Position numbers and translations under genes: made by a program
DNA from: Nocardioides caldifontis
Lineage (GTDB): Bacteria; Actinomycetota; Actinomycetes; Propionibacteriales; Nocardioidaceae
Direction: 5' to 3'
NCBI RefSeq assembly: GCF_008087345.1
Contig: NZ_ML701736.1
Coordinates: forward strand, 313,187-377,186
DNA length: 64,000 nt
Notes under the pieces: model-generated
What the model saw: the letters and a program-made list of their open reading frames with translations, nothing else
Told to the model about the DNA's origin: nothing
The model's database searches: none
Shown here: positions 1 through 64,000 of the stretch, in pieces
Numbering within the stretch: position 1 is the first letter of the stretch
Layout of the letters: every line of letters begins with the position of its first letter

Positions 1-640
1 TGCCGTAGAAGAAGTGGGGCCCCTCGCCGAGGTCCGGGAGCTCGGGACGCACCACCTCGTCGGCCGGAGCCGGTGTCTCGCTCTCGGCGTCGACGAACCC
101 GTCGTACACCGGGTAGTCGAGCGTCTTCCCGATCTCGTCGCTGGAGATCGCGCGGGTGGACCCGTCCTGCACCTCGATGCCGCGGCCGGAGGAGTCGGCG
201 CGGACGAACCCCACCACCTCGACCTCGCCCGACGGCGGCTCGGGCAGCTCGTCCGGCACGTCACCGGTGTTGTCGGTCGGCACCCATCCCCGGTCGACCA
301 GCACGGCCGCACCGGAGCCGGTGACGAGCGGGGTGACGAGGTCGACGCCGGCGTCGCCGTCCCTGGTCTGGTAGCGCACGATCACGGTCGCGGCAGCGTC
401 GTACGTGCCCGTCGCGCGCACCCGCAACCACTCCCGGTCGTCGGGCACCGAGGCGTCGGTGGAGAGCACGTCGTCGACGGGGGCGGGGTCGGCCTCGAGG
501 TTCCGCTCCGTCCAGGCGTTGCGCTGCTCGCGCTCGTCGAGCCGGTGGAACTGCCACTCGCCCAACCTGACGAACAGGAAGGCGAGCGCGCCGACGAAGA
601 GGGCGAACAGCACCCAGCGGCGCGACAGCAGGAACCTCAC
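1..640 (-). CDS. SURF1 family cytochrome oxidase assembly protein (partial, 3' end off window)
   Basis: Reading leftward from GTG at 640, the protein starts with a short basic stretch and one N-terminal membrane segment, followed by the SURF1 signature WQFHRLDER. A long extracytoplasmic region follows, with the family's VDRGWVP motif and a terminal GPHFFYG near the window edge. SURF1 proteins have two membrane segments and assist maturation of heme-copper cytochrome c oxidase; the second segment lies outside the window. The GTG start is supported by a -10-like TAGATT ending 6 nt upstream, giving a leaderless transcript. It is divergent from moaA. The family call is strong; the role in oxidase assembly is taken from the family. 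Confidence 0.88.
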   Translation of the reverse strand, partial: MRFLLSRRWVLFALFVGALAFLFVRLGEWQFHRLDEREQRNAWTERNLEADPAPVDDVLSTDASVPDDREWLRVRATGTYDAAATVIVRYQTRDGDAGVDLVTPLVTGSGAAVLVDRGWVPTDNTGDVPDELPEPPSGEVEVVGFVRADSSGRGIEVQDGSTRAISSDEIGKTLDYPVYDGFVDAESETPAPADEVVRPELPDLGEGPHFFYG

Positions 641-646
641 CCTTGA

Positions 647-652
647 AATCTA
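647..652 (-). promoter_or_regulatory. -10 box of leaderless SURF1 gene
   Basis: TAGATT on the minus strand, with 6 nt between it and the GTG start. The transcript would begin at or next to the start codon. Confidence 0.5.
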
Positions 653-689
653 GGTGATGCGGACCAGCCGGACGTGCCCGCCCGCCACC

Positions 690-695
690 TATGCT
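690..695 (+). promoter_or_regulatory. -10 box of leaderless moaA
   Basis: TATGCT, followed by six bases and then GTG at 702. This spacing places the transcription start on the start codon and argues for the 702 start rather than the in-frame ATG at 654. Confidence 0.5.
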
Positions 696-701
696 GGCGG
701 G

Positions 702-1703
702 GTGCAGACCGACCAGCGGCTCGTCGACGGCTTCGGTCGGGTGGCGACGGACCTCCGGGTGTCGCTGACCGACCGGTGCAACCTGCGCTGCACCTATTGC
801 ATGCCCGAGGAGGGGCTCGACTGGCTGGCGAAGGAGTCGCTCCTCACCGACGACGAGATCGTGCGGCTGGTGCGCGTCGCGGTGACGATGCTGGGGGTAC
901 GGGAGGTGCGGTTCACCGGTGGTGAGCCGCTCGTACGCCGCGGGCTGGTCGACATCGTGCAACGGAGCGCCGAGCTCGACCCCCGCCCCGAGCTGTCGCT
1001 GACGACCAACGGTCTCGGGCTCGCCCGCACCGCCTCGGCCCTCGCCGCTGCGGGGCTCGACCGGGTCAACGTCAGCCTCGACACCGTCCGCCGTACCACC
1101 TTCCAGGAGCTCACCCGCCGCGACCGGCTCGACGACGTCGTCGCGGGGCTCGCGGCGGCCGACGCCGCCGGGCTCCGTCCGGTGAAGGTCAACGCGGTGC
1201 TGATGCGCGGGGTCAACGACGACCAGGCCGCGGAGCTGCTGGAGTGGTGCATCGCCCGCGGCTACCAGCTGCGGTTCATCGAGCAGATGCCGCTCGACGC
1301 GCAGCACGGCTGGAGCCGCGAGCAGATGGTGACCGCCGAGGAGATCCTGGGGCTGCTGTCCCAGCGGTTCGAGCTCACCGAGGCCGAGGAGCCCCGGGGG
1401 AGCGCACCCGCGGAGAAGTTCCTCGTCGACGGCGGCCCGGCCACCGTCGGGGTGATCGCGTCGGTGACGCGACCGTTCTGCGGCGACTGCGACCGGGTCC
1501 GGCTGACCGCCGACGGCCAGGTGCGCAACTGCCTGTTCGCCCGCGAGGAGTCCGACCTGCGCACGGCGCTGAGGGCCGGGGCGAGCGACGAGGAGCTGGC
1601 CTCCCGGTGGCGGGCCGCGGTGGCCCCCAAGCGAGCCGGTCACGGCATCGACGACGTCGCGTTCCTCCAGCCCAGCCGGCCGATGTCGGCGATCGGCGGG
1701 TAG
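702..1703 (+). CDS. moaA: GTP 3',8-cyclase MoaA (molybdenum cofactor biosynthesis)
   Basis: Radical-SAM enzyme of 333 aa that, with MoaC, turns GTP into cyclic pyranopterin monophosphate, the first step to molybdopterin. The CxxxCxxC cluster motif is at residues 26-33 (CNLRCTYC). The second [4Fe-4S] site is visible near the C terminus as CGDCDRVRL followed by a third Cys in VRNC. The protein ends with the diagnostic Gly-Gly (SAIGG), whose integrity is needed for activity in the family. The GTG start at 702 fits the -10 box 6 nt upstream. No other moa gene is adjacent. The product would feed the molybdenum or tungsten formate dehydrogenase encoded at 54 kb (inference). Confidence 0.95.
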
Positions 1704-1710
1704 GACGCGC

Positions 1711-1816
1711 CGACTCGGCACTTTTCAGGCGTGAAGATGCGACGACTCGGCACCCGTCAGGCGTGAAGACGCGACGACTCGGCGTGGATCGGGCGTGAAG
1801 ATGCGACGGGTCGGCG
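1711..1816. repeat. 32-bp tandem repeat, about 3.3 copies, between convergent genes
   Basis: Copies start at 1711, 1743, 1775 and 1807, exactly 32 bp apart. Each opens with CGACTCGGC (the fourth with CGGGTCGGC) and contains GGCGTGAAGAYGCGAC. The middle of the unit varies more than the ends. The array fills the gap between the stop codons of moaA and the convergent small gene that follows. No clear strong hairpin is seen in one unit. Confidence 0.85.
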
Positions 1817-2014
1817 TCAGGGGGCGAAGGGGCGCGTCTCCTTGAGGAAGCCGCGGACGCCGAGGAACGCCGACAGGGACTCGCGGTGCTCGTCGCAGGC
1901 GAGCCACTCCTTGCGCCGGTCGGGGGTGTGCACCTTCGGGTTGTTCCAGAGCAGCGTCCAGCGGGCGGCTGCCTGGCACCCCTTCGCCGAGCAGGTCGGG
2001 GAAAGGTCGCTCAC
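1817..2014 (-). CDS. Conserved small Cys-rich actinobacterial protein
   Basis: 65-aa protein with two N-terminal cysteines (PTCSAKGC), a third in LACDEHR, and the segment LLWNNPKVHTPDRRKEW. The spacing of Cys and His suggests a small zinc-binding fold (inference). From memory, close relatives are widespread in actinobacteria and are sometimes labelled acetone carboxylase; nothing in the sequence supports that enzyme. The GTG start at 2014 overlaps the TGA stop of the upstream DUF3099 gene by four bases (GTGA), so the pair is translationally coupled. No function is assigned. Confidence 0.75.
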   Translation of the reverse strand: MSDLSPTCSAKGCQAAARWTLLWNNPKVHTPDRRKEWLACDEHRESLSAFLGVRGFLKETRPFAP

Positions 2015-2316
2015 GGGTTGAGAGGCCGGTCGGCCGGCCCGGTCCCGAGCGCGGGCAGGTCGGGACGGAAGTCGTCGGGGCCGCCGGGGTCCGGGTTGCG
2101 GGTGTTGGCCATCACCACGGCGACGTACGGGAGGAAGACGGCGCCGACCAGGAAGACCCACATGAGCCAGTGGCCCATGAACAGCACGGCGAGGATCACG
2201 CAGGCCGTGCGGATCGCCATGGAGACGAGGTAGCGGCGCTCCCGGCCGCGGATGTCCTCGCTCCGCGGGCGCGAGGCGGAGGTGATCCGCACCGAGTCGG
2301 GCTTGCGACGCCGCAT
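2011..2316 (-). CDS. DUF3099 membrane protein
   Basis: 101-aa protein with the typical DUF3099 layout: a charged N terminus, the motif RRYLVSMAIRT, and two closely spaced membrane helices (about residues 37-57 and 60-78) ending in LPYVAVVMAN. A Pro/Asp-rich tail follows. The ATG at 2316 is preferred over an upstream GTG because the family alignment begins with MRRRKPDSVRITSA. It is co-transcribed and overlaps the small Cys-rich gene downstream. The function of the family is unknown; it is confined to actinobacteria as far as I know. Confidence 0.8.
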   Translation of the reverse strand: MRRRKPDSVRITSASRPRSEDIRGRERRYLVSMAIRTACVILAVLFMGHWLMWVFLVGAVFLPYVAVVMANTRNPDPGGPDDFRPDLPALGTGPADRPLNP

Positions 2317-2429
2317 GGGTGCCACGGTACGCCGCCCCACCAACGGCCCTGCACGGTGTGGCGGCCACGGGACTAGCCTCGGACCCGGACCGGCACGAGC
2401 CCGTGCCGACGACGGACCGGAGGACCCTC

Positions 2430-2657
2430 ATGACCAACCGCACCTACCGCATCATCGAGATCGTCGGCACCTCCCCGGACGGCATCGACCAGGCGATCCG
2501 CAACGGCATCGAGCGAGCCGGGGCGACCCTGCGCCACGTCGACTGGTTCGAGGTCACGCAGGTGCGCGGCCAGGCGAAGGACGGCGCGGTCGAGCACTTC
2601 CAGGTCGGGCTCAAGGTCGGGTTCCGGCTCGAGGACGACGCGGAGCTCGACGACTGA
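2430..2657 (+). CDS. Dodecin (flavin-storage protein)
   Basis: 75-aa protein of the dodecin family, which forms hollow dodecamers that bind flavins or CoA and buffer free flavin in the cytoplasm. Family features are YRIIEIVGTSPDGIDQAI at the N terminus and the aromatic VDWFEVTQVRG segment; the Trp in this segment stacks on the isoalloxazine ring in characterised dodecins. The length is exactly typical. ATG at 2430 is preceded by a GGAGGA ribosome site about 6 nt upstream. It stands alone between a divergent DUF3099 gene and fabG. Confidence 0.92.
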   Translation: MTNRTYRIIEIVGTSPDGIDQAIRNGIERAGATLRHVDWFEVTQVRGQAKDGAVEHFQVGLKVGFRLEDDAELDD

Positions 2658-3434
<777 letters not shown>

Positions 3435-3484
3435 CCAACCCGACCACCCCTGACGACCCCGCACGCACATCAGGAAGGAACGGC

Positions 3485-4255
3485 ATGGGCATCCTCGAGG
3501 GCAAGCGGATCCTGGTGGCCGGCGTCACCATGGACAGCTCGATCGGCTTCGCGGTCGCACGCGTGGCCCAGGAGCAGGGCGCCACCGTCGTGGTCTCCAA
3601 CTTCGGGCGCGCCCTGTCGATCACCAAGCGGATCGTCGGCCGGCTTCCCCAGCCGGCGCCGGTGATCGAGCTCGACGTCACCGACGAGTCGCACCTCGAG
3701 CGGCTGCCGGACGTCCTCCGCGAGCACGTCGACGGGCTCGACGGGGTGGTCCACTCGATCGCGTACGGCAACCCGGAGACGCTGCTCGGCGGCAAGTTCC
3801 TCGACGGGCCGTGGTCGGACGTCGCGCAGGCGGTCCAGGTCTCGGCGTACTCCCTGAAGTCGCTCACCACGGCCTGCCTGCCCCTGATGGGCGAGGGCGG
3901 ATCGGTGGTCGGGATGACCTTCGACGCCACGGTCGCGTGGCCGGCGTACGACTGGATGGGGGTGGCGAAGGCCGGTCTGGAGTCCACCTCGCGCTACCTC
4001 GCCCGCGACCTCGGGCCGCGCGGCATCCGGGTCAACCTGGTCTCCGCCGGGCCGTTGAAGACGCTGGCCGCCAAGGCGATCCCCGGCTTCGAGGACCTCG
4101 AGTCCTCCTGGAAGGACCGGGCGCCGCTCGGCTGGGACGAGTCCGACCACGGACCCACCGCGCGCGGTGTCGTCGCCCTGCTGAGCGACTTCTTCCCGGC
4201 GACCACCGGCGAGATCGTCCACGTCGACGGCGGGTTCCACGCGATGGGGCTCTGA
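3485..4255 (+). CDS. fabI: Enoyl-ACP reductase (InhA/FabI family)
   Basis: 256-aa NADH-dependent enoyl-ACP reductase completing each fatty-acid elongation cycle. It has the divergent SDR glycine region (VAGVTMDSSIGFAVAR), HSIAYGNP, and the catalytic segment PAYDWMGVAKAGLES, closely matching the InhA active-site stretch with Tyr and Lys six residues apart. VHVDGGFHAMGL closes the protein. A ribosome site AGGAAGG lies upstream of ATG 3485. It is downstream of fabG in one operon. Enzymes of this family are targets of isoniazid-type and triclosan-type inhibitors; sensitivity here cannot be judged from sequence. Confidence 0.94.
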   Translation: MGILEGKRILVAGVTMDSSIGFAVARVAQEQGATVVVSNFGRALSITKRIVGRLPQPAPVIELDVTDESHLERLPDVLREHVDGLDGVVHSIAYGNPETLLGGKFLDGPWSDVAQAVQVSAYSLKSLTTACLPLMGEGGSVVGMTFDATVAWPAYDWMGVAKAGLESTSRYLARDLGPRGIRVNLVSAGPLKTLAAKAIPGFEDLESSWKDRAPLGWDESDHGPTARGVVALLSDFFPATTGEIVHVDGGFHAMGL

Positions 4256-4329
4256 ACCCCTGCGACGAGTGGTGATGCTCGGGTAGTTTCGACCTGATTG
4301 TCAGCCGGGACGGATCGTGGGGTGGCTGG

Positions 4330-4839
4330 GTGGGCGACGGGTCGAGGGTGCTCGTGGTGATGCGCCACGCCAAGGCCGAGCCGTACGCCGACGCCGACCG
4401 TGCCCGCCGGCTGACCGCGCGTGGCCGCAGCGACGCGACGACCGTCGGCGAGCAGCTCGCCGCGTGGGGGGTCGTCCCCGACCACGCCGTCGTCTCGGCC
4501 GCCGCCCGCACCGTCGAGACGTGGTCGCTGGTGAAGGAGCAACTCTCCGGGGACCCGACCGAAGAGGTCACCGAGGCGATGTACAACGCCTCGGCCGACG
4601 CCGCCCTCGAGACGCTGCGGCTGCTGCCCGACGAGCTCCGCACGGTCCTGCTCGTGGGCCACAACCCGTGCATCGCCTACCTCGCCACCGTCCTCCACGA
4701 CGGGCAGGGCGACCCGGAGGCGCTGCGCCGGCTGCTGGCCGGGTTCCCACCGGCCGCGGCGGCGGTCCTCGAGCTGGACGGCGGCTGGGAGAGCCTCGCG
4801 GAGGGCGTCGCGCGGCTGACCCACGTGCACACCCCCTGA
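4330..4839 (+). CDS. SixA-like histidine phosphatase
   Basis: 169-aa member of the histidine phosphatase (phosphoglycerate mutase-like) superfamily of SixA type. The nucleophile motif is VVMRHAKAE (His13 region), the second catalytic His lies in LLVGHNP, and the RxxA region RRLTARGR matches the SixA subgroup. SixA dephosphorylates phosphohistidine on signalling proteins in E. coli; the substrate in actinobacteria is not known. GTG at 4330 lies about 40 nt after a TAGTTT -10-like box at 4284-4289. Its 3' end converges on serB with a six-base gap. Confidence 0.82.
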   Translation: MGDGSRVLVVMRHAKAEPYADADRARRLTARGRSDATTVGEQLAAWGVVPDHAVVSAAARTVETWSLVKEQLSGDPTEEVTEAMYNASADAALETLRLLPDELRTVLLVGHNPCIAYLATVLHDGQGDPEALRRLLAGFPPAAAAVLELDGGWESLAEGVARLTHVHTP

Positions 4840-4845
4840 TCCGCG

Positions 4846-6108
4846 CTAGAGCGGCGGGGCGGGGGTCACGAAGCCGGCCTCGGCGTCGGCGGCCTCGACC
4901 TCCTCGCGGGTGATGCCGAGCAGGTAGAGGATCGCGTCGAGGAACGGAACGTTCACCGACGTGTCCGCCGCTTCCTGGACCACGGGCTTGGCGTTGAAGG
5001 CGATCCCGAGCCCGGCGGCGCTGAGCATGTCGAGGTCGTTCGCGCCGTCCCCGACCGCCACCGTGGCAGCCTGCGAGACCCCGACCTCGGCGGCGAAGCG
5101 GCGCAGCGCCTCGGCCTTGCCGGCGCGATCCACCACCGCGCCCACGATCCGCCCGGTGAGCCGGCCGTCGACGACCTCGAGCTCGTTGGCGGCGGAGAAG
5201 TCGATGCCCAGGTCGTCGGCGAGCCGGTCGGTGACCTGGCTGAACCCGCCGGAGACGATCGCGAACCGGTAGCCGAGCCGCTTCAGGGTCCGCACCAGGG
5301 TGCGCGCCCCCTTGGTGAGCTGCAGCCCTTCGTAGACCCGGTCCAGGCACGCCGCGTCGAGCCCCTCGAGGAGCGCCACGCGCTGGCGCAGCGACGCCTC
5401 GAAGTCGATCTCGCCGCGCATCGCGGCCTCCGTCACCGCGGCCACCTCGCCCAGGCACCCGGCGTGCTCGGCGAGCATCTCGATGACCTCGCCCTGCACG
5501 AGGGTCGAGTCGACGTCCATCACGATCAGCCGCATCCCGTGGCGCAGCAGGTTCGCCGGCTGCACCGCGACGTCGACCTGCTGCCGGGCGGCCTCCTGGG
5601 CGAGCACCCGGCGCAACCGGTGCGGGGGCACGCCCGAGACGTGGAGGTCGATGGCGGTGACCGGGTAGCGGGCCATCCGCTCGATGCGGTCGATGTTCGC
5701 GCCGACGTCGGCGATGCGGCCGGTGATCGCGGAGACCGCCACCGTGGTCAGCGGGGCGCCCAGCACGGTCACGTGGCTGCGGCCGTCGCGACGGCTGCGG
5801 TTGTCGCCGTGCCCCTTCTCGACGAGCACCTCGAGCTCGAGCCCCTCGGCGACCTGCGTGACCGCGTCGCGGAGCTGCTTCCAGTGCCGGGGCGCCGTCA
5901 CGAGCACGCCGAGCACGAGCCGACCGCGCAGGACGATCTGCTCGATGTCCAGCACCTCGACGCGGAAGCCGGCCAGGGTGCCGAAGACGCCGGCCGTCAC
6001 GCCGGGCCGGTCGACCCCGGTGAAGGTGATGAGCAGGGTCTTCGGCGCTGCGTCGAAGGTGCCGTCGGTATCGACTCCGGTGTCGCGCGCGGTCTGCAGG
6101 GCGTCCAT
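4846..6108 (-). CDS. serB: Phosphoserine phosphatase SerB with two ACT domains
   Basis: 420-aa enzyme catalysing the last step of serine synthesis. Residues about 24-180 form two ACT-type regulatory domains (LLITFTGVDRPGVTAGVF opens the first), as in mycobacterial SerB2. The HAD phosphatase follows: nucleophile motif MDVDSTLVQGE, IVSGGFSQV with the conserved Ser, and the metal-binding VGDGANDLDML. ACT domains suggest amino-acid feedback control. The ATG at 6108 lies ten bases after a TAGCCT box (6119-6124, minus strand), so the leader is very short. It converges with sixA. Confidence 0.95.
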   Translation of the reverse strand: MDALQTARDTGVDTDGTFDAAPKTLLITFTGVDRPGVTAGVFGTLAGFRVEVLDIEQIVLRGRLVLGVLVTAPRHWKQLRDAVTQVAEGLELEVLVEKGHGDNRSRRDGRSHVTVLGAPLTTVAVSAITGRIADVGANIDRIERMARYPVTAIDLHVSGVPPHRLRRVLAQEAARQQVDVAVQPANLLRHGMRLIVMDVDSTLVQGEVIEMLAEHAGCLGEVAAVTEAAMRGEIDFEASLRQRVALLEGLDAACLDRVYEGLQLTKGARTLVRTLKRLGYRFAIVSGGFSQVTDRLADDLGIDFSAANELEVVDGRLTGRIVGAVVDRAGKAEALRRFAAEVGVSQAATVAVGDGANDLDMLSAAGLGIAFNAKPVVQEAADTSVNVPFLDAILYLLGITREEVEAADAEAGFVTPAPPL

Positions 6109-6121
6109 GACGCGACGAAGG

Positions 6122-6922
6122 CTAACGGTCGAAGGGGTGGCTGCAGGCAGCGACCACCGCTCGACGGGCGGCCCGGTCCAGCGGCAGCAGCGCCGCCCGC
6201 CTCCGGTCGGCCTCCGACGCCGTCACCGCTCCGCCATCGTCCTCGAGCGCCAGCTCGACGATCGTGCGGCACCGGGCGGCGAGCGCCAGCATCCGCTGCT
6301 GCCGGGCACCCGTCCCGGGCGGGACGGCGAGCGAGGTGGGGCGGCGCAGCGCCATCAGCTCGTCGGCGACCTCCGGCCGCCAGCGCCCCACGTCGAGGGC
6401 GGCGAGCTCGTCGGCCACCGCCGGGAGCGCCCGCCGGAGCCCGGTGTCGGCCTCGCCGAGGTCGGGGAGCTGGCGCCGGGAGCTCGCCGGCAGACAGCGC
6501 CAGACCACTCCGGCACCGGCGCGGAACGGCACCAGCCCGAGGTCGGCCCCGTCCAGCACCACCGCCTCGCCGACCTCCAGCGCCTCGCTGTTGAAGGCGG
6601 CGGGGCCGCCCAGCCCGAGCGGGTCACCGGGCTCCGGCAAGGCGAGCCCTGCGGCCGTGGCCCGTTCGGCGCGGAGCGCCCCGAGGGCCAGGATCAGCGG
6701 CACCGGCTCGTCGCGCCCGGGGAGCCCGACGACGTCGTGGGCGGCGTCGTCGCCGACCACGGCGTCGCGTGCCTCGTCGAGGCTGGCCGTGCCCGCGCAC
6801 CAGGCGGAGAACCACAGCGCCAGCCGGGCGGAGTCGCCCAGCCCGACGGCGACGCCGGGACGTCCTGCCCCGCGGCCCGGCGACAGCGACCGTGCTCCGT
6901 GCGCGGCGTCGTCCTCGTCCAC
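6122..6922 (-). CDS. Conserved actinobacterial protein of unknown function
   Basis: 266-aa protein not assigned to a family I can name. It is Ala/Leu-rich and probably soluble, with recognisable blocks WFSAWCAGTASLDEA, GGPAAFNSEALEVGEAVVL and VVWRCLPASSRRQLPDLGEAD. No membrane segment or metal motif is evident. GTG at 6922 sits 7 nt after a TAGGCT box, supporting this start. It is downstream of and divergent to an ABC ATPase and ends 13 nt before the serB start, so it could be co-transcribed with serB. From memory, a similar gene sits beside serB in Streptomyces. Confidence 0.65.
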   Translation of the reverse strand: MDEDDAAHGARSLSPGRGAGRPGVAVGLGDSARLALWFSAWCAGTASLDEARDAVVGDDAAHDVVGLPGRDEPVPLILALGALRAERATAAGLALPEPGDPLGLGGPAAFNSEALEVGEAVVLDGADLGLVPFRAGAGVVWRCLPASSRRQLPDLGEADTGLRRALPAVADELAALDVGRWRPEVADELMALRRPTSLAVPPGTGARQQRMLALAARCRTIVELALEDDGGAVTASEADRRRAALLPLDRAARRAVVAACSHPFDR

Positions 6923-6929
6923 CCGACGA

Positions 6930-6935
6930 AGCCTA
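6930..6935 (-). promoter_or_regulatory. -10 box of leaderless gene at 6122-6922
   Basis: TAGGCT on the minus strand with a 7-nt spacer to the GTG start at 6922. Confidence 0.5.
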
Positions 6936-7022
6936 CGCGGGGTCCACGCGGGGCCCTCGGGGGAGCCGCGGCCCCGTGTCGTAGGTTGGGTGCCCGCCGT
7001 CGAAGGAGGGGCCCCGCAAGCC

Positions 7023-7829
7023 ATGGATCCGGTGCTGCAGTTCGCGGGCGTCACGGTGCGCCGCGGCGAGGCGACGCTCCTCGCCGACGTCGACTGGACC
7101 GTCGAGGAGGACGAGCGCTGGGTCATCCTCGGCCCGAACGGCGCCGGCAAGACGACGCTCGTGCAAGTCGCGTCCGCCCAGCTCCACCCGTCGGGCGGGG
7201 TCGCCGGGGTGCTCGGCGAGGTCCTCGGCGCCGTCGACGTCTTCGAGCTCCGCCCCCGCATCGGCCTGACCAGCGCCGCCATCGCCGAGCGCATCCCGCG
7301 TCAGGAGCGGGTCCACGACGTGGTCGTCTCCGCGTCGTACAGCGTGATCGGCCGGTGGCGCGAGCAGTACGACGAGCTCGACCACCAGCGGGCGGCGGAG
7401 CTGATGGCCGAGCTCGGCGTGGGCCGGCTGGCCGACCGCACGTTCGGCACCCTCAGCGAGGGGGAGCGCAAGCGGGTGCAGATCGCCCGGGCGCTGATGA
7501 CCGACCCCGAGCTGCTGATCCTGGACGAGCCCGCCGCGGGGCTCGACCTCGGTGGCCGGGAGGACCTGGTCTCCACGCTGTCGGTGCTGGCCATGGACGG
7601 CGACGCTCCGGCGATCATCCTGGTCTCCCACCACGTCGAGGAGATCCCCCCGGGGTTCACCCACGTCCTGATGCTCCGCGAGGGGCGGGTCACCGCGGCA
7701 GGACCACTCGAGCACGTGATGACCGAGGAGAACCTCTCGGCGACCTTCGGGATGCCACTGGTGCTCAGCCACGAGGCGGGCCGATGGTCCGCGCGCCGGA
7801 GGGTCCGCCGCCGCCAGTCCGCCGACTAG
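7023..7829 (+). CDS. ABC transporter ATP-binding protein (stand-alone ATPase)
   Basis: 268-aa nucleotide-binding subunit. Walker A is LGPNGAGKTT (about residues 38-47), the signature is TLSEGERKRVQ, and Walker B is LLILDEPAAGLDLGG followed by the switch His in VSHHVEE. ATG at 7023 is preceded by GGAGGGG. No permease or binding protein is adjacent, so the partner is either encoded elsewhere or the protein acts on its own as a ModF-like or translation-type ATPase; I cannot decide which. A TAGGTT -10-like box lies about 37 nt upstream. It begins a run with NfeD, SPFH and TSUP genes. Confidence 0.87.
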   Translation: MDPVLQFAGVTVRRGEATLLADVDWTVEEDERWVILGPNGAGKTTLVQVASAQLHPSGGVAGVLGEVLGAVDVFELRPRIGLTSAAIAERIPRQERVHDVVVSASYSVIGRWREQYDELDHQRAAELMAELGVGRLADRTFGTLSEGERKRVQIARALMTDPELLILDEPAAGLDLGGREDLVSTLSVLAMDGDAPAIILVSHHVEEIPPGFTHVLMLREGRVTAAGPLEHVMTEENLSATFGMPLVLSHEAGRWSARRRVRRRQSAD

Positions 7830-7832
7830 GCT
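7827..7832 (+). promoter_or_regulatory. -10 box of leaderless nfeD-like gene
   Basis: TAGGCT overlaps the stop codon of the ABC ATPase gene and is followed by six bases and GTG at 7839. The nfeD-SPFH pair can therefore be transcribed on its own. Confidence 0.5.
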
Positions 7833-7838
7833 GCAGGT

Positions 7839-8309
7839 GTGAACGAGTTCTGGGACGGGCTGGGCGACAATGTCTGGGCGGTGTGGCTCGGGCTGTCGAT
7901 CGTCCTGGGCGTCGCGGAGCTCGCGAGCCTCGACCTCGTCCTCCTCATGCTCGCCGCCGGCGCTCTCGGCGGCATGGTGACCGCACTGCTCGGCGCGGGC
8001 GTCGCGATCCAGGTGCTGGTCGCGGCTGCCACCGCGGTCGCGATGCTCGCCCTGGTGCGCCCTTCGATGGTCGCCCGGCTCCACAAGGGCCCCGACCTCA
8101 AGCACGGCCCCGCCGCCCTCATCGGGACGGAGGGGTTCGCGATCATGGAGATCACCGGCCGCTCGGGCCAGGTGAAGCTCGGCGGCGAGGTCTGGACGGC
8201 GCGCCCCTACAGCGAGGACGCCGTCATCCCGGCAGGCGCGAAGGTGCAGGTCTTCGAGATCCGCGGCGCCACGGCGTACGTCCACGAGGTCCCGGAGCTG
8301 GGGTCCTGA
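7839..8309 (+). CDS. NfeD-like membrane protein
   Basis: 156-aa protein with two to three N-terminal membrane helices (about residues 12-35 and 38-72) and a C-terminal OB-fold-like beta domain (LIGTEGFAIMEITGRSGQVKLGGEVW). This is the short NfeD type that is almost always encoded next to a stomatin-like SPFH protein, as here (39 nt upstream). The pair is thought to organise membrane microdomains and membrane protein quality control. It lacks the ClpP-like protease domain of long NfeD proteins. Confidence 0.88.
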   Translation: MNEFWDGLGDNVWAVWLGLSIVLGVAELASLDLVLLMLAAGALGGMVTALLGAGVAIQVLVAAATAVAMLALVRPSMVARLHKGPDLKHGPAALIGTEGFAIMEITGRSGQVKLGGEVWTARPYSEDAVIPAGAKVQVFEIRGATAYVHEVPELGS

Positions 8310-8348
8310 CGTGGCCCACCGAACACCAACCAGAGAGGGGATCGCGCG

Positions 8349-9473
8349 ATGACCGTCGTCGGAGTGCTGCTCATCCTGCTGCTCCTGCTCGTCGTCGTCG
8401 TGCTCGGCAGGACGGTCCGGATCGTCCCGCAGGCGCGCGCCGGCATCGTCGAGCGCTTCGGGAAGTACCGCACGACCCTGCCCGCCGGGCTCAACATCGT
8501 CGTGCCGTTCATCGACCGGGTGCGCTACATGATCGACCTCCGCGAGCAGGTCGTGTCGTTCCCGCCGCAGCCGGTGATCACCCAGGACAACCTGGTCGTG
8601 TCCATCGACACGGTGATCTACTTCCAGGTCACCGACGCGGTCTCGGCGACCTACGAGATCGCCAACTACATCCAGGCCGTCGAGCAGCTCACGATGACCA
8701 CGCTCCGCAACATCGTCGGTGGCATGGACCTCGAGCAGACGCTGACCAGCCGCGAGGAGATCAACACGGGGCTGCGCACGGTCCTCGACGAGGCGACCGG
8801 CAAGTGGGGGATCCGGGTCAACCGCGTCGAGATCAAGGGGATCGACCCGCCGCCGTCGATCAAGGACGCGATGGAGAAGCAGATGCGCGCCGACCGCGAC
8901 AAGCGCGCGATGGTGCTCTCGGCCGAGGGCCAGCGGCAGTCGGCGATCCTCACCGCCGAGGGCAACAAGCAGTCCGCGATCCTCAACGCCCAGGGTGAGC
9001 GCGAGGCCGCGATCCTCCGCGCCGAGGCCGAGCGGCAGTCCCGGATCCTGCGGGCCCAAGGTGAGGGCCAGGCGATCCAGACGGTGTTCCAGGCCATCCA
9101 CGACGGCCAGCCGGACCAGTCGCTGCTCGCCTACCAGTACCTCCAGATGCTTCCGAAGATCGCCGAGGGCGACGCCAACAAGGTGTGGATCGTGCCGTCG
9201 GAGATCGGCCGGGCGCTCGAGGGCCTCGGGTCGTCGATCGGGCAGATCCCCGGGATCCCGAAGGACACCCCGGGGCCGAAGCGCCGCGTGGACATGGGCG
9301 AGCCCGTCGGCTCGGCGTTCTCCGCCGAGGACCTGCAGGCGTCGGCCGACGCGGCGGTCCAGGAGGCGATCGCCGAGGCGGAGTCCGCCGACCCGACCAG
9401 GGGCGCGCCGGGCCCGGGTGACATCGAGCCGACGACCGACGGCGACAGCGGCGGTCCGCTGCCGCCCCGGTGA
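8349..9473 (+). CDS. SPFH/stomatin-like (band 7) protein
   Basis: 374-aa protein with one N-terminal hydrophobic segment (residues about 4-20), then the SPFH domain starting at VRIVPQARAGIVERFGKY and including NLVVSIDTVIYFQV. A long helical region rich in Ala/Glu/Gln (about residues 180-250) contains repeated QRQSAIL/EREAAIL heptad-like units, consistent with coiled-coil oligomerisation. The C-terminal 80 residues are acidic and low complexity. It is partnered with the NfeD-like gene directly upstream. Related proteins (QmcA, stomatin) scaffold membrane proteases and microdomains. Confidence 0.9.
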   Translation: MTVVGVLLILLLLLVVVVLGRTVRIVPQARAGIVERFGKYRTTLPAGLNIVVPFIDRVRYMIDLREQVVSFPPQPVITQDNLVVSIDTVIYFQVTDAVSATYEIANYIQAVEQLTMTTLRNIVGGMDLEQTLTSREEINTGLRTVLDEATGKWGIRVNRVEIKGIDPPPSIKDAMEKQMRADRDKRAMVLSAEGQRQSAILTAEGNKQSAILNAQGEREAAILRAEAERQSRILRAQGEGQAIQTVFQAIHDGQPDQSLLAYQYLQMLPKIAEGDANKVWIVPSEIGRALEGLGSSIGQIPGIPKDTPGPKRRVDMGEPVGSAFSAEDLQASADAAVQEAIAEAESADPTRGAPGPGDIEPTTDGDSGGPLPPR

Positions 9474-10249
9474 CGGTCTGGGAGCTCGTCGCCGTCGCGT
9501 TCGCGGGGGGAGCAGCCGGGTTCATCAACGCGGTGGCCGGCTCGGGGACGCTCGTCACGTTCCCGACGCTGCTCGCCTTCGGGGTGCCGCCGGTGACCGC
9601 GAACGTCTCCAACAACATCGGGCTGGTCCCGGGGTCGGTGAGCGGGGCCATCGGGTGGCGCCGCGAGCTGCGGGGCCAGAGGGCCCGCACGATCCGGCTC
9701 GCGTCGGCGTCCGCGGTCGGCGGGACCATCGGGGCGGTGCTGCTCCTGGTGCTGCCCGAGGACGCCTTCAGCGCGATCGTGCCGGCGCTGATCGGGCTCG
9801 GCGTGGTGCTGGTGGCACTCGGGCCACGGATCAATCGCCGGGTGGCTGCGGCGGCGTCGGGTGACGAGCCGCCGGCCGACCGCTGGTGGCTCTGGCCCGC
9901 GACGTCCGCTGCCGGCGTGTACGGCGGCTACTTCGGCGCCGCCCAGGGGATCATCCTGATCGCCGTCCTCGGGCTCGGCACCCATGACACCGTGCACCGC
10001 AACAACGCGCTGAAGAACGTGCTCTCCGGCATCGTCAACGGTATCGCCGCCGTGGTCTTCATCATCGTGGTGGCGGGCGGCTGGACCGACGCGGAGATCG
10101 ACTGGGTGCTGGTGGGGCTGATCGCCTTCGGCTCGATCGTCGGCGCGCAGGTCGGGGCCAGGGTCGGACGCCGGATGCCCGCCGCGCTGATGCGCGGCTT
10201 CATCATCGTCGTCGGGCTGACGGCGCTGGTGGTCTTCCTCGTCCGCTAG
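9470..10249 (+). CDS. TSUP (TauE/SafE) family membrane transporter
   Basis: 259-aa polytopic protein of about eight helices in two repeats: GAAGFINAVAGSGTLVTFPTL in the first half and GGYFGAAQGIILI in the second are the family signatures. TSUP proteins export or import sulfite, sulfonates or related anions; the substrate is not predictable here. The GTG start overlaps the stop codon of the SPFH gene (GTGA), showing translational coupling, so it belongs to the same transcript. It converges with the dicarboxylate symporter gene. Confidence 0.86.
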   Translation: MTVWELVAVAFAGGAAGFINAVAGSGTLVTFPTLLAFGVPPVTANVSNNIGLVPGSVSGAIGWRRELRGQRARTIRLASASAVGGTIGAVLLLVLPEDAFSAIVPALIGLGVVLVALGPRINRRVAAAASGDEPPADRWWLWPATSAAGVYGGYFGAAQGIILIAVLGLGTHDTVHRNNALKNVLSGIVNGIAAVVFIIVVAGGWTDAEIDWVLVGLIAFGSIVGAQVGARVGRRMPAALMRGFIIVVGLTALVVFLVR

Positions 10250-10266
10250 CGCGCCCCGTCGACTCC

Positions 10267-11670
10267 TCAGTGGGGTGAGGCGGACGAGAGCGTGCTGCCC
10301 TCCTTCGCGACCTCCCGCTCCCGCGGCTCCCGGACCTCGGGCTCGTCGAGCATCGTGGCCTCGTCGAACGGCCGGTCGCCGGAGAGCACCGCGTCGAGCT
10401 GCCCGCGGTCGATGCCGCCGGTCCAGGTGCCGATCAGCAGCGTGGCCACCGAGTTCCCGGCGAAGTTGGTCAGCGCCCGGGCCTCGGACATGAAGCGGTC
10501 GATGCCCACGATCAGCCCGACGCCGTCGAGCAGCTCGGGGCGGTGCGACGACAGCCCGCCGGCCAGGGTGGCCAGCCCGGCGCCGGTGACGCCCGCCGCG
10601 CCCTTCGAGGCGATGATCATGAAGACCAGCAGCGAGATCTGCTCGCCGATGCTCAGCGGGTCGCCGAGCGCCTCGGCGATGAAGAGCGACGCCATGGTCA
10701 GGTAGATCGCGGTGCCGTCGAGGTTGAACGAGTAGCCGGTCGGCACGACGACGCCCACCGTCGTCTTGTCCACGCCGGCGTGCTCCATCTTCGCGATGAC
10801 GCGGGGGAGGGCCGACTCCGACGAGGACGTCGACAGGATCAGCAGGAACTCGCGGCCGAGGTAGCGGAACAGGCTGAAGATGTTGACCCCGGCGACGAGC
10901 TTCAGCAGCAGCCCCAGCACCACGAACACGAACAGGGCGCAGGTGACGTAGAAGGCGATCATGATCATCGCCAGGCTCTGGAGCGCGTCGAGCCCGGTCT
11001 CGCCGACCACGGCCGCCATCGCGCCGAAGGCGCCCACCGGCGCGGCCCACATGATCATCGCGAGCACCCGGAACACCAGCCTCTGCAGGTGCTCGATGCC
11101 CCGGATGATCGGGGCCCCGGCGTCGCCCATCGTCTGGAGGGCGAAGCCGACGAGCAGCGCGACCAGCAGCGTCTGGAGCACCTCGCCGTCGGTCAGTGAG
11201 GAGAGCAGCGAGGTCGGGATGATCCCGAGGAGGAAATCGGTGGTGCTCTCCGACCCCCCGGCCTGCTCGGCGCCGGCCTTCGCGGTCTCCTCGTCGATGT
11301 TCAGCCCTTCGCCGGGCTGGATGAGGTTGCCGACGACGAGGCCGATGGCCAGCGCGATCGTCGACATCGCCAGGAAGTAGCCGAGGGCGAGCCCGCCGAC
11401 CTTGCCGACGTGCGCGGCGCTCCGCACCGAGCCGACGCCCAGCACGATCGTGCAGAAGATGACCGGCGCGATCATCATCTTGATCAGCGCCACGAACGCC
11501 TCACCGATCGGCGCCAGCTTCGTCGCGAAGTCGGGCACGAAGAACCCGAGCGTGATGCCGAGCACCACGGCGACGATCACCGCGATGTAGAGGTAGTGGG
11601 TCCGGTCCTTGCGTTGCTCCTTGGCCATGTCCGGGCCGCCGTCGACCCCGGCCTGCTCGCGAGCTGCCAT
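10267..11670 (-). CDS. Dicarboxylate/amino-acid:cation symporter (DctA/GltP family)
   Basis: 467-aa DAACS transporter that would take up C4-dicarboxylates or glutamate with protons or sodium. It has about eight helices plus re-entrant loops; the family motifs are all visible: SSSESALPRVI (first hairpin), GYSFNLDGTAIY, SKGAAGVTGAG (second hairpin) and the final RALTNFAGN. A loop of about 25 polar residues sits around position 135. The ATG at 11670 is chosen because GGGGAG lies 5 nt upstream; another ATG lies four codons earlier. The tail is acidic and unstructured. Confidence 0.92.
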   Translation of the reverse strand: MAAREQAGVDGGPDMAKEQRKDRTHYLYIAVIVAVVLGITLGFFVPDFATKLAPIGEAFVALIKMMIAPVIFCTIVLGVGSVRSAAHVGKVGGLALGYFLAMSTIALAIGLVVGNLIQPGEGLNIDEETAKAGAEQAGGSESTTDFLLGIIPTSLLSSLTDGEVLQTLLVALLVGFALQTMGDAGAPIIRGIEHLQRLVFRVLAMIMWAAPVGAFGAMAAVVGETGLDALQSLAMIMIAFYVTCALFVFVVLGLLLKLVAGVNIFSLFRYLGREFLLILSTSSSESALPRVIAKMEHAGVDKTTVGVVVPTGYSFNLDGTAIYLTMASLFIAEALGDPLSIGEQISLLVFMIIASKGAAGVTGAGLATLAGGLSSHRPELLDGVGLIVGIDRFMSEARALTNFAGNSVATLLIGTWTGGIDRGQLDAVLSGDRPFDEATMLDEPEVREPREREVAKEGSTLSSASPH

Positions 11671-11731
11671 GACTCTCCCCATCGGTGGGTGCGATTCCTC
11701 CGGGGGCGATGCTTCCCGCTGCGGCGGCCTT

Positions 11732-12739
11732 TCAGTCGTCCCTGGGCTGGACCGGGCGCTCGACGAAGGCGTCCAACCACGCCCCGAGCTCCTCGAACGC
11801 GTGCTCCCGGACGGGCTTGCGCGACAGCGTCACGTCGTGGAGGGCACCAGGGACCCGGACGAGCGTGACGTGGGAGGCGAGCTTGTGGACCCACTTCGCC
11901 ATCAGCTCGACGTCGAGGACGATGTCGCAGGAGGTGCAGAGGTCGTCCCAGCTCTTGGGGTGGGCGCTCCGGTCGGAGCTGAGCACCAGGGTGGGCACAT
12001 CCAACCCCAGGCCGCGGTGGACGGTCGCGTGGCCCCGTCGTACGGCGCGGAGCCAGCCGGCGAAGACCGGCCAGCTCTCCAACGGCTTCCACGTCACGTC
12101 GTAGTCCCACTCGCCGGAGTGGTCCCGGTGGAGGCTGCGGCCGTAGAGCCCGGACACCGAGCGAGGGATCGACTGGTACGGACGGCGGAGCCCGACCTGG
12201 TCGATCGCCTTCGTGCCTGCCGTCCTCAGCCAGAAGCTGCCGTTGAGGTCGAGCCACGGGGAGTTGAGCACCAGCCCCCTCACCGGCGCCTCCGTGCGGT
12301 GCAGCCACAGCGACGCGATCAGCCCGCCCGTCGAGTGGCCGGTCACGACGACGTGGTCGTGGCCGTCCCGCCGGGTGATCAGCCGGAGGGCCAGGTCGAG
12401 CTCCTCGTCGTACTCCGCGAGGTCGAGGACGAAGTTGGGGGTCTGGTGGGGGCGCAGGGAGCGGCCGTACTTGCGCAGGTCGAGCGCGTAGAAGTCGTAA
12501 CCACGCTCGACCCAGAAGTCCGCCGCCGGGGTCTGGAAGAAGTAGTCGCAGAAACCGTGCAGGTGGAGGACCGCGCGGCGGGAGCCGCGCTCCACCGTCG
12601 TGCGGCGGCTCACCAGCGTGGCGACCACCTCGCCCTCGCCGTCCGGCTCGAGCCGGAGCGTCTCGGCGACGTACGGCTCACCGAGCACGTCGACGGCGGG
12701 CTCCCCGACCTGGTCCCCGAACTCGCGCCCCGCTGCCAT
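11732..12739 (-). CDS. Alpha/beta hydrolase (serine hydrolase, lysophospholipase-like)
   Basis: 335-aa alpha/beta hydrolase of the Hydrolase_4 type. The oxyanion-hole motif HLHGFCDYFF is at about residue 65, the nucleophile elbow is VTGHSTGGL, the acid is likely the Asp in VLSSDRSAHP, and the catalytic His is in VPGALHDVT. Enzymes with this layout hydrolyse monoglycerides, lysophospholipids or other esters; the substrate is not determined. There is no signal peptide, so it is cytoplasmic. It starts at ATG 12739, divergent from the NUDIX gene 54 nt away. Confidence 0.84.
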   Translation of the reverse strand: MAAGREFGDQVGEPAVDVLGEPYVAETLRLEPDGEGEVVATLVSRRTTVERGSRRAVLHLHGFCDYFFQTPAADFWVERGYDFYALDLRKYGRSLRPHQTPNFVLDLAEYDEELDLALRLITRRDGHDHVVVTGHSTGGLIASLWLHRTEAPVRGLVLNSPWLDLNGSFWLRTAGTKAIDQVGLRRPYQSIPRSVSGLYGRSLHRDHSGEWDYDVTWKPLESWPVFAGWLRAVRRGHATVHRGLGLDVPTLVLSSDRSAHPKSWDDLCTSCDIVLDVELMAKWVHKLASHVTLVRVPGALHDVTLSRKPVREHAFEELGAWLDAFVERPVQPRDD

Positions 12740-12793
12740 GGCGCCGATTCTGCACCACCCGCGGTGGCCGCAGGCACCGTGCACACTGGTGCC

Positions 12794-13288
12794 GTGACCG
12801 AGCCGTCGGTGCTGACCGACCCCGACCACCTGCTCCCGTGCCGTGAGCGCTCCTGCGACGTCGTCGGCATCTTCCTCGTCGACGTCCGCGGCTGGGTGCT
12901 GCTCCAGGAGCGCGACGAGCACGCCCCGGTCGCCGCGGAGCAGTGGGGGATCGTCGGTGGCCACGTGGACCCGAGCGAGGAGTGGCCGGCTGCGACCCGG
13001 CGCGAGCTGCTCGAGGAGACCGGGATCGTCCTCCCGGAGGGCGCGCTCACCCTCTGGTACGACGGCCACCAGACGCCGGAGTCGAAGAGCCGACCCGGAC
13101 TGGTGAACCACTGGCAGGTGTGGTTCGCCCGGGTCGACCTCACCGACGACGACGTGGTGTGCGGGGAGGGCCGGCAGATCGTTTTCGTCGACCCCGCCCG
13201 GCTCGACGAGCTGGAGCTCGCCGAGTCGACGGCGTGGTTCCTCCCCAGGTTCCTCGCGTCCGACGAGTACGCCGCGCTGCTGCCCTGA
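12794..13288 (+). CDS. NUDIX hydrolase
   Basis: 164-aa protein with a complete Nudix box, starting GHVDPSEE and ending RELLEETGI (GX5EX7REUXEEXGU). It therefore hydrolyses a nucleoside-diphosphate-linked substrate using Mg2+. The flanking sequence does not specify ADP-ribose, MutT-type or dihydroneopterin substrates. GTG at 12794 is preceded by CACACT six bases upstream, a possible weak leaderless promoter. The 3' end converges with the PEBP gene across a short tandem repeat. Confidence 0.88.
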   Translation: MTEPSVLTDPDHLLPCRERSCDVVGIFLVDVRGWVLLQERDEHAPVAAEQWGIVGGHVDPSEEWPAATRRELLEETGIVLPEGALTLWYDGHQTPESKSRPGLVNHWQVWFARVDLTDDDVVCGEGRQIVFVDPARLDELELAESTAWFLPRFLASDEYAALLP

Positions 13289-13290
13289 TC

Positions 13291-13853
<563 letters not shown>

Positions 13854-13959
13854 CGGCTCTCCTTCGCTGCGTTCGGGTCGGAGTTCGGGTCTCGTTGCGG
13901 TCGTCGCGGGTCGGGACCACCCTTCCCGGCGGCACCGACCCTATTCCGGTGGGTGGGCG

Positions 13960-13992
13960 TTGTCAGGGGACGCCCGGGCGGGCTGCTGACAA
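13960..13992. promoter_or_regulatory. Inverted repeat (TTGTCAG...CTGACAA) at the siroheme synthase start
   Basis: Perfect 7-bp arms at 13960-13966 and 13986-13992 separated by 19 nt. The right arm overlaps GACAAT (13988-13993), a -10-like box with six bases to the GTG start at 14000. It could be an operator or a stem in the promoter region. Confidence 0.35.
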
Positions 13993-13999
13993 TGGGTCG

Positions 14000-15238
14000 G
14001 TGACCGAGCACGCCTCGACCGAGGCCCCACCGCCGTACCCCTCCGCCCTCCGGCTCGCCGGACGGCGCGTGGTCGTGGTGGGTGGTGGCCAGGTCGCACA
14101 GCGGCGGGTGCCCGCCCTGCTGGCGGCCGGGGCCGACGTCGTCGTCGTCTCCCCGGAGGTCACCCCGGCGATCGAGGGGCTCGTCGGCGGCGGTGAGGTC
14201 ACCTGGGTGCCGCGCGGCTTCGAGGCCGCCGACCTGGACGAGAGCTGGTACGTCGTCGCCGCCACCGACGTGCCCGAGGTCAACGCCGCGGTCAGCACGG
14301 CGGCCGAGGAGCGGCGCGTCTTCTGCGTCCGCGCCGACGACGCCGCCGAGGCGTCCGCGTGGACCCCGGCGGTCGGCAGGCACGCCGGCGTCACCGTCGC
14401 GGTGGTCAGCAACCGGGAGCCCCGGCGCTCGGCGGTGATCCGTGACCAGGTCATCGAGGGGCTCCGCGACGGGCGGCTGCCGGTGCGCCCGCACGAGAAG
14501 ACGCCGGGCGTGGTGCTGGTCGGCGGCGGGCCGGGTGATCCGGAGCTGGCGACCGTGGCCGCGCGGCGGGCGCTCAGCGAGGCCGACGTCGTGGTCGCCG
14601 ACCGGCTGGCCCCGCGTGAGCTGCTCAGCGAGCTCGCGCACGACGTCGAGCTGGTCGACGTGGCGAAGCTGCCCCGCGGCCGCTCGGCGGCCCAGGAGGA
14701 GATCAACCGGGTCATCGTGGAGCGCGCCCGTGAGGGCAAGCGCGTCGTGCGTTTCAAGGGTGGTGACAATTTCGTCTTCGGCCGCGGTTACGAGGAGGTG
14801 CAGGCGTGCGCCGAGGCGGGCGTGCCCTGCACGGTCGTCCCCGGCCTGACCTCCGCGATCTCCGTCCCGGCCCTCGCCGGCATCCCGGTGACGCACCGGG
14901 GCGTTGCCCACGAGTTCACGGTGATCTCCGGGCACCTGCCTCCGGACCACCCCGAGTCGCTGGTCGAGTGGGACAGCGTCGCGCGGATGCGCGGCACGGT
15001 GGTGCTGTTGATGGCGGTGCAGAACCTGCCGGCCATCGCGCGGCGCCTGGTCTCGGCGGGGCGCCCCGCGACCACGCCGCTCGCCGTCGTCACGGACGGC
15101 AGCATGCCGACGCAGCGCACCCTCTGGTCGACGCTCGAGCTGGTCGAGGAGGACCTCGTGCGCGACCCGGTGCGGCCGCCGGCGATCGTGGTGATCGGCG
15201 AGGTCGTGTCGGTGGCGAACCCGGCGCGGTACTCCTGA
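14000..15238 (+). CDS. Siroheme synthase: precorrin-2 dehydrogenase + uroporphyrinogen-III C-methyltransferase
   Basis: 412-aa fusion. Residues about 15-160 are the NAD-binding precorrin-2 dehydrogenase part (RRVVVVGGGQVAQRRV), and residues about 170-410 are the SAM-dependent methyltransferase (VVLVGGGPGDPELATV, RFKGGDNFVFGRGYEE, GIPVTHRG). Together they make sirohydrochlorin precursors for sulfite or nitrite reductase siroheme. It is shorter than E. coli CysG (457 aa), so the central chelatase/dimer region is reduced; iron insertion may be done by another protein. GTG at 14000 fits the promoter box described upstream. It overlaps the next gene by one base. Confidence 0.93.
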   Translation: MTEHASTEAPPPYPSALRLAGRRVVVVGGGQVAQRRVPALLAAGADVVVVSPEVTPAIEGLVGGGEVTWVPRGFEAADLDESWYVVAATDVPEVNAAVSTAAEERRVFCVRADDAAEASAWTPAVGRHAGVTVAVVSNREPRRSAVIRDQVIEGLRDGRLPVRPHEKTPGVVLVGGGPGDPELATVAARRALSEADVVVADRLAPRELLSELAHDVELVDVAKLPRGRSAAQEEINRVIVERAREGKRVVRFKGGDNFVFGRGYEEVQACAEAGVPCTVVPGLTSAISVPALAGIPVTHRGVAHEFTVISGHLPPDHPESLVEWDSVARMRGTVVLLMAVQNLPAIARRLVSAGRPATTPLAVVTDGSMPTQRTLWSTLELVEEDLVRDPVRPPAIVVIGEVVSVANPARYS

Positions 15239-16044
15239 TGGTCCACCTCGTCGAGATCGACGACCCGGCCGACCCGCGGCTCTCCGACTACCGGGACCTC
15301 CGCGACGTCCAGCTGCGGGAGCACCTGGAGAGCGAGCACGGGCTGTTCATCGCCGAGGGGGAGAAGGTCGTGCGCCGCGCGGTGGAGGCCGGCTTCGAGC
15401 CCCGTTCGTTCCTGATGGCGCCGCGGTGGCTCGACGGGCTGGCCGACGTCCTCGAGACCGGCGACGCGCCGGTCTACGTGGTGAGCGAGGCGCTGGCCGA
15501 ACAGGTCACCGGCTTCCACGTGCACCGCGGCGCGCTCGCGTCGTTGCACCGCCGCCCGCTGCCCGGCCTGGTCTCGGTGCTCGACGGGGCGCGCACCGTG
15601 GTCGTGCTCGAGGACGTCGTCGACCACACCAACGTCGGTGCGTGCCTGCGCAGCGCGGCCGCCATGGGCGTCGACGCCGTGCTGCTGTCGCCCCGGTGCG
15701 CCGACCCGTTCTACCGACGGTCGATCAAGGTCGCGATGGGTGCCGCCTTCACGCTGCCCTGGACCCGCCTCGAGGGGTGGTACGACGCGGTCACCGAGCT
15801 GTCCGCCGCCGGCTTCACCACCGTGGCGCTGACGCCCGCCGGCGACTCGGTGGCGATCGAGGAGGCCGTGGCGGGCCAGGAACGGGTCGCGCTGCTGATG
15901 GGCACCGAGGGGCGTGGGCTCTCGGACCGCTGGATGACGACCGCCGACGTCCGTGCGGTGATCCCGATGGCCGAGGGGATCGACTCGCTCAACGTGGCCG
16001 CGGCGACCGCGGTGGCCTGCTACGTCGCGCGGGCACGCCGCTGA
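15238..16044 (+). CDS. SpoU/TrmH-family RNA 2'-O-methyltransferase
   Basis: 268-aa SPOUT-class enzyme. An N-terminal substrate-binding domain (about residues 20-110; FIAEGEKVVRRAVEAGF) precedes the SPOUT knot with VVVLEDVVDHTNVGACLRSA, LLMGTEGRGLSDRW and IPMAEGIDSLNVAAATAV, the three SpoU motifs. It would methylate a ribose in rRNA or tRNA using SAM; the exact site is unknown. The ATG overlaps the TGA of the siroheme gene (TGATG), so it is in the same operon although functionally unrelated. Confidence 0.9.
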   Translation: MVHLVEIDDPADPRLSDYRDLRDVQLREHLESEHGLFIAEGEKVVRRAVEAGFEPRSFLMAPRWLDGLADVLETGDAPVYVVSEALAEQVTGFHVHRGALASLHRRPLPGLVSVLDGARTVVVLEDVVDHTNVGACLRSAAAMGVDAVLLSPRCADPFYRRSIKVAMGAAFTLPWTRLEGWYDAVTELSAAGFTTVALTPAGDSVAIEEAVAGQERVALLMGTEGRGLSDRWMTTADVRAVIPMAEGIDSLNVAAATAVACYVARARR

Positions 16045-16106
16045 TCGTCGGGCGTCACGGGCGTGCCGGGTCGATTGCCTCGTTGCGGTCAGGGCAAGGT
16101 GGTCCC

Positions 16107-17318
16107 GTGACCACGCAACCGCTGACGGGCCGACCCTCCCGCGAACGGGTCATCGGGCAGGGGCTCACCTGGCTCGCCTGGTGGAGCATCAAGTGGGTGG
16201 CGATCGCGGCGGGCGCGGTGCTTCTCGGGCTCGTGATCCGGGAGACGTGGACGATCCTGCTGCCGATCTTCCTGGCGCTGATCCTCACCTCGGTCCTGGA
16301 GCCGCTCTCCGGTCTCTTCGAGCGGTACACGAAGTTCCCGCCGGCACTGGCGGCCGCCGCGGCGCTGCTGACCGGGATCGGCGTGCTCGTCGGCAGCGCG
16401 GTGGCACTGGCCCCGAGCGTCGTGAGCCAGGCGGACGACATCGCGAAGGACGCCTCGAGCGGTCTGCAGGAGCTCCAGGAGTGGGTGCAGCGCAACGAGC
16501 TGGTCACCGAGGCGCAGATCGAGAACGGGATCCAGACGGCGCAGGAGCGGCTCACCAGCAGCGCCGACGCGATCGCCGGAGGTGTCCTGGGCGGCATCGG
16601 CGCCGTGGGCTCCGGGGTCGTCACCCTGGTCCTCACGCTCCTGCTGACGTTCTTCTTCCTCAAGGACGGCCGGAAGTTCCGGCCGTGGGTCCGGTCGTTG
16701 ACCGGACCGCGCGCCGGGCCCCACGTCTCCGAGGTCCTCGGCCGGTCGTGGGGAACGCTCGGTGGCTTCATCCGCACCCAGGCGCTGGTCAGCCTCATCG
16801 ACGCGGTCTTCATCGGCATCGGGCTGCTCGTCGTGGGCGTTCCGCTCGCGGTGCCGCTGGCGGTGCTCACCTTCTTCGGTGGCTTCGTCCCGATCGTCGG
16901 TGCGTTCGTGGTCGGCGCGATCGCCGTCCTCGTCGCGCTGGTGTCGGTCGGATGGGGCGGCGCGCTGGTCGTGCTCGCGATCATCGTCGGGGTGCAGCAG
17001 CTGGAGGGCAACGTGCTCCAGCCCTGGCTGCAGTCACGGGTGATGCAGCTGCACCCGGTCGTCGTGCTGCTCGCGGTGACGCTCGGCTCCACGCTGTTCG
17101 GCATCGTCGGCGCGTTCCTCGCGGTGCCCGTGGTGGCGGTCTTCGCGGTGCTGCTGCGCTACCTCAACGACGTCGTGACGGAGCAGAGCGCCCCCGTCGA
17201 GCCGGCCGAGTCGCCGGAGGGGGAGCCGCACGAGGCGGCGTACGAGAACACCGAGGAGACCGAGACGGGTCAGCTGGACCCGTCGGAGGAGGGCTCCGCC
17301 GGCCACCCCGGCGGGTAG
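16107..17318 (+). CDS. AI-2E family transporter
   Basis: 403-aa polytopic protein of the AI-2E (PerM/TqsA) family, with about eight helices. An early pair spans residues 25-60, a soluble helical segment spans about 100-150, and the conserved C-terminal core includes LTFFLKDGRKFRPW-like sequence, IPIVGAF-like FVPIVGAFV and QQLEGNVLQPWL. Family members export autoinducer-2 or act as antiporters; the substrate is not predictable. The C terminus is an acidic 50-residue tail. Its 3' end overlaps the convergent def gene by 49 bp, so the acidic tail and the deformylase tail are encoded on opposite strands of the same DNA. Confidence 0.86.
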   Translation: MTTQPLTGRPSRERVIGQGLTWLAWWSIKWVAIAAGAVLLGLVIRETWTILLPIFLALILTSVLEPLSGLFERYTKFPPALAAAAALLTGIGVLVGSAVALAPSVVSQADDIAKDASSGLQELQEWVQRNELVTEAQIENGIQTAQERLTSSADAIAGGVLGGIGAVGSGVVTLVLTLLLTFFFLKDGRKFRPWVRSLTGPRAGPHVSEVLGRSWGTLGGFIRTQALVSLIDAVFIGIGLLVVGVPLAVPLAVLTFFGGFVPIVGAFVVGAIAVLVALVSVGWGGALVVLAIIVGVQQLEGNVLQPWLQSRVMQLHPVVVLLAVTLGSTLFGIVGAFLAVPVVAVFAVLLRYLNDVVTEQSAPVEPAESPEGEPHEAAYENTEETETGQLDPSEEGSAGHPGG

Positions 17319-17887
17319 TCCTCCGCCGCAGCCTCCATCTGCTTCGCCAGCTTCTTGTACGCGCGGCGGTTGAGCCGGTCCCCGAAGACCGTCCCCTTGC
17401 AGTGGTCGGTCTCGTGCTGGAGGCACCGCGCCAGGAGCCCCGTCCCGGCGTACCGGACCGGAGTGCCGTCGAGCCCCTGGCCGAGCACCTCGGCGTAGTC
17501 GGGGCGCGGGCACGACACGAAGGCGCCGGGGAAGGACAGGCACCCCTCCTCGCCGTCGTCGAGCCGCCGTTCCTTGCCCTCCGGCACGACCACCTCCGGG
17601 TTGCAGACCACACCCGTGTGGCGCACCCCCTCGTCGTCGGGGCAGTCGAAGACGAACACCTGGCGGTCCACACCGATCTGGCAGGCGGCGAGGCCGACCC
17701 CGTCGGCGGCGTACATCGTCGCGGTCATGTCCGCGACCAGCGCCCGCAGCTCGTCGTCGAACTCGGTCACCGGCTCGTTGACCCGGTGCATCACGTCGGT
17801 GCCCCAGCGGGTCATCGGCCGCACGGTCCCACCGGTGGGGAGGTCGCTGCTGGTGGGGGCGGACGGCTCGGGCGCGGAGGTCGACAT
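17270..17887 (-). CDS. def: Peptide deformylase
   Basis: 205-aa metalloenzyme removing the N-formyl group from nascent proteins. All three motifs are intact: GVGLAACQIG (motif 1, GxGLAAxQ), EEGCLSFPG (motif 2, with the Cys metal ligand) and QHETDHCKG (motif 3, HExxH). The N terminus has about 25 extra Ser/Pro-rich residues. ATG at 17887 lies 7 nt after a TACGAT box, so it is leaderless. The last 49 bp overlap the AI-2E gene on the other strand. Confidence 0.94.
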   Translation of the reverse strand: MSTSAPEPSAPTSSDLPTGGTVRPMTRWGTDVMHRVNEPVTEFDDELRALVADMTATMYAADGVGLAACQIGVDRQVFVFDCPDDEGVRHTGVVCNPEVVVPEGKERRLDDGEEGCLSFPGAFVSCPRPDYAEVLGQGLDGTPVRYAGTGLLARCLQHETDHCKGTVFGDRLNRRAYKKLAKQMEAAAEDYPPGWPAEPSSDGSS

Positions 17888-17894
17888 GCGGTCA

Positions 17895-17900
17895 ATCGTA
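17895..17900 (-). promoter_or_regulatory. -10 box of leaderless def
   Basis: TACGAT on the minus strand with a 7-nt spacer to the ATG at 17887. Confidence 0.5.
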
Positions 17901-17950
17901 GGAGGCGGCCCGATGTGACGCCGGTCTCACCGGTGCCGTGTGGCGCAGTG

Positions 17951-17967
17951 TGTAACTCAGAGTTACA
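17951..17967. promoter_or_regulatory. Perfect palindromic operator TGTAACTCAGAGTTACA
   Basis: 17-bp palindrome with 8-bp arms around a central base, ending eight bases before the acyl-CoA dehydrogenase start. It overlaps the promoter -10 box (17964-17969). The TnnAAC...GTTnnA pattern resembles TetR-family operators of actinobacterial lipid catabolism such as KstR sites, with a longer spacer. The regulator is not in the window. Confidence 0.7.
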
Positions 17968-17969
17968 TT
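17964..17969 (+). promoter_or_regulatory. -10 box of leaderless acyl-CoA dehydrogenase operon
   Basis: TACATT, then six bases and ATG at 17976. It shares four bases with the palindrome, so a bound repressor would block RNA polymerase. Confidence 0.5.
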
Positions 17970-17975
17970 GGAGCC

Positions 17976-19322
17976 ATGTCGACCACCACCTCGCACCGCC
18001 GGCGTGGCCTCGCCGCCACCGAGAAGGCCGACCCGATCGGCCTCGCCGTCGCCGCCCTCAACCGGCTCGCACAGAGCCCGGCCCTCGACCGGTTCGGGCT
18101 GCGCAGGACCGCCGAGAAGGCCGTCTACAGCGCGACGAAGTCGGGGTTCCGGACCGTCGGGGCGGTGAGCCGCCAGTTCGCCCGCGCGGGGTCCGGGCGG
18201 ACGGGCAACCGCGTCGCGCCCGCCAAGGCAACGGGGGTCTTCGACCTCACGCCGAGCGAGGACGAGCAGATGCTCGTCGACGTCGTCACCGAGTACGCCG
18301 CCGAGGTGCTCCGCCCTGCCGCGGCCGACGCGGACGAGGCCTGCGAGCCGCCCGTCGACGTGCTGAAGGCCAGCCTGGAGATCGGCATCCCCATCCTGGG
18401 CGTTCCCGAGGAGCTGGGGGGGATCGCCGCCGAGCGGTCCGCCGTGGCCGGGACGCTGGTCGCCGAGGCGCTCGCGAAGGGCGACATGGGGCTCGCGCTC
18501 GCGGTGCTCGCCCCGGGCTCCGTCGCCACCGCGCTCTCGCTCTGGGGGAGCGAGGAGCAGCAGGCGACGTACCTCCCGGCCTTCACCGGGGACGACGTCC
18601 CCGCCGCCGCGGTGGCGCTCGCCGAGCCCCGGCCGCTCTTCGACCCGCTCTCGCTCCGCACCACCGCCACCCGCAAGGGCGACGGCTACGTGCTCTCCGG
18701 CGTCAAGTCCGGCGTGCCGCGCGGCGCCGACGCCGAGCTCTTCGTCGTCGGTGCCGAGCTCGACGGGAGCCCGCGCCTCTTCCTCGTCGAGTCGTCGAGC
18801 GCCGGGCTCTCCATCGAGACCGACCCGTCGATGGGCGTCCGGGCCGCCGGGGTCAGCCGGCTCGTGCTCGAGGACGTCGAGGTGGGGTCGATCGCGCTGC
18901 TCGGTGACGAGGCGACCTACGTCGAGGCAATCCGGCTGGCCCGGCTCGGTTGGTGCGCGCTCGCCGTCGGCACCGCCCAGGCGGTGCTCGACTACGTGGT
19001 CCCCTACGTCAACGAGCGGACCGCCTTCGGCGAACCGATCAGCAACCGCCAGTCGGTGGCGTTCATGGTCGCCAACATCGCGATCGAGCTCCAAGCGATG
19101 CGGCTGGTGACCTACAAGGCCGCCTCGCGCGCCGCCCAGGGCAAGCCCTTCGGCCGCGAGGTCGCGCTGGCCCGTCGCCTCTGCGCCGACAAGGCGATGC
19201 AGATCGGGCTGGACGGCGTGCAGCTGCTCGGCGGCCACGGGTTCGTCAAGGAGCACCCGGTGGAGCGGTGGTACCGCGACCTGCGGGCCGTCGGCGTCAT
19301 GGAAGGAGGGGTCCTGGTCTGA
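17976..19322 (+). CDS. Acyl-CoA dehydrogenase, first subunit of a tandem pair
   Basis: 448-aa FAD enzyme family member of beta-oxidation. An N-terminal extension of about 80 residues precedes the helical domain. The middle has the FAD/substrate region (AVALAEPRPLFDP), and the C-terminal helical domain includes RTAFGEPISNRQSVAFM and LLGGHGFVKEHPVERWYRD. The polypeptide stops immediately after MEGG, at the position of the usual catalytic Glu-Gly-Thr, so it lacks the final FAD-contacting helix seen in its neighbour. It overlaps the second dehydrogenase by one base. The pair probably forms one mixed complex, as reported for adjacent mycobacterial FadE proteins (inference). Confidence 0.85.
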   Translation: MSTTTSHRRRGLAATEKADPIGLAVAALNRLAQSPALDRFGLRRTAEKAVYSATKSGFRTVGAVSRQFARAGSGRTGNRVAPAKATGVFDLTPSEDEQMLVDVVTEYAAEVLRPAAADADEACEPPVDVLKASLEIGIPILGVPEELGGIAAERSAVAGTLVAEALAKGDMGLALAVLAPGSVATALSLWGSEEQQATYLPAFTGDDVPAAAVALAEPRPLFDPLSLRTTATRKGDGYVLSGVKSGVPRGADAELFVVGAELDGSPRLFLVESSSAGLSIETDPSMGVRAAGVSRLVLEDVEVGSIALLGDEATYVEAIRLARLGWCALAVGTAQAVLDYVVPYVNERTAFGEPISNRQSVAFMVANIAIELQAMRLVTYKAASRAAQGKPFGREVALARRLCADKAMQIGLDGVQLLGGHGFVKEHPVERWYRDLRAVGVMEGGVLV

Positions 19323-20530
19323 TGATCAACCTCGAGACACCCAGGAAGCACAAGGCGCTGGTCGGGCAGGCGCACCAGGTCGCGATGAACCTGCTGCGGC
19401 CGAACAGCCGCAAGTACGACAAGGCCGAGCACGAGTACCCGGTCGAGCTCGACATGCTCGCCGCGATGGTCGACGGGCTCTCCGAGTCCGGCGCCTCCGA
19501 GGGCGCCGGCGCTGCCGGCGTGAAGCGGGAGGACGCGACCGACGACGGCGTGCGCAACGGCGCCAACATGGCCTCGGTCCTCTCCATCCAGGAGATGTGC
19601 TGGGGCGACGTCGGGCTGCTGCTGTCGATGCCCCGCCAGGGGCTGGGCAACTCCGCGATCGCGTCGGTCGCCGACGCCGAGCAGCAGGAGCGGTTCAAGG
19701 GCGTCTGGGCGAGCATGGCGATCACCGAGCCGGGCGTCGGCTCGGACTCGGCGAACATCCGCACCACCGCCGTGCTCGACGGCGACGAGTACGTCATCAA
19801 CGGCGAGAAGATCTTCGTGACCTCGGGGGAGCGGAGCGACGCCGTCGTCGTCTGGGCGACGCTCGACCGGTCGCTCGGCCGGGCGGCGATCAAGTCGTTC
19901 GTGGTCCCCAAGGGGACGCCGGGCATGACCGTCGAGCGGCTCGAGCACAAGCTCGGGATCAAGGCCTCCGACACCGCGACGATCCGGTTCGAGAACTGTC
20001 GGGTGCCGAGGGAGAACCTGCTCGGCTCCCCGGAGGTCGACACCAAGCAGGGGTTCGCCGGCGCGATGGCGACCTTCGACAACACCCGACCGCTCGTCGC
20101 CGCGATGGCCGTCGGGTGTGCGCGGGCCTCGCTCGAGCTGACCCGCCACCTCCTGGAGGGAGCCGGCGTGGTCATCGACCACGACCGGCCCGCCACGACG
20201 CAGTCCGCGGCGGCCGCGACGTACCTCCAGCTCGAGGCGGAGTGGGAGGCGGCCCACCTGCTGACCCTCCAGGCGGCGTGGATGGCCGACAACCGCAAGG
20301 CGAACTCCCTCGAGGCCTCGATGGCCAAGGCGAAGGCGGGGCGCGTCGGCAGCGAGATCACGCTCCGGTGCGTCGAGCTCGCCGGGACGGTCGGCTACAG
20401 CGAGCAGGACCTGCTGGAGAAGTGGGCGCGCGACTCCAAGATCCTCGACATCTTCGAGGGCACCCAGCAGATCCAGCAGCTGATCGTGGCGCGCCGGATC
20501 CTCGGGAAGAGCTCGGCCGAGCTGAAGTAG
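19322..20530 (+). CDS. Acyl-CoA dehydrogenase, second subunit of a tandem pair
   Basis: 402-aa acyl-CoA dehydrogenase with standard features: the FAD-binding segment MAITEPGVGSDSANI, YVINGEKIFVTSG, and the catalytic-Glu motif ILDIFEGTQQIQQL followed by the terminal helix. ATG at 19322 overlaps the TGA of the first dehydrogenase (TGATG), with GGAAGGAGGGG as ribosome site inside that gene. The two are co-expressed from the palindrome-controlled promoter. The substrate is unknown; a steroid, branched or medium-chain acyl-CoA are all possible. Confidence 0.9.
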   Translation: MINLETPRKHKALVGQAHQVAMNLLRPNSRKYDKAEHEYPVELDMLAAMVDGLSESGASEGAGAAGVKREDATDDGVRNGANMASVLSIQEMCWGDVGLLLSMPRQGLGNSAIASVADAEQQERFKGVWASMAITEPGVGSDSANIRTTAVLDGDEYVINGEKIFVTSGERSDAVVVWATLDRSLGRAAIKSFVVPKGTPGMTVERLEHKLGIKASDTATIRFENCRVPRENLLGSPEVDTKQGFAGAMATFDNTRPLVAAMAVGCARASLELTRHLLEGAGVVIDHDRPATTQSAAAATYLQLEAEWEAAHLLTLQAAWMADNRKANSLEASMAKAKAGRVGSEITLRCVELAGTVGYSEQDLLEKWARDSKILDIFEGTQQIQQLIVARRILGKSSAELK

Positions 20531-20547
20531 CCGGACCGCACGGGACC

Positions 20548-20583
20548 GGCCCTCCACGCCGCACGGGGGTGGCGTGGAGGGCC
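20548..20583 (+). terminator. Hairpin terminator after the acyl-CoA dehydrogenase operon
   Basis: Perfect 13-bp stem (GGCCCTCCACGCC with its complement) at 20548-20560 and 20571-20583 around a 10-nt loop, 18 bases after the stop codon. There is no T-tract, as is usual for high-GC actinobacterial hairpin terminators. Confidence 0.75.
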
Positions 20584-20622
20584 TCCCCGGAACAGGCACG
20601 GCCGGAGCCGCGTTGTCCCCGC

Positions 20623-21456
20623 ATGACCACTCTCGGCATCACCGGTGCCACCGGCCACGTCGGCGGTCGCACCGCGCGGCTCCTCGCCGACGGCTCCCGG
20701 CCCGTGCGCCTCCTCGTCCGTGACCCGTCCCGGGCCCCCGACCTGCCGGGCGCCGAGGTCGCCACCGCGGTGTACGGCGACCCCGCCACCGTGGACGCGC
20801 TCCGCGGGCTCGACGTCGTGCTGATGGTCTCGGCCCACGAGTCCGACGACCGGGTCGCCGAGCACCGGACGTTCGTCGAGGCCGCCGTGGAGGCCGGGGT
20901 GCGCCACCTCGTCTACACCTCGTTCGTGGGCGCCTCCGACCGCACCGGCTTCCTGCTCGGGCGGGACCACGGCGCGACCGAGGGGATCATCAGGAGCAGC
21001 GGCCTGGCCTTCACGTTCCTCCGTGACAACTTCTACGCCGAGGTGTTCGCGGACTTCGGCGGCGAGGACCGCGTGATCCGGGGGCCTGCGGGCGACGGAC
21101 GGGTCGCCGCGGTCTCCCGTCGCGACGTCGCCGAGGTCGCCGCGCTGGTCCTGCGCGACCCCGACGCGCACGCAGGGGCGGTCTACGACCTGACCGGGCC
21201 GGAGGCTCTCACCCTCCACGAGGTGGCGGCGGTGCTCGCCGACGTGACGGGACAGTCGCACTCCTACGTCGACGAGACGATGGACGAGGCACGGGCCAGC
21301 CGCGCGTCGTACGGTGCCCCGGACTGGCTCGTCGACGCCTGGATCAGCACCTACACCGCGATCCGCGACGGCGAACTCGAGGCGGTGAGCGACGACGTGC
21401 CCCGGCTCCTCGGCCGGCCCGCGACCTCGTTCGCGGAGGCGGTCGCGGCGCTGTAG
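20623..21456 (+). CDS. NmrA-like / NAD(P)H-binding atypical SDR
   Basis: 277-aa Rossmann protein: GITGATGHVGGRTARLL (residues 5-21) is the atypical-SDR nucleotide motif, and HLVYTSFVGASDRTGF resembles the QOR2/NmrA group (HIVYTS). The classical YxxxK is not in the normal place. Relatives act as NAD(P)H:quinone reductases or redox sensors. ATG at 20623 starts 40 nt after the preceding terminator stem, so it has its own promoter. The role is not further specified. Confidence 0.8.
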   Translation: MTTLGITGATGHVGGRTARLLADGSRPVRLLVRDPSRAPDLPGAEVATAVYGDPATVDALRGLDVVLMVSAHESDDRVAEHRTFVEAAVEAGVRHLVYTSFVGASDRTGFLLGRDHGATEGIIRSSGLAFTFLRDNFYAEVFADFGGEDRVIRGPAGDGRVAAVSRRDVAEVAALVLRDPDAHAGAVYDLTGPEALTLHEVAAVLADVTGQSHSYVDETMDEARASRASYGAPDWLVDAWISTYTAIRDGELEAVSDDVPRLLGRPATSFAEAVAAL

Positions 21457-21540
21457 CCGTCATGCGAGCGGCGCGGACGCTTCCCGCTGCTGCCACGCGC
21501 GGTTCACCCGGACGCCACCCCGCCGCGCCACGGTGGAGCC

Positions 21541-21639
21541 ATGAGGATCCAGCTCGTCACCCTGTTCGGGCTCGCGACCTACCTGGTCTGGACGACGACG
21601 TTCGCCGGCGCGCTCGCCGGCGTCGTCCCGTTCCCGTGA
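21541..21639 (+). CDS. Possible 32-aa single-span membrane peptide
   Basis: ATG at 21541 opens a 32-codon frame encoding MRIQLVTLFGLATYLVWTTT followed by a short hydrophobic tail, consistent with one membrane helix. The upstream ACGGTGGAGCC could act as a weak ribosome site. It ends seven bases before the convergent galK stop. Its size and hydrophobicity are suggestive only; it could be a chance frame. Confidence 0.3.
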   Translation: MRIQLVTLFGLATYLVWTTTFAGALAGVVPFP

Positions 21640-21646
21640 GCCGCTC

Positions 21647-24255
<2,609 letters not shown>

Positions 24256-24259
24256 CCGC

Positions 24260-24907
24260 TCAGCGCCGGCGCCCGCGAGGGTTCCGAGGTTGCCGGGGCC
24301 GCTGAGCCGACCGGGGCTTCCTGGGTTGCTTGGGCTGCCTGGGTCCCCCGGATGGCTCGGGCTGCTCGCCGCGGGAGCTGCGGGCCGTCCGTCCCCGCAC
24401 CACGCCGACCAGCTCCTGGGTCAGCTCGTCGTCCCGCTCGACCAGCCAGGCCAGCGCGACCTGGGAACCCTCGACGCCGTCGACCGGCACCGCCACCACG
24501 TCGCGGCGGTGGTGGAGCCGGGCGACCGACATCGGGAGGACCACGACACCGGTGCCGCCCGCGACCGCCTCCACGGCCTCCTTCGCGGTCACCTCGGCGA
24601 GGGACCAGTGGTGCTCGTCGGCGAGCTCGGCGACGTCGATCGAATCGAACGCGGACACGACGTGGTCACGGGGGACCACGACGACCGGCTGCTCGACGTA
24701 GAGCGGCACCACGTGGAGCCCGGCAGGGTCGACGGGGAGCCGGACGAGGCTCATGTCCGCACGCCCCTCGTGCAGGACCTGCGTCTGCTCGACCTCCTCG
24801 ACGAGGAGCGTCTCGAGCGGCTCGGGGCGACGCTCGCGCCACCGGCGTACCCACTTGTCGGGGGTGACCCCGGGGACGAACGCGACCCGCAGCCCGGCGG
24901 TGCTCAG
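24260..24907 (-). CDS. LysR substrate-binding-domain-only protein with basic tail
   Basis: 215-aa protein corresponding to the effector-binding half of a LysR regulator (LRVAFVPGVTPDKWVRRW at the start, VVVVPRDHVV, GGTGVVVLPMSVARLHHRRD, and the conserved end LVGVVRGRTARSSRG). It has no helix-turn-helix. The last 35 residues are rich in Pro, Arg and Lys and may bind nucleic acid. No ATG, GTG or TTG lies near the expected start; CTG at 24907 overlaps the TGA of the upstream gene (CTGA), so a CTG start with translational coupling is the best reading. From memory, Streptomyces homologues begin at the same place. Confidence 0.7.
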   Translation of the reverse strand: MSTAGLRVAFVPGVTPDKWVRRWRERRPEPLETLLVEEVEQTQVLHEGRADMSLVRLPVDPAGLHVVPLYVEQPVVVVPRDHVVSAFDSIDVAELADEHHWSLAEVTAKEAVEAVAGGTGVVVLPMSVARLHHRRDVVAVPVDGVEGSQVALAWLVERDDELTQELVGVVRGRTARSSRGEQPEPSGGPRQPKQPRKPRSAQRPRQPRNPRGRRR

Positions 24908-25395
24908 CGTGGCTCCAGGACCACGACGGGGATCTCGCGCTCGGTCCAGGCCTGGTAGCTGGCGAAGTCCGCGTAGAGGTCGACCAGCATCGGCCAGAGC
25001 CGCTCGCGTTCGGCAGGCGTGACGACCCGCGCCCGCACCCGGCGGAGCTCGGGGCCGACCTGGACCTGGGTGTCGGGGTGCGGGAGCAGGTTGCGGTACC
25101 ACTGCGGGTGTGTGGACATCCCGCCCTGCGAGGCCACGACGACCAGGTCGGGGCCGTCGGCGAGGTAGAGCAGCGGCACCGTGAAGCGGGTGCCGGAGCG
25201 ACGGCCGACGTGGTCGAGGAGCAGCGTGGGCACGGGCTTGCGGAACCCGGCGCCGATGCGCCACTTCCCGCCGATCCGGCCGTTGGTGCGGCGGTAGAGC
25301 CAGACCTGCGCGCGTCCGCCGTGCTTCAGCACCTTCTTGACCACGGGGGCGTCGATCTGCGCCGGCCGTGGCTTGAGGCGGGGTTCCGTCGGCAC
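24904..25395 (-). CDS. F420-type nitroreductase / deazaflavin-dependent reductase family
   Basis: 163-aa protein of the Ddn-like split-barrel family: KPVPTLLLDHVGRRSG, FTVPLLYLADGPDLVVVASQGG and HPQWYRNLLPHPDTQVQV are the typical blocks. Family members use F420H2 to reduce quinones or nitro compounds, or have unknown substrates. GTG at 25395 is the family-consistent start. Its stop overlaps the CTG start of the LysR-domain gene, so the two are translated as a unit. Confidence 0.85.
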   Translation of the reverse strand: MPTEPRLKPRPAQIDAPVVKKVLKHGGRAQVWLYRRTNGRIGGKWRIGAGFRKPVPTLLLDHVGRRSGTRFTVPLLYLADGPDLVVVASQGGMSTHPQWYRNLLPHPDTQVQVGPELRRVRARVVTPAERERLWPMLVDLYADFASYQAWTEREIPVVVLEPR

Positions 25396-25450
25396 CCCGC
25401 CATCCTGGCAGGGCGGCATACCGCGGACCGGCGCGGGTACGTCGGCGACC

Positions 25451-26956
25451 ATGACCTCCCTCTGGCTCGACCGGCCCCTGGAGCAGCACGACGACGCGTT
25501 CCCCGACGACACCTTCGACGACGTCGTGGTCGGCGCCGGGCTCACCGGGCTCACCACCGCGGTGCTCCTGGCCCGCGCCGGACGGCGGGTCGGCGTTCTC
25601 GAGGCGCGCCACGTCGGTGCCGTCACCACCGGCCGCACGACCGCCAAGGTCAGCCTGCTGCAGGGCACGAAGCTGTCCGGCATCCTCCAGTCGCACCCCG
25701 AGAGCAAGGCTCGCGCCTACCTCGACGCCAACACCGAGGGGCTGGCTTGGCTGCGCCGGTTCTGCGCCGACCACGGCGTCGACGTCCAGCACCGCGACGC
25801 CGTGGTGTTCGCCCACGACACGAGCGAGATCAGGGCGGTGCGGTCCGAGCACGACGCCGCGAGGTCCGTCGGGCTCGACGTCCGGTGGGAGGACGACCTC
25901 GGGGTGCCGTTCCCGCACCACGGCGCCGTCGTCCTCGCCGACCAGCTCCAGCTCGACCCGGTGGAGCTCCTGCTCGCGCTCGTCGCCGAGCTCCGGGCGC
26001 ACGGCGGGACGGTCCACGAGGGGCAGCGCGTCGTCACCGTCTCCCGGGCCGGCAAGCCCTGCCTGGTGCTGGAGACCGGCCGCCAGGTCTCGGCCGACAA
26101 CGTGGTCCTGGCCACCGGCATCCCGGTGCTGGACCGGGCGATGACGTTCGCGAAGGTCGAGCCCAAGCGGTCGTACCTTCTCGCGTTCCGCGGGGTGCCG
26201 GCGCCCGAGGGGATGTACCTCTCCGCGGGCTCCTCGGCCCGCTCGGTCCGCGACGTCCCGACCCAGGACGGCACGCCGGCGTTCCTGGTCGGCGGCAGCG
26301 GCCACACGGTCGGCCGCACGCGCTCGGAGCGGCGCCACCTCGACGAGCTCCGGGAGTGGACCGCCGAGCACTTACCGGGGGCGGTGGAGACGCACGCCTG
26401 GTCGGCGCAGGACTACTCGCCGTACGACGGGCTGCCGCTGCTCGGAAAGCTGCCGCTCGGGCTCGGCCGCATCCACTACGCGACCGGCTACGACAAGTGG
26501 GGGATGACGAACGGGGTCGCGGCGTCGCTCGCGATCGCCGCCGAGCTGCTGGGCGGCGAGGCGCCCGGGTGGGCCCGCGCGTTGGACCGGCGCGTGCCGA
26601 CCCCGCGCGCGGCGCTGCACGTCGGGATGCTCAACGCGGGGGTGGGGCTCGCCGAGACGACGTCCACGCTCGAGGCGATTACGTCCTCGCTGCCCGACGA
26701 CGTCGAGGAGGGCACCGGCGTGGTCGGACGCGAGGGCGTCGTGCCGACCGGGGTGGCGAAGGTCGACGGCCGCACGTGCAAGGTGGCCGCGATCTGCACC
26801 CACGTCGGCGGCACGCTGCGGTGGAACGACGCCGAGCGGTCGTGGGACTGCCCGCTGCACGGCTCGCCGTTCGCCCCCGACGGCTCGGTGCTCGAGGGGC
26901 CGGCGACGCGACCGCTGCAGCGGCGCGACTCGGGCGAGGCGTCCGGCTCGGCCTAG
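25451..26956 (+). CDS. FAD-dependent oxidoreductase with C-terminal Rieske domain
   Basis: 501-aa two-domain protein. Residues about 22-390 form a DAO-type flavoprotein (DDVVVGAGLTGLTTAVLLA near the N terminus, an RTTAKV substrate region, and ATGYDKWGMTNG near the end of the FAD domain). Residues about 440-490 form a Rieske [2Fe-2S] domain with CTHVGG and CPLHGSPF ligands. This combination is widespread in actinobacteria and firmicutes and is thought to be an electron-transfer oxidoreductase of unknown substrate. Its stop codon overlaps the selB stop by four bases on the opposite strand. Confidence 0.9.
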   Translation: MTSLWLDRPLEQHDDAFPDDTFDDVVVGAGLTGLTTAVLLARAGRRVGVLEARHVGAVTTGRTTAKVSLLQGTKLSGILQSHPESKARAYLDANTEGLAWLRRFCADHGVDVQHRDAVVFAHDTSEIRAVRSEHDAARSVGLDVRWEDDLGVPFPHHGAVVLADQLQLDPVELLLALVAELRAHGGTVHEGQRVVTVSRAGKPCLVLETGRQVSADNVVLATGIPVLDRAMTFAKVEPKRSYLLAFRGVPAPEGMYLSAGSSARSVRDVPTQDGTPAFLVGGSGHTVGRTRSERRHLDELREWTAEHLPGAVETHAWSAQDYSPYDGLPLLGKLPLGLGRIHYATGYDKWGMTNGVAASLAIAAELLGGEAPGWARALDRRVPTPRAALHVGMLNAGVGLAETTSTLEAITSSLPDDVEEGTGVVGREGVVPTGVAKVDGRTCKVAAICTHVGGTLRWNDAERSWDCPLHGSPFAPDGSVLEGPATRPLQRRDSGEASGSA

Positions 26957-28743
26957 GAGCCGCCCTTCCCGGTGACCGAGCGGCGGTCGTCGGGGTGGCG
27001 GTGGGTGTACCCGAGCCGGTCGAGGTGCTGCAGCAGCGGGAGCACCACCCGGCGGGTCGTGTCGAGCCGGCTCCGCGCCTCGCTGGTCGTGAACGGCTGG
27101 GGGAGCGCCCTGAGCTCCTCGACCGCCCGCCGGTCGGCCCCGGGGGCGAGCACGATGCCGTCGCCGAGGTGCAGCAGCCGCCCCGCCTTGGCGGCGGCGA
27201 CGACGCCCCGGGGCTGGAGCCCGACCTCGCGGAGCCGGTCGGCGGTGGGCGCGAGGAACGGCCGCGCCTCCAGCTCCTCCAGGAGCCGGCCGACCGCTTC
27301 GCGCAGCGGCGCGGGGAGCGTGTCGGCCGGCGCCGTGCTCCGCGACGTCACCCGGCCGTCGACCACCCGCAGGGGCGGCGTCACGAGGGAGGCGACGAGC
27401 TGGGGCGACGGCAGCCCGAGCCGTTCGGCGAGCGAGACGAGGGTCAGGCCGGGACCGTCGTCGCCGTTGGAGGCCTCGTGCTCGGCGACGACCTCGCCGA
27501 GCCGCGCGCGCAGCCCGGCAGCCCGCCGGTCGCCGAGGAGCCAGCCGTCGGTGGGCCGGAGGTCGTGGGTGGGCACGCCGAGCGCCCGCAGGAGGTCGAC
27601 GTGGACCAGCCCCCGTCGGGCGACCTCCGCAGCCGCGTCGGGCACGCCGGTGGCCGCACCCAGGTCGTCGGCCCGTGCCCGGGCGGCGCCGCGGCGCTCC
27701 AGCTTCGGGGGCGCGGGGTCGAGGACCGTCACGCCCCAGAGCAGCCGGCTCCCGGGATCGCGCAGCAGGGCCCGGTCACCGATCCGCAGCGGGAGCGCAC
27801 GCTCCAGCGTCAGGCGGGCGAGCCCGTCGGTGGCACCACCCAGCGGCCGGAGGTACGCCGGGACCGCGACGCTGCCGACGTGGAGCAGCGGCCGGCGGGG
27901 TGGACCGGGGGACTCCTCGGACGTGGCGGCGGGGGTGAGCCGGACGTCGACCGCACCGGTGAAGTGCCACGCGTCGGGGGTGACCAGCACGTCGTGGCGC
28001 GCGAGACGGCCGCGCACGTCACCGCCGAGGTTGAGCGCCACCCGTGCCACGCCGGACACCTCCGGGGCGTCGCGGCCGAGGGACTGGACACCCCGCACAC
28101 GGACGACCTCGCGGCCGTTGGTCAACCGGTCTCCGGTCGCGACGGTGCCGGCGGGCAGCGTGCCGGTCACCACGGTCCCGGCGCCGCGGACCGTGAACGC
28201 CCGGTCGACCCACAGCCGCACGTCGGCGTCGGGCTCCGGCTCCGGGAGCGCCCGGACCATCGCGACGAGCTCGGCGCGGAGCTCGTCGAGCCCGTCGCCG
28301 GTCCGGGCGCTCACCGCGACGACGGGGGAGCCGGCCAGGCCGGTGCGCGCGATCTCGGCGGCGGCGCGCGCGGCCATCGGCGCGGGGTCGGCGAGGTCGG
28401 ACCGGGTGACGGCGACGACACCGTGGCGCACCCCGAGCGCGTCGAGCGCGGCCAGGTGCTCCGCGGCCTGCGGCATCCACGGGTCGTCGGCAGCGACCAC
28501 CAGCAGCGCAGCGGGGACGGGACCGACGCCGGAGAGCATCGTGGCCACGAACCGCTCGTGGCCGGGCACGTCGACGAACGCGAGGACACCCGCACCGGGC
28601 AGCGTCGTCCAGGCGTAGCCGAGCTCGATCGACAGCCCGCGCGCGTGCTCCTCGGCGAGCCGGTCGGGGTCGGTGCCGGTCAGGGCCCGCACCAGCGTGC
28701 TCTTGCCGTGGTCGACGTGACCGGCGGTGGCGACGACGTGCAC
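26953..28743 (-). CDS. selB: Selenocysteine-specific elongation factor SelB
   Basis: 596-aa GTPase that brings Sec-tRNA to UGA codons marked by a SECIS hairpin. G1 is ATAGHVDHGKST at the very N terminus, G3 is FVDVPGHERF, and the G4-like motif is VTRSDL. Three EF-Tu-like domains are followed by a C-terminal region of about 250 residues with winged-helix repeats that bind mRNA (visible as helix-rich segments such as LPQPFTTSEARSRLD). GTG at 28743 starts 11 bases after the selA stop, so selA and selB form an operon. It is the only UGA-specific factor here and matches the formate dehydrogenase at 54 kb. Confidence 0.95.
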   Translation of the reverse strand: MHVVATAGHVDHGKSTLVRALTGTDPDRLAEEHARGLSIELGYAWTTLPGAGVLAFVDVPGHERFVATMLSGVGPVPAALLVVAADDPWMPQAAEHLAALDALGVRHGVVAVTRSDLADPAPMAARAAAEIARTGLAGSPVVAVSARTGDGLDELRAELVAMVRALPEPEPDADVRLWVDRAFTVRGAGTVVTGTLPAGTVATGDRLTNGREVVRVRGVQSLGRDAPEVSGVARVALNLGGDVRGRLARHDVLVTPDAWHFTGAVDVRLTPAATSEESPGPPRRPLLHVGSVAVPAYLRPLGGATDGLARLTLERALPLRIGDRALLRDPGSRLLWGVTVLDPAPPKLERRGAARARADDLGAATGVPDAAAEVARRGLVHVDLLRALGVPTHDLRPTDGWLLGDRRAAGLRARLGEVVAEHEASNGDDGPGLTLVSLAERLGLPSPQLVASLVTPPLRVVDGRVTSRSTAPADTLPAPLREAVGRLLEELEARPFLAPTADRLREVGLQPRGVVAAAKAGRLLHLGDGIVLAPGADRRAVEELRALPQPFTTSEARSRLDTTRRVVLPLLQHLDRLGYTHRHPDDRRSVTGKGGS

Positions 28744-28754
28744 CTGCTCCGCCC

Positions 28755-30089
28755 TCAGCCCTCTCCGACGGCCTGGGACGCGACGGCCGCGGCCCGGCGT
28801 ACCGCCTCGACGAGGGCGTCGTCGGCCTCCTCCGGGAGCGCCAGCAGGTCGAGCAGGAGCCGGCCTCGCTCGACGTGGCCGACGACCGGCAGCGTCCCGG
28901 TGCGCAGCGGCGCTGCCAGTGCTTCGGGCAGCACCACGGCGGCGCTCGGCAGCTCGACCTCGGGGGCACCGCCACCGCCGACCGCACCGGTGGACCGCTC
29001 CGCGGAGGCCGCCACGACCGGGGCCAGCCGGCCGGCGATCCCCTCCGCGCGGCGCAGCAGGACCGCGGCGTCGGTGTCGAGGGCCTCGAGGACCGGCGGC
29101 GTCGGCCCGGTCAGGGTCGCCTCGAGCGCGGCGAGGGTGAGCTTGTCGACCCGGAGGGCGCGGGCCAGCGGGTGGCGCCGCACCTGGTGGACGAGGTCGG
29201 CGCGGCCGAGCAGCAGGCCTGCCTGCGGTCCGCCGAGCAGCTTGTCGCCGGAGGCGGTCACGAGCGCCGCCCCGGCGCGGAGCGTGCGCGCCGCGTCGGG
29301 CTCGTCGGGGAGCCGCGGGTGCGGCGCCAGGAGCCCCGAGCCGATGTCGGCGACGACCGGGGCCGGGAGGGTCGCGAGCTCTTGCACCGGCACCGACGAG
29401 GTGAACCCGCGGACGACGAAGTTCGACGGGTGCACCTTGAGGACGAAGGCGGTCTCGTCGGTGATCGCAGCCTCGTAGTCGGACCGCCGCACCCGGTTGG
29501 TGGTGCCGACCTCGCGGAGGCGGGCGCCGACGGACTCCACGAGCTCCGGGATCCGGAACCCGTCGCCGATCTCCACCATCTCGCCGCGCGCGACGACCAC
29601 CTCGCGCCCCTGCCCGAGCGCGCAGGCGACCAGCGCGAGGGCGGCGGCGCCGTTGTTGACCACGTGCACCGCGCCGGCGTCCGGCACCGCGGCGGCCAGC
29701 GCGTCGAGTGCCGACCTGCCCCGCCGGCCGCGTGCGCCGGTCTCCAGGTCGAGCTCGACGTCGGTGGCGCCGGCGGCGACCTCCATCGCGGCGACCGCGG
29801 CGGAGGACAGGGGCGCGCGGCCGAGGTTGGTGTGCACGACGACGCCGGTCGCGTTGAGCACCGGCCGCATGGCGGTCGCGGTGGCCGGCAGGGAGTCGAG
29901 CACGTCGTCGACCGCCGCGGTCGGCGGCACCTCGCCCGCGCGGCACCGGGCCAGGGAGGTCGTGACGGCGCGCTTCACGATGCGGTGGCCGAGCCTCCCG
30001 ATCGCGTCCTGGAGCCGGGGGTCGGCGAGGACCGTGTCGGTCCGCGGCGTCGCGCGACGCGGGTCGGTCGTCGTCGGTCTGCCGTCCAC
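28755..30089 (-). CDS. selA: L-seryl-tRNA(Sec) selenium transferase SelA
   Basis: 444-aa PLP enzyme converting Ser-tRNA(Sec) to Sec-tRNA(Sec) with selenophosphate. The family block NATGVVVHTNLGRAPLS is present, and the PLP lysine lies in TASGDKLLGGPQAGLLLG. The N-terminal tRNA-binding region (about residues 1-75) is present and the length is normal. GTG at 30089 is leaderless after TAGACT. That promoter lies inside the 3' end of copA, so selA-selB can be transcribed independently of the copper genes. Confidence 0.95.
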   Translation of the reverse strand: MDGRPTTTDPRRATPRTDTVLADPRLQDAIGRLGHRIVKRAVTTSLARCRAGEVPPTAAVDDVLDSLPATATAMRPVLNATGVVVHTNLGRAPLSSAAVAAMEVAAGATDVELDLETGARGRRGRSALDALAAAVPDAGAVHVVNNGAAALALVACALGQGREVVVARGEMVEIGDGFRIPELVESVGARLREVGTTNRVRRSDYEAAITDETAFVLKVHPSNFVVRGFTSSVPVQELATLPAPVVADIGSGLLAPHPRLPDEPDAARTLRAGAALVTASGDKLLGGPQAGLLLGRADLVHQVRRHPLARALRVDKLTLAALEATLTGPTPPVLEALDTDAAVLLRRAEGIAGRLAPVVAASAERSTGAVGGGGAPEVELPSAAVVLPEALAAPLRTGTLPVVGHVERGRLLLDLLALPEEADDALVEAVRRAAAVASQAVGEG

Positions 30090-30096
30090 GCCGGGC

Positions 30097-30102
30097 AGTC
30101 TA
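30097..30102 (-). promoter_or_regulatory. -10 box of leaderless selA
   Basis: TAGACT on the minus strand, 7 nt before GTG 30089. It overlaps the copA stop codon. Confidence 0.5.
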
Positions 30103-32352
30103 GGCAGCCGGTGCCGACACCGGCCGGAAGCGACGCAGCCGCAGGCTGTTGGTGACCACGAACACCGAGGAGAACGCCATCGCGGCGCCGGCCACAAGCG
30201 GGTTGAGGAACCCGAGCGCGGCCAGGGGCAGCGCGGCCACGTTGTAGGCGAACGCCCAGAACAGGTTGCCCTTGATGGTCGCGAGCGTGCGGCGCGAGAG
30301 GCGGACGGCGTCGACGGCCGCGCGGAGATCGCCCCGGACCAGCGTCAGGTCGGACGCCTCGATGGCCACGTCGGTCCCGGTGCCCATGCTGATGCCGAGC
30401 GAGGCCACCGCGAGCGCGGGGGCGTCGTTGGCGCCGTCGCCCACCATGGCGACCACTCGCCCCTCGTCGTGGAGGCGGCGCACCACGTCGACCTTCCCAC
30501 CGGGTAGCACCTCGGCGACGACCTCGTCGATGCCGACCTCGGCGGCGACCGCCTCGGCAGCCCTGCGGTTGTCGCCGGTGACCAGCACCGGCCGCAGCCC
30601 GAGACCACGGAGCTCGGCGACCGCCTGCGCGCTGGTCGGCTTGACGGTGTCGGAGACGACGAAGAGCCCCCGCGCGACGCCGTCCCACCCGGCTGCCACC
30701 ACGGTGCGTCCGGCGATCTCGGCAGCGGCGCGGGCGGCCTCGAGCCCGGCCGGGAGGGGCATCGCCCACTCCTCGGCCAACCATCGCGGTCGGCCCGCCA
30801 CGACCTCGTGGCCGTCGACCTTCCCGGAGACCCCGAGCCCGGACGTCGACACGAACGCATCGGGTGCGGGCAGGGTCGTCCGGGCGGCCGCACCGTCGGC
30901 GACCGCGCGGGCGACCGGGTGCTCCGAGGTGTGCTCGAGTGCGCCTGCGAGCCGGAGCAGCTCCTCCGTCTCCACCCCGTCGGCGGCCACCACGTCGACG
31001 AGCGCCATCCGGCCGGTCGTGACGGTCCCGGTCTTGTCCAGGAGGACCGTGTCGACCACCCGGGTGGACTCGAGGATCTCGGGCCCCTTGATCAGCACCC
31101 CCAGCTGGGCGCCGCGCCCGGTGCCGACCAGCAGCGCCGTGGGCGTCGCGAGGCCGAGCGCGCACGGGCAGGCGATGATCAGGACGGCGACCGCCGCGGT
31201 GAACGCCGCGGTCGCGCTGTGCCCGGTGACCAGCCACCCCACGAGGGTCGCCGCGGCGAGCAGCAGGACGACCGGCACGAAGACCCCGGACACGCGGTCG
31301 GCGAGCCGCTGCACGGCCGCCTTCCCGCTCTGCGCCTCCTCCACCAGCCGCGCCATCTGCGCCAGCCTCGTGTCGGCGCCGACGCGGGTGGCGCGCACGA
31401 CGAGCCGGCCCCCGGCGTTGACGGTGGCCCCGACGACCGGGTCGCCCGGCCCGACCTCCACCGGCACCGGCTCGCCGGTCAGCATCGACGCGTCGACCGC
31501 CGACGTGCCGCTCTCGACCACACCGTCGGTGGCGACCTTCTCGCCGGGGCGCACCAGGAACCGGTCGCCGACGACGAGCCGGTCGGCGGAAAGCCGCTCC
31601 TCCTGCTCCCCGTCCGGCGTGCGCCGGAGCACGGTGACGTCCTTCGCGCCCATCCCGAGCAGCGCCCGCAGCGCCGCACCGGACTCGCGCTTCGCGCGGG
31701 CCTCGAAGTACCTGCCCGCGAGCAGGAAGGTCGTGACCGCCGCGGCGACCTCGAGGTAGAGGTCCGGCTGCCCGCCGCCGCGGGACGGCAGCAGCTCCAG
31801 CTCCATCCGCATGCCCGGCATGCCCGCGTCGGTGAACAGCAGGGCCCCCAGCGACCAGAGGTACGCCGCCGAGACGCCGAGCGAGACCAGGGTGTCCATG
31901 GTCGCGGCGGCATGGCGGGCGTTGACGAACGCCGCGCGGTGGAACGGCCACGCGCCCCAGACGGCGACGGGGGAGGCGAGCGTGAGCGCCACCCACTGCC
32001 AGTTGTCGAACTGGAGGGGCGGCACCATCGAGAGCAGCAGGACGGGGACCGTCAGAAGCGCGGAGACCACCAGCCGCTGCCGCCAGACGTCGGCCTCCGT
32101 CGGCGCGGCGACGTCCGGCTCGGGCTGCGCCGGGGACGGCACGGTGGCGCGGTAGCCCGTCGCCTCGACCACTGCGACCAGCTGCTCAGGGGTCACGGTG
32201 GGCGGGTAGGAGACCCGCGCCCTTTCCGTGGCGTAGTTGACGGTGGCGACGACGCCGTCGACCTTGTTGAGCTTCTTCTCGATGCGTGCGGCGCAGGCCG
32301 CGCAGGTCATCCCCGCGATGTCGAGCTCGACGTCCGCGTGTCCCTCGGTCAT
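30100..32352 (-). CDS. copA: Copper-translocating P-type ATPase
   Basis: 750-aa P1B-type ATPase exporting Cu(I). An N-terminal heavy-metal domain carries [10 protein letters not shown] (Cys pair). The metal site in the membrane is CPCALG, phosphorylation occurs at DKTGT, the HP motif is SEHPVARAV, and the hinge is [10 protein letters not shown]. About eight helices are visible. The ATG overlaps the TGA of the upstream chaperone gene (ATGA), so the two are coupled. The CsoR-like palindrome upstream of the chaperone suggests copper-inducible expression of both. Confidence 0.94.
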
Positions 32353-32564
32353 GCCAACCGGTAGTCCCCGGCCTCGTCGAGGGCGGTCGCGACCTGCTCG
32401 TCGGCGAGCGGGGCGGCGCTGGTCACCTGCACGGTCGACGTGCCGCCGGCCACGAGGTCGACCTCGACGCCGGAGACGCCCTCGAGGGCGCTCAGCTCCT
32501 CGGTGACGGCGCGGGCGCAGTGGCCGCAGGTCATCCCGGTCACGCGGTAGGTCGAGGTGGTCAC
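32349..32564 (-). CDS. copZ: CopZ-like copper chaperone (heavy-metal-associated domain)
   Basis: 71-aa ferredoxin-like metal-binding domain with the [11 protein letters not shown] motif (Cys-x-x-Cys) near residue 12. It would shuttle Cu(I) to the ATPase encoded directly downstream with a 4-base overlap. GTG at 32564 follows a strong AGGAGG eight bases upstream. The short acidic C terminus is normal for actinobacterial CopZ. Confidence 0.92.
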
Positions 32565-32598
32565 GTGGTTCTCCTCCTGCACGGGGTGTACGGCCGCC

Positions 32599-32604
32599 AC
32601 GATA
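32599..32604 (-). promoter_or_regulatory. -10 box of copZ-copA
   Basis: TATCGT on the minus strand, about 35 nt upstream of the copZ start and touching the copper operator palindrome. Confidence 0.45.
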
Positions 32605-32617
32605 CCCCGCCGGGGTA
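32603..32617. promoter_or_regulatory. CsoR-like copper operator TACCCCGCCGGGGTA
   Basis: Perfect palindrome with 6-bp arms and a 3-bp centre. The ACCCC...GGGGT core is the arrangement bound by actinobacterial CsoR repressors upstream of copper genes. It overlaps the -10 box, so apo-CsoR would repress and Cu(I) would release it. No csoR gene lies in the window. Confidence 0.65.
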
Positions 32618-32635
32618 CCTGGCCCAAGGTGGTCG

Positions 32636-34342
32636 TCAGGGCTCGACCGGCTCGCCGTCGACGATCGGCAGCCCGACGTCGGTGCGCTCGCTGAGGTCGC
32701 ACACCCCCTCGGGGCTGCACGAGAGGGTGGCGAACCCGGTCTGCAGCCCCGTCGCGGTGTCGAAGTACTGCAGCCGGGCAGTCATCGGCTTCAGCGGGAT
32801 CGAGACGGGGGTGCTGAACCGGTTGAACGTCGGGCTCTCCTCCATGCCGCCCGAGGTGCCGAGCTGGTCCACCACGGTCCAGGTCACGTCGCCACCGTCG
32901 GTGTTCCACACCACCCACGGCCCCTCGGGGTCGTGCAGGTGGCCGACGTTCACGGTCCCCGGCGGCACGTCGTCGATGCCGTCGTCGTACGGCGTGGTGC
33001 GGCTGCCGCCCTCGAGCTGCCGCACCGGTGTCAGGGTCTCCAGGCCGAGGAATCCGGCGGCGGCCGAGGGCTGGTGGAACAGGGCGATGCCGGGCTCGTC
33101 CTCGTCGACCTCGTCCCGCACGGCCTGGCCGAGCTCCTGCTGGGTGAGGTCGGACTCGCTGCTGACCAGCGCCCCGAAGAGCGCCTTGTGCTCGACGTCG
33201 TTGGCGCCCGTGACGCGCAGCCCCGCCACCTCCTCGGTGGTCAGGTCCGGCACGATCATCCCGGCGTCCTCCATCTGCTGGGCGGTGGTCTCGGAGTCGT
33301 GGTCGCCGGCGATGGCCACCGTCGGCAGCTCGCCGCCGACGGCCGCCTCCTTCTGGACGAAGTCCTGCTCGGCGACGGTGCCGTTGGAGGTGATGTCTCC
33401 GGAGATGGTCCGCATCGCGACGGCGTCCTCGTCCAGCCGCTCGAGGAGCGCCTCGACCAGGGCGGTCCGGACCGAGGTGCCGACGTAGCCGCCCTGGGGG
33501 TCCGCCTCCGCCAGGACGACGACCTCGCCCTCGCGCGGCTCGAGCTCGGCCCCGCGGCGATCGAGCGCCTCCCGGAAGCTGGCCTCGGTGTCGGCCTCGA
33601 ACTCGGCGGTGCGCTCGGCGATCCGCTGGGTGTTCTTCTCGATGAAGGGCCGGACCTGCCGCGCCACCTCCAGCGTCTCGGGGTCGCTGAACCGCAGCCC
33701 GGGGAGGTCGAGGAACGCGTAGCCGGGCGGCGCGTCCTGCTCGGCCTCCCACCGCTGGAAGAGCACGAAGGCGCTGCCCGTCGAGACCACCAGGGCGCCG
33801 GCGACCACCCCGGCGGTCACCATGCGCTGCCGGGCCGGGTGGCGCTCGACGGCCCGCCTCGACTTCCACCGCGGCTGGAACAGCAGGATCAGCGCGCCCC
33901 CGGCCAGCGACAGCACGACCGTGCTGCCGACGACCCGGTCGGTGATGTCGTCGCGGAACTTCGCGGCGTACGACGCGACGGCCGCGTCGGGGTCCTGCAC
34001 GAACTGCAGGTTGGCGCGGATGAAGCTCGGGTCGACGTACGACGCGAGGGTGCCGCCGGCCTGCGGGGGACCGGTGACCCGGGCCCGCACGCCGAACCCC
34101 CACGGGCCGGTCTCGTGCCAGTAGAGGTCGCCCAGCACCCCCGTCTGGAGGGTGGAGCGCCCGTCGTGGGAGAGCGACATCTGGACCGGCAGCGTGCCCA
34201 CCGCGTCGCGGAAGGTCGCGCGCTCGACGGCCTGCTCGACGACGAGGGGGAGCAGCACGACCGCGACCGTGACCGTGACCAGGAGGTACCGCCCGACCCA
34301 CCGCAGCACGGTGGCCGTCCTCGGTCCGCCCAGGCTCGGCAC
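32636..34342 (-). CDS. Membrane-anchored metallophosphoesterase-like protein
   Basis: 568-aa protein with an N-terminal membrane segment ([18 protein letters not shown]), a second pair of segments at about residues 145-190, and a C-terminal domain resembling the calcineurin-like fold. In that domain SGDITSNGT (metal motif II), AGDHDSET (GNHD-like), IALFHQP and GHLHDPEGP (GHxH-like) appear in order. The first motif DxH is replaced by EADPQGG and GNHD is GDHD, so metal binding may be altered. GTG at 34342 is the best start. The substrate is unknown. It is located 32 nt downstream of gdhA. Confidence 0.65.
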
Positions 34343-34374
34343 CCTGACCAGCGTCGGCCTCCTCCGGTCGTCCC

Positions 34375-35772
<1,398 letters not shown>

Positions 35773-35825
35773 CTATCCGCACCCCTGGTGCGCGTGGCTC
35801 ACCGAGGAACGGGCACAGTGTCGTC

Positions 35826-37070
35826 GTGACCGCGATCGAGAAGAAGCCGGTGAGCCAGGTGGCGCACCTCACCGACCAGGACGTCGACGACATCGGACGG
35901 GAGCTGGACTCCATCCGTGCCTCCGTCCTGGACAGCCGGGGCGAGCGTGACGCGGCCTACATCCGCAAGGTGATCGAGATCCAGCGCAAGCTCGAGCTCA
36001 CCGGCCGTGTGGTGCTCCTCCTGGGCAGCCGCAACCGCGTCGCCTGGGCGGTCGGGACGGCCTGCCTGGCGATGTCGAAGAGCCTCGACAACATGGAGAT
36101 CGGTCACAACGTCCTGCACGGCCAGTGGGACTGGATGCGCGACCCCAAGATCCACTCGACCACCTGGGACTGGGACCACCCGTCGCCGCCGGAGCAGTGG
36201 AAGCGGGCCCACAACGTCCAGCACCACACGTACACGAACATCCTCGGCGAGGACAACGACCTCGGCTACGGGATCATGCGGGTCGACGAGGACCAGCCGT
36301 GGAAGCCGCGCTTCCTGGTCCAGCCGCTGTGGAACTTCGTCAACGCCTGCATGTTCGAGTTCGGCATCGCGACCTACGACATCGAGCTCGGTGCCCACCT
36401 GCGCGAGAAGAAGGGGTTCACCCCCGAGCTGCGCTCCCGGGTCGGCGCGACCCTGCGCAAGGCCTCGAAGCAGGTGCTCAAGGACTACGTCGTGCACCCC
36501 GCGCTCAGCGGCCGGTCATGGCGGAGCACGCTCACCGCGAACGCCACGGCGAACGTGCTCCGCAACCTCTGGAGCCACTCGGTCATCATGTGCGGCCACT
36601 TCCCGGAGGGCGTCGAGACCTTCGAGCAGCCGGCGCTCGACGAGCACGAGACCCGCGGGCAGTGGTACCTGCGGCAGATGCTCGGGTCGGCCAACATCTC
36701 CGGCAGCCGCACGATGCACCTGATGACCGGCAACCTCTCGCACCAGATCGAGCACCACCTGTTCCCTGACCTGCCGAGCAACCGGTACTACGAGATCGCG
36801 CCGCAGGTGCGCGCCCTGTTCCAGCGCTACGGGCTCACCTACAACGCCCGGCCGCTCGTGCGGCAGGTCGGCAGCGCCTGGCACAAGGTGGTCCGGCTCT
36901 CCCTGCCGAACGGCTGGCTCGAGGAGACCTCGCTCGCCAACCTGCCCCGCCAGCTCGCGAAGCTGGTCGGCGCCGGCAGCGGCCCCGAGAAGGTCGCGGA
37001 AGTGACCGCGCACGTGCGGCGCGCAGCGGTGCCGCGGGTCGCCGACCCGGTGCCCGCCCTCGCCGGCTGA
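35826..37070 (+). CDS. Membrane fatty acid desaturase (DesA3-like)
   Basis: 414-aa di-iron desaturase. Three histidine boxes are visible: HNVLHGQ (HxxxH), HNVQHHTYT (HxxHH) and HQIEHHLFP (QxxHH); the last type is typical of acyl-CoA front-end or delta-9 desaturases. Two helical pairs flank the first two boxes. Actinobacterial homologues introduce double bases into stearoyl or palmitoyl chains with an oxidoreductase partner; none is adjacent. GTG at 35826. It is divergent from gdhA with 107 nt between. Confidence 0.92.
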   Translation: MTAIEKKPVSQVAHLTDQDVDDIGRELDSIRASVLDSRGERDAAYIRKVIEIQRKLELTGRVVLLLGSRNRVAWAVGTACLAMSKSLDNMEIGHNVLHGQWDWMRDPKIHSTTWDWDHPSPPEQWKRAHNVQHHTYTNILGEDNDLGYGIMRVDEDQPWKPRFLVQPLWNFVNACMFEFGIATYDIELGAHLREKKGFTPELRSRVGATLRKASKQVLKDYVVHPALSGRSWRSTLTANATANVLRNLWSHSVIMCGHFPEGVETFEQPALDEHETRGQWYLRQMLGSANISGSRTMHLMTGNLSHQIEHHLFPDLPSNRYYEIAPQVRALFQRYGLTYNARPLVRQVGSAWHKVVRLSLPNGWLEETSLANLPRQLAKLVGAGSGPEKVAEVTAHVRRAAVPRVADPVPALAG

Positions 37071-37097
37071 CGGGTTGCGGTCGCCCGGGGGCGAACG

Positions 37098-37517
37098 TCA
37101 CCAGGGGCGGTACCGCACGGTGAACCGCGCTCCGAGCTCGTCCTGGAGCCGCCGAGCAAGCGCTCGCGCGCGGCGGTCGAGCTGCTCGTATGCCTCCGGC
37201 GTGCGTCGGCTCGGCGCGGCGTCCACCGCGTCCATCTCCTCGCCCCAGCGGGTGAGCTCCTCGATGAGCGGGGCGCTCAACCCCAAGGCATCGCGGAGCC
37301 ACGCCGGCTCCTCGGGCAGCAGGCCGGTCTCGTCCCACAACGGCACCCGGACGCCGTAGTCCCACATGAGTCGGATCTCGGTGCCCTGGACCGTGGGGCT
37401 CTCCGCCTCGACCTCGTCCGCGTCCGCCGGCCGCTCCGCCGACCAGTACGCGCCGTGCGGGAAGTCGCCGAGGTGCGGCGGAGGGAGCCCGTCGTCCCCG
37501 GCGTCATGGCTCGTCAC
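37098..37517 (-). CDS. Conserved actinobacterial protein of unknown function
   Basis: 139-aa soluble protein of no recognised family. Conserved-looking blocks are LMWDYGVRVPLWDETGLLPE and the C-terminal LARRLQDELGARFTVRYRP. It is acidic, without Cys clusters or membrane segments. GTG at 37517 starts 22 nt after the stop of the DUF2652 gene, so it may be the last gene of that operon. Similar short proteins recur in actinobacteria, from memory, without a known role. Confidence 0.6.
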   Translation of the reverse strand: MTSHDAGDDGLPPPHLGDFPHGAYWSAERPADADEVEAESPTVQGTEIRLMWDYGVRVPLWDETGLLPEEPAWLRDALGLSAPLIEELTRWGEEMDAVDAAPSRRTPEAYEQLDRRARALARRLQDELGARFTVRYRPW

Positions 37518-37539
37518 CCGTCGGATCCCACCACACGCG

Positions 37540-38256
37540 TCAGCTGGTGGCGACCCGGTGGCGCCGGCGCCGCAGCCCGAGCATGTAAGGCACGCCGGTG
37601 CCGGCGACCGACAACGTCCGGCCGACCCGCCCACGCAGCGACGGGCCGGGGAGCGGGGGAGCGGAGCGCTGCAGGTCTGCGACGTCGAGGACGTAGGAGC
37701 GCGCCCGCCCGACCCCTTCCAGCTCCTGCTCGACCTCCTGCACCGGACCGCGCGACGGGCTGGCGCTGCTCCGGTAGAGCTCTTCGGACAGGAGCACGTA
37801 TTCCGGCACGGTGACCGGGTTCTTCAGCAGCCGGTGCACGTGGATGACGTCGATGCCCACCAGCTTGGTGCGCTTCCTGATGGTCTGTGTGGCCACGTCG
37901 CCCACGTGCGCGACGAACTTGAGCTTCAGCGCCTCCGCCTCGTTGCACCCCTTGCACGGGCACAGGTTGCGCGCGACGTACTGCCGCTCGGCATGGAAGG
38001 CTCGGTGCATCTGCGTCGCGGCCTGCAACGTGAGGGCGACCACCGAGTCCCCGTCCATCCGGTCCGCCCGGTGTGCGACGAACGCCCCGTCGCCCTCGAT
38101 CTCCACGAGGTCGAACTCGGGCACGGCGTCGACCACGGAGCTGAGGAGCCGTGCGGTGTTGACCTCGGCGTGCGCCAGGCTCATGCGGTGCGTCCGCATG
38201 TAGTCGGTGTAGCCCCGCATGTCCGCGATCAGGAGCAGCGTGCGCGTCTGGCTCAT
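37540..38256 (-). CDS. DUF2652 protein, nucleotide-cyclase-like
   Basis: 238-aa protein with class III nucleotidyl-cyclase-like features: LLLIADMRGYTDYM resembles the metal-binding start of cyclase domains (FxDIRGFT), and EIEGDGAFVAH resembles the second GDG-containing strand. A Cys cluster (NLCPCKGCNEAE) and an amphipathic basic C terminus are distinctive. The ATG overlaps the stop of the MFS/cNMP-binding gene (ATGA). Cyclase activity is an inference from fold similarity; it may be degenerate. Confidence 0.7.
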   Translation of the reverse strand: MSQTRTLLLIADMRGYTDYMRTHRMSLAHAEVNTARLLSSVVDAVPEFDLVEIEGDGAFVAHRADRMDGDSVVALTLQAATQMHRAFHAERQYVARNLCPCKGCNEAEALKLKFVAHVGDVATQTIRKRTKLVGIDVIHVHRLLKNPVTVPEYVLLSEELYRSSASPSRGPVQEVEQELEGVGRARSYVLDVADLQRSAPPLPGPSLRGRVGRTLSVAGTGVPYMLGLRRRRHRVATS

Positions 38257-39937
38257 TGCGGCGCCTCCTCGACGTCGTCGTGCGGCCTGAAGCGGCTCAG
38301 TGCCGACTCGACCGCGGTTCCCGCCTTGAGCGCGCTCGGGGTGAAGCCCAGGACCAGCGGCAGGAACTGCTCCGAGCGCAACGCCTGCAGCTGGAGGTCC
38401 CCGACGGCGCGCACCCCCGCGGTCCGCCGGCTCCGCCGGAGCAGCGCGATCTCACCGAACCCCTCACCCGGTCCGAGTGTGGTGACGTCGCAGCCGTCAC
38501 CGACCACGACCGCCTCCCCGGCCTCGATCACGTAGTAGCGGTCGCCGACGTCACCCTGCTCGAACACGTAACGGCCGGCGGGCACGGCGACCGGTTCGAG
38601 CCCCCGCGCCAGCCGCTCGATGGCAGGGAGCGGGAGCGCCTTCAGCATCGCCACCTCCTGCAGCAGTGCGATGTCGCGGTCGCGGACGTCGACAGCCCGG
38701 TCCATCCGGCGCAACCGACCCCACGCGGCCGCCGCCAGGACGGGACACAGGAGCCCGACGAGGACCAGCGAGGGCCGCAGCCCCGCCTGCTCGACGAGGA
38801 CCGACGCCGCGAGCGCCCCGATGCCCACGAACAGCGCGACGACGCTCTCGAGGACACCGAAGACGCGGGCCAGCACCTCGTCCGGCGCCAACCTCGCCAG
38901 CAGCGTGAAACCACCGAGATCGATCAGGGCGTTGCCGACGCCGACGAACGCGAGGACCACCAGGGCGGCGAGCTCGGCCGGGACGACGCCGACCACGGTC
39001 ACCGGCAGGCCGTAGAGGGCGATGCCGAGGGCGAACCACGCCCCCAGCCGCCGGGTGTCGGCGAGCAGCGAGGCGGCGATCGAGCCGAGCACGGCGCCCA
39101 CGCCGATCGCCGCGGAGAGCACCCCCACCCCTGGGTCCCCGGTGCCGAGGAGGTCGATCGCGACACCACGGTGAGGACGGTCAGCGCGCCCCGGGTCCAC
39201 GACTGGGCCGCCGCCAAGAGCATGATCACCGCCAGGTCCCGGTCGAGTCCCACGGCGCGGAGCCCCTCGACGGCAGCGCGGACCAGCTGCGCCTCGCCCG
39301 GTGACGACGGACGAGGTGGGGCGTCGTACCGCAACCGGAGCAGGAGGAGCGCCGACCAGAACGACGCGGCGGCCGCGACCGCGAACACCCCCGTGACCCC
39401 CGCGGAGGCCAGCAGCACGGCGGCCAGCAACGGCCCGACCAGCGTGGCCAGTGAGTCCAGCAGTCCCCGGACGACGTTCGCGCTGGCGAGCTCGTGCCCC
39501 GAGCCGCACAGCGACGGCAGCAGCGCCGAGTGCGCCGGGCGGAACAGCGTGGCCGCCATGGTCGAGAGCACCGCGAGCACGTAGACGACGGTCGTCGGAC
39601 CATCGGCGCCCACCACCACTGCCGCCGCACCGGTGGCCATGCCGCGCAGCACCGAGACGAGGACGAGGACGCGCTCCCGGCGTCCCCGGTCTGCCACCGG
39701 GGCGAGCAGTGGTGCCAGGAGGGCGGCGGGGACCATGCGGAGGAGCCCGACGACCCCGACCGCGGCCGCCCCGCCGTCGCGGTAGGCGACGATGCCCAGG
39801 CCGACCGTGAACGCCCACTCCGCGGTCCAGGCCCCGAGGAAGCTCAGCTGGGCGCGCCGCAGCTCCGGGTTGCGGGCGTTGCTCGTGAAGGCAGCGGCCG
39901 CCGTACCCAGTCGCGCTCGGCCAGTCGGTCCGGCCAC
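38253..39937 (-). pseudogene. MFS transporter fused to cyclic-nucleotide-binding domain, disrupted by a one-base frameshift
   Basis: GTG at 39937 begins an MFS protein (FTSNARNPELRRAQLSFLGAW, about ten helices). The reading frame breaks at about 39163-39168: upstream it reads ALTVLTVVS, downstream the other frame continues with IDLLGTGDPGVGVLSA. One missing base in a GTGGTG run restores VVVAIDLLGTG. After the transporter part comes a CRP-like cyclic-nucleotide-binding domain (VFEQGDVGDRYYVIEAGE and FGEIALLRRSRRTAG). The repaired length would be 561 aa. The remaining sequence is intact, so this is either a very recent mutation or a sequencing error. Confidence 0.75.
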
Positions 39938-39993
39938 CTGGTGATCTAACCGCGCATCGACCCCGGGCGACCCGGGCCGAAGGTCGCGCGTTG

Positions 39994-40158
39994 TCAGATG
40001 CCGGCAGCGCCGGGGTGGACGTCCTTGATGCCCTCCCGCTGGCGCTCCACATGGGCCGACGCCCGCTCGTCGCGCAGGGCGTCACGCTGGCAGGCCCGCT
40101 CGTACCGCGCCACGCGCCAGCGGCGCGCCACCGTCCTCAGCCGTTCCAGCAGCGCCAT
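39994..40158 (-). CDS. Small 54-aa charged protein with strong ribosome site
   Basis: ATG at 40158 opens a 54-codon frame preceded by a perfect AGGAGG seven bases upstream. The product is highly charged (MALLERLRTVARRWRVARYE at the start), likely helical, and ends with DVHPGAAGI. It lies between the PuuD-like hydrolase gene and the MFS/cNMP gene, on the same strand and 52 nt after the hydrolase stop, so it could be the last gene of the amine operon. No family is recognised. Confidence 0.55.
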   Translation of the reverse strand: MALLERLRTVARRWRVARYERACQRDALRDERASAHVERQREGIKDVHPGAAGI

Positions 40159-40210
40159 GGCCGTGCCTCCTGTGCGTCCGGGCTGGTCGTCAGTATGCGG
40201 TCACCGGCGG

Positions 40211-40921
40211 TCAGGTGCCAGCGGTCGCGGCCTGGACCAACCCCCGGAAGAGCCCCGCGTCGGCGGCCATCTCCGGGTGCCACTGGACCGCCACGCAGAA
40301 CCGGTCGCCCCGTTGCTCCATCGCCTCGAGCAACCCGTCCTCGGCCCAGGCGACGGCGTCGTACCCCGGGTGCTCGCTCACCGCCTGGTGGTGGTGGCAG
40401 CGGACCTCGAGCCGGTCGGAGGCGACCAGCCGTGAAAGGTGCGAGCCCGGCCGGACGCGGACCTCGACGTCGCCGTACACGCCGGGCTCGGGGTTGTGCG
40501 CCGTGGTGCCGACCAGGTCCGGGACGTGCTGGTGGAGCCGTCCGCCGGCGGCGACGGCCATCACCTGCATCCCGCGGCAGATCCCGAGCAGCGGGAGCCC
40601 GGCCTTCCCGGCGGCCTCGACCAGGGCGAGGTCCCATGCGTCGCGGTCGTCCCGCCACGTGGTCGTCCGCTCGTGCCTCTCCTCGCCGTACCGCTCGGGA
40701 GAGATGTCCGCACCGCCGGAGACGACGAGCCCGTCGAGCCGGCTCACCACGGTCTCGGCGTCCTCCACGCGCGACGACGCGGGCAGCAGGACGGGAAGCC
40801 CACCTGCCTCCTCGATCGCCCAGCCGTAGACGGAGGGAAGCAGGTCGGCCTTCACCTCCGACCACACGCTCCAGGTCGCGTCCTCGCGGTAGGCGGTCAG
40901 CCCGATCAGCGGTGCACCCAC
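40211..40921 (-). CDS. Gamma-glutamyl-gamma-aminobutyrate hydrolase family (PuuD-like class I amidotransferase)
   Basis: 236-aa glutamine-amidotransferase-fold hydrolase. The nucleophile Cys is in LLGICRGMQVM, the His-Glu pair is in AVQWHPEM, and LDGLVVSGGADISPERYG matches the PuuD group. PuuD-type enzymes release glutamate from gamma-glutamyl-amino-acid intermediates. It is the last clear enzyme of the 40-47 kb operon, 7 nt after the SDR gene. The gamma-glutamyl ligase upstream makes this the deglutamylation step. Confidence 0.88.
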   Translation of the reverse strand: MGAPLIGLTAYREDATWSVWSEVKADLLPSVYGWAIEEAGGLPVLLPASSRVEDAETVVSRLDGLVVSGGADISPERYGEERHERTTTWRDDRDAWDLALVEAAGKAGLPLLGICRGMQVMAVAAGGRLHQHVPDLVGTTAHNPEPGVYGDVEVRVRPGSHLSRLVASDRLEVRCHHHQAVSEHPGYDAVAWAEDGLLEAMEQRGDRFCVAVQWHPEMAADAGLFRGLVQAATAGT

Positions 40922-40928
40922 GGCACCC

Positions 40929-41696
40929 TCACAGCGGCGTCACGTAGGCGCCCGAGATCCCGCCGTCGACGAGGAAGGTGGAGGCGGTGATGAACGAGGA
41001 CTCGTCGGAGGCCAGGAACAGCACGGCGTTCGCCATCTCCTCGGGCTCGCCGAACCGCCCCATCGGGACGTGCACCAGCCGCCGTGCCGCCCGCTCCTCG
41101 TCCTTCGCGAACAGCTCCTGCAGGAGCGGCGTGTTGACCGGGCCCGGACACAGCGCGTTGACGCGCACCCCCTGGCGGGCGAACTGCACCCCCAGCTCGC
41201 GGCTCATCGACAGCACGCCACCCTTCGAGGCGGAGTAGGAGATCTGCGACGTCGCCGCGCCCATCACCGCGACGAACGACGCGGTGTTGATGATCGACCC
41301 CTTGCCCTGCTCGAGCATGTAGGGGAGTGCGGCCTTGCAGCACAGGTAGACGCTGGTGAGGTTGACCTCCTGCACCCGGCGCCACGCCTCGAGGTCGGTG
41401 TCGAGGATCGAGTCGTCCTCCGGCGGCGAGATCCCTGCGTTGTTGAACGCGATGTCGACGGAGCCGTAGGTGTCCTTCGCGGTGGCGAACAGCGCGTCCA
41501 CCTGCTCCTTGTCGGTGACGTCGACGTGCACGTAGGTGAGCCCGGCCTCCTCCGCGAGCGTCTTGCCCTTCGCGTCGTCGACGTCGCCGACGACGACCTG
41601 CGCGCCCTCCTCGAGGAAGCGGCGCACCGTCGCGAGCCCGATGCCCGAGCATCCTCCGGTGATGACCGCGACCTTGCCGTCGAGGCGTCCTGCCAT
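40929..41696 (-). CDS. SDR family oxidoreductase (amine-catabolism operon)
   Basis: 255-aa classical short-chain dehydrogenase: TGGCSGIGLATVRRFL cofactor motif, NNAGIS, catalytic Ser in IINTASFVAV, Tyr-Lys in ISYSASKGG, and C-terminal LVDGGISGAYVTPL. Asp in VVGDVDD suggests NAD+. In its position between an aldehyde dehydrogenase and a gamma-glutamyl hydrolase it would oxidise an alcohol or amino-alcohol intermediate to an aldehyde (inference). Gaps to its neighbours are 33 and 7 nt. Confidence 0.88.
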   Translation of the reverse strand: MAGRLDGKVAVITGGCSGIGLATVRRFLEEGAQVVVGDVDDAKGKTLAEEAGLTYVHVDVTDKEQVDALFATAKDTYGSVDIAFNNAGISPPEDDSILDTDLEAWRRVQEVNLTSVYLCCKAALPYMLEQGKGSIINTASFVAVMGAATSQISYSASKGGVLSMSRELGVQFARQGVRVNALCPGPVNTPLLQELFAKDEERAARRLVHVPMGRFGEPEEMANAVLFLASDESSFITASTFLVDGGISGAYVTPL

Positions 41697-41729
41697 TGTG
41701 TTCGTTCTCCTTCGTGGATGGGTGCGCGG

Positions 41730-43091
41730 TCAGTCCTGCGCGATGAAGACGTTCTTCTCCTCGGTGAACGCGTTCGGTGCGTCCGGACCGAGCTCGCGGC
41801 CGAGACCGCTCTGCTTGAAGCCGCCGAACGGCGTCCAGTAGCGGACCGACGAGTGCGAGTTGACGCTGAGGTTCCCGGCCTGCACGCCACGCGAGACGCG
41901 CAGCGCCCGCCCGAGGTCACGGGTGTAGATCGAGCCGGAGAGGCCGTACTCCGTGTCGTTCGCCAGGGCGAGGGCCTCCTCCTCGGTGTCGAACGGCATC
42001 ACTGCGACCACCGGGCCGAAGACCTCCTCACGCCAGACCGGCTGCGCGGTGTCGGAGGCGAGCACCACGGTCGGCGGCACCCAGAACCCGTCCCCGTCGG
42101 GGGCGTCCCCGGTGAACGCGACCTCGACGTCCTCCAGGTAGCCGGTCACCGTCTCCTTCTGCTTCGCCGAGATCAGCGGCCCCATCTCGCTGTCGGGGTC
42201 CGCGGGGTCGATGACCCGCATCGCGCGGACCGCTCGCTCCATCCGCTCGAGGAACTCGTCGTGCGCCGAGCGCTGCACGAGGATCCGCGACCGGGCGCAG
42301 CAGTCCTGCCCGGCGTTGTCGAAGACGGCGTACGGCGCCGCAGCAGCCGCCTTGTCGAGGTCGGCGTCGGCGAACACGATGTTGGCCGACTTGCCCCCGA
42401 GCTCGAGGGTCACCCGCTTCACCTGCTCGGCGCAGCCGGCCATGATCCGCTTCCCGACCGCGGTCGAGCCCGTGAAGCACACCTTCCGCACGGCCGGGTG
42501 GGTGACGAACCGCTCGCCGACGACGGATCCCTTGCCGGGGACCACCGTCAGCACCCCTTCGGGGAGCCCGGCCTCGAGCGCCAGCTCGCCGATGCGGATC
42601 GCGGTCAGCGGGGTGAGCTCGGCCGGCTTGAGCACGACGGTGTTGCCCGCAGCCAGCGCGGGGGCGAATCCCCACCCGGCGATCGGCATGGGGAAGTTCC
42701 ACGGCACGATCACGCCGACCACGCCGAGCGGCTCGTGGAACGTCACGTCGACGCCCCCGGCGACGGGGATCTGCCGGCCGAACAGCCGCTCGGGAGCCGC
42801 AGAGTAGTAGTTCAGGACGTCGCGGACGTTGCCGGCCTCCCACCGCGCGTTGCCCAGCGTGTGGCCGGCGTTGCGCACCTCGAGGTCGGCGAGCTCGTCG
42901 ACGTGCTCGTCCACGACGGCCGCGAACCGGCGCAGCAGCCGCGCGCGCTCACCCGGCGCGACGTCGCGCCAGGCCGGGAAGGCGTCGGCGGCCCGCTCGA
43001 TGAGCAGGTCGGTCTCCTCGAGCGTCGCCTCCGCGACCTCGGTGACCGGCTGCCCGGTGGCGGGGTTGAGGACGGTGTAGCTGGTGGACAT
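41730..43091 (-). CDS. Aldehyde dehydrogenase (PuuC-like)
   Basis: 453-aa NAD(P)+ aldehyde dehydrogenase. The catalytic Cys is in NAGQDCCARSR, the general-base Glu in LELGGKSANIVF, FTGSTAVGKRIM is the nucleotide loop, and PFGGFKQSGLGRE closes the domain. Within the operon it would oxidise a gamma-glutamylated amino aldehyde to the acid. ATG at 43091, with GAAAGGAACC as ribosome site, starts 23 nt after the glutamine-synthetase-like gene. Confidence 0.92.
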   Translation of the reverse strand: MSTSYTVLNPATGQPVTEVAEATLEETDLLIERAADAFPAWRDVAPGERARLLRRFAAVVDEHVDELADLEVRNAGHTLGNARWEAGNVRDVLNYYSAAPERLFGRQIPVAGGVDVTFHEPLGVVGVIVPWNFPMPIAGWGFAPALAAGNTVVLKPAELTPLTAIRIGELALEAGLPEGVLTVVPGKGSVVGERFVTHPAVRKVCFTGSTAVGKRIMAGCAEQVKRVTLELGGKSANIVFADADLDKAAAAAPYAVFDNAGQDCCARSRILVQRSAHDEFLERMERAVRAMRVIDPADPDSEMGPLISAKQKETVTGYLEDVEVAFTGDAPDGDGFWVPPTVVLASDTAQPVWREEVFGPVVAVMPFDTEEEALALANDTEYGLSGSIYTRDLGRALRVSRGVQAGNLSVNSHSSVRYWTPFGGFKQSGLGRELGPDAPNAFTEEKNVFIAQD

Positions 43092-43114
43092 GGTTCCTTT
43101 CCGGGGGTTGCTGC

Positions 43115-44479
43115 TCAGAGCCGTTCGAAGCCCCGTCGCCGCTCCCAGTCGGTGACGGCACTGCGGAACGCCTCGAGCTCGACGTCCGCCATGTTCGTGT
43201 AGTGGGCCACGACCTCGTCCCCCAGGGCCGCCCGCACCACCTTCGAGGAGGCGAACGCCTCCCTCGCCTGGGCGAGCGTCTGCGGCACCTTCGGCAGGTC
43301 CGTGGCGTAGGCGTTGCCCTCGACGGGTGCGCCGAGCTCCAGCTCGTTCTCCACGCCGTAGAGGCCTCCGGCCATCATGGCGGCCAGCGCCAGGTAGGGG
43401 TTCACGTCGCCGCCGGGCACCCGGTTCTCCATCCGGGCCGCGGGACCGCGACCGACCAGCCGGACCGCACAGGTCCGGTTGTCCTCGCCCCAGGCTATCG
43501 TGGTCGGGGCGAAGGAGGCGTCGGCGAACCGCTTGTAGGAGTTGATGTTCGGCGCGTACAGCAGGGTGAAGTCCGCCATCGTCTCCAGCACGCCGGCGAC
43601 GAAGCTGTCGTAGAGCGGGGTGCGGGCGTCCTTCTCGTCGTCCCAGAAGGGGATCGAGCCGTCGGGCCCGCGCAGCGAGAGGTGGATGTGGCAGGAGCTG
43701 CCCTCCCGCTCGTCGAACTTCGCCATGAAGGTGATCGACTTGCCGTGCTGGACGGCGATCTCCTTGGCTACGGTCTTGTAGACCGCATGGTTGTCGGCCG
43801 TCACCACCACGTCGTCGTAGAGGAAGCCGATCTCGTGCTGGCCGAGGTTGCACTCACCCTTGGCGCCCTCGACGTTCGCGCCGGCGGCGTACATCGTGTT
43901 GCGGATGTCGCGCAGCAGCGGCTCGATACGCGAGGTGCCGAGGATCGAGTAGTCGACGTTGTACTGGTTCGACGGCGTCAGGCCGGTGTAGCCGAGGTCG
44001 TGGGCGCGCTCGTAGGTGTCGTCGAACACCATGAACTCGAGCTCGGTGCCGGCCACCGCGACGTACCCGAGCTCCGCGGCGCGCTCGACCTGCTTGCGCA
44101 GGATCTGGCGCGGCGACTCCACGACCGGACGGCCGTCGGGCCACGCGAGGTCGCACTGGACCATCGCGGTCGCGGGGAGGTGGGGGAGCAGCCGCACGGT
44201 GTCGAGATCGAGCACGAACTCCATGTCGCCGTAGCCGCGCTCCCACGAGGTGATCGCGTAGCCGGGGACGGTGTTCATGTCGACGTCGACGCCGAGCAGG
44301 TAGTTGCACCCCTCGGTGCCGTGGCCGAGCACCTCGTCGAGGAAGTAGCGACCGTGCAGCCGCTTGCCCTGGAGCCGTCCCTGCATGTCGGTGAAGGCCA
44401 CGACGACGGTGTCGAGCTCACCCGCCTCGATCCTGGTCGTCAGCTCCTCGACGGAGAGGTGCCGGTCGTTGCGCGTCAT
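43115..44479 (-). CDS. Glutamine-synthetase-like gamma-glutamyl-amine ligase (PuuA/GlnA3-GlnA4 type)
   Basis: 454-aa GS-fold ligase. Metal and ATP motifs are present (AGTELEFMVFD, ECNLGQHEIGF, CHIHLSL, ENRVPGGDVNPYLALAAM). The usual adenylylation tyrosine segment NLYDLP is NAYATDLP here, as expected for a non-canonical GS. Proteins of this group join glutamate to polyamines, ethanolamine or isopropylamine instead of ammonia. The company of an ALDH, SDR, PuuD-like hydrolase and permease supports an amine ligase rather than nitrogen assimilation. ATG 44479 is chosen because GAAAGGA lies 5 nt upstream. Confidence 0.88.
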   Translation of the reverse strand: MTRNDRHLSVEELTTRIEAGELDTVVVAFTDMQGRLQGKRLHGRYFLDEVLGHGTEGCNYLLGVDVDMNTVPGYAITSWERGYGDMEFVLDLDTVRLLPHLPATAMVQCDLAWPDGRPVVESPRQILRKQVERAAELGYVAVAGTELEFMVFDDTYERAHDLGYTGLTPSNQYNVDYSILGTSRIEPLLRDIRNTMYAAGANVEGAKGECNLGQHEIGFLYDDVVVTADNHAVYKTVAKEIAVQHGKSITFMAKFDEREGSSCHIHLSLRGPDGSIPFWDDEKDARTPLYDSFVAGVLETMADFTLLYAPNINSYKRFADASFAPTTIAWGEDNRTCAVRLVGRGPAARMENRVPGGDVNPYLALAAMMAGGLYGVENELELGAPVEGNAYATDLPKVPQTLAQAREAFASSKVVRAALGDEVVAHYTNMADVELEAFRSAVTDWERRRGFERL

Positions 44480-44522
44480 GAGGTCCTTTCGGGTGGGTGC
44501 TCGGCGTGCGGCTGTCGGCGCC

Positions 44523-45278
44523 CTAGGCCAGGAGGCCACGGAGCAGCGCCGCCGTGTCGTCGCAGTGCTGCTCCATGCTGCGCCTCGCTCTGGCTTGGTC
44601 GCCGGCGAGGACGGCGGTGACGATGGCGTGGTGCTGGGCGGTGGAGTGCTGGATGTTGCGGGGGAGGACGGGGATCGCCTGGAGCATGTCGTGCAGGCAC
44701 GCCTGCACCTGGGTCACCGCCTCGATGGTGCGGGGCGACCCGGTCACGCTGGCGAGCGCGAGGTGGAGCCGCGAGTCGGCCTGGCGGTGCGCCGCGGTGT
44801 CACCTGCCTTGTCGGCGGCGTCGACCTCGTGGAGCGCGGTGGTCAGCAGCATCCGCTGGGCTGCGGTCAGCTCCCGGCCCGCGGCTGTCCAGCAGGCGCC
44901 CGGCTCGACGATGCGACGGAAGTCCAGGCAGTCGAGCCGTTCCTCGCGGTGCGTCGCCAGCCCGCTGGCGGCTGCGGGCGCGGGCGCCACCGGCTCGTAG
45001 CTGACGACGCTGCCTCCGCCCCGCCCACGCGTGGTGCGTAGCATCCCGGCCTGCCGGAGGGCTGCGATCGCCTCGCGGACCGTCGCCCTCGACACCGTGA
45101 GCCGCTCCGCGAGCTCGCGCTCCGGGGGAAGCACCGAGCCGCGCGGGTAGACCCCCAGCCGGATCGCCGTGCCGAGCTGCTCGACGCAGGCCTCGAACGC
45201 GTGGGTGCGCACCGGGCGCAGCACCAGGTCGCCCAGGTCGGCGCCGTGGTGCGGGACGGTCACGGTCGCACCGCTCAC
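44523..45278 (-). CDS. GntR-family regulator (FadR/FCD subfamily)
   Basis: 251-aa transcription factor. The winged helix lies at about residues 25-95 (GSVLPPERELAERLTVSRATVREAIAAL), and the C-terminal all-helical FCD ligand domain (RRIVEPGACWTAAGREL onwards) carries the conserved Asp-His metal residues in DSRLHLALA. It probably senses an amine or intermediate and represses the operon it is in. The GTG start overlaps the permease stop (GTGA). A palindromic site lies upstream of the permease. Confidence 0.9.
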   Translation of the reverse strand: MSGATVTVPHHGADLGDLVLRPVRTHAFEACVEQLGTAIRLGVYPRGSVLPPERELAERLTVSRATVREAIAALRQAGMLRTTRGRGGGSVVSYEPVAPAPAAASGLATHREERLDCLDFRRIVEPGACWTAAGRELTAAQRMLLTTALHEVDAADKAGDTAAHRQADSRLHLALASVTGSPRTIEAVTQVQACLHDMLQAIPVLPRNIQHSTAQHHAIVTAVLAGDQARARRSMEQHCDDTAALLRGLLA

Positions 45279-46846
45279 TCGTCCTCCGCGAGGATCTCGG
45301 CGCGGGACTCGTCCGCGCCCTCCTCCTTGAAGATCTCGTCGAGGTCCCTCGTCGTGTACTCGTCCTTGGCGCCGTGCATGAAGTGGTGCCGGCCGCCGAC
45401 GTACCACGAGACCGTGGCGAAGATCAGCACCGCGAACACCGCGACCGGCGAGTAGTTGAACGTGTCGACGTTGATCGGCCGGGACGGCGGCAGGACGAAG
45501 AGGATGCAGATGAACGCCACCCACACCACGGCGATCCAGCCGATCGGCTTGCTCCAGCTGCCGAGGTTCCACGGACCGACCTCGTAGTCGGGCTTGCGCA
45601 GCCGCAGGAACACCGGCACCACGTAGGCGATGTAGAGCCCGATGACCGCGATCGAGGTCACCGCCAGGTAAGCCGTCGTGTTGAAGAGCGCCGGGGACGC
45701 CAGGATGATCGAGAGCGTCACGCAGAACCAGATGGAGTTCGTCGGCGTGCCGGTGCGGGGGTTGACCTTCTTCCAGATCTGCGAGCCCGGGAGCGCGTTG
45801 TCGCGCGAGAACGCGTAGGACATCCGCGAGTTCGCGGTCACCGACGCCATGCCGCAGAAGAACTGGGCGACGCACACGATGAAGAGCAGGAACTGCGCCA
45901 TCGTCGTGTTGTCGAGCGCGTCGAGGAAGATCTGCGCCGGCGGGAGGCCGGTGTCGGTGGCGGCCAGCGCGGTCAGCCCCGCCTCGGAACGGTCGGGGAT
46001 CGCGGCGGTGATCGAGTAGAGCAGGATGAAGCCACCGATCACCGAGACCAGCACGCTCATCACGATGCCGCGCGGGGCGCTGCGGGAGGCGTCCTTGGTC
46101 TCCTCCGCCACGTGCGCCGAGGCGTCGTACCCGGTGTAGGTGTACTGGGCCATCAGCAGGCCCATGAGGAAGACGTAGACCCCGGCGGTCCACCCGGTCT
46201 CGTTGTGCCAACCGGTCAGGGTCCAGCCGACGGACTGGTGGTTCTCGGGCAGTGCCCACAGCACCACCACGATGACCGCGACGCCGACCACGTGCCACCA
46301 CGCGGAGACGTTCGACAGCAGGCTCACCAGGTTCACGCCGAACGCGTTGAGCAGGGCGTGCACCAGGATGATCGCGACGAAGAGCAGGAAGGTCTTCTGC
46401 GCGGTCACGTCGACGTCCCAGGTGAGGTCGGCGAAGGCCATCCACGTGGTCGCGCACCCGAAGTCGATCGCGGCGGTGACCGCGATCTCGCCGAGGAAGT
46501 TGAACCACCCGACGTACCACGCCCAGACGCGCTTGTTCTTCCGCGCCAGCTGGCCCGCCCAGTAGTACAGCCCGCCCGCGGTCGGGTAGCTCGAGCACAC
46601 CTCGGCCATCGCGAGCGCGACGCACAGGACGAAGGCGCCGACGAGCGCCCAGCCGAGCACGATCGTCGACGGCCCGCCCGCGCGCAGCGCGATCCCGTAG
46701 GAGGTGATGCAGCCGGCAAGGATCGAGATGATCGAGAACGAGACGGCGAAATTGGAGAAGCCGCTCATCCCCCGGTGGAGCTCCTGGGTGTACCCCAGCT
46801 CGGCGAGCCGCTTGGCGTCGGCGTCCTCGTGGTCGGTCGTGCTCAT
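45275..46846 (-). CDS. APC-family amine/amino-acid permease
   Basis: 523-aa polytopic protein of about twelve helices. The family motif GYTQELHRGMSGFSNFAVSFS opens the transporter, with YTGYDASAHVAEETKDA and DNALPGSQIWKKVN in the middle. The sequence resembles the GABA/BAT1 branch of the APC superfamily. As first gene of the operon it supplies the substrate; the C terminus is acidic and cytoplasmic. ATG at 46846. Confidence 0.9.
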   Translation of the reverse strand: MSTTDHEDADAKRLAELGYTQELHRGMSGFSNFAVSFSIISILAGCITSYGIALRAGGPSTIVLGWALVGAFVLCVALAMAEVCSSYPTAGGLYYWAGQLARKNKRVWAWYVGWFNFLGEIAVTAAIDFGCATTWMAFADLTWDVDVTAQKTFLLFVAIILVHALLNAFGVNLVSLLSNVSAWWHVVGVAVIVVVLWALPENHQSVGWTLTGWHNETGWTAGVYVFLMGLLMAQYTYTGYDASAHVAEETKDASRSAPRGIVMSVLVSVIGGFILLYSITAAIPDRSEAGLTALAATDTGLPPAQIFLDALDNTTMAQFLLFIVCVAQFFCGMASVTANSRMSYAFSRDNALPGSQIWKKVNPRTGTPTNSIWFCVTLSIILASPALFNTTAYLAVTSIAVIGLYIAYVVPVFLRLRKPDYEVGPWNLGSWSKPIGWIAVVWVAFICILFVLPPSRPINVDTFNYSPVAVFAVLIFATVSWYVGGRHHFMHGAKDEYTTRDLDEIFKEEGADESRAEILAEDE

Positions 46847-46930
46847 CGGCAGCTCCCTGCTCGCGGTCCGGACCCTGTCCGCCGACGCGAGTCGGCTGTC
46901 GCGCAGTCAATCGCCGGAGCATCATGCTGT

Positions 46931-46954
46931 CAATGGCATGACCCCAGACCATTG
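46931..46954. promoter_or_regulatory. Candidate operator upstream of the amine operon
   Basis: Inverted repeat CAATGG (46931-46936) and CCATTG (46949-46954) with a 12-nt centre. Direct repeats GTCAATNG occur at 46906 and 46929. TTGACA, the minus-strand reading of 46928-46933, could be the -35 box. It is a plausible GntR site, but weakly supported. Confidence 0.3.
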
Positions 46955-47006
46955 CCGCGTGTCGCGCCGCGTGCGCGGCATCGCGTCGGCGGGAGGGTGG
47001 CCCGCG

Positions 47007-48560
47007 TCAGGGAGTCGCCGTGACGCCCAGTCCGTGGCCGGCCGCCTCCAGCAGCTGCGGCATCCCGAAAGAGCCGTCCTCCGCCGTGCGGAGGAACGGC
47101 CGCCACGCGGGGTCGTTCCGCAGGTACGACGACGGGTCGCGGGTGAGCAGCCCGAGGAACACCTCCGCGACGATCCGGCCCCCCACCGGACCGAGGTGCT
47201 TGCCCCCGGCGCGCACCTTCGCCTCGCGCAGGACGTAGTACCAGAGCGGCGCAGGACCGCCACCCGGCAGCTCCAGCTCGTCGTCGGTGAGCACCTGCTC
47301 GCCCATCGCGCAGGCCACGTCCTGCCCGGACGGCAACGCGAGCCGCGCACCGCGGGTCAGGTTGCGGTCGATGAGCGAGGGCCGGTCACCACCGATCTCG
47401 ACCGGCAGCTTGGCCAGCGGGTTCGCGAGCTTGGTGTCGATCAGCCGGGTGAACTGGATCGGCCCGTCGCCCTCGCCCTCGACCTCGAAGAAGCGGCGCC
47501 ACTCGATGGTCCAGCCCGGTGGCAGCCTGCGGAACCCGCCGAACTGCCGCAGCACCTTGTCCGGGTCGGAGGTGCTGCCCTCCTGGAACGTCGGCACGTC
47601 CTGGACGAGCGTGTTGAGCGAGTAGCGGCCGCGGATCTGCGAGTGGCCGAAGCGGTACGCCGCGACGGAGAACTCCACCGGCATGTACGGCGCGCTCGAC
47701 CGGACCTGGTAGTACCGGGCGTCGACCCGGGGGACCGGGCTGCTCTCGTCGAGCACCGAGGCGAGCATCTCGTCGCCGACGGTCCGCCGGAGGAAGTCGT
47801 GGACGACGACCCACTGGTAGTGCCAGCGGACGATCCGTTGGGCCGCCTCGAAGACGGTCTCGCTGCCGCGGCGCAGCCCCGCATCCGCGCGTACCAGCTC
47901 GACGACGGCGTTGTGGAGCTTGAGCATCGTGAGCTGGAGCTGCCCGACGAAGGTGTTCTCGTCGTTGCGGGGGTCGCCGATCAGCGCGGTGTCCTGCTCG
48001 TTGCGGGGCAGGTCGTCCTCGTCGTCGTGGTGCCCGATGAGAAACATGTCCTCGCGGCCGGGACGCTTGTCGTAGAGGAACGGGTCGTCGGCCGGGCCGC
48101 GGCCGTAGAGGCAGTCGAGGTCGAACCTCGGCGACCGGAAGCTCGTGAGCGCGTCCGGGTCGTGCTGGCGGACCAGGCTCGAGGCCGGGTCGAAGGTGAG
48201 GTCGTGGTCGATGAACTGACCGAGGTAGGTGTAGCCGGCCGGGATGGTGTCGTTGTTCAGCGTCGGGTCTGCCGCGGCCTGGTCCTCGGTCATCACGGCG
48301 GTGATCTCCGCGATCCGCTCGGGGCTCGGCACGAAGGGCGGGAGCCGGAACATCCGGCCGAACCTGCCCTCGAAGAGCTGCGAGACGGGGAGGTAGGCGA
48401 GGCCGCGCTGCTCGTAGCCGTGGCCCCGGGCCGGTCGGTGCGGCGTGCCGAAGCCGCTGGCCGAGGCCGCCTGGTTGACGAGCTGTTCGGGCGGGCGGCG
48501 GTCGCGCTGCTCGGTGGTCTGCGTGGGCACGGCGGTGCCCGGGTCGATGGTGCTGCTCAT
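47007..48560 (-). CDS. Animal-type heme peroxidase family protein
   Basis: 517-aa protein of the peroxidase-cyclooxygenase superfamily. The distal site GQFIDHDLTFDP carries Asp-His, followed by PRNEQDTALIGDPRNDEN, LKLHNAVV, and the proximal-His motif FGHSQIRGRY. No signal peptide is visible at ATG 48560, so it is cytoplasmic or exported by an unknown route. Bacterial members oxidise halides, lipids or phenols; the activity is not predictable. The neighbouring quinone-oxidoreductase-like gene is on the same strand 207 nt upstream. Confidence 0.88.
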   Translation of the reverse strand: MSSTIDPGTAVPTQTTEQRDRRPPEQLVNQAASASGFGTPHRPARGHGYEQRGLAYLPVSQLFEGRFGRMFRLPPFVPSPERIAEITAVMTEDQAAADPTLNNDTIPAGYTYLGQFIDHDLTFDPASSLVRQHDPDALTSFRSPRFDLDCLYGRGPADDPFLYDKRPGREDMFLIGHHDDEDDLPRNEQDTALIGDPRNDENTFVGQLQLTMLKLHNAVVELVRADAGLRRGSETVFEAAQRIVRWHYQWVVVHDFLRRTVGDEMLASVLDESSPVPRVDARYYQVRSSAPYMPVEFSVAAYRFGHSQIRGRYSLNTLVQDVPTFQEGSTSDPDKVLRQFGGFRRLPPGWTIEWRRFFEVEGEGDGPIQFTRLIDTKLANPLAKLPVEIGGDRPSLIDRNLTRGARLALPSGQDVACAMGEQVLTDDELELPGGGPAPLWYYVLREAKVRAGGKHLGPVGGRIVAEVFLGLLTRDPSSYLRNDPAWRPFLRTAEDGSFGMPQLLEAAGHGLGVTATP

Positions 48561-48767
48561 CGCACTGCTCCAGAGATCTGGGTGGCGGTTCGTTCGTCGG
48601 ACCCGGACCGGGAGGGTCCCCGGTCGGGACATCGCGTCCGGTGCGTGAACGCCTCGGTGCAGGCAGCCGGGTCCGTGACGCCCGGCCGTCGTGGGAACAC
48701 CGCCATGCTGTGCCGCCGGGCGGCTCCGTGCAATGGCCCGGACAGCCCATGCAGCGCCGCGGGTCAC

Positions 48768-49691
48768 TCAGACGGTGACGACGATCTTCCCCGCGGTGTG
48801 CCCCTGCTCGGAGGAGCGGTGCGCCTCGGCGATCTGGTCCAACGGGTAGGTCTCGACCACGTCGACCCGCAGCCGGCCGTCGTCCGTGAGGGCGGCGAGC
48901 GCGTCGAGGTGGTCGCGCTCGGGGCGGACGAAGACGTAGCGCCCGCCGAGCCCGAGGACGGTGTCCGGGTCGATCACCGACGCGATCCGGGCGGGGTCGC
49001 CGACCTGGCGGGGGGCGTCCTCCAGCGCGTCGCCGCCGATCAGGTCGACCACGGCGTCGGCGGGCGCGGAGAGCTGCTTGCTGACCGGCCCTGCGGTGTA
49101 GTCGACGACCTCGCTGCACCCGAGCTCGCGGAGCGCGTCGTGGTTGCGGAGGCTCGCGGTCCCGATCACGACGGCGCCTCGCGCCACCCCGATCTGCACG
49201 GCGAAGCGGCCCACGCCGCCGGCGGCCGCGTGCACGAGGAGCCGCTCCCCGGGCTGCACGTCGAGCGCCTCCACGACGCACTGGTACGCCGTGAGCCCGG
49301 CGAGCGGGACCCCGGCTGCCTCCTCGAACGACAGGCTGCGTGGCTTGCGGGTCACCGTGCGCTGGGGCGCGGGAACGAGCTCGGCCGCGGTGCCCCAGCA
49401 GACGTCGTCGCGCCGCACGTACCCGTAGACCTCGTCGCCCGGTCGCAGACCGGTGATGACGGCCGGGCCGATGGCCTCGACGACGCCGGCGACGTCCCAG
49501 CCCGGGACGATCGGGAGGTGGTGCGGGTAGGCGCCCTGGAGGTACCCCTGGCGGATCTTCCAGTCGACCGGGTTCACGCTGGTGGCGCGGGTCCGGACGA
49601 GCACGGTGTCGGGGCCGACCGGCGGGTCGGGGTGCTCCCGGACCTCCAGGACCCCTGCGTCGCCGTACTCCTCGTAGACCGCTGCGCGCAC
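48768..49691 (-). CDS. NADP-dependent MDR oxidoreductase (quinone-oxidoreductase type, zinc-free)
   Basis: 307-aa medium-chain dehydrogenase. ATSVNPVDWKIRQGYLQG and LPIVPGWDVAGVVEAIG form the catalytic domain; VHAAAGGVGRFAVQIG is the NADP loop. Zinc-ligand cysteines are absent, as in quinone oxidoreductases and enoyl reductases. The terminal HTAGKIVVTV is typical. GTG at 49691 follows AGGAGGAGCC. It would reduce quinones or enones using NADPH. Confidence 0.9.
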   Translation of the reverse strand: MRAAVYEEYGDAGVLEVREHPDPPVGPDTVLVRTRATSVNPVDWKIRQGYLQGAYPHHLPIVPGWDVAGVVEAIGPAVITGLRPGDEVYGYVRRDDVCWGTAAELVPAPQRTVTRKPRSLSFEEAAGVPLAGLTAYQCVVEALDVQPGERLLVHAAAGGVGRFAVQIGVARGAVVIGTASLRNHDALRELGCSEVVDYTAGPVSKQLSAPADAVVDLIGGDALEDAPRQVGDPARIASVIDPDTVLGLGGRYVFVRPERDHLDALAALTDDGRLRVDVVETYPLDQIAEAHRSSEQGHTAGKIVVTV

Positions 49692-49913
49692 GGGCTCCTC
49701 CTCCTGGTCGGGACGTCAGGGACGGCCGGATCCGGCCCAGGAGGCCGTGTACCCGGGGGACCATCGCCCTAACATCGCGCGACCGTCCTGTGCCGTGCCG
49801 TGGCCGCTGCTCGCGCGCCGGTAGCGTCCCGCCGGGCGGCAGGGAGCCGCTGTCATTCGGGGTGCTCCGCCGTCGTCACGGCTCGGGAGCACGGGGTGCG
49901 AGAGGTCGTCACG

Positions 49914-50936
49914 ATGAGAGCCGTTGCTGTGCTGTGCCTGCTGCTGACCACGTCGCTCGCGGCGTGCGGCGACGAGGAGGAGCCGGCGTCGTCCGGGGCC
50001 GGCGGCACCACCGCGGCCGAAGCCGAGGTCCCGGCGGTCGAGCCGTGGACCGCGTCCGCGGCGCCCACGCTGACGGTCTCGGTGGAGATCCCGGAGCAGT
50101 CGAACTACGTGTACGCGCTGGACTTCGCCCCGGACGGCAGCCGGTTCGCGTCCGGTGACGCGGACGGGGCGGTCCGCACCTGGAGCAGCGACGGCGAGGA
50201 GCTCGCCACCCTCGAAGGGCACGAGGGCGCGGTCAACCACGTGGACCACTCGCCTGACGGCGCGCTGCTGGCCTCGGCCGGCGCCGACGGCACCGCGCGA
50301 GTCTGGGACGTCGAGAGCGGCGAGGTCACCGTCGTCGAGGGCGCCGAGGACGAGGTCCGATCGGTGGCGTTCTCTCCCGACGGCGAGCTCCTCGCGACCG
50401 CCTCGTGGGACGAGGTCGGCGTGCGCGTCTACACGGCCGATGGGGAGCTGGTCGAGGAGCTGCCGTCCGAGGGTTCCGCGGAGTCGCTGGCGTTCTCGCC
50501 GGACGGCTCGGTCGTCGCGGTCGGCGGCTCCGGCGGCTACCTCGAGCTCTTCGAGACCGACGGTTGGACGCGCACCCACCACGCCGAGGGCGCCGGTGGC
50601 GGCATCTCCGACCTGGCGTTCTCGCCCGACGGCACGACGCTGTACGGCGCCACCAACGAGTCGACGGTCGAGGTGTGGTCGGTGGAGGACGGCTCGCCCG
50701 TGGCATCGCTCGGCAACTACAACAACTACGTCCGCGGGGTCGAGGTGTCGCCGGACGGTTCCCTTCTCGCGTCGGGCGCGCTCGACGGCACCGTGCGGGT
50801 GCACGCGACCGACGGTCACGAGGTCGTCGCCGACCAGCCGAACATGGGCGGCGTCAACGAGCTCGCGTTCTCGCCGACCGAACCGCTGCTCGTGACCAGT
50901 GACGGCCAGCGGATCACCGGCTACACGGTCGGGTGA
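49914..50936 (+). CDS. WD40-repeat lipoprotein
   Basis: 340-aa secreted protein. The signal peptide MRAVAVLCLLLTTSLAAC has a lipobox (LAAC), so it is lipid-anchored outside the membrane. After an acidic linker come about seven WD40-like blades, recognisable by FSPDGxLLASAxxDGTVRVW-type segments (AFSPDGELLATAS, HSPDGALLASAG, VSPDGSLLASGA). A seven-bladed propeller would serve as a protein-binding platform. A TAGCGT -10-like box lies upstream near 49822. It converges with the GGDEF-EAL gene across a tandem repeat. Confidence 0.88.
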   Translation: MRAVAVLCLLLTTSLAACGDEEEPASSGAGGTTAAEAEVPAVEPWTASAAPTLTVSVEIPEQSNYVYALDFAPDGSRFASGDADGAVRTWSSDGEELATLEGHEGAVNHVDHSPDGALLASAGADGTARVWDVESGEVTVVEGAEDEVRSVAFSPDGELLATASWDEVGVRVYTADGELVEELPSEGSAESLAFSPDGSVVAVGGSGGYLELFETDGWTRTHHAEGAGGGISDLAFSPDGTTLYGATNESTVEVWSVEDGSPVASLGNYNNYVRGVEVSPDGSLLASGALDGTVRVHATDGHEVVADQPNMGGVNELAFSPTEPLLVTSDGQRITGYTVG

Positions 50937-50958
50937 CGGCTCGGGTGACGGCCAGCGT

Positions 50959-51006
50959 CAGCTGCAGGGTCAGTTGCAGGGGCAGCTGCAGGGGCAGCTG
51001 CAGGGG
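50959..51006. repeat. 12-bp tandem repeat CAGCTGCAGGGG, 4 copies
   Basis: Units start at 50959, 50971, 50983 and 50995 with at most two changes each. The array ends exactly at the stop codon of the GGDEF-EAL gene and sits 22 bases after the WD40 stop. Each unit holds overlapping CAGCTG and CTGCAG palindromes. Confidence 0.85.
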
Positions 51007-52860
51007 TCAGCTGCGGGGTCGCGTCGCGAACCCCGCGGCGAGCCGGCCGCTGAGCTCGGTCGCCGGTTGCGGGCGGGCCAGGTGGTACCCCTGCCCGTAG
51101 CGGCAGCCGAGCGCCAGCAGCGCCTCCCGGGCGGAGTCGTCCTCGATGCCCTCGATGACGATGTCGCGGCCGATCCGGTCGCCGAGGTGCATCAGCGAGG
51201 AGACGATCGGCCCGATGGTGTCGCTGGTGAAGAGCCGGCTCGTGAAGGTCCGGTCGACCTTGATGATGTCGGCCGGCAGCTGCACCAGCCGCGCCAGCGA
51301 CGAGTGGCCGGTGCCGTAGTCGTCGATCGCGAACCGGCAACCGAAGGTGTCGCGCAGCGCCGTCAGCGTGGCCACCGCGACCTGGGTGTGGGTCAGCGCC
51401 TCGGTCTCGGTGATCTCGAGCACCAGCCGGTCCCCGGCGATCCCGCTGTCCGCCAGCGCGACTCGGATGCGCTCCGCGAGCTCAGGGTGGCCCAGCTCGC
51501 CGGGGGACAGGTTGACGAACACCTGCCCCGGGGCGGCGTCCGGAACCTCGGCGTCCCAGGTGGCCAGCTGCGCGCAGGCGGTTCGGAGCACCCATCCTCC
51601 GACGTCCACGATGAGGTCGGTGCCCTCGAGCGCCTCGATGAACTCGCCCGCGGCGAGCAACCCCCGCTCGGGGTGGCGCCACCGCAGCAGCGCCTCGACG
51701 CCGTGCAGCGTCCCGTCCGCGAGCCCCATGATCGGCTGGTAGTGCAGCTCGAGCTGGTCCCGGCTCAGCGCGGCGCTCAGGTCGGCGCGCAGCTGTTGCC
51801 GCCCGGTGACGGCGGCGTACGTGGTCGGGTCGAAGACCGCGTAGCGCCCACCGCCGGCGCGCTTGGCCTGGTACATCGCGGCGTCCGCGTGGCTGATCAG
51901 CGTGTCCGCCGAGGTGGTCGCGTCCGCGGTGGTCACCACCCCGATGCTCGCCGTGCAGAGCTTCCCGGTGAGCCGGGACGCCCGGGCCGCCTCGGTGATC
52001 GCGGCCAGCGCGCGGTCGGCGACCTGCTCGGCCGCCTGCGGGCGGGACAGCTCGGGGAGCAGGACGACGAACTCGTCGCCCCCGACCCGGGACACCACGT
52101 CGGTGGGGCGCACGGTCCGGCGCAGCGAGTCGGCGCTGGCGCGGATCAGCTCGTCGCCGGCGGGGTGGCCGTGGGTGTCGTTGACGTACTTCAGCCCGTC
52201 GAGGTCGACGAACAGCAGCCCGACGTGGCCGCCGTGCCGCTGCACCCCGGCCAGCGCACGGGTGACGTGGTCCACCAGCACCCACCGGCGGGGTAGGTCG
52301 GTGAGCTGGTCGTACATCGCCCGGTGGGAGAGCTCGAGCTGCGCGACCCGGAGCGCGTCGCGGTCGTCGGCGAGGACCAGGTAGCCGGCCGCGACATGCG
52401 CCAGCGCCTGTCCGGTCGCCATCTCCTCCTCGCCGAGCGCGCCCAGCCCCGCACGGTAGAGCGTGAGCGCGCCCCAGACCCGTCCGCGGGCCCGCAGCGG
52501 GAACGCCGTCACGGCGCGGAGCCCGGCGTGCGCCGCACGCTCGCGGTAGGGGAGGGGCCACCGGTCGACGGCCGTGACGTCCGGGACGTCCACCGGCTCG
52601 CCGTGGCGGCAGGTGTCGATACACGGCCCGGCCTCCTGCAGCTCCTGGAGCCGGTCGAGCTCCTCGACCGACCCGGTCGTGCCCTGGACGAACCGCATCC
52701 GTCCGGAGCCGTCCACCACCGAGATGCCGGCGCCGTCGACGTCGAGGACCCGTGGGACCACCGAGAGGAGGACCTTCGCGGCGTCGACGACCGTGAAGTC
52801 GTCGTTGACGAGCGACGCCAGGTCGTGGAGGACCGTGGTCAGTCGTCGCTGGAGGACCAT
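51007..52860 (-). CDS. GAF-GGDEF-EAL cyclic-di-GMP turnover protein
   Basis: 617-aa signalling protein. Residues about 20-165 are a GAF-like sensor. The diguanylate cyclase domain has the intact RVGGDEFVVLL active site and an I-site RPTD five residues before it, so product inhibition is likely. The phosphodiesterase domain has GVEALLRWRHP, NLSPGEL, LEITETEAL, IDDYGTGHSSL and EGIED, all catalytic groups present. Both activities are probably functional, with the GAF ligand choosing the balance. No membrane segment; cytoplasmic. Confidence 0.93.
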   Translation of the reverse strand: MVLQRRLTTVLHDLASLVNDDFTVVDAAKVLLSVVPRVLDVDGAGISVVDGSGRMRFVQGTTGSVEELDRLQELQEAGPCIDTCRHGEPVDVPDVTAVDRWPLPYRERAAHAGLRAVTAFPLRARGRVWGALTLYRAGLGALGEEEMATGQALAHVAAGYLVLADDRDALRVAQLELSHRAMYDQLTDLPRRWVLVDHVTRALAGVQRHGGHVGLLFVDLDGLKYVNDTHGHPAGDELIRASADSLRRTVRPTDVVSRVGGDEFVVLLPELSRPQAAEQVADRALAAITEAARASRLTGKLCTASIGVVTTADATTSADTLISHADAAMYQAKRAGGGRYAVFDPTTYAAVTGRQQLRADLSAALSRDQLELHYQPIMGLADGTLHGVEALLRWRHPERGLLAAGEFIEALEGTDLIVDVGGWVLRTACAQLATWDAEVPDAAPGQVFVNLSPGELGHPELAERIRVALADSGIAGDRLVLEITETEALTHTQVAVATLTALRDTFGCRFAIDDYGTGHSSLARLVQLPADIIKVDRTFTSRLFTSDTIGPIVSSLMHLGDRIGRDIVIEGIEDDSAREALLALGCRYGQGYHLARPQPATELSGRLAAGFATRPRS

Positions 52861-52961
52861 GCCCCTCTCCCTACGCCGGCCCCCGGAGAACCGTCACCAG
52901 CCTGATGCCCACCGGCCGGGATTCCAAGCCTCCTGGCCGCGGGCGAGCAGCGGGGTGGTCG

Positions 52962-53056
52962 TGGCGGAGGCGGACGGGAATCGAACCCGCCGGACCCGGA
53001 TGCCGGGCCCCTACGGTTTTGAGGACCGCGCCCGTCACCAGACGAGGTACGCCTCC
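52962..53056 (-). tRNA. selC: tRNA-Sec (anticodon UCA)
   Basis: 95-nt gene with encoded CCA (52962-52964). The acceptor stem pairs GGAGGCG (5' end 53056) with CGCCTCC. The D stem has 6 bp (CTCGTC/GACGGG) around a 4-base TGGT loop, and the variable arm is a long 8-bp stem with CAT loop; both are tRNA-Sec hallmarks. The anticodon TCA is at 53020-53022. The base before it (position 33) is C rather than the near-universal T: the loop reads CCTCAAA. It is divergent from selD. Confidence 0.95.
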
Positions 53057-53063
53057 GCGGGAC

Positions 53064-53069
53064 AACCTA
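53064..53069 (-). promoter_or_regulatory. -10 box of tRNA-Sec
   Basis: TAGGTT on the minus strand, seven bases before the mature 5' end, so little or no 5' leader is made. Confidence 0.5.
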
Positions 53070-53080
53070 GCCGAGGGCCG

Positions 53081-53086
53081 TAGGTT
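53081..53086 (+). promoter_or_regulatory. -10 box of leaderless selD
   Basis: TAGGTT on the plus strand, six bases before GTG 53093. It is only 11 bp from the tRNA-Sec -10 box on the opposite strand. Confidence 0.5.
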
Positions 53087-53092
53087 GAGCGT

Positions 53093-54085
53093 GTGACCAC
53101 CACGGAAGAGCTGCGCCTCACCCAGTACGCCGCCGGTGGCGGCTGCGCCTGCAAAGTCCCACCAGGGGAGCTGGAACGGGTGCTCTCCGGACTCGACGCG
53201 GGTCGTGCCGGCGGCGACCTGCTGGTCGGGCTCGACGACGGCGACGACGCGGCCGCGGTCCGGATCGACGGCGAACGCGCGGTGATCGCCACCGCCGACT
53301 TCTTCACGCCGGTCGTCGACGACCCCTACGAGTGGGGGCGGATCGCGGCGGCCAACGCGCTCTCCGACGTCTACGCGATGGGCGGCACGCCACTGGTCGC
53401 CGTGAACCTCCTCGCCTGGCCCCGTGACCTGGTGCCCTTCGACGTCGCCGCCGAGGTCCTGCGCGGAGGGGCCGAGCGGTGCGCGGCGGCGGCGACCCAC
53501 CTCGCCGGCGGTCACAGCATCGACGACCGGGAGCCGAAGTACGGCCTCGCCGTCACGGGGATGGGCCACCCCGACCGGCTGCTCCGCAACGACGCCGGCC
53601 GCCCCGGCGTACCGCTGACGCTGACGAAGCCGCTCGGGCTCGGCATCCTCAACAACCGGCACAAGGCCACCGGAGAGCTCTTCGAGGAGGCCGTCGCCAC
53701 GATGACCGCGCTCAACAAGGAGGCCTCGGAGGCGGCCGTCGCCGCCGGCCACCGGTGCGCCACCGACGTCACCGGCTTCGGGCTCCTCGGTCACCTGCAC
53801 AAGCTCGCTCGCGCCAGCGGCGTGACGGCGGTCGTCGACGCGGCCGCGGTGCCCTACGTCGACGGTGCGCGGCAATCGCTGGCCGACGGGTTCGTCCCGG
53901 GCGGGAGCCGGCGCAACCTCGACTGGGTGCGACCGCACCTCGCCTCCTCGCTCGACGAGGACGAGCTGCTCCTCCTCGCCGACGCCCAGACCTCCGGAGG
54001 ACTGCTCGTGGCCGGGGAGCTTCCCGGTCACCCGGTCGTCGGCGAGCTCGTGCCGGCGGGGGAGACGACACTCGTCGTGCGCTGA
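53093..54085 (+). CDS. selD: Selenide, water dikinase (selenophosphate synthetase) SelD
   Basis: 330-aa enzyme making selenophosphate from selenide and ATP. The N-terminal active loop is GGGCACKVPPG, with Cys-x-Cys-Lys in the position of the essential Cys/Lys of E. coli SelD. LLVGLDDGDDAAAVRI and the DVTGFGLLGHLHK motif identify the AIRS-type fold. The active-site residue here is Cys, so SelD itself is not a selenoprotein. GTG at 53093 is leaderless. It is next to tRNA-Sec and just upstream of the UGA-containing formate dehydrogenase, an obvious functional unit. Confidence 0.95.
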   Translation: MTTTEELRLTQYAAGGGCACKVPPGELERVLSGLDAGRAGGDLLVGLDDGDDAAAVRIDGERAVIATADFFTPVVDDPYEWGRIAAANALSDVYAMGGTPLVAVNLLAWPRDLVPFDVAAEVLRGGAERCAAAATHLAGGHSIDDREPKYGLAVTGMGHPDRLLRNDAGRPGVPLTLTKPLGLGILNNRHKATGELFEEAVATMTALNKEASEAAVAAGHRCATDVTGFGLLGHLHKLARASGVTAVVDAAAVPYVDGARQSLADGFVPGGSRRNLDWVRPHLASSLDEDELLLLADAQTSGGLLVAGELPGHPVVGELVPAGETTLVVR

Positions 54086-54122
54086 CGGTTGCGGGTGCTT
54101 CCGTTGGGTACGACGGGCTGTG

Positions 54123-54128
54123 TAGCGT
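54123..54128 (+). promoter_or_regulatory. Candidate -10 box of fdh operon
   Basis: TAGCGT, 36 nt upstream of the ATG and just upstream of a perfect 16-bp palindrome. Confidence 0.4.
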
Positions 54129-54129
54129 C

Positions 54130-54145
54130 CGTGGTCCGGACCACG
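54130..54145. promoter_or_regulatory. Perfect 16-bp palindrome CGTGGTCCGGACCACG before fdh
   Basis: Gapless palindrome between the -10-like box and the ribosome site GGGAGGAGGA (54151-54160). With no loop it suits a dimeric DNA-binding protein better than an RNA hairpin. It is likely an operator of the fdh operon. Confidence 0.5.
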
Positions 54146-54164
54146 TTCTCGGGAGGAGGAGTCG

Positions 54165-57100
54165 ATGGGCAGGTCGTTCCTCGGGTGGCCGGTGCTCCGT
54201 CAGCTCAGCGGTCGCGACCCACTGGGGCGTGGCCCCGCCGTCCGCTCCGCGCGCACCGACTCGATATCACCGCGCATCGCCACCGCCGACCGCGTCGCCA
54301 AGAGCGTCTGCCCCTACTGCGCCGTCGGCTGCGGCCAGAAGGTCTTCGTCAAGGACGAGAGGGTCATCCAGATCGAGGGTGACCCGGACAGCCCCGTCTC
54401 GCGCGGGCGGCTCTGCCCGAAGGGCTCGGCCAGCAAGAACCTCGTCACCAGCTCGATGCGGCAGACGAAGGTGCGCTACCGCCGTCCCTACGCCACGGAG
54501 TGGGAGGACCTCGACCTCGACGTCGCGATGAACATGATCGCCGACCGGGTCGTGAAGGCACGCAACGACACCTGGCAGGACATCGACGCCGACGGCCGCA
54601 AGGTCCGTCGCACCCTGGGGATCGCGAGCCTGGGTGGCGCCACGCTGGACAACGAGGAGAACTACCTCATCAAGAAGCTGTTCACCGCGATGGGCGCGAT
54701 CCAGATCGAGAACCAGGCGCGCATTTGACACTCCGCCACCGTCCCCGGTCTGGGGACCAGCTTCGGGCGCGGCGGCGCCACCGGGTTCCAGCAGGACCTC
54801 GCCAACGCTGACTGCATCGTCATCCAGGGCTCGAACATGGCCGAGGCCCACCCCGTCGGGTTCCAGTGGGTGATGGAGGCGAAGAAGCGCGGCGCGAAGA
54901 TCATCCACGTCGACCCGCGGTTCACCCGGACCAGTGCGCACGCCGACAAGTTCGTGCCGATCCGCGTGGGCACCGACATCGCGTTCCTCGGCGGGATCGT
55001 CAACTACGTCCTGCAGAACGGGCTGGAGTTCCGCGACTACGTGGTCGCCTACACCAACGCGGCTTCGATCGTCAGCGACGAGTACGTCGACGCCGAGGAG
55101 CTCGACGGGCTGTTCTCCGGGTTCGACCCGGAGACCCGCACCTACGAGACCGGCAGCTGGCAGTACGAGCGGCAGGAGGCGGAGGGGAGCGCCCGCGAGG
55201 ACCACGACGTCCAGCGCGAGACCGCCAGTGCGATGCAGCACGAGACGCACGGCATCAGCGTGGACGGCGAGGTGCTCCGCGACGAGACCCTCCAGCACCC
55301 GCGCTGCGTCTACCAGATCCTCAAGCGGCACTACGCCCGCTACACCCCGGAGATGGTGGCCGAGACGTGCGGCGTGGACCCCGAGGACTTCCTCGAGGTG
55401 TGCCGCGCCTGGACCGAGAACTCCGGCCGCGAGCGCACCACCGCGCTGGTCTACAGCGTCGGCTGGACCCAGCACAGCGTCGGCGTGCAGTACATCCGCA
55501 CCGGCGCGATCCTCCAGCTCCTGCTCGGCAACATGGGCCGCCCGGGGGGCGGCATCTTGGCGCTCCGCGGCCACGCGAGCATCCAGGGCTCGACCGACAT
55601 CCCGACGCTGTTCAACCTGCTGCCGGGCTACCTGCCGATGCCCAACGCGGAGCAGCACACCTCGCTGCAGGAGTGGGTGGACGCGGTCCGCAAGCCGGGG
55701 TCGAAGGGGTTCTGGTCGAAGGCCGGCGCCTACGGCATCAACCTGCTCAAGGCCTACTGGGGCGACAAGGCGACGCCGGAGAACGACTTCTGCTTCGACT
55801 ACCTGCCGAAGATCACCGGAGACCACGGCACCTACCGCACCGTGCTCGACATGATCGACGGCAAGGTCAAGGGGTACTTCCTGCTCGGCCAGAACCCCGC
55901 CGTCGGTTCCGCGCACGGCCGCGCGCAGCGGCTGGGGATGGCCAACCTCGACTGGCTCGTCGTCCGCGACCTGTTCGAGATCGAGAGCGCCACGTTCTGG
56001 AAGAACGCCCCGGAGATCGAGACCGGCGAGATCGTCCCCGAGGAGTGCCGCACCGAGGTCTTCCTGATGCCGGCCGCCTCCCACGTGGAGAAGGAAGGGA
56101 CCTTCACGCAGACCCAGCGGATGCTGCAGTGGCGCGAGAAGGCCGTCGAGGCACCGGGCGACTGCCGTTCGGAGCTCTGGTTCTTCTACCACCTCGGCCG
56201 GATGGTCCGGGACCGGCTGAAGGACTCCACGCTGGAGCGCGACCGCCCGATCCTCGACCTCAACTGGGACTACCCGACGCACGGCGAGCACGCCGAGCCG
56301 TCCGCCGAGGACGTCCTCAAGGAGATCAACGGCTACGAGGTGGCGACCGGCCGGCCGCTGTCGACCTTCATGGAGATGAAGGACGACGGCTCGACGCTGG
56401 GCGGCTGCTGGATCTACACCGGTGTCTTCAAGGACGGCGTCAACCAGGCCGCCCGCCGCAAGCCCGGCAGCGAGCAGGACTGGGTCGCCGGCGAATGGGG
56501 CTGGGCCTGGCCCGCCAACCGGCGGATCCTCTACAACCGCGCGTCGGCAGACCCGTCGGGCAAGCCGTGGAGCGACCGGAAGGCCTACGTCTGGTGGGAC
56601 CCGGACAAGGGCGAGAACGGCGAGTGGACCGGCTACGACGTGCCGGACTTCGAGAAGACCAAGCCGCCGACGTACCGGCCCCCGCACGGCGCCGATGGCG
56701 TCGCCGGGCTGGCCGGTGACGACCCTTTCATCATGCAGGGCGACGGAAAGGGCGCGCTGTACGTCCCGCAGGGGCTGATCGACGGGCCGCTGCCGACCCA
56801 CTACGAGCCGGTGGAGTCGCCGTTCCGCAACCCGGTGTACGGGCAGCAGGGCAACCCCACCCGCAAGGAGTACCAGCGCGAGGACAACCGGCTGAACCCG
56901 AGCCCGCGCGAGGGGCACAGCGACGTGTTCCCGTTCGTGTTCACCACCAGCCGGCTGACCGAGCACCACACGGCCGGCGGGATGAGCCGCTACCTCGAGT
57001 ACCTCTCCGAGCTCCAGCCCGAGATGTTCGTCGAGGTCTCGCCGGCGCTCGCCGCGGAGCGCGGCCTCGAGCACTCCGGCTGGGCGACGATCGTCACCGC

Positions 57101-57554
57101 ACGGTCGGCGATCGAGGCGCGCGTCCTCGTCACCGACCGGCTCCGCCCGCTGCGCGTCGAGGGGCGCACGGTCCACCAGGTCTGGATGCCATACCACTGG
57201 GGCCCCGGCGGCCTGGTGTCCGGCGACTCGACCAACGACCTGTTCGGCATCTCGCTGGACCCCAACGTGCTCATCCAGGAGAGCAAGGTCGGCACCTGCG
57301 ACGTGCGCCCCGGGCGCCGCCCGACGGGCAAGGCGCTGCTCGAGCTGGTGCAGGGGTACCGCGACCGGTCCGGCGTCGTCGAGGGGCAGTACGCCGGTGT
57401 CGTCACCACCGGCCCCGGGGCGGACGGCATCCACGAGGGTGACCCGACCGGCGAGGGACCGAGCGGCATGAGCCGGCGCAACGGCCACTCGGGCGACCGC
57501 GCCGAGGGCCAGGACGAGCCCGGCAGCGACGACGCAGCACCGGAGGGAAGCTGA
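54165..57554 (+). CDS. Formate dehydrogenase alpha subunit, selenocysteine-containing (UGA read-through at codon 188)
   Basis: 1129-aa molybdopterin oxidoreductase. An N-terminal [4Fe-4S] motif VCPYCAVGCG lies at about residues 48-57, and the family segment LCPKGSA follows. The frame reads IENQARI, then TGA (54726-54728), then HSATVPGLGTSFGRGGAT, exactly where formate dehydrogenases have Sec or Cys before the conserved His; this is residue 188. The second half continues to the molybdopterin-dinucleotide domain (RLTEHHTAGGMSRYL, VHQVWMPYHWGP). No twin-arginine signal is present. The ATG overlaps nothing; the beta subunit follows with a one-base overlap. It would oxidise formate to CO2 or run in reverse. 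Confidence 0.93.
54726..54728 (+). other. Recoded UGA = selenocysteine codon
   Basis: In-frame TGA inside conserved catalytic sequence, with homology continuing without change of frame for more than 900 codons. A SECIS-like hairpin follows and selA, selB, selD and tRNA-Sec are all in the window. Confidence 0.93.
54729..54760 (+). promoter_or_regulatory. Bacterial SECIS-like element
   Basis: Hairpin GTCCCC (54741-54746), loop GGTCT (54747-54751), GGGGAC (54752-54757), with the loop about 20 nt after the UGA. The GGUCU loop matches the SelB-contacting loop of the E. coli fdhF SECIS. The lower stem below the six perfect pairs is irregular. Confidence 0.8.
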
Positions 57555-58519
57555 TGGTGTTTCGCAAGAACAGCCTCTACGGGCCGGTGGACCCGGCGGC
57601 GGAGACCGGCTACGACCCGCACCCGCCGCGCAAGGGGTTCTTCACCGACACCAGCGTCTGCATCGGGTGCAAGGCGTGCGAGGTCGCCTGCAAGGAGTGG
57701 AACGAGGTCCCCGACGACGGGTTCGGGATGCTCGGGATGTCCTACGACAACACCGGCAACCTCAACGCGAACACCTGGCGCCACGTGGCGTTCATCGAGC
57801 AGCCGCGACGCAGTGGCAGCCCGGAGGCGGCCGACGGCGGCATGGCACGGGCGAAGGCACCACCGGTCGAGCTCGGGATGCCGGCGATGGGGCCCGACTC
57901 CGACGGCGCCACCGACACCGGCCACGACAAGCCCGACTTCCGCTGGCTGATGTCCTCCGACGTATGCAAGCACTGCACCCACGCGGCCTGCCTCGACGTC
58001 TGCCCGACCGGCTCCCTGTTCCGCACCGAGTTCGGCACGGTCGTCGTCCAGGACGACATCTGCAACGGTTGCGGCTACTGCGTCGCGGCCTGCCCCTACG
58101 GCGTGATCGAGCGGCGGCGCGGGCCGGAGGGCGCCAAGAACGTCGGCATCGCGCAGAAGTGCACGCTCTGCTACGACCGGCTGACGGTGGGGGAGAAGCC
58201 CGCCTGCGCCAAGGCGTGCCCCACCGAGTCGATCCAGTTCGGCGACGTCGAGGAGCTGCGCGAGCGCGCGAACGAGCGGGTCGCGCAGCTGCACGAGCGC
58301 GGAGTCATGGACGCGCGGCTCTACGGCAACGACCCCGAGGACGGGGTCGGGGGCACCGGCGCCTTCTTCCTGCTCCTCGACGAACCGGAGGTCTACGGGC
58401 TGCCGCCCGACCCGGTCGTCACGACCCGCGACCTTCCGCAGATGTTCAACCGAGCGACGGCCGCGGGGCTGGCGCTGCTCGCCGGCGCGGTCGTCTCCTT
58501 CCTGGGGAGACGTTCGTGA
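57554..58519 (+). CDS. Formate dehydrogenase iron-sulfur (beta) subunit
   Basis: 321-aa ferredoxin-type subunit with four clusters: CIGCKACEVACKEWN (residues about 36-50), CKHCTHAACLDVCP, CNGCGYCVAACPYG and CTLCYDR followed by CAKACP. A 40-residue Gly/Asp/Ala-rich insertion lies between the first and second groups. The C terminus has a short hydrophobic segment (AAGLALLAGAVVSFLG), probably a membrane anchor as in FdnH. It overlaps the alpha subunit by one base and the NrfD subunit by four bases (GTGA). Electrons pass from formate through it to the membrane subunit. Confidence 0.94.
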   Translation: MVFRKNSLYGPVDPAAETGYDPHPPRKGFFTDTSVCIGCKACEVACKEWNEVPDDGFGMLGMSYDNTGNLNANTWRHVAFIEQPRRSGSPEAADGGMARAKAPPVELGMPAMGPDSDGATDTGHDKPDFRWLMSSDVCKHCTHAACLDVCPTGSLFRTEFGTVVVQDDICNGCGYCVAACPYGVIERRRGPEGAKNVGIAQKCTLCYDRLTVGEKPACAKACPTESIQFGDVEELRERANERVAQLHERGVMDARLYGNDPEDGVGGTGAFFLLLDEPEVYGLPPDPVVTTRDLPQMFNRATAAGLALLAGAVVSFLGRRS

Positions 58520-59577
58520 AGAGCTCCGAGCGCGACCAGCGGCTGCCGGGCTCCGAGGCCACCGCACCGGGCGGTGGCGAGCCGATGCGCCGCCGTGGGG
58601 CCTCCGACTTCTCGATGGTCGAGCCGGCGGAGTTCACCTCCTACTACGGCCGCAACATCGTCAAGCCCGCGCCGTGGGAGGCAGACATCCCGGCGTACCT
58701 CTTCTCGGGCGGGGTGGCCGCCGGCTCGTCGCTCCTGGCGGCCGGCGCCAGCATCACCGGCCGCGACGGGCTACGACGGACCGGCCGGCTCGGCGCGATC
58801 GTCGCGCTGGGGTTCAGCATGGCTGCGCTGGTGCACGACCTCGGACGTCCGTCACGGTTCCTCAACATGCTGCGCACGGTGAAGCTGACGTCGCCGATGT
58901 CGGTGGGCACGTGGATCCTCTCGACGTACGGCCCCTTCGCGGCGATCGCCGCGGCGGCGGAGCTCGCCGGGCTGCTGCCCGAGGGGGCGACGCCCTCGCG
59001 GCTCCGAGGCCCCTTGAAGCTGCTGAGGTGGGTTGGCCGTCCGGCGGGGCTGGTGGCGGGGGTCACCGCCCCGCCGGTGGCGGCCTACACCGCGGTGCTG
59101 CTCTCCGACACCGCGACGCCGTCGTGGCACGAGGCCTACCGCGAGCTGCCCTTCGTCTTCTGCGGCTCCGCAGCCGCCGCGTCCGGCGGGCTCGGGATGA
59201 TCGGCGCTCCGGTCGCCGAGGCCGGCCCGGCACGGACGTTCGCGCTCGGTGGCGCGCTCGTCGAGCTCGCGATGGAGCACCGCATGGAGCAGTCGATGGG
59301 GCTGACCGCCGAGCCGCTCCACCACGGCAAGGCCGGGCGGCTCATGAAGGCCGCCAAGGCGCTCACCGTCGTCGGCGCCGTCGGCACCCTGCTCGCCGGC
59401 CGCAGCCGCGCCGCGGCCGTGGCCTCCGGCGCCGCCCTGCTCGCCGGCTCGGCCTGCACCCGCTTCGGGGTCTTCGAGGCGGGTATGGAATCCGCACGCG
59501 ACCCGAAGTACGTCGTCGTCCCGCAGCGCGAACGCATCGCGCGGGAAGGGCCCACCAGGTACGTCGAGAAACAGTAG
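58516..59577 (+). CDS. NrfD/PsrC-family membrane subunit of formate dehydrogenase
   Basis: 353-aa integral membrane protein of about nine helices (VAAGSSLLAAGASIT, GRLGAIVALGFSMAALVHDLGR, MSVGTWILSTYG and others). NrfD-type subunits carry no heme and reduce quinones directly from the FeS subunit. The LVHDLGRPSRFLNMLR segment is typical. GTG at 58516 overlaps the beta subunit stop (GTGA). It gives the complex a quinone-linked membrane anchor in place of the cytochrome b subunit of E. coli FdnI. Confidence 0.9.
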   Translation: MKSSERDQRLPGSEATAPGGGEPMRRRGASDFSMVEPAEFTSYYGRNIVKPAPWEADIPAYLFSGGVAAGSSLLAAGASITGRDGLRRTGRLGAIVALGFSMAALVHDLGRPSRFLNMLRTVKLTSPMSVGTWILSTYGPFAAIAAAAELAGLLPEGATPSRLRGPLKLLRWVGRPAGLVAGVTAPPVAAYTAVLLSDTATPSWHEAYRELPFVFCGSAAAASGGLGMIGAPVAEAGPARTFALGGALVELAMEHRMEQSMGLTAEPLHHGKAGRLMKAAKALTVVGAVGTLLAGRSRAAAVASGAALLAGSACTRFGVFEAGMESARDPKYVVVPQRERIAREGPTRYVEKQ

Positions 59578-59592
59578 CCCTGTCGCAGGGCT
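59576..59592 (+). terminator. Intercistronic hairpin between NrfD subunit and OFA transporter
   Basis: Perfect 7-bp stem (AGCCCTG/CAGGGCT) with loop TCG, beginning inside the NrfD stop codon and 19 nt before the transporter ATG. It may act as partial terminator or mRNA processing site that lowers transporter expression. Confidence 0.35.
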
Positions 59593-59611
59593 GCGAGGAG
59601 GCATCCGCACC

Positions 59612-60976
59612 ATGTCGTCCAGCTCAGCGTCGTCCAGCTCAGCGTCATCCAGCTCAGCGTCGTCCAGCTCAGCGTCGTCCAGCTCAGCGTTGTCCGGCAC
59701 ATCCTCGTCCGGCACACCCACGTCCGGCTCGACCGGCAACCGCTGGTTGCTCGTCGGCGGGGGGTTGCTGCTCCAGTTCTCCATCGGCGCCGTCTATGCA
59801 TGGAGCGTCTTCTCCAAGGCTTTGCAGGACGAGGAGAAGGCGCCGGACTGGGCGCTGTCGAAGGTCGAGGCGTCGCTGCCGTTCACGATCACGATCGCGA
59901 TGATCTTCGTCGGCACCTACATCGGCGGCCGCATCCAGGACAAGCGCGGTCCGCGGGTCGTCGCGCTGGCCGGCGGCATCATCTACGCCATCGGCATCAT
60001 CCTCGCGTCGTTCTCGCGCGGCGATGACCAGCTCTGGCTCCTCATCGCCGGCTACGGCGTCATCAGCGGCTTCGGGCTCGGCGTCGCCTACATCGTCCCG
60101 ATCGCGATGCTCCAGAAGTGGTTCCCTGACAAGAAAGGGCTGATCACCGGGCTCGCCGTCGGTGGCTTCGGCTTCGGCGCCGTGCTGACCTCGCCGGTCG
60201 CCCAGTGGTTGATCTCCAAGGACCCTGCGCAACCGACGAAGTCGTTCCTGTGGCTGGGCCTCGCCTACCTGGTGATGTCGCTGGCCGGTGCCGCGATCTT
60301 CCGCAACCCGCCGGAGGGGTACACCGTGCCCGGCTACGAGTCGGCCACGGGCGGTGGCGAGGGCGCCAAGGAGTTCTCGCAGGGTGAGGCGCTGCGGACC
60401 CCGCAGTGGTACCTCCTGACGGCCATCCTGACGCTGAACGTCAGCGCAGGCATCGCTCTGATCTCGGTGGCCGCCGGCAGCGCAGAGGGGATCGCCGGCT
60501 ACAGCAGCGCCGCGGCGGCCACCGCGGTCGGTGTCCTCGCGATCTTCAACGGCGGCGGCCGGATCGTGTGGGCCGCGGCCTCCGACTACATCGGCCGGAT
60601 GCCGTCGTTCGCCGCGATGCTGGCGCTGCAGGGCGTGTGCCTGCTGATCCTCCCGCACGCCGGCAACGTCGCGCTCTGGTTCGTCCTCGCGGCTGTCATC
60701 TACCTCTGCTACGGCGGAGGCTTCGGCACCATGCCGGCCACCGCCGGCGACTTCTTCGGTGTCAAGAACGCCGGCGCCATCTACGGGCTGATGCTCATCG
60801 GGTGGAGCCTCGGCGGCGTGATCGGCCCGATCCTGATCTCGTCCCTGCTCGGCGAGGACGACAACTACACGCTCGCCTACACGGTGATGGGGATCATCGC
60901 GCTGGCGTCCGTCGCGCTCACGCTCATCACACGGATCCCGAAGGAGCGCAAGGAGGCCGCCACCGTCAGCTCCTGA
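59612..60976 (+). CDS. OFA-family MFS transporter (oxalate/formate antiporter type) with Ser/Ala repeat N terminus
   Basis: 454-aa MFS protein with twelve helices. The first is RWLLVGGGLLLQFSIGAVYAWSVF, the classic OFA opening; GYGVISGFGLGVAYIVPIAM and YGLMLIGWSLGGVIGP are further family blocks. Downstream of a formate dehydrogenase it plausibly imports formate or exchanges oxalate for formate. Its first 40 residues are a low-complexity cytoplasmic tail with five SSSSA repeats, encoded by a 15-bp tandem repeat. GGAGG lies ten bases before the ATG. Confidence 0.88.
   Translation: MSSSSASSSSASSSSASSSSASSSSALSGTSSSGTPTSGSTGNRWLLVGGGLLLQFSIGAVYAWSVFSKALQDEEKAPDWALSKVEASLPFTITIAMIFVGTYIGGRIQDKRGPRVVALAGGIIYAIGIILASFSRGDDQLWLLIAGYGVISGFGLGVAYIVPIAMLQKWFPDKKGLITGLAVGGFGFGAVLTSPVAQWLISKDPAQPTKSFLWLGLAYLVMSLAGAAIFRNPPEGYTVPGYESATGGGEGAKEFSQGEALRTPQWYLLTAILTLNVSAGIALISVAAGSAEGIAGYSSAAAATAVGVLAIFNGGGRIVWAAASDYIGRMPSFAAMLALQGVCLLILPHAGNVALWFVLAAVIYLCYGGGFGTMPATAGDFFGVKNAGAIYGLMLIGWSLGGVIGPILISSLLGEDDNYTLAYTVMGIIALASVALTLITRIPKERKEAATVSS
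59615..59689 (+). repeat. 15-bp tandem repeat TCGTCCAGCTCAGCG, 5 copies, in coding sequence
   Basis: Five contiguous copies start two codons into the OFA transporter gene; only the third has a change (TCATCC). The length is a multiple of three, so gain or loss of copies keeps the frame and changes only the N-terminal tail length. Confidence 0.9.
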
Positions 60977-61026
60977 CGCTCGAGTGTTGAGCGGCTCGGC
61001 GAACAGGGGGCGTGCAGACTGGAGCG

Positions 61027-61440
61027 GTGATCTCCCTCGAGCTCGCCCTGCGGCTGCGCCGGGCCGGGCTGCCCTGGACCCCGGTGGCCGGCGACCGGTT
61101 CGTCGTGCCCGACCGCGACATGGACGACGAGGTGTTCGTCGTCAGCGACATGGTGGTGGAGGTGCACGACCTGCCCACCGGCCGGCTGCTCGGGTTCAAC
61201 GGCACCACCGAGTGGGCGCTCGACAGCATCATGGCCCGCGACGTGGTGTGGCTGCCGCGCGAGGACCAGCTCCGCACGCTGCTCGGTGACGCCTTCGTGT
61301 CGCTCGAGGCGCGTCCCGGCGGCTTCGTGGTCACCGTCGACCACGAAGGTCGCCAGGAGCGGCACATCGACATCGACGCGGAGTGCGCCTACGCCCGTGC
61401 CGTCCTGGCGACGCTGGGTCCACCCGGTCACGACCAGTAG
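61027..61440 (+). CDS. Conserved small actinobacterial protein (often mislabelled CpaE)
   Basis: 137-aa soluble protein starting MISLELALRLRRAGLPW, with FVVPDRDMDDEVFVVSDM and the block LLGFNGTTEWALDSI, ending in a helix rich in Ala. From memory, database homologues are sometimes called pilus assembly protein CpaE, but no P-loop ATPase or receiver domain is present. GTG at 61027 is preferred because CAGACT lies six bases upstream, a possible leaderless box; an in-frame GTG lies five codons earlier. It converges with the L,D-transpeptidase gene and overlaps it by 13 bp. Confidence 0.75.
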   Translation: MISLELALRLRRAGLPWTPVAGDRFVVPDRDMDDEVFVVSDMVVEVHDLPTGRLLGFNGTTEWALDSIMARDVVWLPREDQLRTLLGDAFVSLEARPGGFVVTVDHEGRQERHIDIDAECAYARAVLATLGPPGHDQ

Positions 61441-62321
61441 ACGACCACCTTGTCGCCGAGCTGCACCTGGTCGTACAACGCCGCGATCTCGTCGTAGTCG
61501 CGGATGTTCACACAGCCGTGGGACCCCCCGCTGTAGCCGTTCGCGGCGAAGTCGGGGGAGTAGTGCACCGCCTGCCCGCCGGAGAAGAACATCGCGAACG
61601 GCATCGAGGTGTCGTAGAGCGTCGAGACGTGGTCCCGGCTCTTGCGGTAGACCGAGAACTCGCCCTCCCGCGTGGTGTAGCCGTTGCCGCCGAACCGCGC
61701 GTCCAGGCTGACCTGCACCTCGCCGTCGACGACCCACCGCAGGCTGTTGGTCGACTTGTCCACGCAGAGCACCCGTCCGCTCAGGCACCGGGGGTCGAGC
61801 GGGCTGCCCTCCGCCGGGTCGGGAGCGACGTTCGCCAGCTCGTCCGCGGTCGGCTCGGTGGTCATCTCCTCCAGCCGCGTGATCGTCCGCTGGTCGACCA
61901 CCCCGGTGGACGGGAAGCCGCGCTTGGCCTGGAACCCGGCGACCGCGGCCTTCGTCTGCTCGCCGTAGTGGTCGGTGACGTCACCGGCGAACCAGGCGAT
62001 CTGGCGGAGCCGAGCCTGGAGCTCGCGCACCTCCGGTCCCTCCGCGCCCGGCGCCAGCAGCACCGGCCCGCCCGGGTCGGGGGTGCGCTCCTCGCGCCGT
62101 TCCTCGCGCCGTTCCTCCCGTCGCTCGCCTTGCGGCTCGTCGTCCGGCTCGCTGCTGTGCCGGATGACGACCTGGGGCTCGACGGCCGCCGCCCTCGCGG
62201 GCTCCCGGTCGGCGAGGAGCTCCAGCGCGGCGTACGCCGAGGCGGCACCGGCCACCGTCGTCACCGCCATCGCCAGGGTCGTCACGACCGCCGCCCGTGC
62301 CCTGGTGCCTGTCCTGCGCAT
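61428..62321 (-). CDS. Secreted L,D-transpeptidase with peptidoglycan-binding domain
   Basis: 297-aa protein that cross-links peptidoglycan through 3-3 bonds. An N-terminal signal or anchor helix (residues about 8-32) is followed by an acidic/basic linker with ERRE repeats, a peptidoglycan-binding-1 domain (GPEVRELQARLRQIAWFAG to about residue 155) and a YkuD catalytic domain ending in SHGCVNIRDYD with the catalytic Cys. ATG at 62321. The linker is encoded by a 12-bp repeat. The last 13 bp overlap the convergent gene. Confidence 0.92.
   Translation of the reverse strand: MRRTGTRARAAVVTTLAMAVTTVAGAASAYAALELLADREPARAAAVEPQVVIRHSSEPDDEPQGERREERREERREERTPDPGGPVLLAPGAEGPEVRELQARLRQIAWFAGDVTDHYGEQTKAAVAGFQAKRGFPSTGVVDQRTITRLEEMTTEPTADELANVAPDPAEGSPLDPRCLSGRVLCVDKSTNSLRWVVDGEVQVSLDARFGGNGYTTREGEFSVYRKSRDHVSTLYDTSMPFAMFFSGGQAVHYSPDFAANGYSGGSHGCVNIRDYDEIAALYDQVQLGDKVVVYWS
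62091..62126 (-). repeat. 12-bp tandem repeat in the L,D-transpeptidase linker, 3 copies
   Basis: Units start at 62091, 62103 and 62115 on the plus strand (CTCGCGCCGTTC, the third degenerate) and encode a repeated Glu-Arg-Arg-Glu linker. Confidence 0.8.
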
Positions 62322-62441
62322 GATCCCCTCGTTCCACTCGGTCCTGTCGTGCACTAGACGCCGGGCCCCGCGTCCGGGTTGCGTCGAGGACGCGTCCGGC
62401 CGGGAGACGATCGATCCCTGCGGGTTGGGGAGGATGCTGCC

Positions 62442-63488
62442 GTGGCTTCCCCTGCTCGTCCCGACGCCCGTACGGCGTGGGGGTTCCTGCACCTCGCACC
62501 GACCCCCGGCGCTCACCGGGTCGGGGTGCGCGCCGGGATCTCCGTCCTGGTCCCGCTTCTCGGGGTGCTGGTCGTCGAGCGACCCGAGTGGGCGCTCTAC
62601 GCGACCTTCGGGGCGTTCACCTCGCTCTACGGGCGCAACCACGTGCACCTCTCACGCGCCGTGATGCAGCTCAGCGCCGGCGCAGCGCTCACCGCATCCG
62701 TGGCCGTCGGCGTGCTCGTGGGCTCCCTGGAGCAGCGGGCATGGGCCGCCGTCGCCGTGGGCGCCGTGGTGGCCGCGCTCGGGTCTGTGCTCGCCTCGGT
62801 GCAGGACTGGCACCCTCCGGGCCCCCTGTTCCTGGTCTTCGGCTTCGGCGCCGTGGCCTCGGTGCCGCACGAGGTGGGGGACGTCGTGGCGGCCGCGGGC
62901 GTCGCGGCCGCCAGCGCCGCGTTCTCGGTCGTCGTCGGCAACGTCGGGGCCGTGCTCCGCGGCCAACGCTCGCCGCACCGGCGGCGTGCCCGCGGACGGC
63001 TGGGTCCCGCCTGGACCGTGCAGCCGCTGCGGCAGGCGGCGGCGGTGGTCGCGGCAGGAGGGATCGCGACGGCGCTCGGCATCGGTCACCCCTACTGGGC
63101 GATGGTGGCCGCGTCCGCGCCGCTGACCGTCCGCGGGGTGGGCCACCAGCTGGTGCGGGCCGCCCACCGCGTCGTCGGCACCCTGCTCGGGCTGGTCTCG
63201 AGCGCCGCGCTCCTCGCGCTCCACCTCGACCCCGTGCCGACCGTGCTCGTGGTCGTCGTGCTGCAGGTCGTCACCGAGATGGTGGTCGGCCGCAACTACG
63301 GGGTGGCGATGGTCACGATCACGCCCATGGCGCTCCTCATGGGGCAGCTCGCGGCGCCACGCCCCGCAGGGGAGCTGCTCCTCGACCGCGGCGTGGAGAC
63401 CGTCGTCGGCGCGGCCGTCGCGGTCCTCGTCGTCCTGGCCGGGCTGCGGCTCCGCGGTCGCCGTCCACGCGCGGTCGACGCGGAATAG
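62442..63488 (+). CDS. FUSC family membrane protein
   Basis: 348-aa protein with two blocks of about five helices separated by a basic cytoplasmic loop (RGQRSPHRRRARGRLGP). The layout and the segment WALYATFGAFTSLYGRNH match the FUSC/aromatic-acid exporter-like family. GHPYWAMVAASAPLTVRGVG opens the second block. Substrates of this family are aromatic acids or unknown. GTG at 62442; divergent from the L,D-transpeptidase with 120 nt between, a gap with no further feature seen. Confidence 0.82.
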   Translation: MASPARPDARTAWGFLHLAPTPGAHRVGVRAGISVLVPLLGVLVVERPEWALYATFGAFTSLYGRNHVHLSRAVMQLSAGAALTASVAVGVLVGSLEQRAWAAVAVGAVVAALGSVLASVQDWHPPGPLFLVFGFGAVASVPHEVGDVVAAAGVAAASAAFSVVVGNVGAVLRGQRSPHRRRARGRLGPAWTVQPLRQAAAVVAAGGIATALGIGHPYWAMVAASAPLTVRGVGHQLVRAAHRVVGTLLGLVSSAALLALHLDPVPTVLVVVVLQVVTEMVVGRNYGVAMVTITPMALLMGQLAAPRPAGELLLDRGVETVVGAAVAVLVVLAGLRLRGRRPRAVDAE

Positions 63489-63516
63489 TGGTCACGCTGC
63501 CGGGGTTGGGCCCACC

Positions 63517-64000
63517 GTGCCCGTGACCACCGCCCCCGACCGCGCGCCCAGCCGGGCCACCACCACCCACGTGACCCTCGCGATCCTCGCGCTGGCGACC
63601 GGCGGCTTCACGATCGGCACCACCGAGTTCGTGACGATGGGGCTGCTGCCCGAGATCGCCGAGGGCGTCGGGGTCTCGATCCCCGACGCCGGCCACCTGA
63701 TCTCGGCGTACGCCGTCGGGGTGGTCGTCGGGGCTCCCGTGCTCGCCTTCCTGGGTGCCCGGCTGCCGAGGCGCGCGCTCCTGCTCGCCCTGATGGGCGG
63801 CTACACGGTGGCCAACGCCCTCAGCGCCGTCGCCGCGGGGTTCGGGCTCCTCACGCTGGGCCGGTTCGTCGCGGGGCTGCCGCACGGCGCCTACTTCGGC
63901 GTGGCGTCGCTCGTCGCCGCGGGCCTGGTCGAGCCGGCCCGCAAGGGGCGTGCGGTGGCCACGGTCATGCTCGGGCTGAGCGTCGCCAACGTGGTCGGCG
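63517..64000 (+). CDS. MFS transporter (partial, runs off right edge)
   Basis: First 161 residues of an MFS drug/sugar efflux protein. After a 20-residue polar start, TGGFTIGTTEFVTMGLLPEIA is the first helix, typical of the arabinose-efflux (AraJ/YdhP) branch. SAYAVGVVVGAPVLAFLGARLPRRALLL holds motif A, and GRFVAGLPHGAYFGVASLVAA is helix 4. GTG at 63517 is the furthest sensible start; GTG 63523 is an alternative. The substrate is not predictable. Confidence 0.85.
   Translation, partial: MPVTTAPDRAPSRATTTHVTLAILALATGGFTIGTTEFVTMGLLPEIAEGVGVSIPDAGHLISAYAVGVVVGAPVLAFLGARLPRRALLLALMGGYTVANALSAVAAGFGLLTLGRFVAGLPHGAYFGVASLVAAGLVEPARKGRAVATVMLGLSVANVVG

Follow-up and report, generated by a model that had tools for sequence, protein, structure and literature searches.

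Formate dehydrogenases that contain selenocysteine (Sec) are already known, and the locus described here is not a new kind of system. In a survey of 822 organisms and 1276 proteins, the alpha subunit of formate dehydrogenase is given as the most frequent bacterial selenoprotein (PMC5029168). For the membrane-bound FDH1 of another actinobacterium, Actinomycetospora chiangmaiensis DSM 45062, PMC7176365 lists a Sec-containing FdhA of 1078 residues together with FdhB, FdhC, a permease, SelA and SelB; it also describes that formate accumulates without selenium and hardly with selenite, that FdhA1 was detected in the proteome, and that the SECIS was predicted with bSECISearch. A switch of the Sec codon from UGA to UAG in formate dehydrogenases of Geodermatophilaceae is likewise in print (reference 56 as quoted in PMC5330540). 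Our literature search, which was of limited scope, found no paper uniting selenoprotein, formate dehydrogenase and Nocardioides; within that scope, the case in this family may therefore be unreported.

The window analysed here is a stretch of 64,000 nucleotides from Nocardioides caldifontis. It contains a gene, fdhA, that forms a single frame from 54165 to 57551 (1129 codons) once TGA is read through, with codon 188 as its sole internal TGA. The frame starts at ATG 54165 and closes at a terminal TGA at 57552-57554. The gene and its signals are as follows.

54152..54159, + strand: likely ribosome binding site of fdhA, GGAGGAGG, purine-rich and 5 nt ahead of ATG 54165
54165..57554, + strand: fdhA, formate dehydrogenase alpha subunit, 1129 residues with predicted Sec at 188 (NF041513, 1962.6 bits; 1kqf_A, 695.4 bits)
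54726..54728, + strand: in-frame TGA, codon 188, the putative selenocysteine codon (frame; alignment with the X residue of 1kqf_A; TGA in relatives)
54741..54757, + strand: SECIS-type hairpin with a 6-bp stem and a GGUCU loop at 54747-54751 (conservation, covariation, pair probabilities, uniqueness in the window, SECIS_3 in register)

As the first-pass annotation had stated, standard gene calling splits this gene into frames of 188 and 906 codons: translation table 11 yields two separate ORFs, one of 187 residues that closes with the internal TGA (54165-54728) and one of 905 residues that closes with the terminal TGA (54837-57554). When TGA was translated as U, the comparison with formate dehydrogenase alpha subunits that had been proposed as a check gave a full-length match. 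The read-through protein passed the cut-off (1400 bits) of the actinobacterial model NF041513 formate_DH_Act, aligning nearly end to end (FdhA residues 5-1067 out of 1129 with model positions 3-1066 out of 1067) and leaving a C-terminal tail of about 60 residues beyond the model as the one notable difference. The two pieces alone scored 340.5 and 1513.7 bits, and the joined protein gained about 108 bits over their sum. The term "hidden" used earlier for this gene was too strong as to novelty, since the curated NCBI model already covers the family.

The best match among solved structures was 1kqf_A, the major subunit of nitrate-inducible formate dehydrogenase. We take 1kqf to be E. coli FDH-N and the X in its chain A to be Sec. 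Residue 188 of FdhA aligned with this X (NQARVXHGPTV), so that the Sec position is common to both alpha subunits, and the context reported previously, NQARI-U-HSATV, is indeed continuous with the formate dehydrogenase active site in both the frame and this alignment. UGA thus occupies the active-site Cys/Sec position with His directly after it (U188-H189), the arrangement that defines Sec-containing formate dehydrogenases. FdhA differs from FDH-N in that no twin-arginine signal was visible at its N-terminus on inspection by eye, so its active site is likely cytoplasmic, and in its membrane gene, which is of the NrfD type, whereas the membrane subunit of FDH-N is of the cytochrome b type.

The genes for Sec decoding were located in the window by family searches.

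26956..28740, - strand: selB, Sec-specific elongation factor, ends approximate (pieces of TIGR00475; GTP_EFTU and SelB-wing_3 domains)
28797..30056, - strand: selA, selenocysteine synthase, matched stretch (TIGR00474, 412.2 bits, cut-off 267.9; Pfam SelA)
52962..53056, - strand: selC, tRNA-Sec with anticodon UCA (RF01852, 78.3 bits, gathering 47; ARAGORN)
53093..54085, + strand: selD, selenide water dikinase (TIGR00476, 383.5 bits, cut-off 125)

The window therefore holds selA, selB, selC and selD, the set that makes up the Sec-decoding trait, in agreement with the earlier claim that all four are present, though a distance of about 24 kb separates selA and selB from fdhA. SelB matched TIGR00475 in two parts, model positions 2-340 with 230 bits and 528-578 with 23.6 bits, neither of which alone exceeded the cut-off of 242.25, and it combines the GTPase with SelB winged-helix domains. 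ORFs near fdhA were considered as selA or selB and rejected: they encode a GGDEF-EAL protein and others, and the family searches placed both genes elsewhere in the window. The tRNA-Sec gene and selD precede fdhA. Compared with FDH1 of A. chiangmaiensis as described in PMC7176365, the present locus has tRNA-Sec and selD adjoining fdhA and selA and selB at a distance.

The hairpin after the UGA has the sequence GUCCCC-GGUCU-GGGGAC, and the distance from UGA to loop is 18 nt, close to the approximately 20 nt first noted. The same 18 nt separate UGA from GGUCU in E. coli fdhF (FDH-H); this comparison used a 45-nt stretch of fdhF, which matched at 100% in the three fdhF records among the matches listed. 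The two strands of the window together contain 1064 TGA triplets; codon 188 of fdhA is the sole one followed, after an 18-nt spacer, by an [AG]GTCT loop closed by six pairs. Under a looser hairpin definition three of these triplets qualified, codon 188 among them. When 56 nt were folded freely, the predicted minimum was a different structure (z -0.24; 68 of 200 shuffles folded at least as well), so the case for the hairpin rests on comparison and not on energy. Its pair probabilities in the window's sequence were those of a minority structure in 56 nt (0.11-0.12) and in 101 nt (0.05-0.06), and they reached at least 0.97 in 40-nt stretches beginning at or just after the UGA, with at least 0.98 in the 40 nt that follow it.

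A bacterial SECIS model had been suggested as a check. A permissive run of Rfam SECIS_3 (RF01989) aligned 54723-54781 in register with both the UGA and the loop, but the match was weak, with 20 bits against a gathering threshold of 63 and an E-value of 0.022 over 141 bases, and the hairpin is accordingly not filed as a member of RF01989. Rfam at gathering thresholds across the window found nothing besides tRNA-Sec.

Codon 188 was then compared among relatives. We searched 341 Nocardioidaceae genomes, the window's own included, and 89 of them held a match to FdhA with an E-value of 1e-100 or lower. The 91 matched places yielded 89 loci that could be read at codon 188, from 88 genomes and with the own locus included; a piece in G272 (residues 724-1103) falls short of the codon, and two pieces in G264 represent one locus. 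The codon was TGA in 87 of the 89 loci, TGC in one and TAG in one. Among named loci (the best 80 of at least 589 relatives), 75 had TGA and five had TAG, and the stem was complete with six pairs in every one; this set partly repeats the family set (L142, Nocardioides sp. zg-1308, appears to be G201; L143, Mumia quercus, to be G102; L147, a Nocardioides MAG, to be G292). A genuine stop at this site in homologues had been named as the finding that would refute read-through; what these counts show instead is, in nearly all loci, the same TGA with the hairpin kept. The 20 residues read beyond the TGA were conserved across the 89 loci, as HSATVPGLGTSFGRGGATGF or a close variant of it, and aligned with the active-site region of 1kqf.

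A second Sec codon, suggested by two TGA triplets in 14 matched rows, was rejected: the matched stretch overran the gene's own stop each time, and no second Sec is therefore claimed. Two relatives showed defects of their own. In G333, the matched piece has, in addition to the TGA, a TAG in the same frame ahead of the Sec codon, and the fdhA-type gene of G264 was matched in two pieces. Both genomes are 70-77% complete, and these defects concern single relatives and not the window's gene.

Each of the six stem pairs was formed in all 87 TGA loci of the family set (own locus included), with GGTCT as the loop in 83 and AGTCT in four. The hairpin was also intact in the family's TAG locus and in all of the best 80 of at least 589 named loci. 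In 40 nt after the UGA, the third stem pair from the loop had a probability above 0.5 in 87 of 87 TGA loci, the own locus among them. The codon within the loop was GGT or AGT in 87 of 87, whereas elsewhere downstream of the Sec codon GGT made up 599 of 7384 Gly codons. One stem pair joins two third codon positions and varies freely; it was paired in 65 of 65 distinct sequences through five pair types. None of 20000 shuffles, which ignore relatedness, reached 65 (mean 40.7 paired), and among the 77 other comparable third-position pairs the highest paired fraction was 0.72. These results indicate that the hairpin in fdhA relatives is under selection, with compensatory synonymous changes at one pair.

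The loci that depart from TGA were examined together with their Sec machinery. In the TGC locus (G095; one contig, 100% complete), the hairpin was lost, with GGGTT where the loop would be; a search of that genome for selA found no match, and its best tRNA-Sec score was 42.8 bits. The five TAG loci among the best 80 of at least 589 named relatives belong to Geodermatophilus, three Modestobacter and Goekera (L204, L211-L214). Each of these genomes had a match to the tRNA-Sec model (64.2-67.7 bits) with anticodon CTA (CUA), which ARAGORN calls tRNA-Pyl. Enzyme, site and hairpin are the same as in the window, with TAG and CUA there and TGA and UCA here. Across the TGC genome and the five TAG genomes, the codon at the Sec site thus changes together with the Sec machinery.

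Over the 341 genomes, tRNA-Sec and this formate dehydrogenase (counted at an E-value of 1e-100 or lower) occurred together in 86, formate dehydrogenase only in three, tRNA-Sec only in eight and neither in 244. tRNA-Sec was counted at our own threshold of at least 65 bits (94 genomes); Rfam's 47 bits would give 99 of 341. The scores fall into two groups (at least 65.4 and at most 49.8 bits), the lower presumed to be tRNA-Ser, as are the five additional genomes at 47-50 bits. Of the 94 tRNA-Sec genes, 79 were on a contig that carries the formate dehydrogenase gene, 77 within 10 kb of that gene and 60 within 2 kb. Among the eight genomes with tRNA-Sec only, G059, G063 and G277 hold fragments of formate dehydrogenase, G087 is without a relative of it at E 1e-10, and G211, G290, G339 and G340 have distant relatives only. 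The three with formate dehydrogenase only are G095, G050 and G292; the latter two have TGA loci, and tRNA-Sec scores there did not exceed 44.1 bits, but both assemblies are fragmented (520 and 890 contigs) and contain selA or part of it.

The TAG locus within the window's own family (G085; L057/L113) has an intact hairpin and lies 35 nt from a contig end, and the only tRNA-Sec found in its genome is UCA, which does not fit the codon. Contamination from Geodermatophilaceae was considered as the source of this TAG and is not favoured, because from the TAG onward the protein shares 87% identity with that of Cellulomonas aerilata (L139) and 86% with that of L033 (G142), against 65-67% with the five Geodermatophilaceae loci. 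The claim that the Sec codon of fdhA is evolutionarily fluid beyond Geodermatophilaceae is one we regard as improbable on this locus; if its TAG is real, Sec would have shifted from UGA to UAG independently here, or would be in transition between the two codons.

Other explanations of the TGA were weighed against this evidence. The split of fdhA under table 11 is what a nonsense mutation or sequencing error in a decaying pseudogene would produce. That account is refuted by conservation, with the same TGA in 86 of 88 other family loci and the downstream protein and hairpin conserved, and the adjacent sel genes and compensatory synonymous changes in the hairpin also stand against it; we assign it a negligible probability. 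Equally remote is the case for two separate proteins, one ending at the TGA and the other restarting at ATG 54837, even though the second ORF exists and exceeds the NF041513 cut-off by itself: the residues directly after the TGA, upstream of that ATG, are the conserved block that aligns with the 1kqf active site, and the gain in bits on joining the pieces points to one protein.

Reading of the UGA by near-cognate suppression, inserting Trp, Cys or another residue without Sec, has practically no chance of being correct, given that the Sec machinery is present and linked to fdhA in relatives, that the hairpin is under selection, and that in five genomes a change of the codon goes with a change of the tRNA-Sec anticodon. 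A further proposal, which would add to Sec reading and is no alternative to it, is that termination at the UGA acts as a selenium-dependent switch whose 187-residue product has a role. Release factor 2 competes at Sec UGA codons generally, which speaks for such a switch, but nothing observed points to a function for the short product, and we consider it very improbable. Taken together, fdhA is almost certainly one gene encoding the alpha subunit of a Mo/W formate dehydrogenase, in which residue 188 is selenocysteine, as judged from sequence comparison. The earlier read-through reading is supported by the conservation of codon and hairpin and by the joint change of codon and machinery, and we infer that Sec insertion takes place in N. 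caldifontis itself.

Downstream of fdhA, the following genes were found.

57554..58519, + strand: fdhB, iron-sulphur beta subunit (TIGR01582, 176.8 bits, below the cut-off of 334.7; Fer4_11)
58516..59577, + strand: NrfD-type membrane subunit, its gamma role and GTG start being presumptive (Pfam NrfD, 60.9 bits, cut-off 25.8)
59612..60976, + strand: MFS transporter of the L-lactate / oxalate-formate type (NF049980, 422.4 bits, cut-off 320; TIGR00890, 221.3 bits, below 374.85)

The ATG of fdhB overlaps the fdhA stop, and the NrfD-type gene, which gave no NCBIfam match at E 0.001, overlaps the end of fdhB. Genes for an iron-sulphur beta subunit and a membrane subunit thus lie 3' of fdhA, as is characteristic of a membrane-bound formate dehydrogenase complex. 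The MFS transporter is possibly a formate carrier. An FdhD-like gene elsewhere in the genome scored 138.2 bits against a cut-off of 140.9.

In the proposed mechanism, SelD would make selenophosphate, and SelA would convert Ser-tRNA-Sec(UCA) to Sec-tRNA-Sec. SelB would bring the latter to the ribosome and bind the hairpin whose GGUCU loop follows the UGA at 18 nt, so that UGA 188 would be decoded, while the terminal UGA of fdhA, which has no such hairpin, would still end translation. FdhA would work with FdhB and the NrfD-type membrane protein; formate would be oxidised at the presumed metal site and the electrons would pass towards the quinone pool, the decoding steps, the catalytic direction and quinone as acceptor being assigned by analogy.

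For annotation, gene callers without Sec support split fdhA and lose its active site. The case adds no new principle. Its set of homologues offers a clean natural test of tRNA-Sec decoding, with a compensated hairpin, a Cys homologue that lacks the hairpin and whose genome gave no match to selA, and TAG codons accompanied by a CUA tRNA-Sec.

The loop of the SECIS-type hairpin downstream of the selenocysteine (Sec) codon of fdhA varied among relatives. Five loci (L062, L081, L092, L093 and L205) carry an AGUCU loop in place of GGUCU, and Ser replaces Gly in the protein at these loci. The printed consensus loop of SECIS_3, the Rfam model of bacterial SECIS, is also AGUCU, indicating that this loop represents known variation. 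Further defects of the formate dehydrogenase (FDH) gene were detected in two relatives of lower completeness, with an additional TAG, in frame and 5' of the Sec codon, in one (L102, genome G333) and a gene match split into two pieces in the other (L099, genome G264), both of which may be assembly errors or broken copies.

Beside the tRNA-Sec gene of the window, and at the start of a transporter frame, we observed the following:
51007-52860, minus strand: GAF-GGDEF-EAL protein of the c-di-GMP turnover type, adjoining tRNA-Sec.
59612-59720: opening of an MFS transporter frame, with tandem repeats coding Ser/Ala runs; the real start may lie further into the frame than 59612.

tRNA-Sec was also found in genomes lacking this FDH. 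G290 (L243) contained only distant FDH relatives and, despite its tRNA-Sec, gave no match to selA (selenocysteine synthase), while in G087 (L112) this FDH had no relative at E 1e-10. The tRNA-Sec genes of these two genomes may be relics or may serve other selenoproteins. In G339, likewise with tRNA-Sec and without this FDH, a distant FDH-like frame (L124, G339:C195:9845-10273) is interrupted by a single TGA and possibly encodes another Sec enzyme.

In genome G085, of the window's family, the Sec site was TAG with the hairpin intact (L057 and L113, contig C80), yet the tRNA-Sec found there has a TCA anticodon. Protein comparison placed this FDH close to those of Cellulomonas and Nocardioides, not Geodermatophilaceae. 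The TAG, which lies ~35 nt from the contig end, may reflect a contig-end error, a nonsense mutation or a codon switch.

Among Geodermatophilaceae, Geodermatophilus sp. LHW52908 (G341), whose FDH uses TAG as the Sec codon, carries two tRNA-Sec genes (L216 and L222), scoring 81.8 bits for the TCA anticodon versus 65.3 bits for the CTA anticodon. The CUA tRNA-Sec genes of this family (L218-L222) were called tRNA-Pyl by ARAGORN, a label that constitutes an annotation trap.
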